A stretch of DNA of 64,000 nucleotides from Chrysophaeum taylorii (lineage: Eukaryota; Sar; Pelagophyceae; Pelagomonadales; Pelagomonadaceae), in assembly GCA_029834535.1 (NCBI GenBank), contig JAQMWT010000390.1, positions 124,001 to 188,000 of the forward strand, in the 5' to 3' direction. Shown in pieces: positions 1 to 64,000 of this stretch (its first letter is position 1; each line of letters opens with the position of its first letter). Position numbers and translations under genes: made by a program. The notes below the pieces were generated by a model. That model ran no database searches and was not told where the DNA came from. It saw nothing but the letters and a program-made list of their open reading frames with translations.

Positions 1-103
1 TTTCCCCATTTGCGTGTAGGTGCTATATATGGCAGCACGAATAGTAGGTACTAAGACAACCACACGAGAGAGACGCAGCTGCTCTATTTCTCATTGATTG
101 GGT

Positions 104-119
104 GGTGTTTAGAAACACC
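104..119 (-). promoter_or_regulatory. Histone 3' stem-loop, H2A copy 1
   Basis: Six-base-pair stem (GGTGTT/AACACC) with a 4-nt loop, 25 nt past the H2A stop codon, followed by the ACCACCC-type tail seen after the other histone genes. Equivalent in shape and place to the metazoan replication-dependent histone mRNA stem-loop bound by SLBP. Confidence 0.85.
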
Positions 120-144
120 AGTGTGTGTTGTGGAATGATCGTGC

Positions 145-549
145 TCAAGAGGAGGTGGCCTTGGACTTGGATTTTTTGGGGAGGAGAACGGCGTGGATGT
201 TGGGGAGGACACCGCCCGAGGCGATCGTCACGCCGCCGAGGAGCTTGTTGAGTTCCTCGTCATTGCGCACGGCGAGCTGGAGGTGTCGCGGGATAATGCG
301 CGACTTCTTGTTGTCGCGCGCCGCGTTGCCCGCGAGCTCGAGGATCTCGGCACAGAGGTACTCGAGGACGGCGGCGAGGTAGACCGGCGCGCCGGCGCCG
401 ATGCGCGTCGCGTACTTTCCTTGCTTGAGATAGCGGCCGACACGACCCACGGGAAACTGAAGCCCCGCCTTGGTAGACTTTGTGGTCGACTTGCCGGTGC
501 CCGTGCCGGTCTTGCCCTTGCCGCGTCCGCCCTTGCCTTTGCCCGACAT
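145..549 (-). CDS. Histone H2A (copy 1)
   Basis: Core histone H2A, 134 residues, which pairs with H2B in the nucleosome. The start was set at the Met before [10 protein letters not shown]; the longer upstream open frame does not begin with conserved histone sequence. The histone fold shows the acidic-patch residues in [20 protein letters not shown] and the [20 protein letters not shown] docking segment. The C-terminus ends in KSKATSS, with no SQEF/SQEY tail, so it is not an H2A.X form. It is nearly identical to the two copies near 47 and 56 kb (copy 2 has V for A five residues from the end). No intron. A stem-loop lies 25 nt downstream and an AGATCGCGC promoter element about 180 nt upstream. 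Confidence 0.97.
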
Positions 550-731
550 GATGATGATTTGCTGTTCTTTCGTTCCGGAGGAGATCTGCGAGAGAATGAG
601 CGTGTCGGGTAAACACCACCAAGCTGGGCGACAAACACTAGAGAACAAACAAACGACTTCGTGGCGTCAGGACGCACCTCGTTTGTGATTTTGGGCGGTT
701 TGACTTGTTGGGAAGGAAAGGGTTTGACAAT

Positions 732-758
732 GCGCGATCTGGCGCGTGCTTGCGGAGC
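732..758 (-). promoter_or_regulatory. H2A/H2B-type promoter element
   Basis: On the minus strand this reads a CTCCGCA half followed 10-12 nt later by CAGATCGCGC. The same two-part element, with the same spacing, lies upstream of H2A copies 2 and 3 and of H2B copy 1. It sits about 185-210 nt from the H2A start codon. A plant-like histone octamer CGCGGATC also occurs at about 851-858. Confidence 0.6.
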
Positions 759-899
759 GCAGCGCGCCGCAATTAGTAGGGTAAGGCTCGATTTTGATGC
801 GGCGAATGTTCTCATTGATTCGAAGAGTTGAGAATTGCAAGCCCCGCCTCGCGGATCGCTTTCTTCGGAATATCACCGAGTCGCTGCTGAGCAGTGCCG

Positions 900-1880
900 G
901 TTGTTGACCACTGTTACGACCGGGACAGCGGCGTACGTCGTCGTCATCCATGGCTCGGATATAAATTGTCTTGACGGCGTTGAATCTCGGCGGCCTTGAT
1001 CCGAAGGAGGGGGAACGGCGTAGACAGGTGTGAGGTCGAGCGGACATCTCCAGACAAGCTGCCGGAGGTCTCGCCATCCCGCCCTCGGGCTGATCCCGCG
1101 GACATTCTAGAAGAAAGGACTGGTGGAGGTGAGATCGCTACTGCTCTAGGAACTAACTACCATTGTCCAAAAGTGGAATCGGTGCTTTTCTCAAAAGCCA
1201 AAGTTCTAAACGAAATCATAGTCGGCCCGATATTGACAAGTTTCTTTGCCGACAGTTTCCTCCTGCCTGGCGTGTTAGAAAACAACGCACGGACCTCTAG
1301 ATATATCGCAAACCCCCAAAACGACAAGCGCTTTGCGTTCGCCTGTCGGAGGACGGCGCAGGGCATTCAGAGTAGCTGTTTACCACTTGGACCGTGGTGC
1401 CAGCTTTTGCGATGTCCTCGACTACATAATTATGTTGGAAAGCACGACCGCCTCGCATTTGACGGCGCTCACTCGCGATTCTACTGCAACGCGGCCGCTG
1501 CTTTGACATGCCTTGCCGTCTTCGTTTCGTCTGTTTTAGTTCAGCCGTCCGCCACGATATTATCCCAGGACGCAACGCCGCACGACCCGTGTGCTCCACC
1601 GGCATGGCGTTTTGTGGGTAATGGCATTGTCGTTTTCAAATTCCGAACATGGGTGGTATGCGCGTCGCTAATGCCAGATCGGCGCTGCTGTGATTCGATC
1701 AACGGGGTCACGCGGTCGGCTCGCGTCCAACCTCCAGTATGTCCAAACCACCTAAACACCTGAGAGCCATACTCGACACACTCGTTGTTTGACAAAGGCC
1801 CACCGGCCGCTCGTCTCTACTACACCGACAGGGATCTTTACCAAAAGTACATCATAATCTCGCAGGTTGTGGTTTTCGTC
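900..1880. other. Intergenic, no gene recognised
   Basis: Between the H2A promoter and the 3' end of H3. The open frames here (the longest 255 codons on the plus strand) have no recognisable domain, low coding-like periodicity and no partner on either strand. I see nothing else. Confidence 0.5.
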
Positions 1881-1889
1881 TTCTTGGGT

Positions 1890-1905
1890 GGTGTTGAAAA
1901 ACACC
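1890..1905 (-). promoter_or_regulatory. Histone 3' stem-loop, H3 copy 1
   Basis: Minus-strand GGTGTT-TTTC-AACACC followed by ACCC, 45 nt past the H3 stop codon. Confidence 0.85.
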
Positions 1906-1950
1906 AGTGGATGGGTTTTGTTTGTTGTCCCCGCTTGTCGGGAAGGTGCC

Positions 1951-2936
<986 letters not shown>

Positions 2937-3005
2937 GCGACGTCACGTCGGCACTATACCAAGGAAGAGGCCCCGCGGCCTCAGCCACCCACCTACCCAC
3001 CCACC

Positions 3006-3021
3006 GGTGTTTCCGAACACC
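3006..3021 (+). promoter_or_regulatory. Histone 3' stem-loop, H4 copy 1
   Basis: GGTGTT-TCCG-AACACC followed by ACCC, about 70 nt past the H4 stop codon. Confidence 0.85.
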
Positions 3022-3363
3022 ACCCTCGTTGCGGACACGCGTGCGTTATAGTCGCAGGGTTGTTTTTTGTTGGATATTGAGGTCGTCGTCGCCGCCGCCG
3101 AGGATCGTACCTCCCTTCTTAGAATGTATTATTACAGACGGTTGCGACCTATACTCTACTAGTTTAATTATCATTTTGGAGGGCTGGGGCCAGTGTGGGA
3201 AGCCCATGCAAGATGATCGGGTGTGCGTGCAATCGCCAACCAATAAGAGATATCATTGTGACGCGCATCGACGCGGTCAAATAAATAAACAAAGAGTCGA
3301 ATGAGCACCCCGTCGACCTAATAATAAGAATAATAATAACTCTAAGTCACCACCACCATTATC

Positions 3364-3400
3364 ATGCATGCATGCATGCATGCATTTTTATGCATGCATG
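3364..3400. repeat. (ATGC)n simple repeat
   Basis: Alternating ATGC units, self-complementary, in the otherwise empty 400 bp between H4 copy 1 and the next gene. Confidence 0.9.
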
Positions 3401-3422
3401 GCGTCGCGAGAAGGAAAAGAAG

Positions 3423-5972
3423 CTAGAGGGACTTGCGCGTGAGGCCCCTTTCGGAGAAGTGAAGAAGATCATCGTCAATGTCGGGGGGGCGGACTAGTCT
3501 GAGGTGGCGGGAGGTGAAGTGGAAATCGAGATACGAGACTTTAGCGGGCGGCGGGCTCGAGGGGTCGTACGTAGGAAGGTAGGGAAAGACGTCGCGGTCG
3601 AGGTCGAGGTCGTGCCAGGCGCAGACGCGGGGGAGGAAGAGATGGCGTCCGTCGGCGCTTAGTTTGGAGAGCGCGAGGTAGTCGTCGCGGGCGTCGTCGA
3701 GCTGGTCGTCGGCTTCGTCGTAGTACAAAGGCACCGTAGCGGGCGAAGAGGTCGTCGCGGGGTTGATCGCGAAGACGAGTCGGGGGTCGACTACGTCGAG
3801 GGCAAAAATATACCTGGATGGCCTCCTCGTCGTCGTCGTCGAGAAGCGCAGGAGGGCTGCCGCGTTGCGGACGCCGAGGCGGACGAGGTCGTCAACGAGA
3901 AGCCTGGGGCGCGGCATCGCCGCGCGAACGACGAGGTGTTCGAGTTCGGCGAGACTCGCGACGTCGCCGCCTATCTCCCAACAGAGCGTCGTGTGATGGC
4001 GGACGAAGGAAAAGGGCGTGGTCGGCAAGCCGACGACGAGGGCCGCGTGGGCGGCGAGGGCGTGGTAGATGTTGAGCCACGAGGCGAGATCGATGGCGGT
4101 CGCGTCGCAGTCTCTTAGTTTAGCCGAATCGTCGTGAAATTCGGCCCACTCCTCGTCGTGCCACTGGAGGCGATCCGCACGGATCGCGAGCCTTTCGCAC
4201 AAGGCTCTCGAGTTGTCGGGCGAGGGAGGAAAGGGGTTTCTCGCGTTGAGGACGAAGCGGTTGCCCGACCACTCGTCGCCGGGCGTCATGAGCCTTTCGT
4301 CGATGCCCGAACCCCTCTTGTCGTCGTAGATTAAGTCGTCGTCCATCTCCCAGGCGCGCGCTGCTTCGAGTTCGAGACGACCTAATTTCCGGGCTTCGTG
4401 AAGCGCTTCGAGCCACTTCCCGACGTCGGCCCTGGGCGCTGCCACGACGCACGCCCTGTCCATGGTCGACACCTCGAACGTCCCGAACCTCGACGCGTCC
4501 GCGACGTCGAACATCGACGTCGTTTCGCGAACCTCGACAGCATCCGCCAGGGTGACGCGGTACCTTTCCGCCGTTCCTTCGTAGAAGGCGAGGGTCCACT
4601 CCGCCTGCGCACGCCCGAGTTCGGCCCACTCTTCGCGCCACGACCGGCGCGACGAGCACCGGGCGACGGGTCCCGCGAACGTCGTCGACGACGTATTATT
4701 ATTATTTTTTTTTTTCTTGGGCAAAAAAAACTTTGAGGCCTGGAGGAAATGGCTGTCCGCCGAGCTCGGGGACCCCAGCCAGGTCGCCGGATCGAGGGCG
4801 CCGGAGACGGTCGCATCGACGCGCCGTCTTCTCTTCTCGTTCAGAGACAGTCTCGAAGTGCCCGTTCCGTCCTTTCTGAAGCGAAGGGCGGCAGCCGTCG
4901 AGGCGAGGGGCTTACCCTTCCGGCGTCGCAGAAACACGTTTCCCTCAAAAATGACCACAAAGTAATCCCGCCGGATGCGGTCGAAGGAGTCGACCACAGA
5001 GACCCAGCCATCGCACCGCGCGGGGCCGCGCGCGCCAGCTCCTAATAGTGCCGCGTCGACGTTGTTCGCCCAGCTCAACAGCCGCGGCACGCAATTCACC
5101 ACCCCGGTCTCGTCGTCGTCGTCGGGCAGGAAAAACGGCGGCGCAATCGTCGTTATTTCCGACGACAGCGTGTTCCTCGCGTCGTAATACTCCTCCTCCT
5201 CCTCTTCATCTTCGTAAAAATGGCGGAGCCGAATTCGAAGCAGGTACTTTTTTTTCGCGTGCGACGGCGGGTCTACCAGAGCGTACGCGGTCACCACGAG
5301 GGCCGCGTCGTCCCAGAGCCTGTGCAGGTCCAGCGGCGGGAGCCCCGGGAGCCGCGCCGACCACGCTCGCGCGTCCACGACAGCGCTGTTGAGGGAAAAG
5401 GTAACGGTTTCGCCGCCGCGACACGCCTTCACCTCGGTACTCCGAGGCCTCGACCTCCGCTCCGACCGCTCGGCGACCGTCTCCAACGCGTGGAGCGGCG
5501 TTCCCAAGACCGCATCGTCCCCCACGTAGACCATCGGCATGCTCGAAAAGAGGGGCGCCGTGATATGGGGAAGTTCCCCCGTCTCGGGGTCCCCAAAGCT
5601 GTACGAGAGACCTCCGCCCGCGACCGCCCTCACGAACGCGAGCGTTCCGCGCGCCGCGAGCCGCACGAGACCGGACAACTTCATCTGCGGGGACTCCAGC
5701 TCGCCCCCAACGAACAGCGGCCCGGGCGGCTTCTGCGTAAACTTTCCCTGCAACTGAAGCTCGAACATGCGCCGGCGTCCACCTCCAAACACTGTCTGCT
5801 GGTACACGTCGCCATGTGGCGCCTCGGGCGTCCGCAGCAACAACAGTCCCCGGCCCTTGAACCAACCGCACTCCACCTCGAACGCATTCCTGTCGTTCGG
5901 CTTTATCGCCCGCCACCCGCCGTCGTCGCCGCACGCGGCCTCACACTCGAGGCTGTTCTTTTTCTTGTTCAT
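3423..5972 (-). CDS. DUF1769-DUF547 two-domain protein
   Basis: An 849-residue intronless protein with no known activity. Residues about 70-165 (FELQLQGKFTQKPPGPLFVG onward) match the pattern of DUF1769, a domain best known from fungal lipid-associated proteins. Residues about 605-770 match DUF547: a SWLNIYHAL helix, then the ASLAELEHLVVR segment and the RLVFAINPAT...LYYDEADDQLDDA block that ends such domains in plant and bacterial proteins. The middle (about 380-540) could hold a PH-like fold, but I cannot see a safe signature. Low-complexity inserts (acidic run near 255, KKKKNNNN near 425) look like spacers. The start is the first ATG; there is no signal peptide. The joint presence of both DUFs suggests a membrane-peripheral scaffold, but this is inference. 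Confidence 0.75.
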   Translation of the reverse strand: MNKKKNSLECEAACGDDGGWRAIKPNDRNAFEVECGWFKGRGLLLLRTPEAPHGDVYQQTVFGGGRRRMFELQLQGKFTQKPPGPLFVGGELESPQMKLSGLVRLAARGTLAFVRAVAGGGLSYSFGDPETGELPHITAPLFSSMPMVYVGDDAVLGTPLHALETVAERSERRSRPRSTEVKACRGGETVTFSLNSAVVDARAWSARLPGLPPLDLHRLWDDAALVVTAYALVDPPSHAKKKYLLRIRLRHFYEDEEEEEEYYDARNTLSSEITTIAPPFFLPDDDDETGVVNCVPRLLSWANNVDAALLGAGARGPARCDGWVSVVDSFDRIRRDYFVVIFEGNVFLRRRKGKPLASTAAALRFRKDGTGTSRLSLNEKRRRRVDATVSGALDPATWLGSPSSADSHFLQASKFFLPKKKKNNNNTSSTTFAGPVARCSSRRSWREEWAELGRAQAEWTLAFYEGTAERYRVTLADAVEVRETTSMFDVADASRFGTFEVSTMDRACVVAAPRADVGKWLEALHEARKLGRLELEAARAWEMDDDLIYDDKRGSGIDERLMTPGDEWSGNRFVLNARNPFPPSPDNSRALCERLAIRADRLQWHDEEWAEFHDDSAKLRDCDATAIDLASWLNIYHALAAHAALVVGLPTTPFSFVRHHTTLCWEIGGDVASLAELEHLVVRAAMPRPRLLVDDLVRLGVRNAAALLRFSTTTTRRPSRYIFALDVVDPRLVFAINPATTSSPATVPLYYDEADDQLDDARDDYLALSKLSADGRHLFLPRVCAWHDLDLDRDVFPYLPTYDPSSPPPAKVSYLDFHFTSRHLRLVRPPDIDDDLLHFSERGLTRKSL

Positions 5973-6004
5973 GCATGGGGTTAGTTATATAGTATACAAG
6001 TGCA

Positions 6005-6350
6005 GGCCAGTAAGTTCGCCAGTAAGTTCACCTGGTCCCAATCTCTAACCCCAGTAAGTTCACCTGGTCCCAGTAAGTTCACCTAGTCCCAATCTCTAAC
6101 CCCAGTAAGTTCGGCGTAAGCCCACTCGTGCTCACATCCACTCACCCCACTCTCCTTCGAGCTCGTCGCTCTCACCTCCGCCAATCTAAGGTGCTTTGAT
6201 CCGTACACGCCGCTAGCCCTTGCGTTCACTCTAAAAACCCCAGTAAGTTCACTTGGTCCCAGTAAGTTCACCTGGTCACTTAGTTCACCTAGTCCCAATC
6301 TCAAACCTCAGTAAGTTCACGTGGTCCCAGTAAGTTCACCTACCGTGCGC
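6005..6350. repeat. Array of CAGTAAGTTCACCTGGTCC units
   Basis: About ten direct copies of a 19-nt unit (core GTAAGTTCACCTGGTCC), some separated by CAATCTCTAACCC, in two blocks (6005-6115 and 6238-6350) around a unique 120-bp stretch. It lies directly against the helicase remnant, so it may be a mobile-element end. Confidence 0.8.
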
Positions 6351-6965
6351 GTGTAGACGCCGGGAGGGGGCTTATCGGTATTGCGCAGCACGTGTGGGGT
6401 AGGGTGGAGTCGTCGACCCAGATGAGTATATCTCCTCGGGGTTGCCGATCGACAGAGAGCCACGTAGAGCTGGACGTGGCAGAAGACGGGCTTGGGAAAG
6501 AGGACGCCGACCTCGCGGGGCGTCTGGCCCTGGCTCTTGGTGATCGTTTGGCGTCGGCGGGCCTTACGGGATACAGGTTGGAGGAGCCTCGGTGACAACG
6601 ACACGATCGATCATGTATCTGGTACCGTTGCAGTGGCCGTGCGACGGGTCGAGGTTGAGAAGACATTAAGCTCGCGATCAAAGTCAGCATGCCGTTGGTT
6701 GTCAGGGAGTTGAAAACTCTACTGTAAAGAGCGAGGCGTCGTCTTCCGACCCAGCCTAGTCAGCCGAAAAGAACTCCGACGCCTCGTCTCCGGGAAAAAA
6801 AGGCCGCGGTCATGCGCGCGTTGTCCGCATCGACAACATCGTTTCGACGGGGCGTGAGAATGGCGCGCTGAAAGAGCCGCCGCGGGTCGTGGAAATAGTC
6901 TGCGAGGTCGCCGTAGACGGCTTGGAGGATCACTTTCTGGCTCTCGCGCCTACCTGATGCTTACT
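6345..6965 (-). pseudogene. Pif1/Helitron-type helicase remnant
   Basis: Broken superfamily 1B helicase C-terminal part on the minus strand. Reading from 6965 downward, one frame gives LQAVYGDLADYF then RAILTPRRNDVVDADNARM (the RAILTP.N..V..iN block). A second frame near 6665-6600 gives NLDPSHGHCNGTRYMIDRVV (the NLD...G.CNGTR block). A third, from 6604 to about 6350, gives TITKSQGQTPREVGV and the FCHVQLYVALCRS helicase motif VI region. The order matches Pif1-like helicases, including those of Helitrons, but the frame changes at least twice and no Rep domain or helicase motifs I-III are present. This is a dead fragment. The adjoining direct-repeat array may belong to the same element. Confidence 0.8.
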
Positions 6966-7003
6966 CTCGCGCCTATCTGATCCTTACCCTAAATCGAGGG
7001 ACA

Positions 7004-7004
7004 A

Positions 7005-7035
<31 letters not shown>

Positions 7036-7043
7036 AACATCTG
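7004..7043. repeat. (ACAG)n simple repeat
   Basis: Imperfect ACAGACAG/ACAAACAG run just upstream of the next gene. Confidence 0.85.
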
Positions 7044-7102
7044 TCGATTAGTAGTTAGGAATCCTACGAGGAGGAAGTAGTAGAGGAGGGTTTGTAGGCA
7101 AT

Positions 7103-7477
7103 ATGATGATGCGTCGTCTGATGATGGTGCGCACGTTCCGCGCGGCGGCCGTGTCGCGCGGCGGCGGCGGCCACGGTCCCCCGCCTCCCGCCTTCGCGCG
7201 GACCCTCCCCCCCAACGGCCCGCTCCCCGAGGACCACGACCTCATCTGGGACGACGGCGTTGCGGCGGAGCCCTGCCTTGACTTCGACGCGCCCCATATC
7301 TCCAAGGAGGAGGGCCTCGCTTGGTTCCTGGGGGGCCTCGGCTTCTTCTTCTCCTTCTACCAGCTCATCAAGTTCTCCGATCCCCCCGGGAAGAACCCCG
7401 TCAACCCCCGAACGATTCTCACGGACAACTTTGGCGGGACCGGCCAGGGCCTCCTCGACCATGACGACGACGACTAG
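7103..7477 (+). CDS. NDUFB8-like complex I accessory subunit
   Basis: A 124-residue protein. The N-terminus is rich in Arg and hydroxylated residues with no acid up to about residue 40, as expected for a mitochondrial presequence. It is followed by LPEDHDLIWDDGVAAEPCLD and FDAPHISKEEGLAWFLGG, then one hydrophobic helix (about 70-88) and a short tail. The WDDGVA.EPC.DFDAPH..K.EGL.W.LGG pattern is what I know from the NDUFB8 (ASHI) subunit of NADH:ubiquinone oxidoreductase in algae and plants, a single-pass inner-membrane protein of the distal arm. The start is the first of several nearby ATGs. The subunit identity rests on that one pattern. Confidence 0.65.
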   Translation: MMMRRLMMVRTFRAAAVSRGGGGHGPPPPAFARTLPPNGPLPEDHDLIWDDGVAAEPCLDFDAPHISKEEGLAWFLGGLGFFFSFYQLIKFSDPPGKNPVNPRTILTDNFGGTGQGLLDHDDDD

Positions 7478-7596
7478 CTAAACCACCACCACAAGCTCAT
7501 TATTACTACTACTAAACGACGCAAGCTCCGGGTTTTTTAGAGATTATAAGAAACACCACCACGGGGAGTTCTGGGTTACTGCTCGCTCTTTCTTTC

Positions 7597-8226
7597 TTAG
7601 AGAAGGTTGCCACCGATGAGCTTGTCGACGACCTCGAGGAAGGGGACTTGGTAGATAAGGGAGTAGAAGGAGACCGCGACAATCCCGAGCATCGCGAGGC
7701 GGCCGTTGTACATCTCGGCGGAGAGGGTGATCCCGGTCTCAAAGGGGGGAATGATGCCCGCGGGCTCCTCGTCAGCTTCCCCCGGTTCGAGCAAGAGCTT
7801 GTCCTGGAATGGCAGGGGGCAGAAGGCCGCGCACAAGGACACCATCAAGGCGTGAATGTTGGCGACGAGGATAACGGCGCGCTCGTTGGTGATCGTCGAG
7901 ACGCGAGGAGTGATCTCGGCGAGCGTGCCCCATTGCTTAATGTCGAGAGGGACGTCGGCGTCCGGGATGAGCCCGTGCTTCTGGGCATATCCGGTCGCGA
8001 TGATCACGACCCACCCGAACATCGCGTGACGCCCGTTCCACCGCTCGGCCTTTGTCGACACCCCCCACCCGTACGCCGAAAATTCCGGGAAGTCAGTCTT
8101 GTACTGCTCCGTCGCGGACGTGAACGGCTCCATGCCCACCTTGGTCTTCGGCGGCGCGGTCACCGACCACGGCGCCATCAACGCGTCCGCGAACCCGAGC
8201 AACGACAGGCCAACAATAATCATCAT
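7597..8226 (-). CDS. RedCAP-type light-harvesting-like protein
   Basis: About 209 residues from the ATG at 8226, which gives a hydrophobic signal segment (MMIIVGLSLLGFADALMAP), as in red-lineage plastid proteins that pass the ER membrane first. Helix 1 carries ERWNGRHAMFGW and helix 3 carries AEMYNGRLAMLG, the paired ExxNGRxAMxG chlorophyll-binding motifs of the LHC superfamily; a middle helix lies at VILVANIHALMVSLCAAF. The GYAQKHGLIPDAD loop and the LLLEPGEADEEPAG segment fit RedCAP better than fucoxanthin-chlorophyll LHCs. It acts in the thylakoid; RedCAPs are thought to tune light harvesting. A longer in-frame upstream extension is less likely as the start. Confidence 0.8.
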   Translation of the reverse strand: MMIIVGLSLLGFADALMAPWSVTAPPKTKVGMEPFTSATEQYKTDFPEFSAYGWGVSTKAERWNGRHAMFGWVVIIATGYAQKHGLIPDADVPLDIKQWGTLAEITPRVSTITNERAVILVANIHALMVSLCAAFCPLPFQDKLLLEPGEADEEPAGIIPPFETGITLSAEMYNGRLAMLGIVAVSFYSLIYQVPFLEVVDKLIGGNLL

Positions 8227-8301
8227 TGCTGCGATCTTCACCTCAACTGGGGATCTTATTTTATAGTTGTGTTGCTGGGGTGGGCTTTTTTCTAAAAACA
8301 A

Positions 8302-8522
8302 AAAAAAAAAAAACCCTCCTCCCTCCTAGATCATCAACAAGTCCGTCCGTTAAAGGTGCCGTTTATTTTTGTGCACCGCGCCACGACCCGTGGTGGTTAG
8401 GGTCCACCAGTAGTAGGGAGGGGTCTATTCGATTCGGCCCTTGTGTCAACAACAACTAACAAACAAACCCGACGAAGTTTCTTTCACCTTGAAAGACAAG
8501 ACAGAAGACTCTCTCATCATCA
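8302..8522. other. Intergenic between divergent genes
   Basis: Probable shared promoter region of the RedCAP-like gene and the RAP gene. It has an A-rich run near 8297-8312. No specific motif recognised. Confidence 0.4.
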
Positions 8523-10910
8523 ATGAGCCGACGAGAGGAGACGAATCCTCCGCAACGAGAGAATTGTTCGCGTCGGCGGCAACAACAACAAGAGGCAAAT
8601 CGATGGCAACAGATTCAGTGGAGCAAGGAAATGACGCGGCCGAACGCGACCGCCGAAGCAATACTCGCGCTGTACGCGGCGCAGGGCGAACGATTCAGCG
8701 CTCGGAACCTCTCCACGGCCGCGCACCGCGTCGCGAAGCTCGGGGGTTCGCGTCGAGATTGGCGCGTGATCGCTCTCGCGGAAACGTGTCGACGACGCGC
8801 TCGCGAATTCAGGTCGCAACATCTCGCGAACGCGGCCTGGGCTTTTGCCAAGATCGGGGGTTCAAATCGCGGGCTCTTCGATGCGATCGCCGAGGTCGCG
8901 AGGCTCGACGAGTTCGAAGCGCAACACCTGGCCAACACGGCCTGGGCCTTTGCGACGGCAAGAATCCGGGCTCCAGAGCTTTTCCGAGACATCGCTCAAG
9001 TCGCGAGGACGACGAATCTCGACACCTTCAACTCGCAAGAAATCGCCAATCTGGCGTGGGCCTTTGCAAAGCAAGGATTCGCGGCGCCGCCGCTTTTTGC
9101 GGCGATCGGAGAGGTGGTGCGGGCGCGCTTGGACGAGTTCAACGCGCAGGGCATCTCGAACGTGGCGTGGGCTTTTGCCAAGTTGGGCGTGCAGGCCCCT
9201 CGGCTCTTCGACGAGATCGGCGCCATCCCGAGGTCGCGGCTGCGCGACTTTCGGCCGCAAAACCTCTCGAACACGGCGTGGGCCTTTGCGACGGCGAGGG
9301 TAGGAGCACCAAGCTTCTTCGAGGCGATAGCCGCCGCGGCTCTGGAAATTGTGGGCGATGGCGACTTCTTGCCGCAGGAGCTCGCAAATACGGCGTGGGC
9401 CTTCGCGACGACGCGAAGCGTCGCAGCGCCCCGGCTCTTCGCGGCGATCGCCGACGTAGCCGTGGCGAAATTAAGCGACTTCAAACCTCAGGAACTCACG
9501 AACTTGGCGTGGGCTTTCGCGACCGCGGGCGTCGAGGCACCCGAGCTCTTCGACGCGATGGCGGGCGCGACAGCCTCGAAGCTCGCAAAGTACAACACGC
9601 AGGACATCGCGAACACGGCGTGGGCCTTCGCGAAAGCGGGCGTCGAGGCGCCGAGGCTCTTTGATGTCCTCGGTGACGCGGCGATCGCGCGCGGGGTCCG
9701 CGAGTTCAAGGCACAGGGAATTGCGAACACGGCGTGGGCCTTCGCGACGGCCGGCGTCGAGGCACCCGAACTCTTCGACGCGATCGCCAACACAGCTCGC
9801 CTGCCCGACTTCAAGCCGCAGGAGCTCGCGACGACGGCGTGGGCCTTCGCGACGGCGCGCGTCGACGCGCCGCGACTCTTCGACGGCATCGCCGACGCGG
9901 CGCGGTCGCGGCTGAGCGAGTTCAGCCCGCAGAATCTCGCCAAGACAGCGTGGGCGTTCGCGATGGCCGGGAAAATGGCGCCGTTGCTTTTCGAAGCGAT
10001 TGGTGAGACGGTTCCATTGCGGTTTCCGGGGAAGTTCAAACCGCAGGACCTCGCGAACTTGGCTTGGGCGTTCGCGACCGCGAGAATCTCGGCGCCTCAG
10101 CTCTTTGCGGCGATCGCCACCGCGGCGCGGCCGCGGCTCAGAAACTTCAACGCGCAGGACCTCGCCACCATGGCGTGGGCGTTCGCGACCGCGAGAATCT
10201 CGGCGCCTCGGTTCTTCGCCGCGATCGCCAAATCCACAAACATCGACGCGACGTTCGACGCGCGGGACCTGGCCAACCTGGCATGGGCCTTCGCGACGGC
10301 GGGGGTCTCCGCGCCTCCATTTTTTGACGCGATCGCCGACGCCATATCGTCACGAATCGGCGACTTCGAACCGCAACTCGTCGCGCGAGCAGCGTGGGCG
10401 TTCGCGTGCGTCGATTGGAAGCGGGACCCGCACTTTTATGCGGCGCTCGCGTCGGTGGATAATCTTCTTCTTCACCACCAGGCGCAGCTCAATCTGGTGT
10501 CGCTGCATTTCCGCCTCGAGTGGCCGGACCTCGACTTTCCTCAAATGTTGTCGTCGTCGTCGTCTATTCGGGAAGCGGGCGTTCCGCCGTCCCGGCTCGC
10601 GTGCGAGGTCTCTGTCGCGCTCGGCTGGCTCGGCTGGACGCACGTCGTTCATTACGTGACCGCAGAGGGTCTGTTGCTCGACATGGCGCAGCCTGGCACG
10701 AAATGCGCGATCCAAGTGGCCGGTCCTTCCCATTACTTGACGAGCGGGAGCGGTGCGCGGCTCGAGACAGGCCCGACCCGCTTCAAGTTGCGGCTCCTGC
10801 GCCGCCTTGGCTGGAACGTGCTTCGCGTCCCCTTCTACGAGTGGGATGCCCTCAACGGCGAGCCAGAGATGCAGGTCGCCTACCTCCGCCTCAACTTGCT
10901 GCTGCGTTAA
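8523..10910 (+). CDS. OPR-like/RAP-domain organelle RNA-binding protein
   Basis: A 795-residue intronless protein. From about residue 60 to 630 it holds about fifteen tandem units of roughly 37-40 residues, each with a core like LANTAWAFATAGV.APELFD and ending F.PQ/F.AQ; a weaker first unit reads LSTAAHRVAKLGG. These are helical-hairpin repeats of the OPR/FASTK-like class that bind organelle transcripts. The C-terminal 85 residues form a RAP domain: AIQVAGPSHYL, then a GPTRFKLRLLRRLGWNVLRV core and the FYEWDAL helix. RAP proteins act in mitochondrial or plastid RNA processing and translation. No clear presequence is visible at the N-terminus, so the target organelle is open. DNA of adjacent repeats is very alike, suggesting recent repeat expansion. 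Confidence 0.9.
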   Translation: MSRREETNPPQRENCSRRRQQQQEANRWQQIQWSKEMTRPNATAEAILALYAAQGERFSARNLSTAAHRVAKLGGSRRDWRVIALAETCRRRAREFRSQHLANAAWAFAKIGGSNRGLFDAIAEVARLDEFEAQHLANTAWAFATARIRAPELFRDIAQVARTTNLDTFNSQEIANLAWAFAKQGFAAPPLFAAIGEVVRARLDEFNAQGISNVAWAFAKLGVQAPRLFDEIGAIPRSRLRDFRPQNLSNTAWAFATARVGAPSFFEAIAAAALEIVGDGDFLPQELANTAWAFATTRSVAAPRLFAAIADVAVAKLSDFKPQELTNLAWAFATAGVEAPELFDAMAGATASKLAKYNTQDIANTAWAFAKAGVEAPRLFDVLGDAAIARGVREFKAQGIANTAWAFATAGVEAPELFDAIANTARLPDFKPQELATTAWAFATARVDAPRLFDGIADAARSRLSEFSPQNLAKTAWAFAMAGKMAPLLFEAIGETVPLRFPGKFKPQDLANLAWAFATARISAPQLFAAIATAARPRLRNFNAQDLATMAWAFATARISAPRFFAAIAKSTNIDATFDARDLANLAWAFATAGVSAPPFFDAIADAISSRIGDFEPQLVARAAWAFACVDWKRDPHFYAALASVDNLLLHHQAQLNLVSLHFRLEWPDLDFPQMLSSSSSIREAGVPPSRLACEVSVALGWLGWTHVVHYVTAEGLLLDMAQPGTKCAIQVAGPSHYLTSGSGARLETGPTRFKLRLLRRLGWNVLRVPFYEWDALNGEPEMQVAYLRLNLLLR

Positions 10911-11233
10911 TAATTATTCTTGAAGTAGGACCTCTGAATGAATCAATCGCCACAAAAAAAAAAATAATTCTACGGAATGATGATGATGATTGATTGATTT
11001 TTACTTTGTCAGAATTATATATGTTGCCGTTAGACGACAACAAATACAACTTACCGGTAGTAGTAGTAGTAGTAGTAGTAGTATATGATGTGTGGAGGTG
11101 CTCGTCAATTATGACGTTGTTGTTGTTGTATTTCAAAAAAAAACCGTCGTCGCCCCACAACACAACACAGCGCACTTCCCTTATTTCCCTTATTATTATT
11201 ATTATTTGAGCACAATCTACTATAATAATAAAA
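10911..11233. other. AT-rich intergenic region with microsatellites
   Basis: Between the convergent 3' ends of the RAP and HEATR5 genes. It contains (AGT)n at about 11059-11083, (TTG)n at about 11115-11130 and (TTA)n near 11190. No gene seen. Confidence 0.6.
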
Positions 11234-11360
11234 CTAGGCGGGCCTGCTGTAGCGGGTCATGTCGATCTTGAGGAGCTGCTGGTGTTGCGGGGGCCGCCTG
11301 GCGAGGAGTGGGGGTTTCGAAGACGAGGAGGGAGGCCTGCGCGTTTTCGTCGTTCGTTAG

Positions 11361-11392
<32 letters not shown>

Positions 11393-14300
11393 CATATGCG
11401 CACAACGGGCGGAAGTCTCGGGGAACTACTCACTTGTGGTGGATTTGTTGTTGTTGTTGTTGTTGTGAGGATGATGTCACGGCGGCGGCGCGCATCGCCG
11501 TCTCGACGCGGTGCTTCGAGTCGGGATCGAGGAGAAGGATCGCCGCGCGGAAGAGGTGGGGGTTGGCCTTGGCGAGGTCGAGGAGGGCGTCGGTGGGGAG
11601 AGCATCCTTGAAGGGCCCGGTGATGAGCGCGGCGAGGAGGGGGGGGCGTTGGTTTTCATTAGGGGGAAAGGTCGATAGGAGGGCGCGAGACGCGTCGGGG
11701 GACCCTCCCCTTTTCGCGAGGACCGCGACGGCCGGGAGGAGGAGGGGCGCGGCAGAGGGCGGTCCTCCGTCGGGCGGAAGGAAGGTCGAGATAATCGGGA
11801 AAGCGCCGTCGACGAGGGCGAGGCGGGAGAGCTCGGGGGTGGCGGCCTCGATGTTATCGTCGCTCGGCTGCCAGGCGCCAAGGAGGGCCTCGGCCGCCTT
11901 GGCGACGACCGGCGCGGGGGCTCCGGCGGCCCGGAAGGCCTCGGCTCTTCGGCGCGCGGCCGCCGGGAGACACTCAATAATTTCCGTCGGCGCTCGCGCG
12001 CGCGTCGCTCTCAGGAGTCGGGCGGGCGCGTCGGCGAGGGTCCAGGTGTCATCAGGATCTAAGCGCGCTACTTTGAGAGCTAGGAGGAAGAGGTCCTCCG
12101 AAGGCGGGAGGTCGATCGCGGCCTCGAGGCAGAGAACGATAGATCTTAGCTCCCTCGTCTCTACCGCGCGCGCGAGGGCGCCGGAGACGCAGGTCGCGAC
12201 GAGCGCCGGGGATCGAGATAGGGGCGCCTTGGCCGCGCGAAGGGCCGCCTCGAGGAGGATTTCTTCTTCTTCTTCTTCTTCTTCTTCTTCTTCTTCTTCT
12301 TCTTCTTCTTCTTTCGGGCGGCGGTGGCGCCGCTGCTGTAAATTGAACGCGAAGGCGCTCAGCGCGCCGACGACCGCCGCGTCGAGGCGGGTCGCTCGTC
12401 GCAAGAGATTCTCGATCGCGCCCAGCAGCCAGAGCCTCTTCTTCTTATTGGACTGGAGGGCCACAGCACAGCACGCGAGAATCGAAGCGTCGTCTTCGCT
12501 CGGCCGCGTCGCGGCCGCGGCCGCGAAGAGCGGCTGGAAGCGGCAGAGCGGCGCTTTGAGCTCGTGGGCGTCGACCGTCGAGTCGTACGTGTTGCCGACG
12601 GCGAGTCGCGGCGCGCTCATCGAGGGCCACTTGGCCTCGCCCTGCGAGAGGCGGGCCGCGTCGAGGATCGCGTCCCTCCAGCCAGCAGCGCACGCCTCGA
12701 CGGCGTCGGGCAACGCCTTATCGAGGGCCTCCCCGATTTTGGAACCGGACGATCGCAGCAAGCACATTTGCGCGATGATCGCGAGGCGCTCGAGCCTGTC
12801 CAGCACGCCGAGGTGGGGGGGATCGAAATCGCGAAATTTTTCGCCCATCACCGAGACCTTAAAAATTCGGCGGAGCTGGGTCGGATCGTCGAGGAGGCCT
12901 GCTTTGGCGAGAGAGAAGAGCGCGCCGCGCGCTCGGCCGAGGACCTCGAGGGGCGCCCCCTCCGGAAGCGTCGCGCGCACGGCCGAAGCGAGCTGGGACG
13001 CGTGGTGCTTGAGGATCCCCGTCGCATTTTTTTCTTCTTGAGCGTCGGGGTCGGGCGTACGCGCGAAGGCGTCGACGACGAGGGATAAGAGTTCGAGGCC
13101 GCGGGCCCGAAGCCCCGGCAAAGGCGCGTCGTCGCCGACGCTCGCGGTCGCGGTAGAACACGCCATCGCGACGATCTCGTCGAGCCACGCGGCGGCCGAA
13201 TCGCATTTCGTCAGGTCGCCTCGGTTCTGCCTGACGTCGTCGGCCGTCTGTCGCGCCCCGAGCACGTCGAGGTGCTTGGGCGCGAGATTTTTGAGGACGT
13301 GGGTCGCGCACTCGAGGGCAGCCGCCCGCGTCTGCCACCTCGCGTTCCCGTCCAGCCCTTCGAGGCGCCGCGCCTTCGCAGCCTCTAGAACGGACGCCCT
13401 CGTCTCGTAAATTTCCTCGTCGTCTTCGTCGTCGTCGTCGTCCCGGCGCCGCCGCCGCCCCGACAACACCATCGCCGAGGAGGTGTTCCCTTTTCTTCTT
13501 CTTCGCCGCCGCCGCCGCGCGAGAACCGGATATCTTCTTCTTGGTCGTCGTCGTCGTCGTCGTCTTCCTGATCACCCGCCCGGGAGGAGGAGGCGGCCGT
13601 GGCCGCCGCAAGAGCCGACGGAATCAGCAGCCAATCCACAGAACCACCGTCTTCGGCCGCGAGAGCGCGGAGCGCGCGTCTCGCCGCCGCTACCCCTCGG
13701 CGCGCGTCGGCGCAGCGCTTGTCGTCGCAGCAGAGGGCGTGGGGCTGGCCGCGGGCCGCCGCGTTGTCGACGAGTCGGAACGCGAGGAGCGTGGCGAGGC
13801 GCCGGGAGAGAGGTCGTCCGAGGCGCCTGGCCGCGCGCGTCGCGGCGACCATCTCGTCGAAGGACGTCGTCATCGTCGCGATCGCGCCGAGCGCGTCGTC
13901 GGGGGCCGCCTCGGAGAGGGCCGCGTAGGCGAGGGCCGCCGCCGTCCCGAGGGCCGGGGCGTCCCAGGGGTCCTCGTCGCGGCGGCAGAGGAGGGCATCG
14001 ACGACGGCCGCGTACCGGGCGGCGAGCGGGGAATCGACGCCTTTCGTTCGCAGACGTCGGACGAGAGGCGCGATCGCGACGACGCACCGCGCGACCCCCG
14101 CCACCAAAATAGCCGAGTCTTCGACCCCAAAAGCGCACGACGGACGCCGTTGTCTCGAGGAAGAGTCCGATTCCAACGGCGCGACGAGCTGCGTCTCTAG
14201 AGCGTCGAGGACGGCCGCCACCTGCTGTCGGGTCGAGGCGTCGGCGTCGAGGGCCGTCGCCGCGCGCGCGAGCGCGAAGAGACCCCAGGCCCGGGGAAGG

Positions 14301-17300
14301 GCCGGTCCGTAGGCCGATGCCGTCGCGTCGACCAGCGGCTTCCGGAGGGCCTCGACCGCCTTGTCGGCGCGGAGGAGGCGGGCACCTCCGGTCAGCGCGG
14401 CGATCGCGGCGGCCGCTCCCGATCTGCGCGCGGCGTCGGGCGCCGACCTCGGCGCGTCCGTCCGCGAGGCCGCGTCCAGCAACGCCCGCACCGCCGCACC
14501 CTTCTTCTCCTCCTCGGTGCTCGGGAGCTTGGAGACCAGGAGCGCGAGGGCCCAAGCCGAGTAGATTCTCGCTCTGGGACTCGCGGACGCGAGACCTCGC
14601 GCCAAAGCGTCGCGCGGCGAGTCGGTGAAGTGCGCGGGCGACCACGCGTCCAGCGCCGAGACCATCGCCAGCAGCGCTGCTGCCGCGTTGACGGTCGCGA
14701 CCGCGTGGCGCCGCTCCTTGCGGCGCTCGTCCGACGGCAGGAGGGACTTTTTCGGGGACTGGAGCGCGGCCACGAGCGTGGCGGCCACCAACTCGAGCGC
14801 GGCGCACTTGGTCTCCGGTCGTCGGCGCGGCGTGAGGGCCGCGAGGGACCTGATTATGGCATCCACCAGCCTTGCTGCGACGAGGTGCGAGGACACCTTC
14901 TGCTGGCGGTGCCGGGACGTCGAGGTCGTAGCGTGGTCGATGGCGCAAGAGAGCTCGCAGCGTCGCAACCAGTCTACGTCGCCGCCGCCGCCGCTCGGAG
15001 AGGCGGCGGCTCGGGTCGCGGGCGAGAGGAAGGTCAACGAAAGGAGTGTGGTCGCGCGATCCGAGGCGCCGCTCCTGATCGCCGCCACCGCCGCAGCCGA
15101 GACCTCGTCCCCGCACCCGTGGCCGTCGGCAGCGTGCGCGACCCCGAGGTGAGCTTGGTCTCCGCTAAAGTCGAGCGACGTGGTGGCGAGATCTTCGAGA
15201 CCGTCCTCGTCGGCGGGCGCGGGGGCTTTGTGGTGTTGGGAGGGTGCAGCATCCGGGACTTCGTCGGGGGCCTCGGCGGCCGTCTCGAGGGGGGCGGCCG
15301 TGTCCTTGAAGAGCGTGAGGGCCCACCGGAACGCGTGAGACGCTTCGTCTTCGGGGAGCTTCTCGTGCGCTCGGGCGGGCAGACTCGCGTACGCTTCCAA
15401 ATTCGCCGCGGCCACGAGACGGTAGAGGCGGATGGACGCGGTCCTGCCAACACGCACCGCCTGCCTCGAGACGCGGGCCAACAAGGGGGGTATTTCTGGA
15501 GCGTTCGGGTCGGTGCGCTGGAGCTTGGCGACGGCCCCCGACGCGGCTTCCAAGCACGCGAGTTGATGATTCGAATCGAGCTCGTCGTCGAACCGCAAGC
15601 CGCGGTCGAGGGCGTGGACGATCCTTAATTTACGGCGGGTCACGAAGCCCGGGTCGCTCGCGAGGGCACCCATCAGCGCCCAGCCCCCGCGGACGCAACA
15701 AATCAGAGCAGCGGTGCTCGCGGCGTCGCCGACCAGAGCCGCGTCGAACTGTCTCGTCACGAGAGACTCGCCCACGGCCAGCGCTTCGTCCTGGAGGGCC
15801 CAGCCGGCCGCGGAAGTGAGAACCGAGGCCGCCACGGTCGCGAAGCCGTCGAGGGCGTCGCGCGCCGCCACGTTGGCCTCGCGCCTCGACGCGGCGTCCA
15901 CGAGGAGCTGGTGGTTGGCCGTCGCGTCTTCCAAAGCCCTCCTCGCGATCCGGGCTCGGCGATCCGCCGCGAACGCGTCGGCGACGGCCGCCGCGAGGTC
16001 CACCGCGCGCGCCCGCACCCCCGGGCTCGGGGATTTCGCGAATTCCGACACCCGAAGCTCGGCGAGGTCCGCGTCCCGCGCGGGGATCGCAGCCCCGAGA
16101 CACAGCACGAGGTGCGCCGCCGCGGCGAGCGCCACTTCGGGACAGCCGTTTGGCGACGCGAGGACCGTCGCGAGGATTTCTCGCTGTCGCCGCTCGTCCC
16201 AGGAGCACAGTCCGTCCCGCACCACGTAGGCGAGTGCCTCGAGCGCGTCGCCCGATTTCTTTTGTTGGGGATCGTTGATCAAGCATTTCACGAGCTCCTC
16301 GACCGACGAGCGCTCGCGCTGTCGAATCACGAGGTCCGCCGCGCAAGATACGGCGCCCGACAGCAGCTTGCGGTTCCTGGCGTCGGAGGCCTTCGCGATA
16401 ACCCCCACAGCCCAACCGATTGCCCCGCTCACCGTCGGCCCTCCCTTGGAGAGAAACAGCCACGCGTTCTGTTTCCTCTTGTCGGAGGTCGTGATCCCCC
16501 GGAGAGCCGCGGGCATCATCGACGACCTCGCGCTCTTCTCGCCGCTCGCACTACCACCAGCATGTGCCGGCTTGGTGTTGTTGTCTTCGGCCTTCTTCTC
16601 CTCCTGGGGCTCGTCGGCGCGCGCCGACACGGCAGACAGCCGTTCCCGCGCGGCGCGGGCCGCGTCGAGGCGCGCGCTCAGCGCTATCGCGACCGCCTCG
16701 GCGTACGCGAGCCTCGCGTCCGCGCACTCGTCCCCGAGCCCCTTAACACCCGCCTCGAACACCGCGTCGAGGAGCGCCGCGGCGCCATCGTAATCGAGCT
16801 TCGTCGGCGACCGCGCCTCGGCCTCCCCCTTCTTCTCCTCGCGCTCGTGCTGCGCGTCCTCCGCCGACGCCGTCGCCAACGCGGCGCGCGCCGCGTCGCC
16901 CGCGCCCGTCGCGACGCCCGCGAGCAACTTGGCCGCGGCCACGCGCGCCTCGGCATGCTTCTCGGCCCCGCCGCGCGACGCCACCACCTTCACCAAATCC
17001 ATCATCTCGCGCTTCCCCCCATGCATAATGCTCGCCCGCGACACGTCCCCGAGACCCCGCAACGCGGCCGCCCTCGCGCCCGCCTCGGCCGCGCCCTTCG
17101 CGTGCTTCGCCAGCCGCGACCGCGCCTCCCCGAGGCTCGCCGCTCCCAGCCGACCCCCGTACGCCAAGCACAACGCCCCCAACGCCTCGCACGAGGCGGC
17201 GCGACTCCCCACCGACCGCGAAGGACTCCGGCTCCCGACCAGTCGTTTCTCCTCCGTTCCGCACAGCTCGTACAGCCCCCGGAACGCGCCGTACAGCTGA

Positions 17301-17590
17301 CCCCCCGCGTCCCCCGCCGCGTACAACAGCACCACGCACTCGCACACGCTCCCCCGCAGCGCCTCGGACACCACCAGCTCCCGCTGCTTCAGAATCGCCT
17401 CGATCGCGTCCCACGCCCGCGCCTGCGCGGCCTTCTCGCGCAACGCCTCCACCGTCGCCTCCCGCAACGCCTGACGCAGCTCCCACACGCCCCGAAACAC
17501 CTTTTTGCTCGCCCCGAGACGACCCTTCGCATCTCCGGCGCTTTCCAACGATTTCAGCGCGCTTCGCACCTTGCTCGTCGCGCTCTCCAT
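11234..17590 (-). CDS. HEATR5/Laa1/SWEETIE-like HEAT-repeat protein
   Basis: One large gene (over 2,000 codons) seen as two long frames (17590 to 13385 and 13472 to 11430) plus a short last exon. The N-terminal 200 residues match HEATR5: counts of Ala-rich HEAT hairpins, VVLLYAAGDAGGQLYGAFRG, and the EALGALCLAYGGRLG segment. The block from about 13340 downward (RWQTRAAALECATHVLKNL, then LRARGLELLSLVVDAFA) matches the conserved C-terminal region of HEATR5A/B, which with adaptor complexes handles endosome-Golgi traffic. A second intron is clear: donor GTGAGT at 11433, acceptor CAG ending at 11337 (97 nt); it joins in frame and ends the protein LLKIDMTRYSRPA. The first intron, between the long frames, is unresolved; 13575-13424 (GT...AG, 152 nt) is one reading that restores frame. 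A (TTC)n tract encodes poly-Glu near 12260-12312 and (AC)n lies in the last intron. Confidence 0.85.
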
Positions 17591-17729
17591 TTTTTCCGAG
17601 TGGGAGGACTCGTCTCGTCGTCGTCGTCGGAAAAGTACAAATTAACTACTAAACCCTTCAATAAGAATGAAAAAAGGAAATAGCCCCCCCCCTTCTTACC
17701 CTTTACTTTTTATTATTATTATTAGGACT

Positions 17730-18104
17730 AACTAACTAACTTCAGACCTCCCCCGAGCATGATGGGAGCCAGGCCGGACCGACAGGAGCCAGTCTGGGAT
17801 CACGGGCCTGTAGACGAGGAGCGCCGAAAGGTCGGTCGGCGGAGAGTGACCTGATCATCAAGCTTGTCGCCATGCGACGAGGAGACCGCGATGTGACTGA
17901 CAACCAACTCGTCGATAACCTTCCGTCTTCGCCCCCCGGCCATACCCCGTCCCACTGCGAACGTTCCGGCTGCCAACCGGCCCGCCCGGGAGGCGAATAG
18001 GTGCCAACCTACGCCGGGAGGGCGGATGCCCTCGCAAGGCTCAGGATTCATGAGGCACCGTCCTCCATCGCAACCATGCGGTCGGCGATCAGGGTATATT
18101 ATTA
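17730..18104. mobile_element. Short non-coding mobile element, copy A (9-bp TSD)
   Basis: Starts CTAACTAACTAACTTCAG. Its first 290 bp are about 95% identical to 51307-51593. It is flanked by TTATTAGGA at 17721-17729 and 18105-18113, a 9-bp direct repeat, although the TTA-rich setting makes that repeat less decisive than the one at the second copy. Nine-base duplications are typical of Mutator-like elements. No transposase inside. Between HEATR5 (start 17590) and the element there is only AT-rich spacer. Confidence 0.6.
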
Positions 18105-19540
18105 TTATTAGGAGTGAGTGAGTGATCCCACAATGCCGCACACAGAGCAGCGCCTCTGGGACCTCCTCGAACTTCTACTCCTACACGAAGACGACCAGCC
18201 TCGAATTCCGCCAAAACCGCCACGTCCTGGCGGACACGGCGTTCAACACCAAAGCCATAGCGTAATTGTTGTTATTATTATTATTACATGTCGCGTACTG
18301 CATGCACCGGCGCGCTTTCTTCCTTCCGTTCTCACTTTTTCGGTTCGACGATCACCACTCCCCCAAATGCGGTGTGTTGGTTAAAATTGCTTCTTGGCCC
18401 CCGGCTTTTGTCGGGGACGACGTGATCAGATTCCTCAAACCTCGTGGGTGTTGGGAACAAGATTTTGATACCGCCAATCCGGTATTTACTTCAGCTCGAT
18501 CGGTAAAAAGACTTCTTCGCGAACATTCGACCGTGGGCACGCAAACTCCGATGCCCAGGGGAAAGTAGGCAGTTCGCGCCAGTTCGTGCCTGATGCGAGT
18601 TCGGGACCGCGGCGGCAAAACGCCGAACGACCCGTCATCGAGCGTATTTGCTATAGGGGACGGACCCCTATCAGTCTGCCTCTCTGTTTGCATTTTCCGA
18701 AGAAAAGCTCTTTGCGCGCGCGGCGCGCAAGCGACGAGGGGTGATGAAGGAGGGAACTTGGCTTTCGAGCCGAAGATTGAGCGGAGCTGCTGTTGGACGT
18801 GCGGGAGGTTGATTGTCCGTTTTAAACGAGGCCTAAAGCTTCTTGGGGTGTTCGAAACGTGGCTCGCGCGGAAGCCATTGGTCACAACGACGCTCTTGGG
18901 TGAAAAGATGCTGTGGCAGCACTTCTTTCTCGAGAAGATGAGGCTCGCCCTGAAGGTCAACTCGTAGAGCGAATAATCCTCGCAGTCAAGCGTCTTGTTG
19001 GCCTCAGTCGCGGCATCGGCAAGCTTGTCGAAGAGTCGGTCGTCGACGTCGGCAGGCGTCCCCCGCGCCTTAAAGCTCTTCCCTTCGCCACGCAGACTCT
19101 GGCAACAACGGCTCGCATGCGCGTCCCCCTTTGCAGTACGCCAACACAAGTCCTCGTCGGGGATTTATTTACCCGCAAGGTCAGCAGAACACGTTTCTTC
19201 AACTTGAGCTACGCAACGAAAGGACACGGCGTGCACCTTGACACCAACCTCAGCGCGCGAGAAGCGAAACATTCAAAGTTATCACTGTTACATCAATGTA
19301 TTGATAACCCCTTTGCATTCAATCAAGGCAGAGATTCTTTCATTCACCTTGAAGAAGATATCAAACTTCGCAAGCTGCGTTGACGATTCTGCTGCTCGTC
19401 TCGCTGATATGCCGCTGTCAGTGCTGGCCGTTATTCTTGGATTGATGTCTCATTGGTTCAAGGACGAACGCACGAAGAAGGGAGACGCCCCGACCGCGAC
19501 ACCGTGACCGGATGCATGACGAGCAAGTCGCTCCACGTCG
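18105..19540. other. Anonymous DNA, possible gene debris
   Basis: No gene recognised. Two short stretches look once-coding: about 18150-18262 on the plus strand, and about 19090-18900 on the minus strand (VDDRLFDKLADAATEANKTL). Neither matches a family I know or has intact ends. Confidence 0.35.
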
Positions 19541-19559
19541 TTCGGTGGTGGTCGGGCGG

Positions 19560-20515
19560 TCGGTGTCGGGCTCGTCGAGACGCCAGCCTATCGCCTCGCG
19601 AAGTCGTCCCACTTTAGCAAGTCGGCGTCGAAATTCCTGATCGCTTTTTACTCGCGAAAAGACGAGGAGGCATACGTCGCCGACCTCATCGCCGACCTCT
19701 TTCGTATCGCCGAGGCCGAGCGCTGCTCGTGTCATTGCCGCCGGCTGCCGTCCCCGACTCGCCGCCGTCGGGTACGCACGTCCACTCCCTCTACGACGTT
19801 CTGTGAGCACCTCTCGAAGATCGCGCGCGGGCGCCCGAATCTTTGCGCAGCAACGATCCCAACGTCCGTCTCAAGACGACCGGCGCTCCGAGAACCTCAA
19901 ATACGACGCTATTCGTCGCCTCGACCTCTTCAAACTGCCGTGCTCCGAGGCGGAACTCAACGCTTACCTCACCAAGCTCGTCGCCGACGGCGCACCCATC
20001 ACGGGCGACACTACCTGGAAAGCCCGGCGCTTCCTCGCGGGCGACGAGTACTGCGCCATCCTCCGGCGTCGCCTTTCGCAGGGCCTCCTCAACAACGTCC
20101 ACGCCGACGAACGACTCGACACCCTTTCGTGGGTCCGCGACTTCGCCCCTGTCGTCGACGACGGCGACACCGAGACCAACCCACCCAATGCTGCCTCTTC
20201 GGCCGCGTCCTGGCTCTCGACGCTCTCGACTCGAATCAGAAAACCCCGCTCCTTCCAGACCCCCGCCAACCGCCCGTCTACTGGCGCGCCAACGAAGTCG
20301 CCAAATTCCTCACGTCAGAACACTACGGCCGCAAAGATCGCTACTTGTCTTGGCGTGAGATCTTCTCGCTTCTTTTTACACCTCCAAGGAAACGATCTTC
20401 GACTTCGACGACGATCTCTGGCCCTTCGTTTTTACCAACCACCTGCAGATCCCCTCCCGCCTCCGATTCAAACACGACAGCTGGTCGACTTTGCGAAGGT
20501 CATCAAGCTCGAGAC
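19560..20515 (+). pseudogene. Unidentified broken gene
   Basis: A plus-strand reading that keeps protein-like composition but jumps frame several times. Segments in order include SKFLIAFYSRKDEEAYVADL (about 19640-19720), YDAIRRLDLFKLPCSEAELN and KARRFLAGDEYCAILRRRLS (about 19900-20160), then in another frame YWRANEVAKFLTSEHYGRKD (about 20280-20340) and FDDDLWPFVFTNHLQIPSRL (about 20405-20465). I do not recognise the family. Stops and shifts between the segments make a working gene unlikely, though introns could explain some of them. Confidence 0.5.
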
Positions 20516-20540
20516 TGAACGCGTCGTCGACGGACGTCGT

Positions 20541-22450
20541 CGTCGTCGTTTAGATTTTCAAGTCCTTTCCTCCTCTCGCTTGTTTTTCTCTGGGGGGGAG
20601 AGAGGGTCCGTGACTGTCCGGATACGCGTAATTTGCACCCGGCGAGCGACCATATATACTCAAGCTCTATCTCCACGCGCGTTCTCATAACAAACCCAGG
20701 TCACGGACTTGACTACATGTTTTGTAGTTGGGGGGGATTCCAAGGTAGTGGTTGGTCGCCGTCGCAGCGACGCGACTCGGCCGGGCCGCCACCATGATGT
20801 TCACCTCGCGATCCGCGCGACAAGATAATCTGAAAGTCGTGTGGCTACTTTGCGGCTTTGTCATCATCTTGTCCCTGCGAGCACGAGGAGACGACATATG
20901 GCTAAATGGAGCAAGACTTGGAAGAAGCGACTCACACCGAACTGGGATGGGGACGCCTAGGTTTTGCACGTTTTATTCCGAGCTCGACCAGTGTGAATTA
21001 AAAACGCTCACGAGGGTGATCACCGCCAGTAACCGTCAGGATGATGAATGAGCCCGACGTCACAGCTGCAGGCTACGACGTCGCGGCGAACATCCCATCT
21101 GCTGTGGTTCACACCACGGCGTTGCATCTGGCCCCGCGATTTTTTCAACCACGACTCCAAGCCGGAAGACGCGCCGATGTCCGAAGGTAAACGTACGAGG
21201 CGTGCTCCGTGCCTGTCTCGTCGCTGCTTGCGCGAAAGCCGACAAAGACACGAAGTTGCTCTTGCCGGCGTGTTTTGCGACCGCCGCTGGGTTCTGCAAC
21301 ATGAGGCTGCCGTCAGACGACGAAATCTTTGATAGTTGAAAGCAAATAAATCCAGGCCGAGAAGAAGCTCGTCCCCGCAACCATCGCCAATCGCCGACGC
21401 GGGTCCCAGAAAAACGACGCCTCCCTTCAAGGCATGGGAGCAAAGGGGCGTGTCGACGAAGAAGAAGAATGAGAAGAGTACATTCTAGTGTCAAATTATG
21501 TTTTTTCTGATGTTTCTTATCCGTTCTTTTCTTCTAATCGAGTTGCGTTGAAAGCTACGCCAAAGGGAAGGGGCAACAAGGACGAGGGGGTGGTGAAATC
21601 GAGTTCGTCCGATGACGCCACTTTTTACGATGCGACGGACGATGACGACGATGATTCGGTTTCGGACTGCGATGAGAACATTTGAAGCGGGCAGCACAAC
21701 TAACGAAGCCGAGTCGGCATTTGTCACCAAGCTCCCGTGGCCGAAAGAAACGTAGGATGATCTGTTGTTGTTGCTCTATAGTGCCGAGCGCCATATTATG
21801 AAGATGTACCTCCAAGAAATATAGGCCGACGCCTTTGGGCACGATGAGGCGGAGCATGGCGAGGCCGAATGCTCACGTGGCGAAAGTCGAAGATTGTCTG
21901 GATCCATCACAGACAGACTAAAAGCTTGCCTTTTTAGAAGTTAGGACTGCTAAGAGGGGGGATGGTTTTTGAAGGTCGACTGCTTAGAGGGGGGGTGCGT
22001 GGGTGCTTGAGGCTCTTAAAAGTCAACTGTTAAGGGGGTGCGAGCGGGGTCTAGAGTTTAGAGTGCGCCATTGAGCTTGCGATTGAGTTCCTCGAACGCA
22101 CCACTGCATAAGGAAAAGCGTCGAGGGCCATCACGTCACTTGTTCATGAATAAGCGGTCAGCACAAGAAAATATTCCCCGAGCTCCCGCAACAAGAAAGT
22201 GCCAGCCCGTGGAGTCGGCACTTTAATTCGGACAACCCCCAAGCACCGCTGCTCACGCGACACATACAAATTCGCGCGCCGCATCGCCGCTTACCATGGC
22301 AAGGATATGTGTCAACGAAGTCGCCTAGCGAGTTTGGACATTTCTCCTCCTCGAGCATCGACGGCCGGCGCTACGGCGTTCCGGTGACCAGTCAAGTGAT
22401 TCACCACGACAAGTACCGAAAAACAATTCTCTGCGCCTGGCAACTGAAGT
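20541..22450. other. Anonymous DNA
   Basis: No recognisable gene. A 65-codon plus-strand frame at 21488-21685 starts with ATG and ends in an acidic Asp-rich tail, but it has no other support. G-rich strand asymmetry around 21950-22060. Confidence 0.4.
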
Positions 22451-22467
22451 AAACTCCCCGTGCGTCG

Positions 22468-24140
22468 TTGGAAGCTGCTTGCGTCGATGAGCTTGCCAGG
22501 GTCATAAAATCAAACGGCGACGAATGTGAGCTTAGCGCTCTTGGCCAGCTCGTGCCAAAGCTACCCGGAGTGGTCGGGACGCTTGGGGCAGTTTTGCGGC
22601 GAAACGAAGACCGATTCGTCCTTACGGATAAAAAAAAGCGCCCGTCGTCGTCCTCGTTCAGCACGCATTTCAAAACCCCCTTGTTGCATGACATGTTTGG
22701 GTTGATTGCCCACATAGCTGCCGAGTTTCAAGCACGCCCGCCGCCAGCAACGAAGGACGAGTTTCTGTCAGAGCTTCGAGGCGCCGGCGCGACGTCCGAA
22801 GTGCTCCCGGGGAAGCTATGTGAAAGTCGTCGGCGGTGTCAATCAATCTCGAGTGGAATTTAGCAAAAATACTCGATGCGGCTCGGCGTCGCCCAGCCGA
22901 GGATACCGGAGTTCCTATGGCGCGCGAGGGAGATTTCACCTCGTCTATTCCCCAGGCGAGAGCAAGAGCTGAGTCGTCCGACTTCCGCTTCGAGTATTCC
23001 CAACAAGTCTATCTCGATACTCACGATCGCCGCGCGCGACTGCGTCTACATATTTGACTGCATCCACCTTGAATCTCGCGCGCATGGAAATATGTTCGAC
23101 TCGCAGCTCGCCGTCGAATATGGTATCGGTAATCCGGTCGCCAGTTTCGACGAAATGCTCGCACACTTCGACTGCCGCTCATATCTCGCGGAGAATTTGA
23201 AGCGTAGCATGCAGCAGGATGAAAACTACTGGACGCGACGCCCGCTTTCGCGGGAGGCTCTTCGCTACGCCGCGGTAGGCGCGAGCTTGATGTTCGAAAA
23301 CCATTCGCCCACTCTCAAAACGCTCGGTGACATGCCTTGGCGCACTGTCCTCGAAAGCTTCGCGAGAGCGAGCCGACTTTGCGCACGCCGGTGAGCGATC
23401 GCTATGATGCTTTGATATGAGCAATGACTACGCCGTTGCGAGCGCCGAGCTTCTCGAACTCAGGAGCCAGTTTGACATGCTGGCACCCGAACCGCTCAAG
23501 TTTGAGAGTGAAGTGGCGGACTTGTTGGGTCTTCTCCCCGACGACTTGAAACTAAAACTCGTCGGAGGAGGAAGACGAAGCCAACATTCCAACATGGTCG
23601 AGCGACTTTTATCAACCCCTCGTCGTCGTCGCGACGAAGAGTCTATCGTCGCGGAACCGACGAACGAGGCCAATTGGGAACTTTCAGACGTTGTCCTCGA
23701 CTACGGTCGTCGACCTTGGTGTATGCTCTCGCGAGGGAGCGCGTTATGCTGTCGCACGATCCCGAGCGAATGGTCATACGGCGCGACCTCGATGTATCAT
23801 CGAGAAGATCGGGGGGGTTGGCCACGACAACCGCGCGGGCCTCGAGCGCAAACTTCACCGCATCAGTGCCATACGCGACCGTATGCGGGGGGAATCGTTG
23901 GTCTATAACTACGCGCGTTGGTCGTTGTTGGTTTCGCGGAAACGCAGCCATGCTCTCCGACCTCCTGCTGGGCAGCAACAAGTCCATCCTCATTCTTGGC
24001 GAGCCCGGCAGCGGCAAGACAACAATCGTGCGCGATGCGACGCGACTCCTCGCCGAGCGCCACAACGTCTGCGCGGTTGACACGTCGAACGAAATCGCTT
24101 GCGACCGGCCGGAGTCCTCACTCGCTCTTCTAGCACGCGT
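22468..24140 (+). pseudogene. Broken 3'-5' exonuclease plus Ycf45-type ATPase gene
   Basis: Fragments on one strand, in an order that reads as one gene. About 22960-23390 gives a DEDD exonuclease domain of the EXD1/RNase D type: YIFDCIHL, then NMFDSQLAVEYGIGNPVASF, then WTRRPLSREALRYAA. From 23417 follows the N-terminal part of Ycf45/SpoIIIAA-like ATPases (ADLLGLLPDDLKLKL, then LSDVVLDYGRRP), then in a new frame GGVGHDNRAGLERKLHRISA, then in another the Walker A segment ILILGEPGSGKTTIVRD and VCAVDTSNEIACD. The reading stops there, before Walker B. At least four frame changes and the truncated ATPase show decay. An earlier segment, 22468-22860, has no known domain. Confidence 0.75.
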
Positions 24141-24333
24141 GAAGTTTTTAACCCCATCTCTCTCTCCACCACCACCACCACCACCGCAGGCGACGGCAGC
24201 ATTCGCACGAGTGCATCGGGTATATGCTCGACGACGAGTGGCGGCGCGTGAGCCTTCCTCAACGGCCAGGAATAGTCCTTCCTGGTTGTGCAACAAACAC
24301 CCTAAACCCTCCTTGCGAATTAAAACCCTAGAT

Positions 24334-25362
24334 ATGAGGACGCTTCGATGGTGCGGTCGCACGCTGTCGAGCGCGGCAGCGGTGGCCCCGCGGCCCGAGC
24401 AGCTGCGGGCCGTGTTCGTGTGCAACGCGATTCCGATGGTGGGGTTCGGGTTCATGGACCAGACCGTCATGGTTCACGCGGGGAACGCCATAGACATGAC
24501 CTTCGGGGTGACGTTTGGGTTTTCGACTTTAACGGCGGCGGCGATGGGCCAGATCTGCAGCGACGTCGCGGGGGTGACGTTTGGCGGCGCGATCGAGACC
24601 CTCGCGGCCAAGTGCGGCCTTCCGGACCCCAAATTGTCGTCGTCTCAAAACGCGCTCCGGGTCGTAAAGCGGTACGGCTTCGCCGGAAGGATTCTCGGCG
24701 TTGTCGTGGGCTGCGTCCTCGGGCTCACGAATCTCCTCATGGTCGACGCCACCAAGACGCAGCAGCTCAAGCTCGAGAAGCACGACGAGGGCCATTCGGT
24801 ATCCGTGTCGAATCGCGAGAGAAAGGACGCGACGACGGTCGTGGTCGAGGGCCCGGACACTGACGGTCTCCTCGCTTCTATCGCCACCACCCTCGCTGCG
24901 GCGGGGTATTCGTTGATGGAGGTGCGCGGCGGCCCCGTCGGCGACAAAATTATGGACGTCTTTACCGTCACCAAGGCCGGCCAGCGCGTCCACGACGACG
25001 AGCTCGAGTATCTCGCCAGATGTGTTGTCGACGCATGCAGAAACCCCAAGCAAGCGCGCGCCCTTCAGGTCGACAACGACCGCCTCCGCGCCGAGAACCA
25101 GGACCTCCGCGATAAGGTCGACGAACTCACGCACGAACGACGCGTCCGCATCGCGCGCACCGATACCCGCCACTTCCGCGCGTTGACCTCCTCTAGAAAG
25201 ATCGACGACGCCATCGGGAATCCTCCCATGCGCAGTCGCACAGCGAGGATTCTCCCGGCACAACAACAACATCACGACGACGACGAAGAAGAAGAAGAAG
25301 AAGAAGAAGACCTACTCGCAGATGAAGAAACCCCCGACCCTCCGACGGACCGATCGCTCTAG
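24334..25362 (+). CDS. TMEM65-ACT domain fusion protein
   Basis: 342 residues from the ATG at 24334; the open frame extends upstream into the broken ATPase gene, but the Arg/Ser-rich start MRTLRWCGRTLSSAAAVAP fits a mitochondrial presequence. Residues about 28-137 match the TMEM65 domain (NAIPMVGFGFMDQTVMVHAG, then GFSTLTAAAMGQICSDVAGV, then the GVVVGCVLGL helix), an inner-mitochondrial-membrane family tied to ion handling. Residues about 167-235 form an ACT-like fold (VEGPDTDGLLASIATTLAAA, then KIMDVFTVT), normally a small-molecule sensor. A predicted coiled coil (about 240-275) and an acidic tail (about 310-335) follow. The fusion suggests ligand-controlled membrane transport; this is inference. 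(GAA)n encodes the Glu run. Confidence 0.8.
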   Translation: MRTLRWCGRTLSSAAAVAPRPEQLRAVFVCNAIPMVGFGFMDQTVMVHAGNAIDMTFGVTFGFSTLTAAAMGQICSDVAGVTFGGAIETLAAKCGLPDPKLSSSQNALRVVKRYGFAGRILGVVVGCVLGLTNLLMVDATKTQQLKLEKHDEGHSVSVSNRERKDATTVVVEGPDTDGLLASIATTLAAAGYSLMEVRGGPVGDKIMDVFTVTKAGQRVHDDELEYLARCVVDACRNPKQARALQVDNDRLRAENQDLRDKVDELTHERRVRIARTDTRHFRALTSSRKIDDAIGNPPMRSRTARILPAQQQHHDDDEEEEEEEEDLLADEETPDPPTDRSL

Positions 25363-25985
25363 ATACTGTTATTAACCACTTCGTTTGGGGCCTGGGGACG
25401 TCTCGTGATTTTTTTATTACGGGAGTATGTTCAAAAGTTGATTAATTGCCATCGAGGAGGGGTCGTAGCTTGCTTGGGTTCAAAGGGTGGAGTCGGTCAC
25501 TTGCATGCTTACTTACTCAAGGTACCCCCCAGTGGTAGGCGGCGGATCCGTGCACCCCGAAACCTAATAATAATCGGGGTCATTCGTGCGCCTAGCCGCG
25601 GGGCTGGCGAAGAAAGGACCCGGCCCGTCCCTCCCGCAGGTCGTACGCGACCGGGCGCAGCGTGACGTCCTGCCGTGCGTGCGAGGGGTTGAGGTGGTGG
25701 CACATCCGGTGAGTTTACGGTAAGGATTCAACGCGCGCAACCGCCCGTTCCTTATGGAGATATATTGCGGGTGTGCAACATACGGCGACATCTCCGCGCA
25801 CGCACTACTGGCAGCGCCCCCTTTATTATCGCCTGGCCGCAATGCCCTTACTCCTTAATTTTCATTGTTGAAGAGGCACCCCACTCGCGGCCTGCTGCCC
25901 CGCACGCAACACGCCCTTGGATCAACTTGCTCGCGCCATTTTCCACCGTCGCCACCCAACAATACACACTGTGTGGCAGAACTCC
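25363..25985. other. Intergenic, no gene recognised
   Basis: Region between the TMEM65-ACT gene and the retrotransposon insertion. No ORF with recognisable content. Confidence 0.5.
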
Positions 25986-25990
25986 ACCAA
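25986..25990. repeat. Target-site duplication (left)
   Basis: ACCAA, repeated at 37405-37409 just outside the other end of the retrotransposon; 5 bp is the normal length for Ty1/copia insertions. Confidence 0.85.
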
Positions 25991-26308
25991 TGCAGAGCAT
26001 TTAGCAAGCAGTGGTAAGTCACCTGGGAAACCATCCCGTCTCGTCGTGTACGTCTGGAAAAAAGGTTAATTCGGGGAATGAAGGTTATGTTCCCTATATC
26101 CTCAGAACACGACAAGCGGCATCTCTAGAACTACACGAGAAAGGTTAAGTGTATAGTGCTACATACCTCGGGACGCGCTAGACCATGATGATGAGCGTAG
26201 GCACAAATCAGAGGACTATTTGATTGTGTAGAAAGGAAGAAGAAGGGTAAGGAAGAGATCACGTTCTCAACGGACGGATAAGGGTAAGAGGCAGCAGATT
26301 TCTCTGCA
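25991..26308 (-). repeat. 3' LTR of the copia element
   Basis: 318 bp, bounded by the inverted repeat TGCAGAG...CTCTGCA, and about 98% identical to 37091-37404. Confidence 0.95.
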
Positions 26309-26316
26309 CCCCCTCG
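26309..26316 (-). other. Polypurine tract
   Basis: Minus strand CGAGGGGG abuts the 3' LTR, the normal site for plus-strand DNA priming. Confidence 0.8.
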
Positions 26317-26562
26317 AGATGTCTTAAGCGCAAGGTGCGACTGTAGAGCATCTCTTGAGAAAGATGATGATGAAGAAAAAAGAAAAAAAAAAGGAAGGAA
26401 TACGGTCTTGATGGTCACAGAGGACACATACGAAGCATCAAGAGTATATAAGGGTCTTAGGACTTGGACTTGGTGGAGCTGAGAGTCGATTTGACCCTTT
26501 TTTGAACAGAACATTAAGAAACACAGATACAACAGACGGTGAGTTAGGATTATTAATCATCG

Positions 26563-27094
26563 TCAGCTTCTGCTGTAAGGTGGTGAACACCAATAGCTGA
26601 ACGATGTGGTGCCAAGAGAAGGGTGAGTGCAAGTAGAGCATTCAGTATGGATGGCGATAGAGAATCTAGTTGAAAAGGTGCCCAGTTGGTTTTCCAAAAA
26701 AAAGGTTGGACTTGGCGAACGAAGAAGGAAGATAGAAGAGTCTTCAGATTCACATGAGAGCGGACGGAATGCTCTGAAGCATGAGAGCAACTTGTCACGT
26801 AGATGAAGGAGGTGGTCGTCCGGGGAGGAGTAGTTGGTAGCATGTTGATAATGAGCGGTGAGTATTAAGCGAGACAACAGCTCTGTGATCTTGTACAGTG
26901 TATAAGTAACACGTGGGTGTTGGCTGTAGGAGGGAAGAGCCGGTTCTCCAGGGAGGTGTTTCCTGGAGTTGGTCGACTTGTTGGCACAAGAAGTCGGAAT
27001 CAACAAGCGAAGCAGAAGGCGTAGGTAACGGTGGCGAAGATATCTCCAGAGTAGCGTCTAGCGTGGAGTGTGAGTAGTTTAACGACGTTTCGGT
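26563..27094 (-). CDS. Copia element: last polyprotein unit, function unknown
   Basis: Begins at the fifth SLNY-type site (27094). The frame of that site stays open to 26795 (about 90 residues past the site), while an overlapping frame (27006-26563, 147 codons) also has protein-like composition with amphipathic segments such as ITELLSRLILTAHYQH. A one-base shift between the two would give one C-terminal domain of roughly 180 residues. No family recognised. Position after RNase H is unusual for copia elements, where RNase H normally ends the polyprotein. Confidence 0.45.
27074..27094 (-). other. SLNY-type candidate cleavage site 5
   Basis: Encodes TETSLNY followed by S. It is preceded by a run of nine T on the coding strand, a place prone to frame change. 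Confidence 0.65.
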
Positions 27095-27326
27095 CAACGT
27101 TAAAAAAAAAGGGGTGCAGGAAGCCTTAATGTTCTGCCTGAACATAAGTGTGGCCGAACATTACATCCCGGAGTAATAGCGGTTCTGTATCATCAGAGGA
27201 TGATGCGTAGTTGTTAAGATGTTGTACACGCGATCAGATAACAGTATGAATCACATGGTGGTATTTGGTGGCTTGAACATAGCCTGAGTTTTACGAGCTT
27301 GTGTTTGCTCGAGCGTTACAAGAAGG

Positions 27327-28242
27327 TTAAGATGCTCCAGGTGCATCTGAGTAATAAGTGGAGTCTGTGGCTGCATCGGTTACTGATAAGACTAAGTGAG
27401 CAAGTGACGAATGTTGCGTTAGATTTCTGGTCAAGAGCATATGTAGCTCCTTTGGCAAATGATACGTGCGTATGATGGTTGCGCGTATATGACCAGCTGA
27501 GCACCCGTTACAGGAGGGTTGGAAGGAAGTAGCATTACGTGCACATACGTTAGGTTGTATGGGCGCCTGATCGGTGTTGTGACAAGCACAACAAATGTTA
27601 GTGGTGATAGTTGAGATGGGAATATGACCATTCTTCTTGTGGTCATCTGTGTTAAGGTGACTCAGCACTTCAGTGGGGAGTTCACTAGGTGCTTGTGACT
27701 TCGAATTATATGTGGTAGAAGCAAGAAATGTAGGCTGTCCTAAGTCGTTGAGACACTGCGTACAATAGGATGACAGGATGAAACGTTCACGTTTGGGGCC
27801 TCTGTAGCAGCCAATAGAAGTAATAGCAGGAGCAGCTTCCCAAAATGTAGTAATGGGTAGGCGCATAGATATGAAGGTCGTAAGTTCCACAAACAGTAAA
27901 GAGTCAGCAGATTCATATATCGAGTTGAGTGCCGTAGAGATTTCCGCTCGCATAACAGAAGAGAGAAAGGGCGTAGCAGGAGTACGGAAGCTCTCAGAAC
28001 GAGAGAATCCTCGTTCAATCAGGGCAAAATCCATGTTGAGGCCATCGCTGGTGTCGGTGAGACAGTAGCAGCCTGGGAGGTAGTAGGAGTGACAGTGGTT
28101 ATGGGTTGTCGCTTTTGAAACAACTTGGGAGAGATGCCACGGCCACGGGAGTGTCAAGAAGACATGAACAACACTTGCCCGTGTACAAAAAAAATTGTGG
28201 CAAGAGAAGGTAAGGCCAGGGATAGTTTAACGACGTTGCGGT
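27327..28242 (-). CDS. Copia element: extra unit with Cys-pair motifs
   Basis: Coding sequence beyond RNase H. It begins at the fourth SLNY-type site in the frame of the RT unit; after about 15 codons an eight-T run lies where reading must move to the frame that stays open to 27327 (276 codons). That frame shows several Cys pairs (CTQC, CCACHN, CNGC) and His residues that could bind zinc, but not a named finger. Neither an aspartic protease motif nor a chromodomain is visible. It may be a nucleic-acid-binding accessory protein; that is inference. Frame breaks could be mutations or a programmed slip at the T run. Confidence 0.5.
28222..28242 (-). other. SLNY-type candidate cleavage site 4
   Basis: Encodes TATSLNY followed by P, in the RT-RNase H frame six codons after a TGA that closes that frame. 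Confidence 0.7.
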
Positions 28243-28260
28243 CACTAGAGTTAGGCATCT

Positions 28261-30147
28261 TCAATCCTGTAAAGGATTGTCGTCAGAGGCATGATGCATA
28301 CCGAGTAGAGAACGAAAAGTGGAGAACTCAGCAGCAAGTGGTTTTGTAAAACCATCCGCCACGTTCAGCTTGCCAGGAACATGATGGACTCGTATTTTCT
28401 GAAGCGATATGTACTCACGAATCTTAAACCATCTGGTCGACAGTGCCTTGGATCGAGAGGACCCATCTGGGTTATTAGAGGTGTGAACAGCGGCAGCATT
28501 GTCAGACAAGAGGAGGCTTCTGATGAAGCGCATATCTTCAGCAATTGGGTTGTCATTGTCATCGAAGTCAACAGGGTCAGCGGTGTTCTCACCATTAGCA
28601 TTGTTGACGTAGAAGGTGGGGTTGACGACAAAGGAGAGTTCCAACAGCAGCTTGCGTAGCCAAACAGCTTCATCAGCACAAATACTGAGGGCAATCAACT
28701 CAGCTTCGTGAGTTGAGCAGGAGACAATCGGTTGAAGTTTGCTTTTCCAACCAATAAGGCAGTTGAAAAGATAGAAGACAAACCCGGTGGTAGATTTCCT
28801 ATCTTCCTGTGCTAAGGAAGGGGCATTGTCAGCGTCAACCATGGCAACTAAGGGGTCAAACTGTCCAGTAGATACATCCTGCGGTTGGTAGTCGACCACA
28901 GTGGATAGATCAATTCGATTAGCGGAGACAGTGCGAAGGTGAGCTTCAATGGCATTACCTTTAGGATGAAACCAGAGGCGAAGTGAGCGGTTTTCCGGCT
29001 TCTTGAGGTAGCGAAGCAAATGCTCTAGCATTTGGACGTGAACATACGTGGGTGCATGCATACCACGCGAACATCTGCCCAAGGCTTGCGAGAAGTCAGG
29101 TCTGCAGGCAACTTGCATGAACACCAGCTTGCCAAGGAGGGTGGCAAAGTGCGAGTTGATGTACAACTCTGTTTCAGTGCTGGGAGTGCCATCTTTATAC
29201 TTGAAGGACGATGACATAGGATATTTAAGCGGGGTCAGTTGCTGCAAGACTGGGTGATCAGCGAAGAGTTCATCCAGCTTGGCTTGCACATCCAGAGAAA
29301 TGGAGCCGTCAGATGTGCGACACACACGCATGCCTAGGAGGGTATGGACAGGTTCAAACTGCTCTACAGCATACCGTTTGTGGAGGGCATCCTGTAATTC
29401 AGTACGAAGAGGGTCGTCATTGGACACAATAACAATGTCGTCTACAGACAGACTGCATACGACGAACTTAGCATGTGCGGATACTCGAGCATATAGGCAA
29501 GAGTCCGAATGCAGGCGTTTGTAACCAAGGCTACGGAAGAAGCCGTCTATCTCTTTGTTCCAAAGGGATGGTGATTGCCGAAGTCCATAAAGTGACTTCA
29601 GCAGTTTCGGTAGACGTCGGCCCTTGTACTTAGCGTCATCGGGGTCGATAAGCTTGATGCCGTCTGGTAACTGAACATAGACATTGGCATCGATGTCAGA
29701 CTGAACGAAGGCGTTCGGGACGTCTGCATGGTAGACAGGCAATTGCTTGTATGCTGCAATAGCTAGTAGTACCCGGATTGCGGTCATGGTGGCCATGGGG
29801 CTGAAGGTGCCAAAGAAATCGGCGCCAAGAGATGCTAGGAAGCCACGTAGTACGAGGCGAGCCTTGTGCTTAACGTATTTGCCTGCAGAGTCTGTTTTAA
29901 TCTTCAGCACCATCTTGCTGTCAATAGGACGAGAGACACCGTCGGGTAAGGAAAGTTTGAAGCAGCCAAAGCGGATAATGTCGTGGAGTTCCTTGGCGAT
30001 GGCCTTGAGGTAGGCGTGCCTGTTTTCAGGCGACAAATCGTGGAGGCACTCAAGTTTATATTCGTCAATGGAAACGTCCGCTTCTTGGACCTTATATTCG
30101 TCAGGACCAACAGTGGCTGGTGAATTATAGTTTAGCGACGTTGCGGT
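28261..30147 (-). CDS. Copia reverse transcriptase-RNase H unit
   Basis: Copies element RNA into DNA in cytoplasmic particles. The open frame begins at 30774, but the unit proper starts after the third SLNY-type site at 30127-30147. RVT_2 features: KARLVLRGF, the HADVPNAFVQSDI catalytic Asp region, LYGLRQSPSLWNKEI, and the active-site box SVDD (YVDD in most relatives) in LSVDDIVIVSND. RNase H follows: VDADNAPS, EDRKSTTGFVFYL, WKSKLQPIVSCSTHEAEL, then DNAAAVH and the end block RWFKIREYI...VPGKLNVADGFTKPLA. All key acids are present, so this part looks intact. It ends with TGA at 28261. Confidence 0.95.
   Translation of the reverse strand, partial: TATSLNYNSPATVGPDEYKVQEADVSIDEYKLECLHDLSPENRHAYLKAIAKELHDIIRFGCFKLSLPDGVSRPIDSKMVLKIKTDSAGKYVKHKARLVLRGFLASLGADFFGTFSPMATMTAIRVLLAIAAYKQLPVYHADVPNAFVQSDIDANVYVQLPDGIKLIDPDDAKYKGRRLPKLLKSLYGLRQSPSLWNKEIDGFFRSLGYKRLHSDSCLYARVSAHAKFVVCSLSVDDIVIVSNDDPLRTELQDALHKRYAVEQFEPVHTLLGMRVCRTSDGSISLDVQAKLDELFADHPVLQQLTPLKYPMSSSFKYKDGTPSTETELYINSHFATLLGKLVFMQVACRPDFSQALGRCSRGMHAPTYVHVQMLEHLLRYLKKPENRSLRLWFHPKGNAIEAHLRTVSANRIDLSTVVDYQPQDVSTGQFDPLVAMVDADNAPSLAQEDRKSTTGFVFYLFNCLIGWKSKLQPIVSCSTHEAELIALSICADEAVWLRKLLLELSFVVNPTFYVNNANGENTADPVDFDDNDNPIAEDMRFIRSLLLSDNAAAVHTSNNPDGSSRSKALSTRWFKIREYISLQKIRVHHVPGKLNVADGFTKPLAAEFSTFRSLLGMHHASDDNPLQD
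30127..30147 (-). other. SLNY-type candidate cleavage site 3
   Basis: Encodes TATSLNY followed by N, exactly between the integrase C-terminal extension and the first conserved block of reverse transcriptase. Confidence 0.75.
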
Positions 30148-32313
30148 CGAGGTAGTGTGCGCAACTTCGGGATAAGTGGAAACAGCGTCAGTCGGAGTAG
30201 TAGGGGCAGATTTCAGTTGGATATGGATAGTAGGGTCGGTACGTAAGACCTGGGTGATAAACTCTGTAGAGACCAGAAGGTATTCCTCCAAGTCAGCCAG
30301 AGATGCAGATGTAGCGCCAAACTCGGATGAGTTGTGATCAATAAAGCTGGTCGGTGCCAGGTACGTAAGTGCATATTGTAAGGAAGAAGTGCCGAAGGCA
30401 GCAGCGTGTTCAGTGAACGCAGATAAAAGGGGCTGAGGAATAGGGCACGTAGGTGAACCATCAGCAGTTAAGAAGGTTGCAGCTGGGATGCTGGATGCGC
30501 ACTTGGCGTGGGCGAAGTAACCATCGACGTGCGGGTAGCGGGCAAGTAAGTCAGTGCGCAACGGGAGAAGAAGACGAGCTAACAACGCATGTTCCCCCTC
30601 TGAGCAGATAGCAGACCAGAGGATACCACCACGGAGATGAAGGGCGGAGAGGGCGGGAGACTTGAACGTAAGAAAGTGGTGGCGAAGATCCCAGCGGAAA
30701 TCGGCGAGCTTGCCACCAGCGGCTTTGTAAGCACCAATAGTAGACGCTTGTAACCGGGCTCGGATAGTTTTCATAGAAGTGGCCTTGCGAGTGTTAGGCT
30801 GTTTGGAACCTGGGACAAGAATGAGGTCATCTTGTGCAAAAGATCTTTGTAAGAAGGAAGCAAGGGCGGCGGTGACATAGAGCCAGATTCGTCGGCGGTA
30901 ACGTCAGAAGATGGAGAAGAGGCCGGAGTAGGGGACGAAGAAGGAGGAGCGGAAGGAGGTGGGGAGTGCCCCCTCTGAGGATGAGGAGTCCTTGTCCCCT
31001 CTGAATGACATGGTCTTGGATAGTGGTGTGGGGTGTGAGCGAGAAAGGCGCGGAAGGAGCGTGTGGCGGAGGAGCTAGTTCAGGATCAGGAGTAGGATGC
31101 TGCAACATGTAGAGGAATTGCAGCTTGGACGAAACACGAATTTGTCCGTTTTCAGGGTTGAGGACGACGTCAGCGAGATGGTCGACGCGTGGGGAGACGA
31201 GCGGGTTTTGTGCGTTGGCGCAACAGAGATACAGATATTTGCGGCGGCACGGTTCCCACTTGTGGTGTTCATGGGGCTCCAATAGGAGGTAACATTCAGC
31301 GCCAAAATCTTGAGCATATCGTGTTGGGGAGTGCTGAGTTGGTTGTAGAGTAGCTGTTGCGGACTCAGAATAGCATGATGAATGCGCTCGAGCGTGGCGT
31401 TCGGGAGAAGGTTATAGCTTTGAACGGTGTGTATCACCGCCCATGGGAACATGATAGCGGGCTCCACGATCTTGGCGCCACGATAGTGAGCATTAAGGAG
31501 AGAACGAAGGCGAGTTGAGGAGGCGGAGGCGATGAAACCGATGGCAGACTCAACTTCAAAGTTAAAGTGGTGCATGTACGGCGGGAAGGCAATGAGTTGA
31601 ATGCCCTTATCGACGCGGTACGGGGAGGTAATGTGCTGGCTAAAGTAAGGCTTGAATGCATCGGAGTAGAGGGTGCGCATGTGCACATTGAGTTGTGTAC
31701 GACAGAAGTCATACACAAAATCCAGAGCTTGAGTGAACTCCGTGGCGTTGGTGGTGCGTGTAAAGTACACCAAGAGAAATTTCGAAATGAGTTCCTTGAA
31801 GACGATGATATGTGTGAAGCCTCCCCATTCGGATGGGATGGTCACATAGCCGCCGTCGCACGCCCAGACTTCACCGGCTTTGTGAGTTTGCTCAAAAGAG
31901 GGCTTGGTCGCATTGAAATGCTTGTGCGGGTGGCGCTTGTTGTGTGCGATGCAGTCGGTGCATAAGTCGCGATATGGTATGTCAGAAGCAGAGAATCCAG
32001 GGCGAGCAAGTACGTTGGGGGCCTTGGCAGCGACGTTGTCGGGGCAGTGATGCACCCGGTGAAAGCGATTAGCACGTTCTTTGGCATTGAGATATTCGGT
32101 GGATCCGTGTGCGAGGGACTTACGAGGAATTGGATGAGTGGGAATGTGCCGTTTGCGCCGAACATCGAACTTGAGTTCGGTGTCTAAGGCAGTGGAAGGC
32201 GGTGCGTCGTCATCCTGGTGCGCAGCAGGGTCACTTGGAGGTGCATCCTCATTATCACGAGTAGCGAGAGTATCTTCGTAGGACGACGATATATAGTTTA
32301 ACGACATTTCGGT
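30148..32313 (-). CDS. Copia integrase unit
   Basis: Inserts element DNA into the genome. It starts after the second SLNY-type site. An HHCC zinc site (FHRVHH..., CTDC) is followed by VWACDGGYV, LYSDAFKPYF and FNFEVESAIGF, giving the Asp, Asp and Glu of the DDE core. The main frame stays open to 31075. The typical copia segment after the core (YAQDFGAECYLLL, then KYLYLCCANAQ and VLNPENGQIRVSSKLQF) is in another frame from about 31330 to 30827, so there is a one-base break near 31330. A Pro-rich linker then leads back to the RT frame, which runs from about 30890 to site 3. Confidence 0.9.
32293..32313 (-). other. SLNY-type candidate cleavage site 2
   Basis: Encodes TEMSLNY followed by I, between the last methyltransferase motif and the integrase zinc site. 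Confidence 0.75.
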
Positions 32314-34370
32314 CAAGCAGTTGCTGGAAATAGACATCATAAAAGATTGTGCCAAAGACAAGGTATCTGTGCTGCACGTGGTGGAGGCTTGGTCAACGGT
32401 CATGAAATTGGATACATAGGATTTCTTCGTCACGGCAGCAGTATGTTGGAAGGTAGGGTCCAACATAAGGGATTTAATATCGGCGACGATGAGCGAAAGG
32501 TGCTTGTACAGAGTGCTGTACGTACCGGCAGGCAGAGCATTGCTGAGCATGTCACAGCAAAGGTCATGGCGTAGAGACAAGAGGAAAGATTCCTGTTGTT
32601 TGGTGTGGTTGTTAGCACGAATCAACTCCGGTCGAGTGGGGTAGCGTAATTTCCCGTTGCGAGGGTCGAGTAAAATAATATTGGCATACCCTCGGACGGT
32701 TGGCAATGGAGCAAGCATTGAGTGGATTTTAGAGCCGAGTTTGCGGTCACTTCCACGAAGGTACCCTATATAGCGACTATGAGATAGGTGATGATCTTCC
32801 AGAGCAAAAAGAGAATCCTTGTAATCGAAAGAGTTGTCGGTGGCCTTGTAGGTAAGGCAGCCAGGCATCACGAGAGCGCATCTGGACACGAGGTTTTGTA
32901 TGGCGGTGCCATAGGTGGTAGCGGAGCCAACTTGGGGAAGGGCTTGGACTATCCACAAGTAACCCATAAACGGCTCCAGATATATGGACCTGTCCCGGTC
33001 GCGGGGGATGTCGGAAGCAGTGAACGTATACGTGCTCCCAAAGGCGTTGATGGGGGTCTTTTGGTTGGTGGTGGCGTTCTCTATGGTGAGGTTGCCGTCG
33101 GAATGGTGGCCACCAGTTAAGAAGTAGGAGTTGTGTGATGTTGATGAGGTTGTAAGTAATAACCTGTGTGACGGTTGGTTAGTTTCGAAAACGGTTATGT
33201 AATAGGACACAGGAGTGGGTGAGTTAGTATGTAAGCTTGCGAACACGTTATAGAGGATTGTAAAAATCTTGACGTGTATAGGATGTGTTGCATTGGGTAA
33301 TGGCTCCATAGAGGAGCGTTTAAAGCACAACTGATGGTAAGTACACTCGGGTTGAACAGAGTGAGTACGTTGCTCGTGAGCCTGTTGTGAGTGAAGGCGA
33401 AGTAGTAACATATTGAGGGATTCAAGGTCAGCCATAGTAAGCTGAGCAGAACCTGTGCGAGAGTAAGGTGCAAACGTTTTAGGAACGGGTATATATGGAG
33501 GATCGGGGAACACCCGGATCCAGTCTTTGGTTAGGTGGTTAGGTAGCCAAAGGCGCTTGGGAATAGCTTGTAGATCATCCACGATCTTTAGGAAGGGGCG
33601 TGGATGGAGGATGGGCCACGATGATAGTTTAATTGGTCCAGTAGAATATCTGCGTGCGACGCATATCCACCTTTCTCTAGATTGGTAGTCGCCACATAGG
33701 TAGGTCGGGAACCTATCAACAACATCGACACAGTAATCAAGGGTAGTATAGATAAGGTTGGCCACTGTGATGTGGTCTTGATGACAGTACTTATGCGGAG
33801 GCGTCATCTCAGCCAGTAGTACCAAGGGCTGGAGTAGCTTGATGACAGACAGCATGCTGTCGAAACGTCCAGCAGACTGTGTAAGTCTTCTGACTTTTGT
33901 TGTTTTAGTAAATTCCTGTTTGTGCAGGGAGGTGTGATCTCGATTATATCACAATAGAATGAGCGCCTTTCCTCGGGTGAGATTAGGTGAAGATGGTTAA
34001 TAAAGGCGGGGAGAGATTCAAATAATAGTACAGTAGGAAAACGGTGGCGTAACATACGAACAAGCGTATCATCAGACTCAACAACAACTTTTACATTGAT
34101 ATTTAAGCCTAAGTCATTAGTGGCTTGAGACAGGAACGCCGGAGTTGACAAACCAGAACAAAGTAACATGACAGGGGTTTGCGGAGATTGAACTCTTGTG
34201 AGAGAAAAACTGGCCGTGCGAGTAGTCAACTCAACGGCTGCGTATTTTGCTGAACAAATTTGTTCTGTTTCCGAAGATTGAGAACCAAAGGGCGAATCCA
34301 CGGTCGATCTGGTAAAACTCGTTGGGGGAGGTAATTGTAGTATGCCAGTAGCTCCCTGTTTTCATGGTAT
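32314..34370 (-). CDS. Retrotransposon-borne C5-cytosine DNA methyltransferase-like domain
   Basis: Lies between SLNY-type sites 1 and 2. In the first frame (about 34370-33804): motif I VMLLCSGLSTPAFL (34172), then LGLNINVKVVVESDD (motif II region) and motif IV CDIIEITPPC with the catalytic-type Pro-Cys at 33932-33924. In the Gag/integrase frame, from about 33920: motif VI PLVLLAEMTP (Glu at 33810, ENV changed to EMT), motif VIII GDYQSRERWICVARR (33684), a long variable region of about 330 residues, motif IX RYPTRPELIR and motif X LSNALPAGTYSTLYKHLSLI. Order and spacing fit DNMT/Dcm-type enzymes that methylate cytosine in DNA. A one-base frame break separates IV from VI near 33920, so this copy probably makes no active enzyme unless frameshifting occurs. 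Confidence 0.75.
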
Positions 34371-34494
34371 CGCTTGAGGGGAAATGCAAGGGAGCGAAGT
34401 TCCAGCCGCTTGTCGCGCGCGATGTTGTAGGTGATGCAAGGGAGAGCGGGTAAATTAGCTGCGACATAGTGTATGGGTATACGTACATCTTTGT

Positions 34495-36564
34495 CTATGC
34501 GGCTCGTGACAGCGCTGAGCTTTGGCTCAGCTCGATCGTTGAACACGGTGGTAATGGCTCGTCAGCCTCATCAGCCATGCCGTGCTTTTCGTCAAATGAC
34601 GATAGGGAGGTGTGGTCGGCATCCCTTGTGGGTTCGGCTTGTGGTGGTAGATTGAGGGCAGATTGGACCTGTGAAGATAGCGAGGACAATAATGCTGGTG
34701 GTAAAGCCGAGATGGCGGAAGCGGTAAAGAGGTTAGACACAGTATTGGAAGGATTACCCTGTGTGTTTGTAGTAGGAGGAGTTGTTGTTGGGGTGGGAGC
34801 AGTAACGACAGTATGGTGTTGTGGCTCCACGTAGTTTAACGACTTTTCGGTCGAGGATAGATGAACGTCTACATCATAAATGATGTCTTCTGCAAACATG
34901 AGCTGTTCGTTTAGACGAAGTAAACTACTGTTGTCCTCAGTAGATGTTGTTGACAGGATATCGGCTGATTGTAGCAAGGTCTCAAATAACTTGTTGATAT
35001 TCTGTTGTAGCTGAGCCGTGGTATCATTATCTGTCACATGCTTCGTGAGTTCGCTACACTGTTCTCGCAGGGTGTTTAAGGTGTGGTTTGTTCGATCTAA
35101 TAATTTCATGTTAGACCGAGAGGACCTGTCAAAAGTGCGGGGGTAAATTGGACGGTCATGGGACTGTCCGGCAGTTTTCTTGGTGACGTAAGAATCACCA
35201 GGACGATAATACGATAAATCGCTGCGAGAGAAAGGCTGGCGAGCATCATTAGAGTTACGCAAGCGTCTAGCATTAAACGTGGAAGATGTACCAGGTTGGG
35301 ACGAAGTGATGAAGGCGAGTGTGTTAGCAGTTTGAGTCAGACTTTTGTCCGATGAGTCCAAAGTATGTGTAAGTAGTAACTTTGGCTTTGGTTGAGATGA
35401 TAAACCTTCGACATAGGGTTGCCAAGAAACAGGGCGTTCTAAGCGTCTTTTGTTCGACCCATTTGATACGACATTGTAAAGGTCTAATGCGTATTCTAAA
35501 ATGTAGCTTGGGTTGGTAGGGTGACACAATCGTTCAGCTTCTGGCACAGGTCGAGATGAAGATCGGGTTTCGTACATATAACACCAATCTACCCAACCAC
35601 GATCGTAACGGTTGTTGCTGGTATTATCGGCATAATGCCGATGTATCTCTTCATAGATTTTTCTGCAAAGAGTGCCAAAGTCGAATTGAAGGTCAGTCTC
35701 TTCCTGGTTAAGTTGGTAAGAGATTTGCCTAAATGCTAGGACAGCTTCGATAAATACATGGACATACCAGTTAGGATTATAAACAACAGAGTTAAATTGC
35801 TGTTTCAAATAAGACACATCAGTAGTCGTAACAGACTCGTAGTGACTAAAGGCGATGAGCATAATAGCTCGAGCCTTGTTGGGTAAATAACTTTTGTTGT
35901 ATACCTCATTGATGGCGGGCCAGGCCGCAAGTGCCGGTTTTCCAACACTTTCAAGATTGAAGTAAGTATGTAAGAATGTAGCGTACGTGTTCTGGTAAGT
36001 GTGCCAGTCAGCTGCAGTTAAAGAAAACATGGTAACCGGGGCACGAACACGAGTGTCGAAAGCTAGTGCCTTCGGGTGCGCGCGATTTAAGATTCGTTCC
36101 TCTTCTAAGAAACGAGCGTTGATTTCAGGACGTAATGCCTTGACTTCATAGTCGTAACAGACGGTAGTTAGCTGAGCTACTTCTGCATCAGGTAAGTGGG
36201 GAAAAGCTTCGTTGGTGAAATGCCATTCCTGATACTCAGGGGGTAACTCATCAACAGTTAAACGGAGATCAGCAGCCCTATCGGTCTTCCATTCCAGGAA
36301 AACGCGATCGAGAATTTGATTCCGGAGGATTTCGTAGTCCTTGCATGGCCGAGTATATGCTTCATACGAGTCGTACTCGAGGAAAGCATCGGCAAGACTG
36401 GACCGTAGTAATTGCTTGATATGCTTGATTTGCAAGGATACCTTGCGGTTCTGAAGCTGAAAGCGGTGGCCCTCATTAAGGAACTCAATTACAGGAGCTT
36501 CGAGCTTCAATATATCCGCACCTGTGATCGCCTTAGGTGCGGCTCGTGCTGCGTGTTCTGCCAT
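34495..36564 (-). CDS. Copia Gag-like protein
   Basis: First coding unit after the leader; 689 residues from the ATG at 36564 (MAEHAARAAPK), since the longer frame starts only at a GTG. It is mostly helical and polar with many aromatic residues, as in capsid proteins. No CCHC zinc knuckle is present. The first SLNY-type site lies at about residue 572, so mature Gag would end there; a Thr/Pro-rich spacer follows and the frame stops at 34495. The coding signal then passes through another frame (34546-34226, residues such as RIPIHYVAANLPALPCITYN) before the methyltransferase. I could not find a DSG/DTG protease site in Gag or in this linker. Confidence 0.75.
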   Translation of the reverse strand: MAEHAARAAPKAITGADILKLEAPVIEFLNEGHRFQLQNRKVSLQIKHIKQLLRSSLADAFLEYDSYEAYTRPCKDYEILRNQILDRVFLEWKTDRAADLRLTVDELPPEYQEWHFTNEAFPHLPDAEVAQLTTVCYDYEVKALRPEINARFLEEERILNRAHPKALAFDTRVRAPVTMFSLTAADWHTYQNTYATFLHTYFNLESVGKPALAAWPAINEVYNKSYLPNKARAIMLIAFSHYESVTTTDVSYLKQQFNSVVYNPNWYVHVFIEAVLAFRQISYQLNQEETDLQFDFGTLCRKIYEEIHRHYADNTSNNRYDRGWVDWCYMYETRSSSRPVPEAERLCHPTNPSYILEYALDLYNVVSNGSNKRRLERPVSWQPYVEGLSSQPKPKLLLTHTLDSSDKSLTQTANTLAFITSSQPGTSSTFNARRLRNSNDARQPFSRSDLSYYRPGDSYVTKKTAGQSHDRPIYPRTFDRSSRSNMKLLDRTNHTLNTLREQCSELTKHVTDNDTTAQLQQNINKLFETLLQSADILSTTSTEDNSSLLRLNEQLMFAEDIIYDVDVHLSSTEKSLNYVEPQHHTVVTAPTPTTTPPTTNTQGNPSNTVSNLFTASAISALPPALLSSLSSQVQSALNLPPQAEPTRDADHTSLSSFDEKHGMADEADEPLPPCSTIELSQSSALSRAA
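34831..34851 (-). other. SLNY-type candidate cleavage site 1
   Basis: Encodes TEKSLNY followed by V, near the end of Gag and in the Gag frame. Confidence 0.75.
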
Positions 36565-37076
36565 AGCAGTTGACGGGGAACCTGTGGGTTCAGTCACGCA
36601 GTTGACACTGTCTAGACATTCTAAGGGGGTCTGTCTGTCGGTGTCTATGTACACTCATCGATTTTTTCGATGGAAAATGTGTCTATATGACGACTGTGCA
36701 AGCTGTGAGTCCAGAGTAGTGTCGCTAAGCGTAGTCACTCAGGCAGCTGGTTAGTTTTGGTGCTCTCAAGGAGCTTGTTAAGTGCATTACCATGGAATGT
36801 ACGAGTGGACGTACCCAAAATATTCCATAACATATGTGCAAGAGTACAGGTTAGCCAATTACACACACATCAACATTGACATGACAATACGATGCTATAA
36901 AACAGGTGCACACAAGGTTACACGATCACGAGTGCAAAAAAATATTATATACAGCCCAGTGGTAATGGCGTTGTATTTACAAGTGTGTTTTCGTGGCGAG
37001 GCTAGGTCGGCGCGGTAACGACCCAATACCCATAGGTTACGTGCACGTTTTAACACATGATATCTCAGGGACCCGC

Positions 37077-37090
37077 CTGGGCCCATAACC
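37077..37090 (-). other. Primer binding site, internal initiator tRNA-Met type
   Basis: Minus strand GGTTATGGGCCCAG begins directly at the LTR edge. It is complementary to CTGGGCCCATAACC of the anticodon arm of eukaryotic initiator tRNA-Met rather than to its 3' end. Drosophila copia uses the same priming with a cleaved tRNA. Confidence 0.85.
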
Positions 37091-37404
37091 TGCAGAGCAT
37101 TTAGCAAGCAGTGGTAAGTCACCTGGGAAACCATCCCGTCTCATCGTGTAAGTCTGGAAAAGGTTAATTCGGGGAACGAAGGTTATGTTCCCTATATCCT
37201 CAGAACACGACAGGCGGCATCTAGAACTACACGAGAAAGGTTAAGTGTATAGTGCTACATACCTCGGGACGCGCTAGACCATGATGATGAGCGTAGGCAC
37301 AAATCAGAGGACTATTTGATTGTGTAGAAAGGAAGAAGAAGGGTAAGGAAGAGATCACGTTCTCAACGGACGGATAAGGGTAAGAGGCAGGAGATTTCTC
37401 TGCA
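37091..37404 (-). repeat. 5' LTR of the copia element
   Basis: 314 bp, with the same TGCAGAG/CTCTGCA ends as the other LTR. It should carry the element promoter; no TATA box is evident. Confidence 0.95.
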
Positions 37405-37409
37405 ACCAA
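37405..37409. repeat. Target-site duplication (right)
   Basis: ACCAA, matching 25986-25990. Confidence 0.85.
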
Positions 37410-38479
37410 AACATAGTTTTCGATGTTCTGATTCTCTCGACTCCGATCTTCTATCACACCACCGCTTCTTGCGAGGGGTGAATGATACTGCTTGAAAAAA
37501 TCCAGAAGAAGGGAATTGAGTTTCGATTAGAGCTAATAATTCCCAGGCTTATAGAGCCAGGATGGAGAGAAAGGCGGGCGGGCGCTAGAGAGGCGAGCAA
37601 CAGGATCGAAAAAGACGACTCAAGCAAAGCGCAAAAACCAACGACGAAAGAGCGGACAGAGAAAAGCACGCAAGAGCACGGGATCAGAAGGTGAACCACG
37701 AAAATTAAAGGCGCCATTTCAAACATGACGAGGAAAGAGTTAAAGGTGAAGAAGGAAAAAGCAAGAGCCAACAGCAAGTGGCGGGGGGGTTGGGAGACAA
37801 CTTCGCGACTTGGTCGCCGCATGATACCGCACATCCGAGAAGACAGCAGGGCGCCAGATTTTTCGCCACATGATGGTGCCATCGAAAAACCAGCGTTAGC
37901 AACCACAGCACAATCGACAAGGGTGGCCGGTGAAGAGAGAACCTAGCAGCCGTGCTTTCGCAAGCACACGATGTTGCAGCAGCAGCAAAGTGGCCACAGA
38001 ACCCCGCCGAAAACGTGTATGCAGATGATGGCGGGGTGATTCCAGGAGCTGGGGCAACAACGAGGAAATGCGATCCAAAAAAATCCGCAGGAAGCACTAC
38101 ATTGCCGTGCGCCACGAGGAACTTGACACACATCCCGTGAAGAATTCAGACGGGGTTCGCACGCTCGAAGACGCGCAAGGTTCGTGAGCGGAGTCGAGCC
38201 AACCCCCCTATTTGGAGGAAAGTGGACTGGGATAATGATGCCACTTTTTTGCTGTTGCAATACGAGTTTGCCGTCGCGCACGCGCGATCAGAACGCGCAC
38301 GACTGGTGCGAAGCATCAGTTCAAAGGGGGATTCGATTCGATTCGGGTGCCCACTTGGAATGTCCACATTCGATCTCCTAGCCACGTCTTCGTCGTCTAC
38401 GCCGGACGGTCGCTCGGAGTCGCCTCGATACTACCCCAGGGTAGATATTTGAGCCTAATTTAGTCGTCTTTTTTTCCCT
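37410..38479. other. Anonymous DNA right of the retrotransposon
   Basis: Frames of up to 150 codons on the minus strand have biased, hydrophobic composition without a known domain. No gene called. Confidence 0.4.
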
Positions 38480-38481
38480 TA

Positions 38482-39727
38482 GACCAGTTCTCTACCGGAT
38501 TACCAAAACTTTGAAAGTTGGCCGAATAGTAAGGGCAGCTTATTTGGCCCACTTTACGTGCCGGTTCTCTACCGGTGATGATATCACGGTTGTTGCGCGG
38601 TTCGAATGCGGCTAAGCGCAGCAAGGCTGTGACAACATTGTCCGGAACGATGGTGCGCTGATGCGAGCGACCCCGAATCGGACAGCGACGACGATGGTCG
38701 CACGGTCGTCGTCACCGCAGCGGTAAAGCGTCGTCGAATCGCGGCGAAAGGTCCGGTCCCACCCCGCGCACTATGCTTGAGGCGCTCCTCCGCGAGGAGG
38801 GGCTTCGGGCTTCGGCGCCCTCAGCACCGCTAATTATAACGATAGCACTCTTCATATCGGAGGAGGCGGCCGGTGGTAGGGGCGGGCCGGACGCCGGGAG
38901 GCGGAGACGATGGAGGTGCTGAGGAGGAATCAAGAAGGCAAGAATGGGGTTGTAGGTTCCGGACGAGCTCGGGAACATCAGGATCGGCGGCATGCAGGAT
39001 ATCGTCCATTGCTGGATCGTTCGATTTGCAGACCTTGGCCAGCTCCTCCCAGTGCAAGCTGGGCTCCTCGGCGTCGAGTTGCGTCATGTCCCGCAAAAGG
39101 TGGGCGCCTCGCGTCTGGACGATAGACATGACCATCCGCGATCGGCAGGGATCCTTCGACCAGTGATTCTTTGGCGGTGACGGCGGCGAGCGAGCTTCGC
39201 GAAGCGGGTTGCGCCAGCTCGGGGACGCGGCCTCAGTTGCCGCCGCACGCGCTGCGCCGACGGATGATGCAGCCTCTGGCTCTGCGCCCTCCGACTCGGC
39301 CGAGTCGCTCAGTGTGGAGGCCGCGGTTGTCGTCCCCACCTTTATTTTCGAGCCAAGCCACGAGCGCGGCCCAGGTCCAGCCCTTGCACTTTTGGGGTCC
39401 GGCAAGCTTCGCTCTGCGGCCCGGCGCTTGATCTCCGCCGCGAGGAGTTAGTTTGTTTTCCGGCCGCGACACCTTCGGGGTACAGCTCTGCATCGTCGTC
39501 GCAGCCCAGCCGGGTTTGATCTTCAGCGTCGCCGCCCGCCGCTGCGCTTCCTTCGTGGTCCTCGCCACACTCGGGATATTCATACGAGTTTTTTGACTTT
39601 GACGCCCTCGGAAAATCAAATCCCGAGCCAAGTGAAGTCCGATTATTTGAAACTCCTCCAAATATCCCGCCCTGATTATTTGGCCAATTTCATTATTTGG
39701 CCAACTTTATTCGGTAGAGATCGGGTC
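38482..39727. mobile_element. Possible non-autonomous TIR element with TA duplication
   Basis: The left end GACCAGTTCTCTACCGGA and the right end, read inward as GACCCGATCTCTACCGAA, match at 15 of 18 positions. Both are flanked by TA, as in Tc1/mariner-type insertion. TTGGCC and TTATTTGG blocks recur near both ends. The inside carries minus-strand frames of 191 and 142 codons with no transposase signature I can see, so it may be a deletion derivative or a gene fragment carrier. Confidence 0.45.
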
Positions 39728-40105
39728 TAAGTTAAGTGTGCTCTTCCTCTTTGATTCTCCATTTTGGCTCTTTGAGACCGAGAATATTTGGCCGCCATAG
39801 CGACGTTTTCATCCTGCTTCTCCATGTTCTCTCTGCTTTTGCCTTTCCCTGCCTTTTTCTTCGCCGTTCTCCGTGGTCTCTCTCTCCTTTTTCGCCCCCC
39901 TTCACATATGTAATAACGGATCCGTGGGTCAAAAAAAACACATACAAGTTGAACTCAACTTTCTATTTTTCTCAGCCGTTGCGGCAAAGGACAAGTTTTG
40001 GGAGGGGGTGTAGAAAAGGAGGTAAAAGAGCCCCCGAAGAAGTAGTTAGTTCCTAAGGAAGGAAATAGGAATGTCCACAAGTTGAAAGGCGGAAAGCCGT
40101 TATCC

Positions 40106-41740
40106 ATGTGTGACGTCACGGCGGGGGTGATGGGAGAAGAAGTGAGACTGACAGCCGTGGACGAGAAGTACCAGCGGCAGGTGGAGGCCGGTTTGGAGGA
40201 ATTCGAGACGAGCGTGGTGCGGCTGACGAGGTCGGCGCGCGAGACGTTTCTGACAACGATCCGCGAAGACGAACGGTTGCGCGAGAGCGTGCGTCGGGCT
40301 TTGATCGCCGCGGGAAGCGGTCGCGGCGCCGCGCACCGCGCCGCCAGCATCGTGCTCGCCGACGAGGAGGCGGGGTTGCGAGACGTGGCCGCGATCGCCG
40401 CCGCCGCCGCCAAGGTGTCGGCCAAGGCGAATCCGCCGCGCGCGCGCAAGCTGAAGAGCGTGGAAGGCGTCGAGCGCGGAGCTCGTAAGGTGATTCGCGC
40501 CGAGCTCGCGATCGCGCGGCGGCTCGCGGAGGCCCGCGAGAAGCTGTGGACCGGCGCGCGCGATGAGATTCGAGAGGCGGTGCGCGAGGCAACGTTCGCG
40601 CTCGCGGGACCGAACCGAACGCCGCCTCGGCCTCACGCGCTCGACGCACTTCTGTCCGGCGATACGGCCGAGATCGACGCCGCGTTTCAGGTGTTGTTGG
40701 GCCCGGCGATCCTCTACGCGCGGCACTATGGAAATCTCCTCGAGATGATTCCGCGAGTATTGTTAGTTCTGGTAGGCGCCGCGGTCCTCTTCCCTCAGCA
40801 TCTCTCGATGCGCTCGGCCGACTGCAAGGACGTGCTGAATATTGGGGGTATCGGCTTTTTGCCGCTCTCGGGGTGGCTGGCCGCGCAAATCTTTTGCGAC
40901 ACCCTCATCCTCGCCCTTCGTCTTCACGCTGTCGTCGCGCTGTACCCTATAGTCTCGACGTTCGGCCGAGGACGAGGCGCCGAGGCGAGCGAGGCGACGG
41001 CCAAGCGTCGCGCCCAACTCTTCAACGCATACACCGACGACATAGAACCACCCCACATCCTCGAAGCACTGCTTCCCCTCGATGCGGCCAACGAGAGGGG
41101 CGAGCGAGCGTTGCTCGCTCTCGCGCGAATATCGTCGCCCTGGCGTACCAAGCCCCTCGCCGTCCTCACGGTCCTCAGCTTCGCCCTCGGCTTTGCGGGG
41201 GGCATTTGGCTCCTTCTCCCCTTCCGCCGCGACAACTGCCAACCCGGCCTCCTCCTGGTCGCCAACGCCTACGTCGCATTTTTCTACATTTTCTTCATAC
41301 CCAATACCCTCATCGTCGCCGTCGCGCTCGCCGACCTCTCCAACAAAAACCTCGGTTTCGTCGAGGCCGCCTGCCACAAGCTCGACGACTCCCTCTTCAA
41401 CGGCCTTCCGGTCTTTTCGTTTCTCAAAGACCACTTCCTCCTCGGCACAACCATCAGCCCCGTCACCGACCCGGCCGTCTTCAAGAGAATGCTCCAGCGC
41501 GACGCCGACTTCCTCGAGACGCGCCGCGAACGCATCCGCGACCACCTCGACACCTGCGACGCCCAACTCGCCACGGCACGGGCCTTGCTGGCCGACGATC
41601 ACCCCGCCCCCGGCAGGATCCACCGGTACACCCAGCTCCTCCCCGAACTCGCGTGGCGCAAGACCCTCGTCCCCGTCTACGACTCTTACCCCCCGCTCTT
41701 TCCCGAAGACCCGCTCTCTCGCCGCGCCCGACCCTCCTGA
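40106..41740 (+). CDS. Multi-pass membrane protein, unknown
   Basis: 544 residues from the first ATG (40106; the longer frame begins at TTG). The N-terminal 220 residues are charged and helical, Ala/Arg/Glu-rich with heptad-like spacing, so probably a cytosolic coiled region. Hydrophobic segments follow at about 222-240 (RVLLVLVGAAVLFP), about 252-290 (a long pair around GWLAAQIFCDTLILAL), about 355-378 (VLTVLSFALGFAGGIWLLL) and about 388-412 (LLVANAYVAFFYIFFIP). A polar tail of about 130 residues closes it. No signal peptide and no family match that I know. Intronless. Confidence 0.7.
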   Translation: MCDVTAGVMGEEVRLTAVDEKYQRQVEAGLEEFETSVVRLTRSARETFLTTIREDERLRESVRRALIAAGSGRGAAHRAASIVLADEEAGLRDVAAIAAAAAKVSAKANPPRARKLKSVEGVERGARKVIRAELAIARRLAEAREKLWTGARDEIREAVREATFALAGPNRTPPRPHALDALLSGDTAEIDAAFQVLLGPAILYARHYGNLLEMIPRVLLVLVGAAVLFPQHLSMRSADCKDVLNIGGIGFLPLSGWLAAQIFCDTLILALRLHAVVALYPIVSTFGRGRGAEASEATAKRRAQLFNAYTDDIEPPHILEALLPLDAANERGERALLALARISSPWRTKPLAVLTVLSFALGFAGGIWLLLPFRRDNCQPGLLLVANAYVAFFYIFFIPNTLIVAVALADLSNKNLGFVEAACHKLDDSLFNGLPVFSFLKDHFLLGTTISPVTDPAVFKRMLQRDADFLETRRERIRDHLDTCDAQLATARALLADDHPAPGRIHRYTQLLPELAWRKTLVPVYDSYPPLFPEDPLSRRARPS

Positions 41741-41837
41741 CGAGTTTTTTTGTAGTTTAGTAATAATAATAGTAAATCATGTTGTGGTTGTGCGTATCGA
41801 CGGCCTGGCCTCGCCTCGCCTCGCCTCGCCTCGTCGT

Positions 41838-42395
41838 CTAGGAGAGACCGTACTTGTTTCTGATGATGTCGACCTCCGAGGGAGGAGGGTGGCTCGCCCT
41901 GTCGACGGCCAAGGCGGCCTTCTCGACAGCGAGAGCCGCTCTCTCGGGCGGCGCGTTGGCCTTCCTCGCGGCGAGGTCGCAGGCGTCATCGAGGATTCCG
42001 CCGCCTCGAAAGACGAATATTTCAAGCTCTTCTGCTCTGCGTCGGCACTCGGGAGACAACGTTGGCCCGAACACGCACGCGGCAACCTGTCCATCCAGGA
42101 GTGCTTGCAGCGCGTCGCGCGCCGCCGCGAGCCGCGTGACCTCTTCGTCAACGTGGAGCGAATAGTGCCCGACAACAAAGTGGTTCTCCGACGACGACGA
42201 CGACGACGACGACGGAGGCGGCGGGGTGGGCCCGTAGGACTCGTCGAAGGACTCCAAAAGCTCGCTCCAGTCGTCCGCGCCCCCCGACGCCAACGCAAAT
42301 CCTGCTTGGAGGGGGGGATGCGCCCGGAATCCGGCGAGCTCAAAGCACGCGGCTGCGATCTCGGTGGCGACGCTGAAGAAGAGAGTTGGGCGCAT
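41838..42395 (-). CDS. Hypothetical protein directly behind the GH79 gene
   Basis: 185 residues, starting with ATG in the same frame as, and immediately after, the TGA of the GH79 gene. The N-terminus is hydrophobic (MRPTLFFSVATEIAAACFEL) and may be a signal. A Ser-rich spacer follows (about 60-75), then a helical, Ala/Glu-rich C-terminal half ending EVDIIRNKYGLS. No domain recognised. It could be a separate gene, an overlapping mRNA product, or an extension reached by stop readthrough. A competing frame is open over most of the stretch, so the call is moderate. (CTCGC)n lies just past its end. Confidence 0.5.
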   Translation of the reverse strand: MRPTLFFSVATEIAAACFELAGFRAHPPLQAGFALASGGADDWSELLESFDESYGPTPPPPSSSSSSSSENHFVVGHYSLHVDEEVTRLAAARDALQALLDGQVAACVFGPTLSPECRRRAEELEIFVFRGGGILDDACDLAARKANAPPERAALAVEKAALAVDRASHPPPSEVDIIRNKYGLS

Positions 42396-43679
42396 TCAAC
42401 AACAAAAGTGTTGAAGGAAGCCGAAGGAGAGGGGGGGGATTGGGAGCGTGTGATTGTGGAGCGCGAGGGTGCGGGGGTCGAGGTGGCGGAGGGGTCGCGC
42501 GGGTCGGACAGGGACTCCGTTCAAAAGAAGATTCTTCGAGGCGAGGTCGGGCGTCGTGAACAGCCAGAGGTCGACCACCGCACTCTCGTCGTCGTCGTCG
42601 TCGTCGTCGAGGTGGAGGACCTTGGCGTCTTGGGGCGAAAAGTTGACGAAGGCGAGGGCGGCGGGAGCCGAATAGACGTGGAAATCGTCGTCGAGGGATC
42701 GCGCGACGATGGCGGCATCGTCCATGAGGCGGAGCCAGAGGGTGGCGACCCAAAAGTCGGGGTTTGGGTCGTAGAATTTGTTGTCCAAGAGGCCGTAGTG
42801 CGAGCCGACGAGCGTCTGTCTCCCGAACTCGGCGACGCCGAGGGCGGCGGCAGACCCGAGGGCGTCGAGGTACCAGAAACTGGAGGCGACCTTGTCGGTG
42901 AGATTGGTGCCGCCTTGGTTGTGGGGTCCGCACTCGCCGCACCAGAGGGGCTTTGAGGTCGCGTTTCGAACTAGCTCCAACAAACTCAGCGACGCTTTCG
43001 GGGGCATCGTCGAGTCCCAGGCCTCGTTGTCGTACGCGTGCGCGCACACCGCGTCGACCAAATCGAGACGCAAAAATGCTTCGAGAAATGGAGTGAGGGC
43101 CGTCCCGTTCCATTCCGAACTCATCCCGGCGCAGGGCCCGAGCACGTAAACACCCCAGGTACCGAGCTCGCGGTAGGCATCTACGAGATTCCGGAACGAT
43201 CGACTACCTGGTTCCGGATCGAGCTCCTCTCCCAACTCGACCGCCCACAGCCCTTGCGTCTCTCGCACAAATTGTCGCGCATTCGTCGAGTTCCACGGCG
43301 GCACCGTCCCGCTGTCCCCGAGGGCCGCGGCGCCGGGGTAATTGAGACCCCATACTAGTTTCAAATCGTACCGGCGCACGAATTCCATCACCGCTTCGTA
43401 CCGTTCGCGCCGGAGACACAATGTCACCTTCTCGCCCCGAAACAGCCGTGGTTCCTCGCACCATTCGAGGTCTCCAAAGTCGTACCGCGCTTCGACATCC
43501 ATCGACCCCCCCACTCGCAGCACAGCCCCCCGGAGCAACGAGGCGTCGATCTTCGACAAGTCTGCGTCGAGCACGCTCGCGCCGCACCAGTCTCCGCCGG
43601 ACAAGTTCGTGCCGCAGGGCCACCAGTCCAGGGTCACGCCCACGTACGCGCTCGCGCGTACAGGGAACCACGCGAGCAT
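42396..43679 (-). CDS. GH79 heparanase-like glycoside hydrolase
   Basis: 427 residues. It matches the heparanase fold along its length: LRVGGSMDVEARYDF near the N-terminus, the acid/base loop WAVELGEELD (Glu152 in the place of the NEP Glu), the nucleophile region LWCGECGPHNQGG (Glu249), and RQTLVGSHYGLLDNKF then PDFWVATLWLRL. It ends in a small beta domain whose last strand LPPLSFGFLQHF corresponds to the heparanase C-terminus. It should cleave uronic-acid-containing polysaccharides or proteoglycans outside the cell or in lysosome-like vacuoles. Only about ten residues precede the mature start, so an upstream exon or a very short signal is implied. The Asn before the acid/base Glu is replaced by Glu. 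Confidence 0.85.
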   Translation of the reverse strand: MLAWFPVRASAYVGVTLDWWPCGTNLSGGDWCGASVLDADLSKIDASLLRGAVLRVGGSMDVEARYDFGDLEWCEEPRLFRGEKVTLCLRRERYEAVMEFVRRYDLKLVWGLNYPGAAALGDSGTVPPWNSTNARQFVRETQGLWAVELGEELDPEPGSRSFRNLVDAYRELGTWGVYVLGPCAGMSSEWNGTALTPFLEAFLRLDLVDAVCAHAYDNEAWDSTMPPKASLSLLELVRNATSKPLWCGECGPHNQGGTNLTDKVASSFWYLDALGSAAALGVAEFGRQTLVGSHYGLLDNKFYDPNPDFWVATLWLRLMDDAAIVARSLDDDFHVYSAPAALAFVNFSPQDAKVLHLDDDDDDDESAVVDLWLFTTPDLASKNLLLNGVPVRPARPLRHLDPRTLALHNHTLPIPPLSFGFLQHFCC

Positions 43680-44007
43680 ATGTTGCTTCGCGTTGAATAA
43701 AATACCCGTTGGACCGGCCCTAACGATGCGAACGGACCTACATCATCAAAAGTTCTATATTTTTTCCGCGCCGACACACACTCGCGCGGGTTGATAGTGG
43801 CCGCCACGACGCAGATTTCCGCAACGAACTCCTTCTCGGCGTTGCCCTTTTCGGCGTAGTCAGGGAACTGGGGCGTTACATCAAGGTTCAGGGCGCGGCG
43901 GAGGTCGTGGTTCCGCCCTCCTCCATGATACCTCCTGCATCGACGAGCCCGCGGGCCATGGATGCCCTCGAAGTGCTCTTCGACTATAGCAGTTCACCTC
44001 GACCGTC

Positions 44008-44616
44008 TCACTCTTGGACTCCCATGTTCTGCTGGAGGACCTTCTCGGTGAGCCTATTCGTGTACCGCGCGTAGAAGCCGGTGAATAATATGATTGTGAG
44101 GGCAAACTTGTCGCAGATAATCTCGTAGGCGGCGTAGTTGAAGCTGACGCGCTTGCGGCCGCCGTCCATGCGGTTGTGGACCCTCCTCGTTAGCAAGATC
44201 TGGCGCACCTTGACACCGATCTCCTTGAGTCTGACCGCGTCCTGGACCCGGTTCATCTGGAGGGAGCACCCAGCCCACCAGCGCCATCTCTTTGATCTCT
44301 GTCAACACCGATCGGTCCTCGCGCACATGCATCTCGGCGTCCAATTGGAAAGCCACTCACCCCTTGAGTGGTCCTTCAGCTGCTTCTTGGTGGTGACGTC
44401 CTGCCACTTTGGGTGCTTGGTCAAGCACCTCTTCGGAGGCCCACCGCAATTTCCCCGACAATACTCGATGGCCTCTGCAAATATCTGCTGCGCACTCCCT
44501 TCTGCTCCGCGTTCGCCGTCACAGTCTTCGCATTGAACTTGCGTGCAGGCTTCGTCTTGGCAGCCCGGCACTTCTTCCATATGCCTTGAGCCCGGCTTCT
44601 TTTTCTTTGGCGCCAT
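44008..44616 (-). CDS. Hypothetical, possibly spliced small gene
   Basis: Two minus-strand pieces: 44616-44302 (MAPKKKKPG..., with several CxxC and Cys-rich stretches) and 44256-44008 (MNRVQDAVRLKEIGVKVRQI...). A good donor, GTGAGT, starts at 44360 and an acceptor, CTCCAG, ends at 44257; this 104-nt intron would join the first piece to a third frame ending at 44054 instead. I cannot decide between the readings. No domain recognised. Confidence 0.35.
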
Positions 44617-46048
44617 TGCCTCGGCCCTGGCGATGGTTTATTGACTTTCGTAGTACTGAACTGGAGTTTTTGAAGTGACTTTTGATGTTCCCCTGCCTGT
44701 ACACTTCTCCAACAACGCGCGCACAAATTGCCGGAGATAAAAGAATGCCGGGTTTGAATCACGTATTAGCGCTCCGAGCAGATCGACGCACCCCCGCGAT
44801 TCGGGGCTTGCGTCATCATCTTTCGTCGACTACATACATGCCTTGTTGTAGCGCGGCTTTTCACCGATAATTTCACTTGTGTGTGCCTGATTGAGCGCGT
44901 CGATATTCCTCTCGTAGCATCAAGCTGCAACGACGCAAATTCGACTTGAAAGGGTTGCATCGGAACTGCGATCTATCTATATTGGACTTTCTGAGGCGAC
45001 CTCCTTGATCTCGGCATCATACAACCCCACGAAGTCCTTGGCCTTGTCATAGTGTTCATCGCGGCCCCGCGGATAAGGGCGCCGATGCCCACAGGGTGCT
45101 CGACGTCTCGACTGTACATCCAGCGAGCGTCGAGAGCGGCCTTTACATCTAGAGCACGTCGCGGCGCCGAGACCACGGCGTGAGCTGCCCGTGCCGAAAG
45201 TGCCGCTAGGAAAGGCATGCAGGTGCGAGCGAGGCTTCGCTTCATGACGACGCGGAAATCTATTTGGATTTACGGCACTTGGCGGCGCGCGACGCCCCTA
45301 GTTTGGTGACGCGCCCGGAATAGCGTTTCCGCTAGGAGCGAGCCTGAAGGTCGCGGTCTCGCGCACTTATTTCGCAACTCGCTGCAAACAGGTACGGCCA
45401 ATGTCGAATGGTTGCATCGCCTGTCAGAGTATTGAGCTTGGCTGCGAGGATGAACAGGTCGTCGTCGGCGACGCCCTTGGTCCAAACGGCGTTGTGAAGT
45501 TGGCGCCTCCCTAACAGACGACCTCAACGTGTCGTGCGTCGTGCCGCTAAAAAGCGCGTCGAGCGTGAGTTTGATTACCAAAGCCACACGCCAGCCTTGC
45601 CCAACCCGCATGCACGCGCGTTGGGATCTCCAGGTCGAGCCCACAGGCGCCGTACGTCGCTGATACACCGATGAAGACCGTGCCATCGACTTGTTTCCTA
45701 AGAAGCGCTGCCCTCGCAGAACGTTTTAGCTCCATGGCTGGGCGCATGAGCTGGTCCACCATCGAGCCGCAGCATCGTCCAACCAAGGCTCGCGCGCGGC
45801 GACTTTACATAATGAGGCCCACAGCATGTTTCCACGCCGTGCCGGGCAAGCCTGATTGTTTTCGCACTCGGACACCATCGATTCGGGCGGCGAAGAGCGA
45901 TTCGTGTCGTCTCCTTTGACGAGAGAGCCGTTCTGAAGTCATCATAACGGAACCAAAAAAATTCACCGTTTTCAACTTCAAAACAACCGGAAAGCAATCG
46001 GGCAGAACTACCGTTGGTATCCTAATAAAACAACTCAGCATCGACATC
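44617..46048. other. Anonymous DNA upstream of H1
   Basis: No gene recognised. The last 150 bp should hold the H1 promoter. A minus-strand stretch near 45730-45600 (LRKQVDGTVFIGVSATYGAC) looks once-coding. Confidence 0.4.
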
Positions 46049-46676
46049 ATGTCGCGGAATCCGAGCTACATCAGTATCATCCAAGAGGCGCTCACGAGCG
46101 ATGGCACTCGCAAGGGAATGTCGCTTCCGGCCCTCAAAAAGTGAGCTTTCTCATTCATCTCACCGTCTTGATCGCATGATGATTGTCTCGTACAGGTATT
46201 TCCAGGAGGAGCACAAGGACCTCAAGTTCCAGCCGCACCTCCTCCGCAAGGCGCTCAAGTCGGGCGTCGAGAAGGAAGTCATCAAGCAGACCAAGTCGCA
46301 CTACCGTTTGGCGCCGGAATTCAAGAAGAAGGCGTCTAAGGAGACGGAGAAGAAGGCGGAGTCAACTACGGCGGAGAAGGCGACGACAAAGAAACCGGTA
46401 AAGACGAAGAAACCGGCTACGAAGAAGCCCGCGGCCGTCGCAAAGAAGCCCGCAGCAGCGAAGAAGACCACCGAGAAGAAGCCCGCAGCAGCGAAGAAGA
46501 CCACCGAGAAGAAGCCTGCGGCCGCCAAGAAGCCTGCAGCCAAAAAAACCCCTCCCCCAAAGAAACCCGCGGCGGCCAAGGCCGCCTCCAAGGTCACCAC
46601 CACCAGCAAGCGAAAGCCCGCCGTGGCCGAAAAAACTGCCACCAAGGCGAAGAAGGCGAAAACCTCCTCGGACTAA
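46049..46676 (+). CDS. Linker histone H1 (two exons)
   Basis: Exon 1 46049-46140, intron 46141-46195 (GTGAGC...TACAG, 55 nt), exon 2 46196-46676; 190 residues. Splicing joins MSLPALKK to YFQEEHKDL and completes a winged-helix H15 domain (residues about 5-75) that binds the nucleosome dyad. The tail is Lys/Ala/Pro-rich with repeats such as KPAAAKKTTEKKPAAAKKTT, typical of H1. Without splicing exon 2 has no proper start. It is the only histone gene here with an intron in its coding part. It stands at the left edge of the second histone group, 0.5 kb from H2A copy 2. Confidence 0.93.
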
Positions 46677-46689
46677 ACCCCATCTCCAC

Positions 46690-46705
46690 AGTGTTCTTAA
46701 ACACC
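46690..46705 (+). promoter_or_regulatory. Histone 3' stem-loop, H1
   Basis: A five-pair version (GTGTT-CTTA-AACAC), 14 nt past the H1 stop, followed by CGCCC. Slightly divergent from the core-histone form. Confidence 0.7.
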
Positions 46706-46963
46706 GCCCATCCAACCTCGGGCTGAGCGCGCCTTCTTGACTCGACGAGAGAGCAGCGCTATGTGTACAACGTCATTTCGATCTATCGACTCAGGGAGCT
46801 AAGAGGAGGGGTGTGCGTAACGTGAGCACATAAGGTTTGGGGGGTCGTGTGGGGACGCGTGTGGAGTGTCTCGAAGGCAATTTGCCCAGGATGCGTCTAG
46901 GACAACGGCCCAACAAGTGCTTGTACATACTGCTGGTCTACTTAGAATGGTAAGCCGCGCTCC

Positions 46964-46990
46964 AGTCCGCAAGCGCGCGACAGATCGCGC
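46964..46990 (+). promoter_or_regulatory. H2A/H2B-type promoter element
   Basis: AGTCCGCAAGCGCGCGACAG followed by ATCGCGC, about 180-205 nt before the start of H2A copy 2. Confidence 0.65.
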
Positions 46991-47169
46991 AAAGGGGGTT
47001 ATTGAGGCCAAGCCAACTTCATCAAACCAAATTCATAACCAACTCCAGTGAGTCGTCGTGCCGACAACCGTAACAAAGTGTGTCTTTTGTCCGTCGAGTG
47101 TGTGTCGTTCTTTGCTCATTCCCCCGACATACTTCCTCCCTCGCAGCAAACGAACGAGCAGAAATAATC

Positions 47170-47574
47170 ATGTCGGGCAAAGGTAAGGGCGGACGCGGCA
47201 AGGGCAAGACCGGCACGGGCACCGGCAAGTCGACCACAAAGTCTACCAAGGCGGGGCTTCAGTTTCCCGTGGGTCGTGTCGGTCGCTATCTCAAGCAAGG
47301 AAAGTACGCGACGCGCATCGGCGCCGGCGCGCCGGTCTACCTCGCTGCTGTTCTCGAGTACCTCTGCGCCGAGATTCTCGAGCTCGCGGGCAACGCGGCG
47401 CGCGACAACAAGAAGTCTCGCATCATCCCGCGACACCTCCAGCTCGCCGTGCGCAATGACGAGGAACTCAACAAGCTCCTCGGCGGCGTGACGATCGCCT
47501 CGGGCGGTGTCCTCCCCAACATCCACGCCGTTCTCCTCCCCAAAAAATCCAAGTCCAAGGTCACCTCCTCTTGA
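47170..47574 (+). CDS. Histone H2A (copy 2)
   Basis: 134 residues, start set at the Met before SGKGKGG. It differs from copies 1 and 3 by KVTSS in place of KATSS at the C-terminus. A pyrimidine tract and CTCGCAG just before CAAACGAACGAGCAGAAATA are shared with copy 3, so the 5' leader may hold a 3' splice site for a leader intron; the two genes clearly derive from one duplication that included the leader. Confidence 0.97.
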
Positions 47575-47599
47575 GCACGATCATTCCACAACACACACT

Positions 47600-47615
47600 G
47601 GTGTTTCTTAACACC
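47600..47615 (+). promoter_or_regulatory. Histone 3' stem-loop, H2A copy 2
   Basis: GGTGTT-TCTT-AACACC followed by ACCC, 25 nt past the stop codon. Confidence 0.85.
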
Positions 47616-48098
47616 ACCCAGTATATGAAACTGTGCGGGTACTCGATAAAAAGTGTAGTCTGTGCTTTTTGTTTCAGTTTCTGCATTCGCGCGTTGCCCT
47701 TGGGAGTGGACTTCGTCCGTAGAACATCGTCCCGTTTTTGTCGCGTTGGTATATGCTAATTAGTGTGTGTCTCTTTAATACCGTGATGGGGATGGCGGAC
47801 AACTTCTTAGTGGTGCTACATTAACAATACTAGTCGGCTAGTCAGAACGCGTGGGTAAAGGGGGCCAAGCTATGGCACACGAATATACCCGTCTGTCTGC
47901 ATACAGTGCCACTTCAGGAAACTCTAGCCTATGGAGGCACGACAACGCTACGATCAATAGCCCCATCGTGGCAAGCTACTGCGATCGCGTACCCAATAGC
48001 TAGTCATTTCGGGAGGCTCTTACTTACATTGATATTATACAGAGCCAGACAAACTCGCAACAATAGACAAAGAACGATGCAGTCTGGCAAATGAGGGT
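47616..48098. other. Intergenic between convergent H2A and H2B
   Basis: No gene or clear element seen between the two facing stem-loops. Confidence 0.5.
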
Positions 48099-48114
48099 GG
48101 TGTTGGAAAACACC
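48099..48114 (-). promoter_or_regulatory. Histone 3' stem-loop, H2B copy 1
   Basis: Minus strand GGTGTT-TTCC-AACACC followed by ACCC, 35 nt past the H2B stop. Confidence 0.85.
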
Positions 48115-48149
48115 GTTGTTGTTGTTTGTGGGGACAAGCACGTCGCAGC

Positions 48150-48503
48150 TTACGACGACGAGGTGAACTTGGTGACGGCCTTCGTGCCCTCGGAGACGGC
48201 ATGCTTCGAGAGTTCGCCCGGGAGCATGAGGCGGACGGCCGTCTGGATCTCGCGCGACGAGAGTGTCTGCTTCTTCGAGTACCTCGAGAGTTTGGAGGCT
48301 TCGAGGGCGATGCGCTCGAAGATGTCGTTGATGAACGAGTTCATGATCGACATTCCCTTCTTCGAGATGCCCGTGTCGGGATGGACTTGCTTGAGCACGC
48401 GGTAGATGTAAGTCGAGTACGTCTCGACGCGCGCCTTCTTCTTCTTGCCCTCGGCAGCCTTCTTCGGAGCCTTGGCGGATTTCTTCGACGGAGTCTTGGC
48501 CAT
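48150..48503 (-). CDS. Histone H2B (copy 1)
   Basis: 117 residues. The short Lys-rich tail ([20 protein letters not shown]) is followed by the histone fold: [20 protein letters not shown], then [20 protein letters not shown], then [20 protein letters not shown]. It ends AVTKFTSSS, keeping the ubiquitin-acceptor Lys (AVTKFTSS). The protein is the same as copy 2 at 59.4 kb. No H2A partner is divergently placed; its promoter element lies 75-100 nt upstream. Confidence 0.97.
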
Positions 48504-48576
48504 GATCTTCTCGCAAGTGTTTGTCTAACGACGATTGGTTTGTGCTTTTGAACGAGAGGGCCAAGTTTTGTGCTTT

Positions 48577-48603
48577 GCGCGATCTGTCGTGGGCCTGCGG
48601 AGC
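48577..48603 (-). promoter_or_regulatory. H2A/H2B-type promoter element
   Basis: Minus strand CTCCGCAGGCCCACGACAGA followed by TCGCGC, the same two-part element as at the H2A genes, here nearer the start codon. Confidence 0.65.
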
Positions 48604-48990
48604 GTGGCGCGCCAATAAGCAAGAAGGCGCCGTTGAGCTTTATTCAATAGGACTAACGGAATCAATTTTTTTACTTCTGTGATTACCCCCCTTAAGGTCA
48701 TGGCACAGGGGTATATATAGCCCCGGGCACTCGCACACACCAGGACCGGCATTCCTACCCTCACCTTTTGCACGGTCCCTTCGAGGGGTGTAGCGAGACG
48801 CGCTCCCCGATACCATTACGGGTATGCACAAATACCCCCCCCTGCGTCACCGCCCGCTTGCCTTCTGGACGAGAGATCTTCTCACCACTACGTATCGACG
48901 CGATTTTTCGTACAGTCCTAGCTAGACACAATCCCCAGAAACAGCCCCCATCAGAATCCATAGAGGAGATTCATGCTCCACAACGAGGGT
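48604..48990. other. Intergenic with TATA-like box
   Basis: GGGTATATATAGCCCC at about 48710-48725 looks like a TATA box in a GC-rich setting, 150 bp from any called gene. A small GTATGCACAAATACC hairpin lies near 48822-48836. No transcript identified. Confidence 0.4.
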
Positions 48991-49006
48991 GGTGTTCGAA
49001 AACACC
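48991..49006 (-). promoter_or_regulatory. Histone 3' stem-loop, H4 copy 2
   Basis: Minus strand GGTGTT-TTCG-AACACC followed by ACCC, about 58 nt past the H4 stop. Confidence 0.85.
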
Positions 49007-49063
49007 GGTGGGTGGGTGGTCGAGGCCGAGGGGCCTCCTTTTTCTTTTCCGGCGCAACGTCGC

Positions 49064-50070
<1,007 letters not shown>

Positions 50071-51306
50071 ACCCACGAAGACGAAATGCCCATGTTCAGA
50101 TGTTGTGTGTCAGTGTTATACGGGTCTTGTACATGAGTTTTGTACGTCGTAGTGGCGGCAACTCGGTTATTGAGACAGGTATGGGGTTGCCTCTAGTTTG
50201 GCGTCGGGCTACTTGGGGCCACGGAGGGGCGTACAAAAGTGCTTTGTTGGGGAATGCGCGCAGAAGCGAGGCTTGTTGCACGATTCAACAACGCAACTCC
50301 GATTTCCCTCCGTAGCGGGGCGACGAATCGAGCCGAATTGCGTCGATGTACGAACCTAATCGCGAACACATCCCTCGATGGCCGCACGATAATTGGCCCC
50401 ATTTCACTTGCAGTCAGCTTCAGCAGCATCGCAATGTTATTAAACTTGTTGCCGCAGTGGCTGCCCTGCAGCACGACTTCGCGAGCTAGCCTGCTGGGTA
50501 GCATCATTCCAGATCCGACGCAAGCTCGACTCGCAAAGACGTTAGATTGTAGCTACGAGGTCAACATCCAGCCGTCGCTGGGAGCGTTGCAGTGACAACT
50601 ACCCGACAAGACGAGACCAGGAGTTTAAGGAATTTGTGCTGCGGCTTCCCGCGGTGATCGGCTGCAGCCACGAGGCCAACCACGAGCTATCACTAGCTCG
50701 CTTCAGCAGCGATTCGAGCTCAGCGCGATTGAGCTGAGGAAAAGGCCTCTCTGAGACTGTTCAAGACTGCTGTGCTGGTCGTTGAGCCGGCGCTATCTTA
50801 AGCCTCCTACCGCTATTGGCCGCGTATAAGCAAGGTTGCAGGTGCCAGGAGTCGAAGACTTCGTGTATTATTGCAGTGGAAACGCAACACAACGTCGTCT
50901 ATTAAATGGCTCGTGCTTAGCCTCGGGCGGCCGTGCGCAGAAGCAGCCTTTTGCTGCAGTCGTTCACGTGCGAAGGCAGCATGAGCTTCGTGAGTCGACT
51001 CTGGCTTGTAGAGTAGCAGTCTCTAGTGCGGAGCGAGCTGGGCGTGTGATGGCCATTTCATCGGCCTATGAAAAGCCGTCGATGGGCTGCGGCCGATTGT
51101 TTTTTGATGTCGCGCGCGTCATTACCTGACTCGTAGATAAGCCGGCCTCTGGCGCCAGTTCCAGTCCGGACGTAGACGTGTGCAATGGCGAATCGTAGTC
51201 GTAATCGGGGGGCTTTGCGATGATGCGACATTTAAGATGATCGTGCCCGTGTAAGTTTCCTTGCGCTTCGTCATGTCATTGTGTCCAAACTCTGTCAGTT
51301 GTTCGC
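50071..51306. other. Anonymous DNA
   Basis: No gene recognised between H3 copy 2 and the mobile element at 51307. Composition is balanced and frames are short. Confidence 0.5.
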
Positions 51307-51593
51307 AACTAACTAACTAACTTCAGACCTCTCCCGAGCATGGGAGCCAGGCCGGACCGACAGGAGCCAGTCCGGAATCACGGGCCTGTAGACGAGGAGC
51401 GCCGAAAGGTCGGTCGGCGGAGAGTGACCACCAAGCTTGTCGCCATGCGACGAGGAGACCGCGATGTGACTGAGAACCAACTCGTCGATAACCTTCCGTC
51501 TTCGCCCCCCGGCCATACCCCGTCCCACTGCGAACGTTCCGGCTGCCAACCGGCCCGCCCGGGAGGCGAATAGGTGCCAACCTACGCCGGGTG
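51307..51593. mobile_element. Short non-coding mobile element, copy B (9-bp TSD)
   Basis: The same family as 17730-18104, about 95% identical over the shared 290 bp, and ending at CCTACGCCGGG. The flanks carry TGTTCGCAA on both sides (51298-51306 and 51594-51602), a clean 9-bp duplication. It lacks the last 80 bp of copy A. Confidence 0.7.
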
Positions 51594-51659
51594 TTCGCAA
51601 TTGAGCCGGAAAATGTGCATTTTCATTCAGATGCTGAAAACAATATTGCACCTTATGGC

Positions 51660-51973
51660 CCGACGTTGGATCCTGCTCGCCTCCCGGGCTGGCCGGTTAG
51701 CACCCGGAAAGTCCGCGCTGGAATGGGGTTCGCTCGGTTGGGCAGAACGCGACGGACAGGTCGATTGTTCGTGGACCAACACGTCCGCGACCTGCGACGC
51801 TTTTGCACGACCTCGCACAAGACCGCGCGCAGTGGCGGTCCACCATCAACAAGTCCGTCCTCGTCCCTCTGCCCCAACTGCGTGAATTTTCTCTGTGATT
51901 CCGTACCGGCTCCTGCCGGTCCGGCCTGACTCCCATGCTCGGGAGAGGTCTCAAGTTAGTTAGTTAGTTAGTT
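51660..51973. mobile_element. Diverged inverted relative of the same element (copy C)
   Basis: Read on the minus strand it begins CTAACTAACTAACTTGAGAC and runs through CTCTCCCGAGCATGGGAG and GGCCAGCCCGGGAGGCGA, matching copy B in order but with many differences in the middle. With copy B it makes a 670-bp foldback with a loop of about 66 nt. Confidence 0.6.
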
Positions 51974-51974
51974 G

Positions 51975-54900
51975 GATCCAGGATGCCGAAATTCATAATG
52001 TTGCGCTTTCTGCTTCATCGGGATACGGAAAAAGTGATTTGAAGGTCACGCTCGAATATGTAATTAAGTATCCGATGTCAATTTTCGCAGAGAGTAATCT
52101 AAAGCAACTCTGGCGGATTGATGTAAAATCTTAAGCAAATTCCCTTGACACCCGAAGCTCATAATATTTATGTCGGTGATCACGTGGTCATTTTCCTTCT
52201 CCTTCTTGGGGAATTAAGCCAGCACACTCGCAACACACCCATTTTCGAAGAATTCGCACTATCGCGTGTGATGCTGTCGGTCCCCTATTACAGCAGCCCT
52301 CGAGAGTGCCCGATTCGTAATTCGGCTGGTAGGTCGGCAGCACATCAATTAAGCCAGGATTCGGGTTAGACCTGAGATTCTCGCGAAAGACGAGATGCAA
52401 TTCTCTGAAGAGTATTCAACTACCACAGTCCCTCACATCCAGTGTGCTGTCGTGCAACGCCGCGATGACCCGCATGAAAGACGCCCGGAGTGCAATCGAC
52501 GACGCATCGGGGTAGCCCGTCGAGTTTCCACAGCAGTCTACATCGGCAGAAGCGAAGTTTGGTGTAGCTGCAAGCTCCCGAGCTGTCGCAGCTTGCATTT
52601 CACCCTTAATCCAGCTCGCACTGCGGTCCGCCGTTCGCAGGCGGACTGAGCTGCGGATCCGCGCCGTCGCATGACAGCGAATCTTCAAAAAATAGCCCCT
52701 GAATGCGGGTAGTCCGCGGCTTCGTTAAGCTCGGTGACTGACGATCTAGGCGTTCCATGGATGGTCTCGAGGTATGATCTGTATATGATGCCTATTGCAC
52801 GCAGTTCTGCCAGGTAAGATGCTCTAACTGCCAAGTCTTTGAAAGGCCCTTCCCTCATCCAATAAGAACACCCGTGATGGATCTAGACCTCAGATTGGCG
52901 CGCCACCAGTGGCGCTGTAGAAGTGCTCACCGATGCTACTAGCGCCAAAGCGGCTAACCAGTAGCCGTCCGTCATAGACTGGGTCGTGTCGACGGGTCAG
53001 ATACCCAATGAATGTAGCATCGAATGGATAAACTCTCAGTACGGAGTGGGATCAGGACAAGAACCGCTCTGATGCATCGATGTGAGCCGGTCGGCGCAGG
53101 CTCCAGCTTAAGACCACGCGTTGATGGACGTCGAGGGAGTGCTTGTGAAAATTTCCTCGGAAAAGACGGAGATTCACATAGATCGTGCCTCACAAGGTAA
53201 GCTGTCTAGACACTCGGAGCTTGCTATTATATACTGCTGTAGGCTCTGAAACGCCGATTTGAGGTGCGTGTCTGCATGCTAGTTCACATCGAGGCATAAA
53301 CGAGGGTCGACCTTGCGCTTCTCTCGGGTGAAAGAGGAGCCCTTCGTTTGTCGTGTTTATTGTCGAAAGCTAGTGAGCATTCTCGGTAAGCTACTCCAGA
53401 AAATTTGGTCCCGGCAGATCATTGACGTCGGCAGTGGGCCGTCGCCGTTGCGACTCCGCGAGCGCACGCATTTTCTATCCTGGCGTGGCGAGATCCAAGC
53501 ATGTCATGGGCGCGTTGGTCATCCACCGGATGTGCTCGTGCATTGTGTTGACCATGACATAGATGTCGAAGTTGCCGAAGGCCGAAATTGAAGAGCTTGC
53601 TTACTCGCCTAGGCATCATCGATGGCCTCGCGCGGGAAGCCCGCAACAACAAACAAATGCGACATATTAGCTGACTTGGCAATCTTGCCGATGTAGAATT
53701 CGTGAATTCAGCAGGTTCTTGAGGTTGTCGGCCCTTCGTTGGTGCTTTTCTAGCGACCTCGGCACGTCAGCCACGAAAAACGCCGTCTTCGTCGCCACTT
53801 TCCCTTTCGGCGGAGGTGGGTCGTTGTGGCGCTAACCATTAGCCGGCCTTTCGTATTTCTCCTAGAGGTCGGACACTATTGCTTAAGGAAAGGTGTTGAC
53901 GCGCCTTGTTGAGCTCGGTCCCTCGTCCAGCGCGAGAATAACCAAGGTGCTCATCTCGGCATTTAAGTGCGCCCTCGTCTGATGTCAATGCTACTATCGC
54001 CAACATTATTGTCGTGCCTTCCTTATCCGCGTCTGATAGATGAGAGAGGGGCCGCCTAGTGGATCACTGCGAATAGAATCTACTTGCCCCCCCCCCGTAA
54101 TCAAAGTGGCGTGGGCTGCTTGGAATAATCAAGAGGATCCGTCGCTACTTAGGATACAGGGGGGGTAGTACGTGGTACACACCGTGCTCACTCGGTCGAC
54201 ATGGCTTTCTGACAGCGAGCAGACATCCACTTTCTTACACAATGATATTCACCAACGGGCGTGACTACCGGCGCCGTAGAGCCGGATAGTGGGGCTGCAA
54301 CGGTGCAAGAGAAACTTAGCCTCGACTTACCCTGATGCGGCTTCGGTCCTCGTCTGCTCGAGGATGCCGGACAGGGGGCGGGGCTTGTCTCTCGCCGCCA
54401 CATACTACCAACCCGACGCCATGTCTTGAGGCCGAAAGATGACGATTGTTTTTTGATTAGGCTGATTAATTAATAACTCGCCCGGACCAAATCATTGAGG
54501 CCAGTTTGGGAGGTCTGGCGTCATTCTGCAACTGTCGTTTAGCACCATCTCCTCGTGTCTTTGTTCATCACCACGCCTGCCGCTTCTTTCTCTTCTTCTT
54601 GTCTTCCCCCTTGCCCTCGTTTTGAGCTCCTTGCGTCCCTCCTTCTTCCAACCTTGCTTCCTTCTTCCAACCTTTGCGTTCTTGCTTCCTCCTTATTTCC
54701 TTCTGCGCTCATCTCCTTTGTATTCTTGCTGCTGCTTCCTAACTTGCTTTTTCACTGCGCTCATCCATTCTGGCTCTTTGGGCCTACCATTCTCCCGTCT
54801 GCAAATCCAGCCATATGCTGCAAATGCCAAATGGATCACCTCTATTGCCACGGACCGCATACGTTTTTGGTGGGTCAAGGGCACCATCGTATGGGCCAGC

Positions 54901-55425
54901 GCAAGTGACGTGCAACTTACTGGGGATGGTCGCTCCCTTGCCCCGCTGCTCCGTCTGATCGAACTGTTGTCGATCTTACGCTCGCTGTTGGTTGGCCGGC
55001 CCCTGATATTATCAAGCTGCAGCGGGTGTGCCACGAGAGCCATGTCTGGTGGTCCACCTCCATTCTCGCTGCGGACGGATATACCTTCAATGACGCATGT
55101 ACTCATCCTTCATCGGTGGACCGTGCTTGGCTCGTCGCACGCAGACATTACTCCACAGTGTTTAAATGTCGACTGCGAAGAGGGGGGGGTGTGTGGGGAG
55201 CATGAAGGATGGGGGCGGGTTTGTGGGGTAGGAGGGAACTCCACAGTGGGGTAAGTGTCAAAGAATTGAGGGTAAGACTAGGTAATCATCGTATGTGGAG
55301 CAGAAGTCACTGCTAACAAGGGTAACAAATGGGTTGTCAAAGACATCGATTACCCCTTGCTGGTACGACGAGGACATTTAAGACGAGTCAACCTTTATCC
55401 TTTCTATAAGTTTGCGGCGCGCTTG
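51975..55425. other. Anonymous DNA interrupting the histone group
   Basis: About 3.4 kb without a recognisable gene. Features seen: a C10 run near 54087, a pyrimidine-rich stretch 54540-54780 and a G-rich stretch 55180-55250. It looks like decayed insertions. Confidence 0.45.
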
Positions 55426-55452
55426 GTTCGCAATCACGCGCGAGATCGCGCA
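55426..55452 (+). promoter_or_regulatory. H2A/H2B-type promoter element
   Basis: GGTTCGCAATCACGCGCGAG followed by ATCGCGC, about 190-215 nt before H2A copy 3; the least conserved of the four. Confidence 0.55.
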
Positions 55453-55642
55453 ACGGGTTTAGGCAATCCAAACTGCCACCAGGATCATATTAAAGTCGAT
55501 CGACAAAGAGGTGCGTCGTCGTCGTGCAAAGTGTGACAAAGTCATCGTGTTTTATTCATCGTCCTTCGAGTGTGTGTCGCTTACTGTGCATTGGTTCAAC
55601 GTTTATCTTTTCCTCGCAGCAAAAGAACGAGCAGAAATAATC

Positions 55643-56047
55643 ATGTCGGGCAAAGGTAAGGGCGGACGCGGCAAGGGCAAGACCGGCACGGGCACCGGCA
55701 AGTCGACCACAAAGTCTACCAAGGCCGGGCTTCAGTTTCCCGTGGGTCGTGTCGGTCGCTATCTCAAGCAAGGAAAGTACGCGACGCGCATCGGCGCCGG
55801 CGCGCCGGTCTACCTCGCCGCCGTCCTCGAGTACCTCTGTGCCGAGATCCTCGAGCTCGCGGGCAACGCGGCGCGCGACAACAAGAAGTCTCGCATCATC
55901 CCGCGACACCTCCAGCTCGCCGTGCGCAATGACGAGGAACTCAACAAGCTCCTCGGCGGCGTGACGATCGCCTCGGGCGGTGTCCTCCCCAACATCCACG
56001 CCGTTCTCCTCCCAAAAAAATCCAAGTCCAAGGCCACCTCCTCTTAA
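55643..56047 (+). CDS. Histone H2A (copy 3)
   Basis: 134 residues, protein identical to copy 1. Start at the Met before SGKGKGG. The leader with CTCGCAG and GAACGAGCAGAAATAATC is nearly the same as in copy 2. Confidence 0.97.
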
Positions 56048-56072
56048 GCACGCGCGCTCCACAACACACACT

Positions 56073-56088
56073 GGTGTTTCTTAACACC
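56073..56088 (+). promoter_or_regulatory. Histone 3' stem-loop, H2A copy 3
   Basis: GGTGTT-TCTT-AACACC followed by ACCC, 25 nt past the stop. Confidence 0.85.
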
Positions 56089-56739
56089 ACCCTCCCAGAG
56101 AGAAGTATTATAAAAGCAGCGCGTTTGCGTCGCTCGATGGACAATGTGCAGGCGCGTTCGCGAGGGAGTGTGTGTTACAAACAACTGATGCTTCCGTACC
56201 ACACGCTCGGGTAGCTAGCTGGCGAGCAGCATCACTATCCGCCGCAGTATGTCGCACGTTACTTCGCGCTGGGGGGACCGAGTGCCGCAAATAACCGAAT
56301 GCGGAAGGGGGGAGTGCTGTCGGGGAGAGAGGGCATCGGAGGCGGCAACAGTAACGAGAACCCCGAGAGAGCCTAGGTGGAATCGCCGCTGTGTTGGTTA
56401 AGCGGTGCGGCGAAGAGAGGAGAGGGCCAGCGCGCGAAAAAAAGGTGTACCAAACGGACGTAAAAAATTAACGAAGCGTGACGTCTTGCTGCCTCTTCGG
56501 AAGGTGGCAAAATGGCCGAGGGCGCGGCGAGCCGGTCCAAGGCAGTTGGGACACCCCATTTTCGCGGTGGCCTCGGCGAGGTTGGCGCAGCCGCTGTCGA
56601 CCCACGTCAGCTCGGCGACCCACGTCGCGCAGCCCGTGGCACGCCTTGTCGAGCGTCGCGCGCGGCACTTGGCCACGTGGCGGGTAAGTGTCGGAGTGTG
56701 TCAGAGTGAGTCAGAGTGCGAGTCACTCGGAGTCAGACA
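56089..56739. other. Intergenic, short direct repeats
   Basis: GTCAGAGTGAGTCAGAGTGC-type repeats lie at about 56690-56735, just before the next gene. A minus-strand 92-codon frame (56676-56398) has a CPNC pair but no other support. Confidence 0.4.
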
Positions 56740-57672
56740 ATGATGCTCGTGGTGTGGTTCACGTTCACCGTGGTGCATGCGTGGTTCCGCGACGTTCCAG
56801 TGCGGCGGCCCGTCAGAACAAGAGTGAGGCCCATCACAGTCGTGGACGAGGACGTGGAAGCGACGCGCGCGCTCATCGCGAGGAGCGTCAGGGACTGGCT
56901 CGACGACGAATGGATTGAGCAGGAATGCCACGAGCGGATTGGGGCGCGCGCTTCCGAGGCGTACGTCGCGGCGGTGCGCGATGGTGCGACCGACCTGGGG
57001 GACGTGCTGGTGCGGCTAGGCAGCGCCTTGGGCGGCGACGGCGTGACGGCGGCGTCGACGGTGTCGGACTTCAAAGACGCGTTCGTGGGACCCTGGGACG
57101 TCGCGAATTTCGTCTCTGATATGCTCGCGGAGCGAGCTACGGGCGAGACGTGTCTTTGTAGCGAGGCCCAGCGCCTGCGCGAGGAGGCGGCGGTCCTCGA
57201 AGCACAGCTCGAACGGCCGAAACCTACGGGAAACGTCGCGCTCCCGGAGTCGCGATGGCGCTTCTCCTGTTCGCTCCCAGGGACCAGGCGATTTGCGCTC
57301 GACCTCGAACTCCAGCGCGGCAACCAGCCGGGCGACGGAGACGACATCGGTGACGTCAAAATACTCGCCGACCCCTCGAGGAAGGTCCAGGCGGCCTACG
57401 CCTGGAATGCCGAGACCGATCAAGGGGGTCGCTACTTCCGCCTTGCCCTCAAGCCCGTCGACGGCCTCCTCAAAAAAGACGACGGCGACACGCTCTACCT
57501 CAACGCGCGTATCAAGAGATCAGTTTCGGGCTTCCTCGAGTTCGCGGAAGGCACGCTCACCGTCAAGAGAGCCGAACCCGCGACTTTTCTCTTTATTCAA
57601 TACCCCTCCCTCATCGCCCAACTTACCGTCGTCGGCGACTTCACGGCCACGCCCCTACCTTCCGAGACGTGA
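56740..57672 (+). CDS. Predicted plastid-targeted protein, unknown
   Basis: 310 residues from the first ATG (56740). A signal peptide (MMLVVWFTFTVVHA) is followed by WF and an Arg-rich, acid-free stretch (RDVPVRRPVRTRVRP), the pattern of bipartite plastid targeting in red-lineage algae, where an aromatic residue follows the signal cleavage site. The N-terminal half is helical, with a coiled coil near 145-165 (SEAQRLREEAAVLEAQLERP). The C-terminal half is beta-rich (about 170-300) and may be a barrel or sandwich fold. No named domain recognised. Its 3' end faces H4 copy 3, 140 bp away. Confidence 0.7.
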   Translation: MMLVVWFTFTVVHAWFRDVPVRRPVRTRVRPITVVDEDVEATRALIARSVRDWLDDEWIEQECHERIGARASEAYVAAVRDGATDLGDVLVRLGSALGGDGVTAASTVSDFKDAFVGPWDVANFVSDMLAERATGETCLCSEAQRLREEAAVLEAQLERPKPTGNVALPESRWRFSCSLPGTRRFALDLELQRGNQPGDGDDIGDVKILADPSRKVQAAYAWNAETDQGGRYFRLALKPVDGLLKKDDGDTLYLNARIKRSVSGFLEFAEGTLTVKRAEPATFLFIQYPSLIAQLTVVGDFTATPLPSET

Positions 57673-57812
57673 TAATACTTCGATTTCTTCTTATTACATA
57701 AAGCTAATAATTATGCGTGATGAAGGGGGTGTTGTCCCCGCAGTAAACAAAGTTTGTTGTTGTATTATTATTATCCGGGCGCCGCGTGACGTTGCCGCTT
57801 TGTTGCCGCTTT

Positions 57813-58828
<1,016 letters not shown>

Positions 58829-58880
58829 GGCACCCAAGTACCTTCCCGACAAGCGGGGACAACAACAAAAACCATCCACT

Positions 58881-58896
58881 GGTGTTTTTCAACACC
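58881..58896 (+). promoter_or_regulatory. Histone 3' stem-loop, H3 copy 3
   Basis: GGTGTT-TTTC-AACACC followed by ACCC, 52 nt past the stop. Confidence 0.85.
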
Positions 58897-59364
58897 ACCC
58901 ATATCGACGGAATGTCTGTTCGATTTCCGAAAGGAATCGCGAATTGCTTGGTAAGCCTTGATAACCTAATAATTACGCGGGGAAAGGTGAGTGTCCGCGT
59001 CGCATGGCTAACGGCGTCATCTCGCTCTCGATGCTCCTGTCAGCATCCCTCGGCCCTGCGACTCTGATCCCACGCGCCACGGCGCTGGGATTAGCCTACG
59101 TGGGCTGGCGGCCTATGGATGGTTAGAAAGGTGAATGTGACGAAAGGTGATGAGCATGGGTGCCTTCGTTGGAACTGGGATATAAGACGTGATGGAAAGC
59201 GACATTGAAAATCTGATAGCAATCTGCACCCGTAAAAAACACTATATACGCCAACACCAGCTTCCTTCCTTTTTTGAAAGAGAAGATAACGGGATTCGAG
59301 ATTTTTTCGAGTCCAGCCTAACTAAGTCTGTACACTATAAGGCCCGTATCTGGCAACAGAGGGT
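58897..59364. other. Intergenic between convergent H3 and H2B
   Basis: No gene or element recognised. Confidence 0.5.
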
Positions 59365-59380
59365 GGTGTTCGAAAACACC
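59365..59380 (-). promoter_or_regulatory. Histone 3' stem-loop, H2B copy 2
   Basis: Minus strand GGTGTT-TTCG-AACACC followed by ACCC, 41 nt past the stop. Confidence 0.85.
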
Positions 59381-59421
59381 GTGGTTGTTGTTGTTGTGTC
59401 AGGGCGACACTAGGGCGTCGT

Positions 59422-59775
59422 TTATGACGAGGAGGTGAACTTGGTGACGGCCTTCGTGCCCTCGGAGACGGCGTGCTTCGAGAGCTCGCCCGGAAGCATG
59501 AGGCGGACGGCCGTCTGGATCTCGCGCGACGAGAGTGTCTGCTTCTTCGAGTACCTCGAGAGTTTGGAGGCTTCGAGGGCGATGCGCTCGAAGATGTCGT
59601 TGATGAACGAGTTCATGATCGACATACCCTTCTTCGAGATGCCCGTGTCGGGGTGAACTTGCTTGAGCACGCGGTAGATGTAGGTCGAGTACGTCTCGAC
59701 GCGCGCCTTCTTCTTCTTGCCCTCGGCAGCCTTCTTCGGGGCCTTGGCGGATTTCTTCGACGGAGTCTTGGCCAT
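59422..59775 (-). CDS. Histone H2B (copy 2)
   Basis: 117 residues, same protein as copy 1. The open frame continues upstream across the promoter, but the Met before AKTPSKKS is the start. It is divergent from H4 copy 4, an unusual H2B/H4 pairing, with 304 bp between start codons. Confidence 0.97.
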
Positions 59776-60391
<616 letters not shown>

Positions 60392-60462
60392 GCGACGTCA
60401 CGTCGGCACCACCAAGAATTTTCGAGGCCCCTTGGCCTCGACCACCCACCCACCCACCCACC

Positions 60463-60478
60463 GGTGTTTTCGAACACC
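60463..60478 (+). promoter_or_regulatory. Histone 3' stem-loop, H4 copy 4
   Basis: GGTGTT-TTCG-AACACC followed by ACCC, 72 nt past the stop, after a CCCACC run. Confidence 0.85.
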
Positions 60479-62916
60479 ACCCTCATTTTCGAATCTTTGG
60501 GGAGCACGAGTTTTTCTTGTGGATCGCCTGGCTGTCTGTACAGTGTGTCTGGCGGCCTCCTTTCTATGTCGCTGCTGCTCACGTCTTCTTGTGATAGATA
60601 TAATTTGATAATGCGACTCGGGTTGAGTATTCACTTTTCACTTTTCTACGTTAGTCATATTCCCCTTCTTATTATAATTTTAACTCCCAGGCCAAGAAAA
60701 ATCCGAGAAGAGAAGGTAGGCGGCGAGCTTGGTTTCAGGTACGTCTCGAGTAGTAAGCGTTTTCCCAGTAAAGAGAGGACGTTCGAGAAACCAGCTCATG
60801 CGAGTCCTTCCAGAATCTAGCTCCCCTTGCGAGGCCGTCCAAGAACCAGCTTGAGAGGCATTCCATGACCAAGCGCAGTCTTTGACAGGCCCACGGCACC
60901 CGTCCCGACGCCCATCCCGGTGGGTGAAGACGCACTACCGTATATCGCGAACGAAACATCCGCCGATGATGCGAGCCATCGCTTGCACATTCTGCAACAT
61001 GCCGGATGTCGCTCGAGGAGCCCGGTCATCTCGGCAAACTCGCTCGCGAGGGTGACGCTCTCGCATAAACGTAGGTATAGGCTCATACCCCTGATCACCG
61101 CGGGGAGCGCATCGGCGTAGCTTGGTGAGGCCCGAGGTGTGCCTGTTCGGCGACGCAATGTTGGACTTTCACTGACCTCCCAGAAGAAAAAGAAAAGAGG
61201 AGGGCGTTCACTTCTTCGACAACCGAGGATCCATCTGGTCACATCGTCGTGTGGATGATGAAATGCTTGTACTGCAGATTTGCGGGGAACTTCAGAACGT
61301 CGGTGAGCTACCACAAACCTTTGCTTCAGCCAGCTGGCTGGAAGTGTTGGCAACGATTACGGTTGTTTCTAGCCATCGCGCTTCGTATGTCCCGAAGCTC
61401 GAGTTGACTGTGGGGTACCCACTCGGCAACATTCCGTGTCGTTTGATCGGGCCGGGGGAATGGGGTATTTTTTTGAAGACGAAACGCATACGCTTACTGT
61501 GACATGCAGCTCGTGTCTCACCGCCATACTATCGGAGTCTAAAACGCACCGAGAAAGTGCTTTCAAATCCACCCGGATACGAGCGATAAACAAACATGGC
61601 GACGCGTATGACGTCCACGTAGTCGGCAAGGAAGCGGGGTTCTCTACCGCTCAATGCGACTTATCTTGAAGCTTCAGTACTCGCATTTCATGACAACGCG
61701 CATCCCCGTCGACAACGATGACGTATACCATCGTCACCCTCGTGCTAGCGAAACGTTATGAATACCATTTTTTTGTCGCGATCAGCGAGATTTGACAGCC
61801 CGCTTTTAGAACGCCACAGATTACGGATGGACGCTAAGATGGATCATCATTGGGGTCATATACTACTACTTTCGCCTGCGGGCAAATATCACATACTTCG
61901 GGGCGTCCGCGCGTACGGTGATTCGACGACACCAGGTGGCTCTGAGGCGTAGTAATATGGGCGAGGTCATCAACACCATTGCTACTACGCAAAAAAGATG
62001 CGGTCTAACCACACACAACAGGGCGACGTAGAGCCGGCACGGGTACGTTGTGACGCGAGTCGGCGATCGCTTTGTGATAAACCACCAGGTCTCCGAATTG
62101 CAAGGGAAGTATGCTCCTCGAGAAGAAGACGCGCCTGCCTGCAGCATGTTCGTCATGATGTGGGCTCTTAGAGATAAAAGCAACCAGAACAGCGCGATGG
62201 ACCATACGCGGCTTTCGAGGGGTGGCCCGGTGCAGCCTTTTTGCCACGGGCCGTGCTTTGTCCGGGAGTTCATGTCCAACAAGACGAGGTCCCGGTAGGA
62301 GGACATCATCAATAAGAGCGACCGTACCCCATTTATCCTCGCGCACCATCAAGTGACCGACGCAGCCCCTTGTTGACTCCAAGACGTCAAATTCGAGAGT
62401 ATGTGCCCCGCCGCTGTCAGGACGCCACACGGGTGTGTGTGTTGCCGATCTGGGGTGACAGCAGGGAACGAAAAACTACGCGGCATATCCAATGGCTCAG
62501 ACATCTACGTATATCGGGACGCTTGAAAATTACTACGTCGTCAAAGTGGGTAATAAGTAGATCATCGGATGCGCCCAGGTACAGCCAGCTACGATCTTCA
62601 GATCTATGCAAACATCCACGTACGCACATTCGAAATTTGCACATGATTTACGAACGACCGACCTCCTGCCCGGAAGTCTCTTATTTGGTGCGGGGGGGGA
62701 TCGCGCGCGCATCCGTCGATTGGTGGCAGGCAAGCTTGCGGCATCATCGAGGAGAAATTCGAGCCGACAACAATAACTCTGTAGCTACGTCGAATTTATG
62801 GGCATAGAACCACCACCTCGTGCGGCAAACAGACGAGGTGGCCGCCAACATGAAGGCGACGATGTCGGACAGCAACGCAGCGACAGAAATGAACCGATAG
62901 GAAGTAGACGAGATAT
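60479..62916. other. Anonymous DNA
   Basis: About 2.4 kb with no recognised gene. Minus-strand frames at 61353-60817 (178 codons) and 62430-62005 (141 codons) have some protein-like segments, such as LYLRLCESVTLASEFAEMTG and LPLQFGDLVVYHKAIADS, and could be remnants. No family identified. Confidence 0.4.
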
Positions 62917-63306
62917 CTAGAAGTTGTAGATGTCGTCGTCGTCGTCTTCTTGGGGACCTTCAGGTGGTCCTGCGGGACTGATAACGTCGCTCGTCGATGC
63001 CTGATGGATAGCCTTGAGGCTCGTTTTGAGGTGCCAATTGGTGATTTTTGCCTTGAGGTCGGCGTCTAAAGCGAGTTCGTTTGCCACGAGGGGCTGGCCG
63101 GTGAGCGGGCAGATAGACCCGTTCCTGGCGAACCAAGCATGGATGATTTTGGCTTCGAAGACATGGCCGTAAGGCGAGCGGAGAGGCTCGGTGAGGCGGC
63201 GTTTGCTTATCTCGCAGAGGAACTCGGGGGGAACGTCTTCGTCCTGGCTGGGCTTCTCGCGGGGGCGGCGGATCGGCGTACGGTCGTCTATTTTGTCGTC
63301 GTCGTT

Positions 63307-63344
<38 letters not shown>

Positions 63345-64000
63345 GCGGTTTGCGTCCCAGCGCCGGGAGATCGCCGAGTCGCGCGCCGCGGTGCAGGTAC
63401 TCCTTGGCCTCGGCGACCGCCGGGGGCGCGGTGACCGACTCCTCCCTGACGCCGCCGCCGCCTTCATCATCATCGTCTCGGGGACCGGCGAGTTCTGCGA
63501 TGACTTCTCGCATCGCCCGTGCCCCGGCGACGTGCCAAGGGAGCGCGCCGTGGATATCGCGCTTGGTCGCGTCGGCCCCGTAGACCAGCAACAACCTGGC
63601 GAGCTCGAGGTGGTTGTGGAACGCCGCCTCGTGGAGCGGCGTCCAGCCGACGACGTTGGCGAGATCCTTCGGAGCTCCAGCGTCGAGGAGCGCGCGTGCT
63701 ATGTCCTTGAAGCCGCACCGCGCGGCCTCGCCGAGACAACTCTGTGGGGGTGGGCGCGTGAAGGGACCCTGCCGCGCGAGGTCGGCGTCGGGAACGTGCG
63801 CGAGATGGGAGGAGGGCACTCGAGCGAGGACTCGAACGGCGATGTTGCCAAAACCTCGATGACACGCCTCCAACAGCGGCGTCCACTGCATCGAGTTCTG
63901 GGCCGTAGGGTCGGCGCCCGCCTCGAGGAGCGCGAGGGCGACGGGCTCGAGCCCGTACGCGCAGGCCATGTGAAGCGCGGTCCATCCCTTGTTGTGCGCT
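62917..64000 (-). CDS. Ankyrin-repeat U-box protein (N-terminus outside window)
   Basis: A frame open to the window edge; the visible part is about 360 residues. Ankyrin repeats: GWTALHMACAYGLEPVALAL at the edge, WTPLLEACHRGFGNIAVRVL, then GWTPLHEAAFHNHLELARLL and RDIHGALPWHVAG. After a Gln run encoded by (TTG)n at about 63306-63345 comes a U-box (about 94 to 20 residues before the end): PPEFLCEISKRRLTEPLRSP, GHVFEAKIIHAWF, CPLTGQPL. This combination marks an E3 ubiquitin ligase in which ankyrins choose substrates. The tail is acidic. The internal Met at 63969 is not taken as the start because ankyrin sequence continues beyond it. Confidence 0.85.

Follow-up and report, generated by a model that had tools for sequence, protein, structure and literature searches.

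Methyltransferases have been found before in retrotransposons. Dinoflagellates and a charophyte, the lineages that the initial annotation of the present locus had correctly named as precedents, have LINE, DIRS and Gypsy elements with published DNMTs (PMC5890265). KnitGypsy-Dnmt3 of Klebsormidium nitens resembles the family described here, which we call family A, in that a C5-methyltransferase (C5-MTase) lies within the Pol of an LTR retrotransposon, and both are under purifying selection (Ka/Ks < 0.2 for KnitGypsy-Dnmt3, dN/dS of about 0.2 for family A) (PMC5890265). Unlike family A, which is a Copia family with a divergent MTase, KnitGypsy-Dnmt3 is a Gypsy element with a recognisable Dnmt3 and belongs to another host lineage (PMC5890265). 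Similarly, SymbioDIRS-Dnmt3 and SymbioLINE-Dnmt of Symbiodinium parallel the present case in their hundreds of retrotransposon-borne DNMT copies and in having more than one diverged family per genome, but these dinoflagellate elements have a tyrosine recombinase or an endonuclease, whereas family A has a DDE integrase (PMC5890265). Copia-borne DNMTs came up in just one place in the literature searched, a sentence from 2025 that assigns DNMT3 to "LTR Copia and DIRS" (PMC12344493). As it stands in that text it names no element, host or architecture, and it refers to the 2018 study, in which the LTR element belongs to Gypsy.

No description of a Copia-borne C5-MTase in a stramenopile was found in the titles and abstracts searched. 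Family A stands apart from the elements described in 2018 (LINE, DIRS and Gypsy) both in class (Copia) and in host lineage (stramenopile). Relative to the literature searched, what is new is the Copia architecture behind a UGA codon, the divergent active-site words and the host lineage. A Copia family with an MTase would mean that very different retroelements have converged on MTase uptake or have passed it on.

The window, that is, the whole 64,000-nt stretch of Chrysophaeum taylorii DNA analysed here, belongs to an assembly of 70.8 Mb in 697 contigs, has genes of eukaryotic type and contains one Ty1/copia LTR retrotransposon, a decayed copy on the minus strand at positions 25991-37404. Its 3' LTR (25991..26308, minus strand, with the ends TGCAGA...TCTGCA) and 5' LTR (37091..37404, minus strand) have TG..CA ends and are identical at 311 of 317 aligned bases, with two 2-nt gaps and with the last 3 aligned bases falling outside the LTR. 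A target-site duplication of 5 bp, ACCAA, flanks the element on the left (25986..25990) and on the right (37405..37409). The primer-binding site, GGTTATGGGCCCAGG (37076..37090, minus strand), presumably pairs with the anticodon arm of the initiator tRNA-Met, the candidate primer; no tRNA genes were found within the window by ARAGORN.

All coding parts of the element lie on the minus strand. The Gag ORF (36654-34495) has its protease region deleted at the 3' end in this copy and is followed by a short ORF (34546-34226) that holds what is left of the Gag-PR frame 3' of the deleted region, with UGA CUA closing that frame at 34223..34228. An MTase-like domain of about 570 amino acids (34172-32464) then stands between Gag and integrase. 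Its first half, with motifs I, II and IV (33870..34172, the 3' limit being approximate), lies in ORF 34301-33804, in a different frame as a result of deletions. The second half, with motifs VI to X and a large target-recognition region (32464..33855), shares ORF 33855-31075 with the integrase, whose core and what we take from its motif to be a zinc finger occupy 31290..32190 (outer limits approximate). The reverse transcriptase (RT), together with C-terminal motifs that are presumably those of RNase H, is encoded by a separate ORF (28261..30774).

In Pfam the RT is a copia-type RVT_2 (E 5e-42, above the cut-off), and the integrase matches rve over residues 658-740 of ORF 33855-31075 at E 0.0013, which is below the curated cut-off; the integrase lies 5' of the RT, as in Ty1/copia. 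Nearly all of the 88 relatives of the RT carry RVT_2, and the nearest come from MMETSP (55% identity), from the pelagophyte Aureoumbra lagunensis (51%) and from a further contig (49%), which points to a pelagophyte or a nearby stramenopile as host. The A. lagunensis Pol protein (P0003) begins just 5' of the integrase. The setting first described for the domain, inside LTRs and between Gag and integrase, is confirmed, the LTR pair and the ACCAA duplication bounding the element, and the limits of the domain, placed by the initial annotation at 32314..34370, move to about 34172-32464. Of the RT, RNase H and integrase signatures first described as intact, that of the RT is solid and the integrase match is weak; integrase and RT lie in separate ORFs.

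The window copy is dead: its MTase is split, its integrase and RT lie in separate ORFs and its protease region is lost. Compared with the open copy L012, in which integrase and RT form a single frame, the window copy has deletions of 1 nt and 7 nt that split its MTase domain. Among 59 matching loci these two deletions occur only in the window, L009 and L039, which are one locus, and each of the other 1-nt deletions in the domain is common to at most 6 of the loci compared. The idea that many copies have the window's frame breaks in common, which would have pointed to programmed frameshifting or to trans-mobilised copies, is rejected across these 59 loci.

The relatives preserve the layout that the window copy has lost: Gag-PR, an in-frame UGA, then MTase-IN-RT, with the protease region 5' of the MTase. 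L012, L014 and L015 each have a Gag frame that includes a protease-like region and leads through the in-frame UGA into a long ORF of 1478, 1230 and 1372 amino acids, respectively, that contains the MTase domain and integrase; in L012 this ORF extends to the start of the RT, and the Gag frame of L012 also has an earlier stop. MTase and integrase share one ORF in L012 and L014, where Pfam gives SH3_retrovirus at E 0.0005 and 0.0003 and rve at 0.006 and 0.02, all below curated cut-offs. The protease-like motif DSCAT is present in L012 and L015 and altered in L014, and no Pfam protease match was obtained. The protease region is complete in 47 of 56 rows, a count that includes duplicates, and is wholly absent with both flanks present only at the window locus and in L067; L013 lacks the region and a flank, and L026, L036, L043 and L050 retain it in part. 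Replacement of the protease by the MTase is rejected, since relatives carry both and the protease was deleted in the window copy. Over the deletion junction, the window and L067, which lie on different contigs, agree at 580 bases and differ by 20 mismatches and 1 gap; given this near-identity, a protease-less copy has apparently moved. This suggests that protease-less copies (window 34495-34550 and L067) were mobilised with the help of other copies.

Of 54 rows, in which three loci occur more than once (window/L009/L039, L010/L062 and L024/L056), 48 have the in-frame UGA; it reads UGA CUA in 34 of the 54 and UGA AUG in 7. A retrotransposon with a comparable junction is Tca2, which is copia-type. 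In Tca2 of Candida albicans an in-frame UGA likewise separates gag and pol, and the sequences flanking the UGA gave no readthrough in yeast on their own (PMC2194720). Unlike in family A, an MTase is not mentioned for Tca2 in the relevant part of that report (PMC2194720). UGA CUA is the high-readthrough consensus derived for human genes (PMC4359377). In view of the Tca2 result, readthrough at the family A UGA is a prediction.

On the minus strand the domain contains, in this sequence, motifs I, II, IV, VI, VIII, IX and X, which we take to be those of C5-MTases; they extend across ORFs 34301-33804 and 33855-31075. The order is as first annotated, and the motif residues are near-invariant in other copies, which goes beyond a chance resemblance. 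C5-MTases have the textbook words PCQ and ENV. Throughout family A these active-site words are replaced by PPCTN and AEM (PCQ to PCT and ENV to EMT). Neither half of the window MTase matched PF00145 (Pfam), a result that the initial annotation had named as refuting its claim; more sensitive tests recover the domain. Among 10 open copies of the domain, PF00145 was the sole Pfam family found (2 of 10, best E 0.008) and phrog_116, DNA methyltransferase, the sole PHROG match (8 of 10, best E 0.0083), both weak. L014 scored E 0.088 and 12.6 bits against the curated PF00145 cut-off of 22, an annotation threshold and not a biochemical one, which none of the family A members with bit scores reached.

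A profile of eight C5-MTases was built without retroelement sequences from six phage proteins (for L075 the annotation reads only hypothetical) and the two host enzymes L001 and L002, and was searched against 2356 ORFs and their reversals. ORFs of a second MTase family of this genome, family B, scored 1e-14 to 1e-21, and family A came next with a best E of 2e-4, its hits spanning motifs I to VI and being mutually non-independent. Outside families A and B, the best ORF had E 1.8, and the reversed ORFs began at 5.5; in the window, the first-half ORF had E 0.059 and the second half was not listed. Aligned to this profile by hhalign, the family A core scored 34.8 (probability 41%), as against 11.3 for the reversed core and a mean of 13.9 and a maximum of 30.1 for 200 column shuffles. 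Additionally, an alignment of families A and B with DNMT2 and DNMT5 has six invariant columns, including the Cys of PC, the Glu of motif VI and an Arg of motif VIII.

A fold model of the 230-residue core (mean pLDDT 67, pTM 0.72) was guided by an alignment that contained the known MTases L001 and L002. Its four best Foldseek rows are DNMT2 chains, and DNMT1, ZMET2, M.HhaI, DNMT5 and DNMT3 are among the leading rows. Because L001 and L002 were in the model's alignment, this match is support and not proof; the unguided model of the domain had a pLDDT of 28. Pairwise alignment of family A with family B was equalled by 0 of 1000 shuffles for L003 and 329 of 1000 for L004, and the window halves gave 208 and 399 of 1000. 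Alignments with DNMT2 and DNMT5 were not significant (336 and 260 of 1000). Pairwise comparison of family B with DNMT2 and DNMT5 also fails (257 and 311 of 1000), and there profiles succeed. No homologues of the family A domain were found when 5687 candidates drawn from 5.8 billion proteins were scored, and sequence comparison of the A and B domains with the PDB gave nothing relevant apart from a weak match of family B to a C5-MTase (E 0.84). In a search with a family A profile, reversed sequences scored as high as family B. Based on the sequence comparisons and the model, the missing PF00145 match is attributed to divergence and not to lack of homology. We conclude that the domain is almost certainly a C5-MTase homologue, and the original proposal of a C5-MTase-like domain in a copia Pol is upheld by the weak PHROG and PF00145 matches, the C5-MTase profile, the guided fold and selection.

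Many other genomic copies were found, as the initial annotation had proposed to check, and several of them, L012, L014 and L015 included, have an open frame. The 165-residue first half has at least 150 matching places in the 70.8-Mb genome (150 scored of 1082 candidates), and a 926-residue piece has at least 57 (49 scored of 2180 candidates). Contigs C10 and C297 hold matches with identical scores and near-identical offsets, as if one region had been assembled twice. In pairwise comparisons of 52 copies, dN/dS was 0.18-0.20 for the core from motif I to VIII, 0.35 for the target-recognition part, 0.21-0.30 for motifs IX-X, 0.33-0.36 for the linker and 0.09-0.12 for the integrase; the pairs are related by ancestry and non-independent. 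Duplicate loci were excluded, as were pairs with less than 70% of the region aligned, with dS of 0.05 or less or with saturated dS. Among family copies the catalytic Cys of PPC is kept in 45 of 47, the Glu of motif VI in 46 of 48 and the second Arg of motif VIII in 46 of 49, and eight of the nine positions of motif X are invariant in 47 of 47. The MTase domain is under purifying selection.

Searched in six frames, the genome has at least 57 PF00145 places at E <= 0.001 and at least 124 at E <= 10 (123 scored of 474 candidates); compared by eye, none of the matches listed overlaps a listed family A place. Six of the PF00145 loci, L003-L008, form family B, which is better conserved, with PCQ and in most of them ENV; the four that were scanned scored 36.2 to 46.3 bits with PF00145. 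A protease-like DGGAS word lies 5' of the MTase in L006 and L007. A zinc finger resembling that of the family A integrase lies 3' of the MTase in L007 (0 of 2000 shuffles) and, less markedly, in L004 (26 of 2000); none was found in L005 with the motif word used. One genome is thus home to at least two retrotransposon-borne MTase families. A small tree, with only DNMT2, DNMT5 and phage proteins as other members, joins families A and B with a support of 0.968 on very long branches. Comparisons of A with B were not significant for the target-recognition regions (42 to 141 of 1000 shuffles in six comparisons), for the protease (569 of 2000) or by hhalign. No homologues of family B were found among the 8000 candidates scored or in viral contigs. 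There are 116 further PF00145 places among those listed, and some groups of places match only PF00145 positions 2-53 or 7-77.

Two other loci are host enzymes, L001 being DNMT2 (1g55, 3.9e-39) and L002 DNMT5 (7r76, 3e-143). DNMT5 is a maintenance enzyme elsewhere. Split or weak PF00145 matches on contigs C260 and C57 may represent another host DNMT. In Aureococcus, DNMT5 accompanies heavy linker methylation, and DNMT3 is reported to be absent from most stramenopiles, diatoms excepted (PMC9998398). A DNMT5 host raises the question of what use new methylation is to a retroelement, and of where de novo methylation comes from when DNMT3 is missing.

The window contains five copies of a 21-nt sequence, all of them inside the element and in sense orientation, with none expected (100 shuffles). 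Copy 1 (34832..34852, minus strand) lies between Gag and the protease region, copy 2 (32294..32314, minus strand) between MTase and integrase and copy 3 (30128..30148, minus strand) between integrase and RT; these encode TEKSLNY, TEMSLNY and TATSLNY, respectively, that is, T-x-x-SLNY. Copy 4 (28223..28243, minus strand) lies just after the RT stop, and copy 5 (27075..27095, minus strand) also follows it. With at most 4 mismatches, copies 1, 2 and 3 recur in the same positions in 9, 11 and 9 of 11 other family A loci; none was found in four family B loci. Silent variation at the repeat codons is below that of the surroundings at 2 of 3 sites and is unexceptional, with 33 of 363, 227 of 1471 and 803 of 1471 windows as low. 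A protease-cleavage site and a nucleic-acid signal are both candidate roles.

Taken together, the position of the domain, the order of its motifs, its collinearity with other C5-MTases and the selection on it lead us to favour, with moderate confidence, a reading in which a divergent C5-MTase domain heads the Pol of this high-copy copia family, would be made after UGA bypass and would methylate the element's own cDNA or new insertion. Pol, including the MTase, would be the minor product of ribosomes passing the UGA, and the MTase, as first Pol domain, would enter the particle with integrase and RT. There or in the nucleus it would methylate cytosines of the element cDNA or of a fresh insertion, and the methylated new copy would be accepted, or silenced to a tolerable degree; host DNMT5 could then maintain the mark. 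For retrotransposon DNMTs, de novo CG methylation has been reported and the same possible reasons have been discussed (de Mendoza et al., PMC5890265). We consider it likely that the domain is an active enzyme used in the life cycle, and more tentatively, at slightly under even chances, that the element's own DNA is its main substrate.

Whether the domain works at all bears on two alternatives. A captured gene fragment drifting unused would explain why the window copy is broken, but dN/dS of about 0.2 across 52 copies, the near-invariant motifs and the several copies with open frames leave this hardly credible. The second alternative is a domain that is no longer an enzyme and is kept as a structural part of Pol for binding AdoMet, cDNA, integrase or RT. 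The family-wide changes from PCQ to PCT and from ENV to EMT speak for such a role, but the conserved Cys, motif VI Glu and second motif VIII Arg and the near-invariant motif X make it decidedly unlikely in our judgement.

Other alternatives keep the enzyme and change its substrate, and here the composition of the copies is relevant. CpG observed/expected is 0.92 in the element and 1.24-1.36 in the flanks. Among copies, there was no excess of C/T differences at CpG (0.148 at silent third positions before G, 0.143 elsewhere) or of G/A differences after C (0.118, against 0.110 elsewhere, at silent third positions), and the ratio of CpG to non-CpG differences over all sites was 1.07-1.14. CpG decay as a footprint of methylation was thus not found at silent sites of the copies compared; since the host flanks are CpG-rich, its absence need not exclude methylation. 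The lack of decay would suit an enzyme that, like DNMT2 with its tRNA substrate, methylates RNA, here the primer tRNA or the element's genomic RNA. The DNMT2 chains at the head of the Foldseek rows point the same way, the altered PPCTN and AEM words may mean a shift of substrate, and RNA methylation has been raised for SymbioLINE (de Mendoza et al., PMC5890265). We nevertheless consider an RNA substrate unlikely.

The MTase might instead act on the host genome, with de novo CG methylation maintained by the host DNMT5. The host has both DNMT5 and DNMT2, most stramenopiles other than diatoms reportedly lack DNMT3 (PMC9998398), and well over 100 places in the genome hold MTase-bearing elements. 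Against this stand the absent CpG decay and the nature of the DNMT census, a six-frame search with 123 of 474 candidates scored, in which a host DNMT1 or DNMT3 may have been missed, and we judge this reading distinctly improbable. A more far-reaching reading, for a host whose one CG methylase would be the maintenance-type DNMT5, would make the MTase-bearing copia elements the organism's source of new cytosine methylation: every retrotransposition would set marks to be copied by DNMT5 into a parasite-seeded methylome, with the 21-nt repeat as a candidate recognition or processing site; this we regard as very unlikely.

Outside the element, the window ORF 23674-25362 combines AAA-like, TMEM65 and ACT matches in one frame, an odd combination in which TMEM65 and ACT alone reach their cut-offs.
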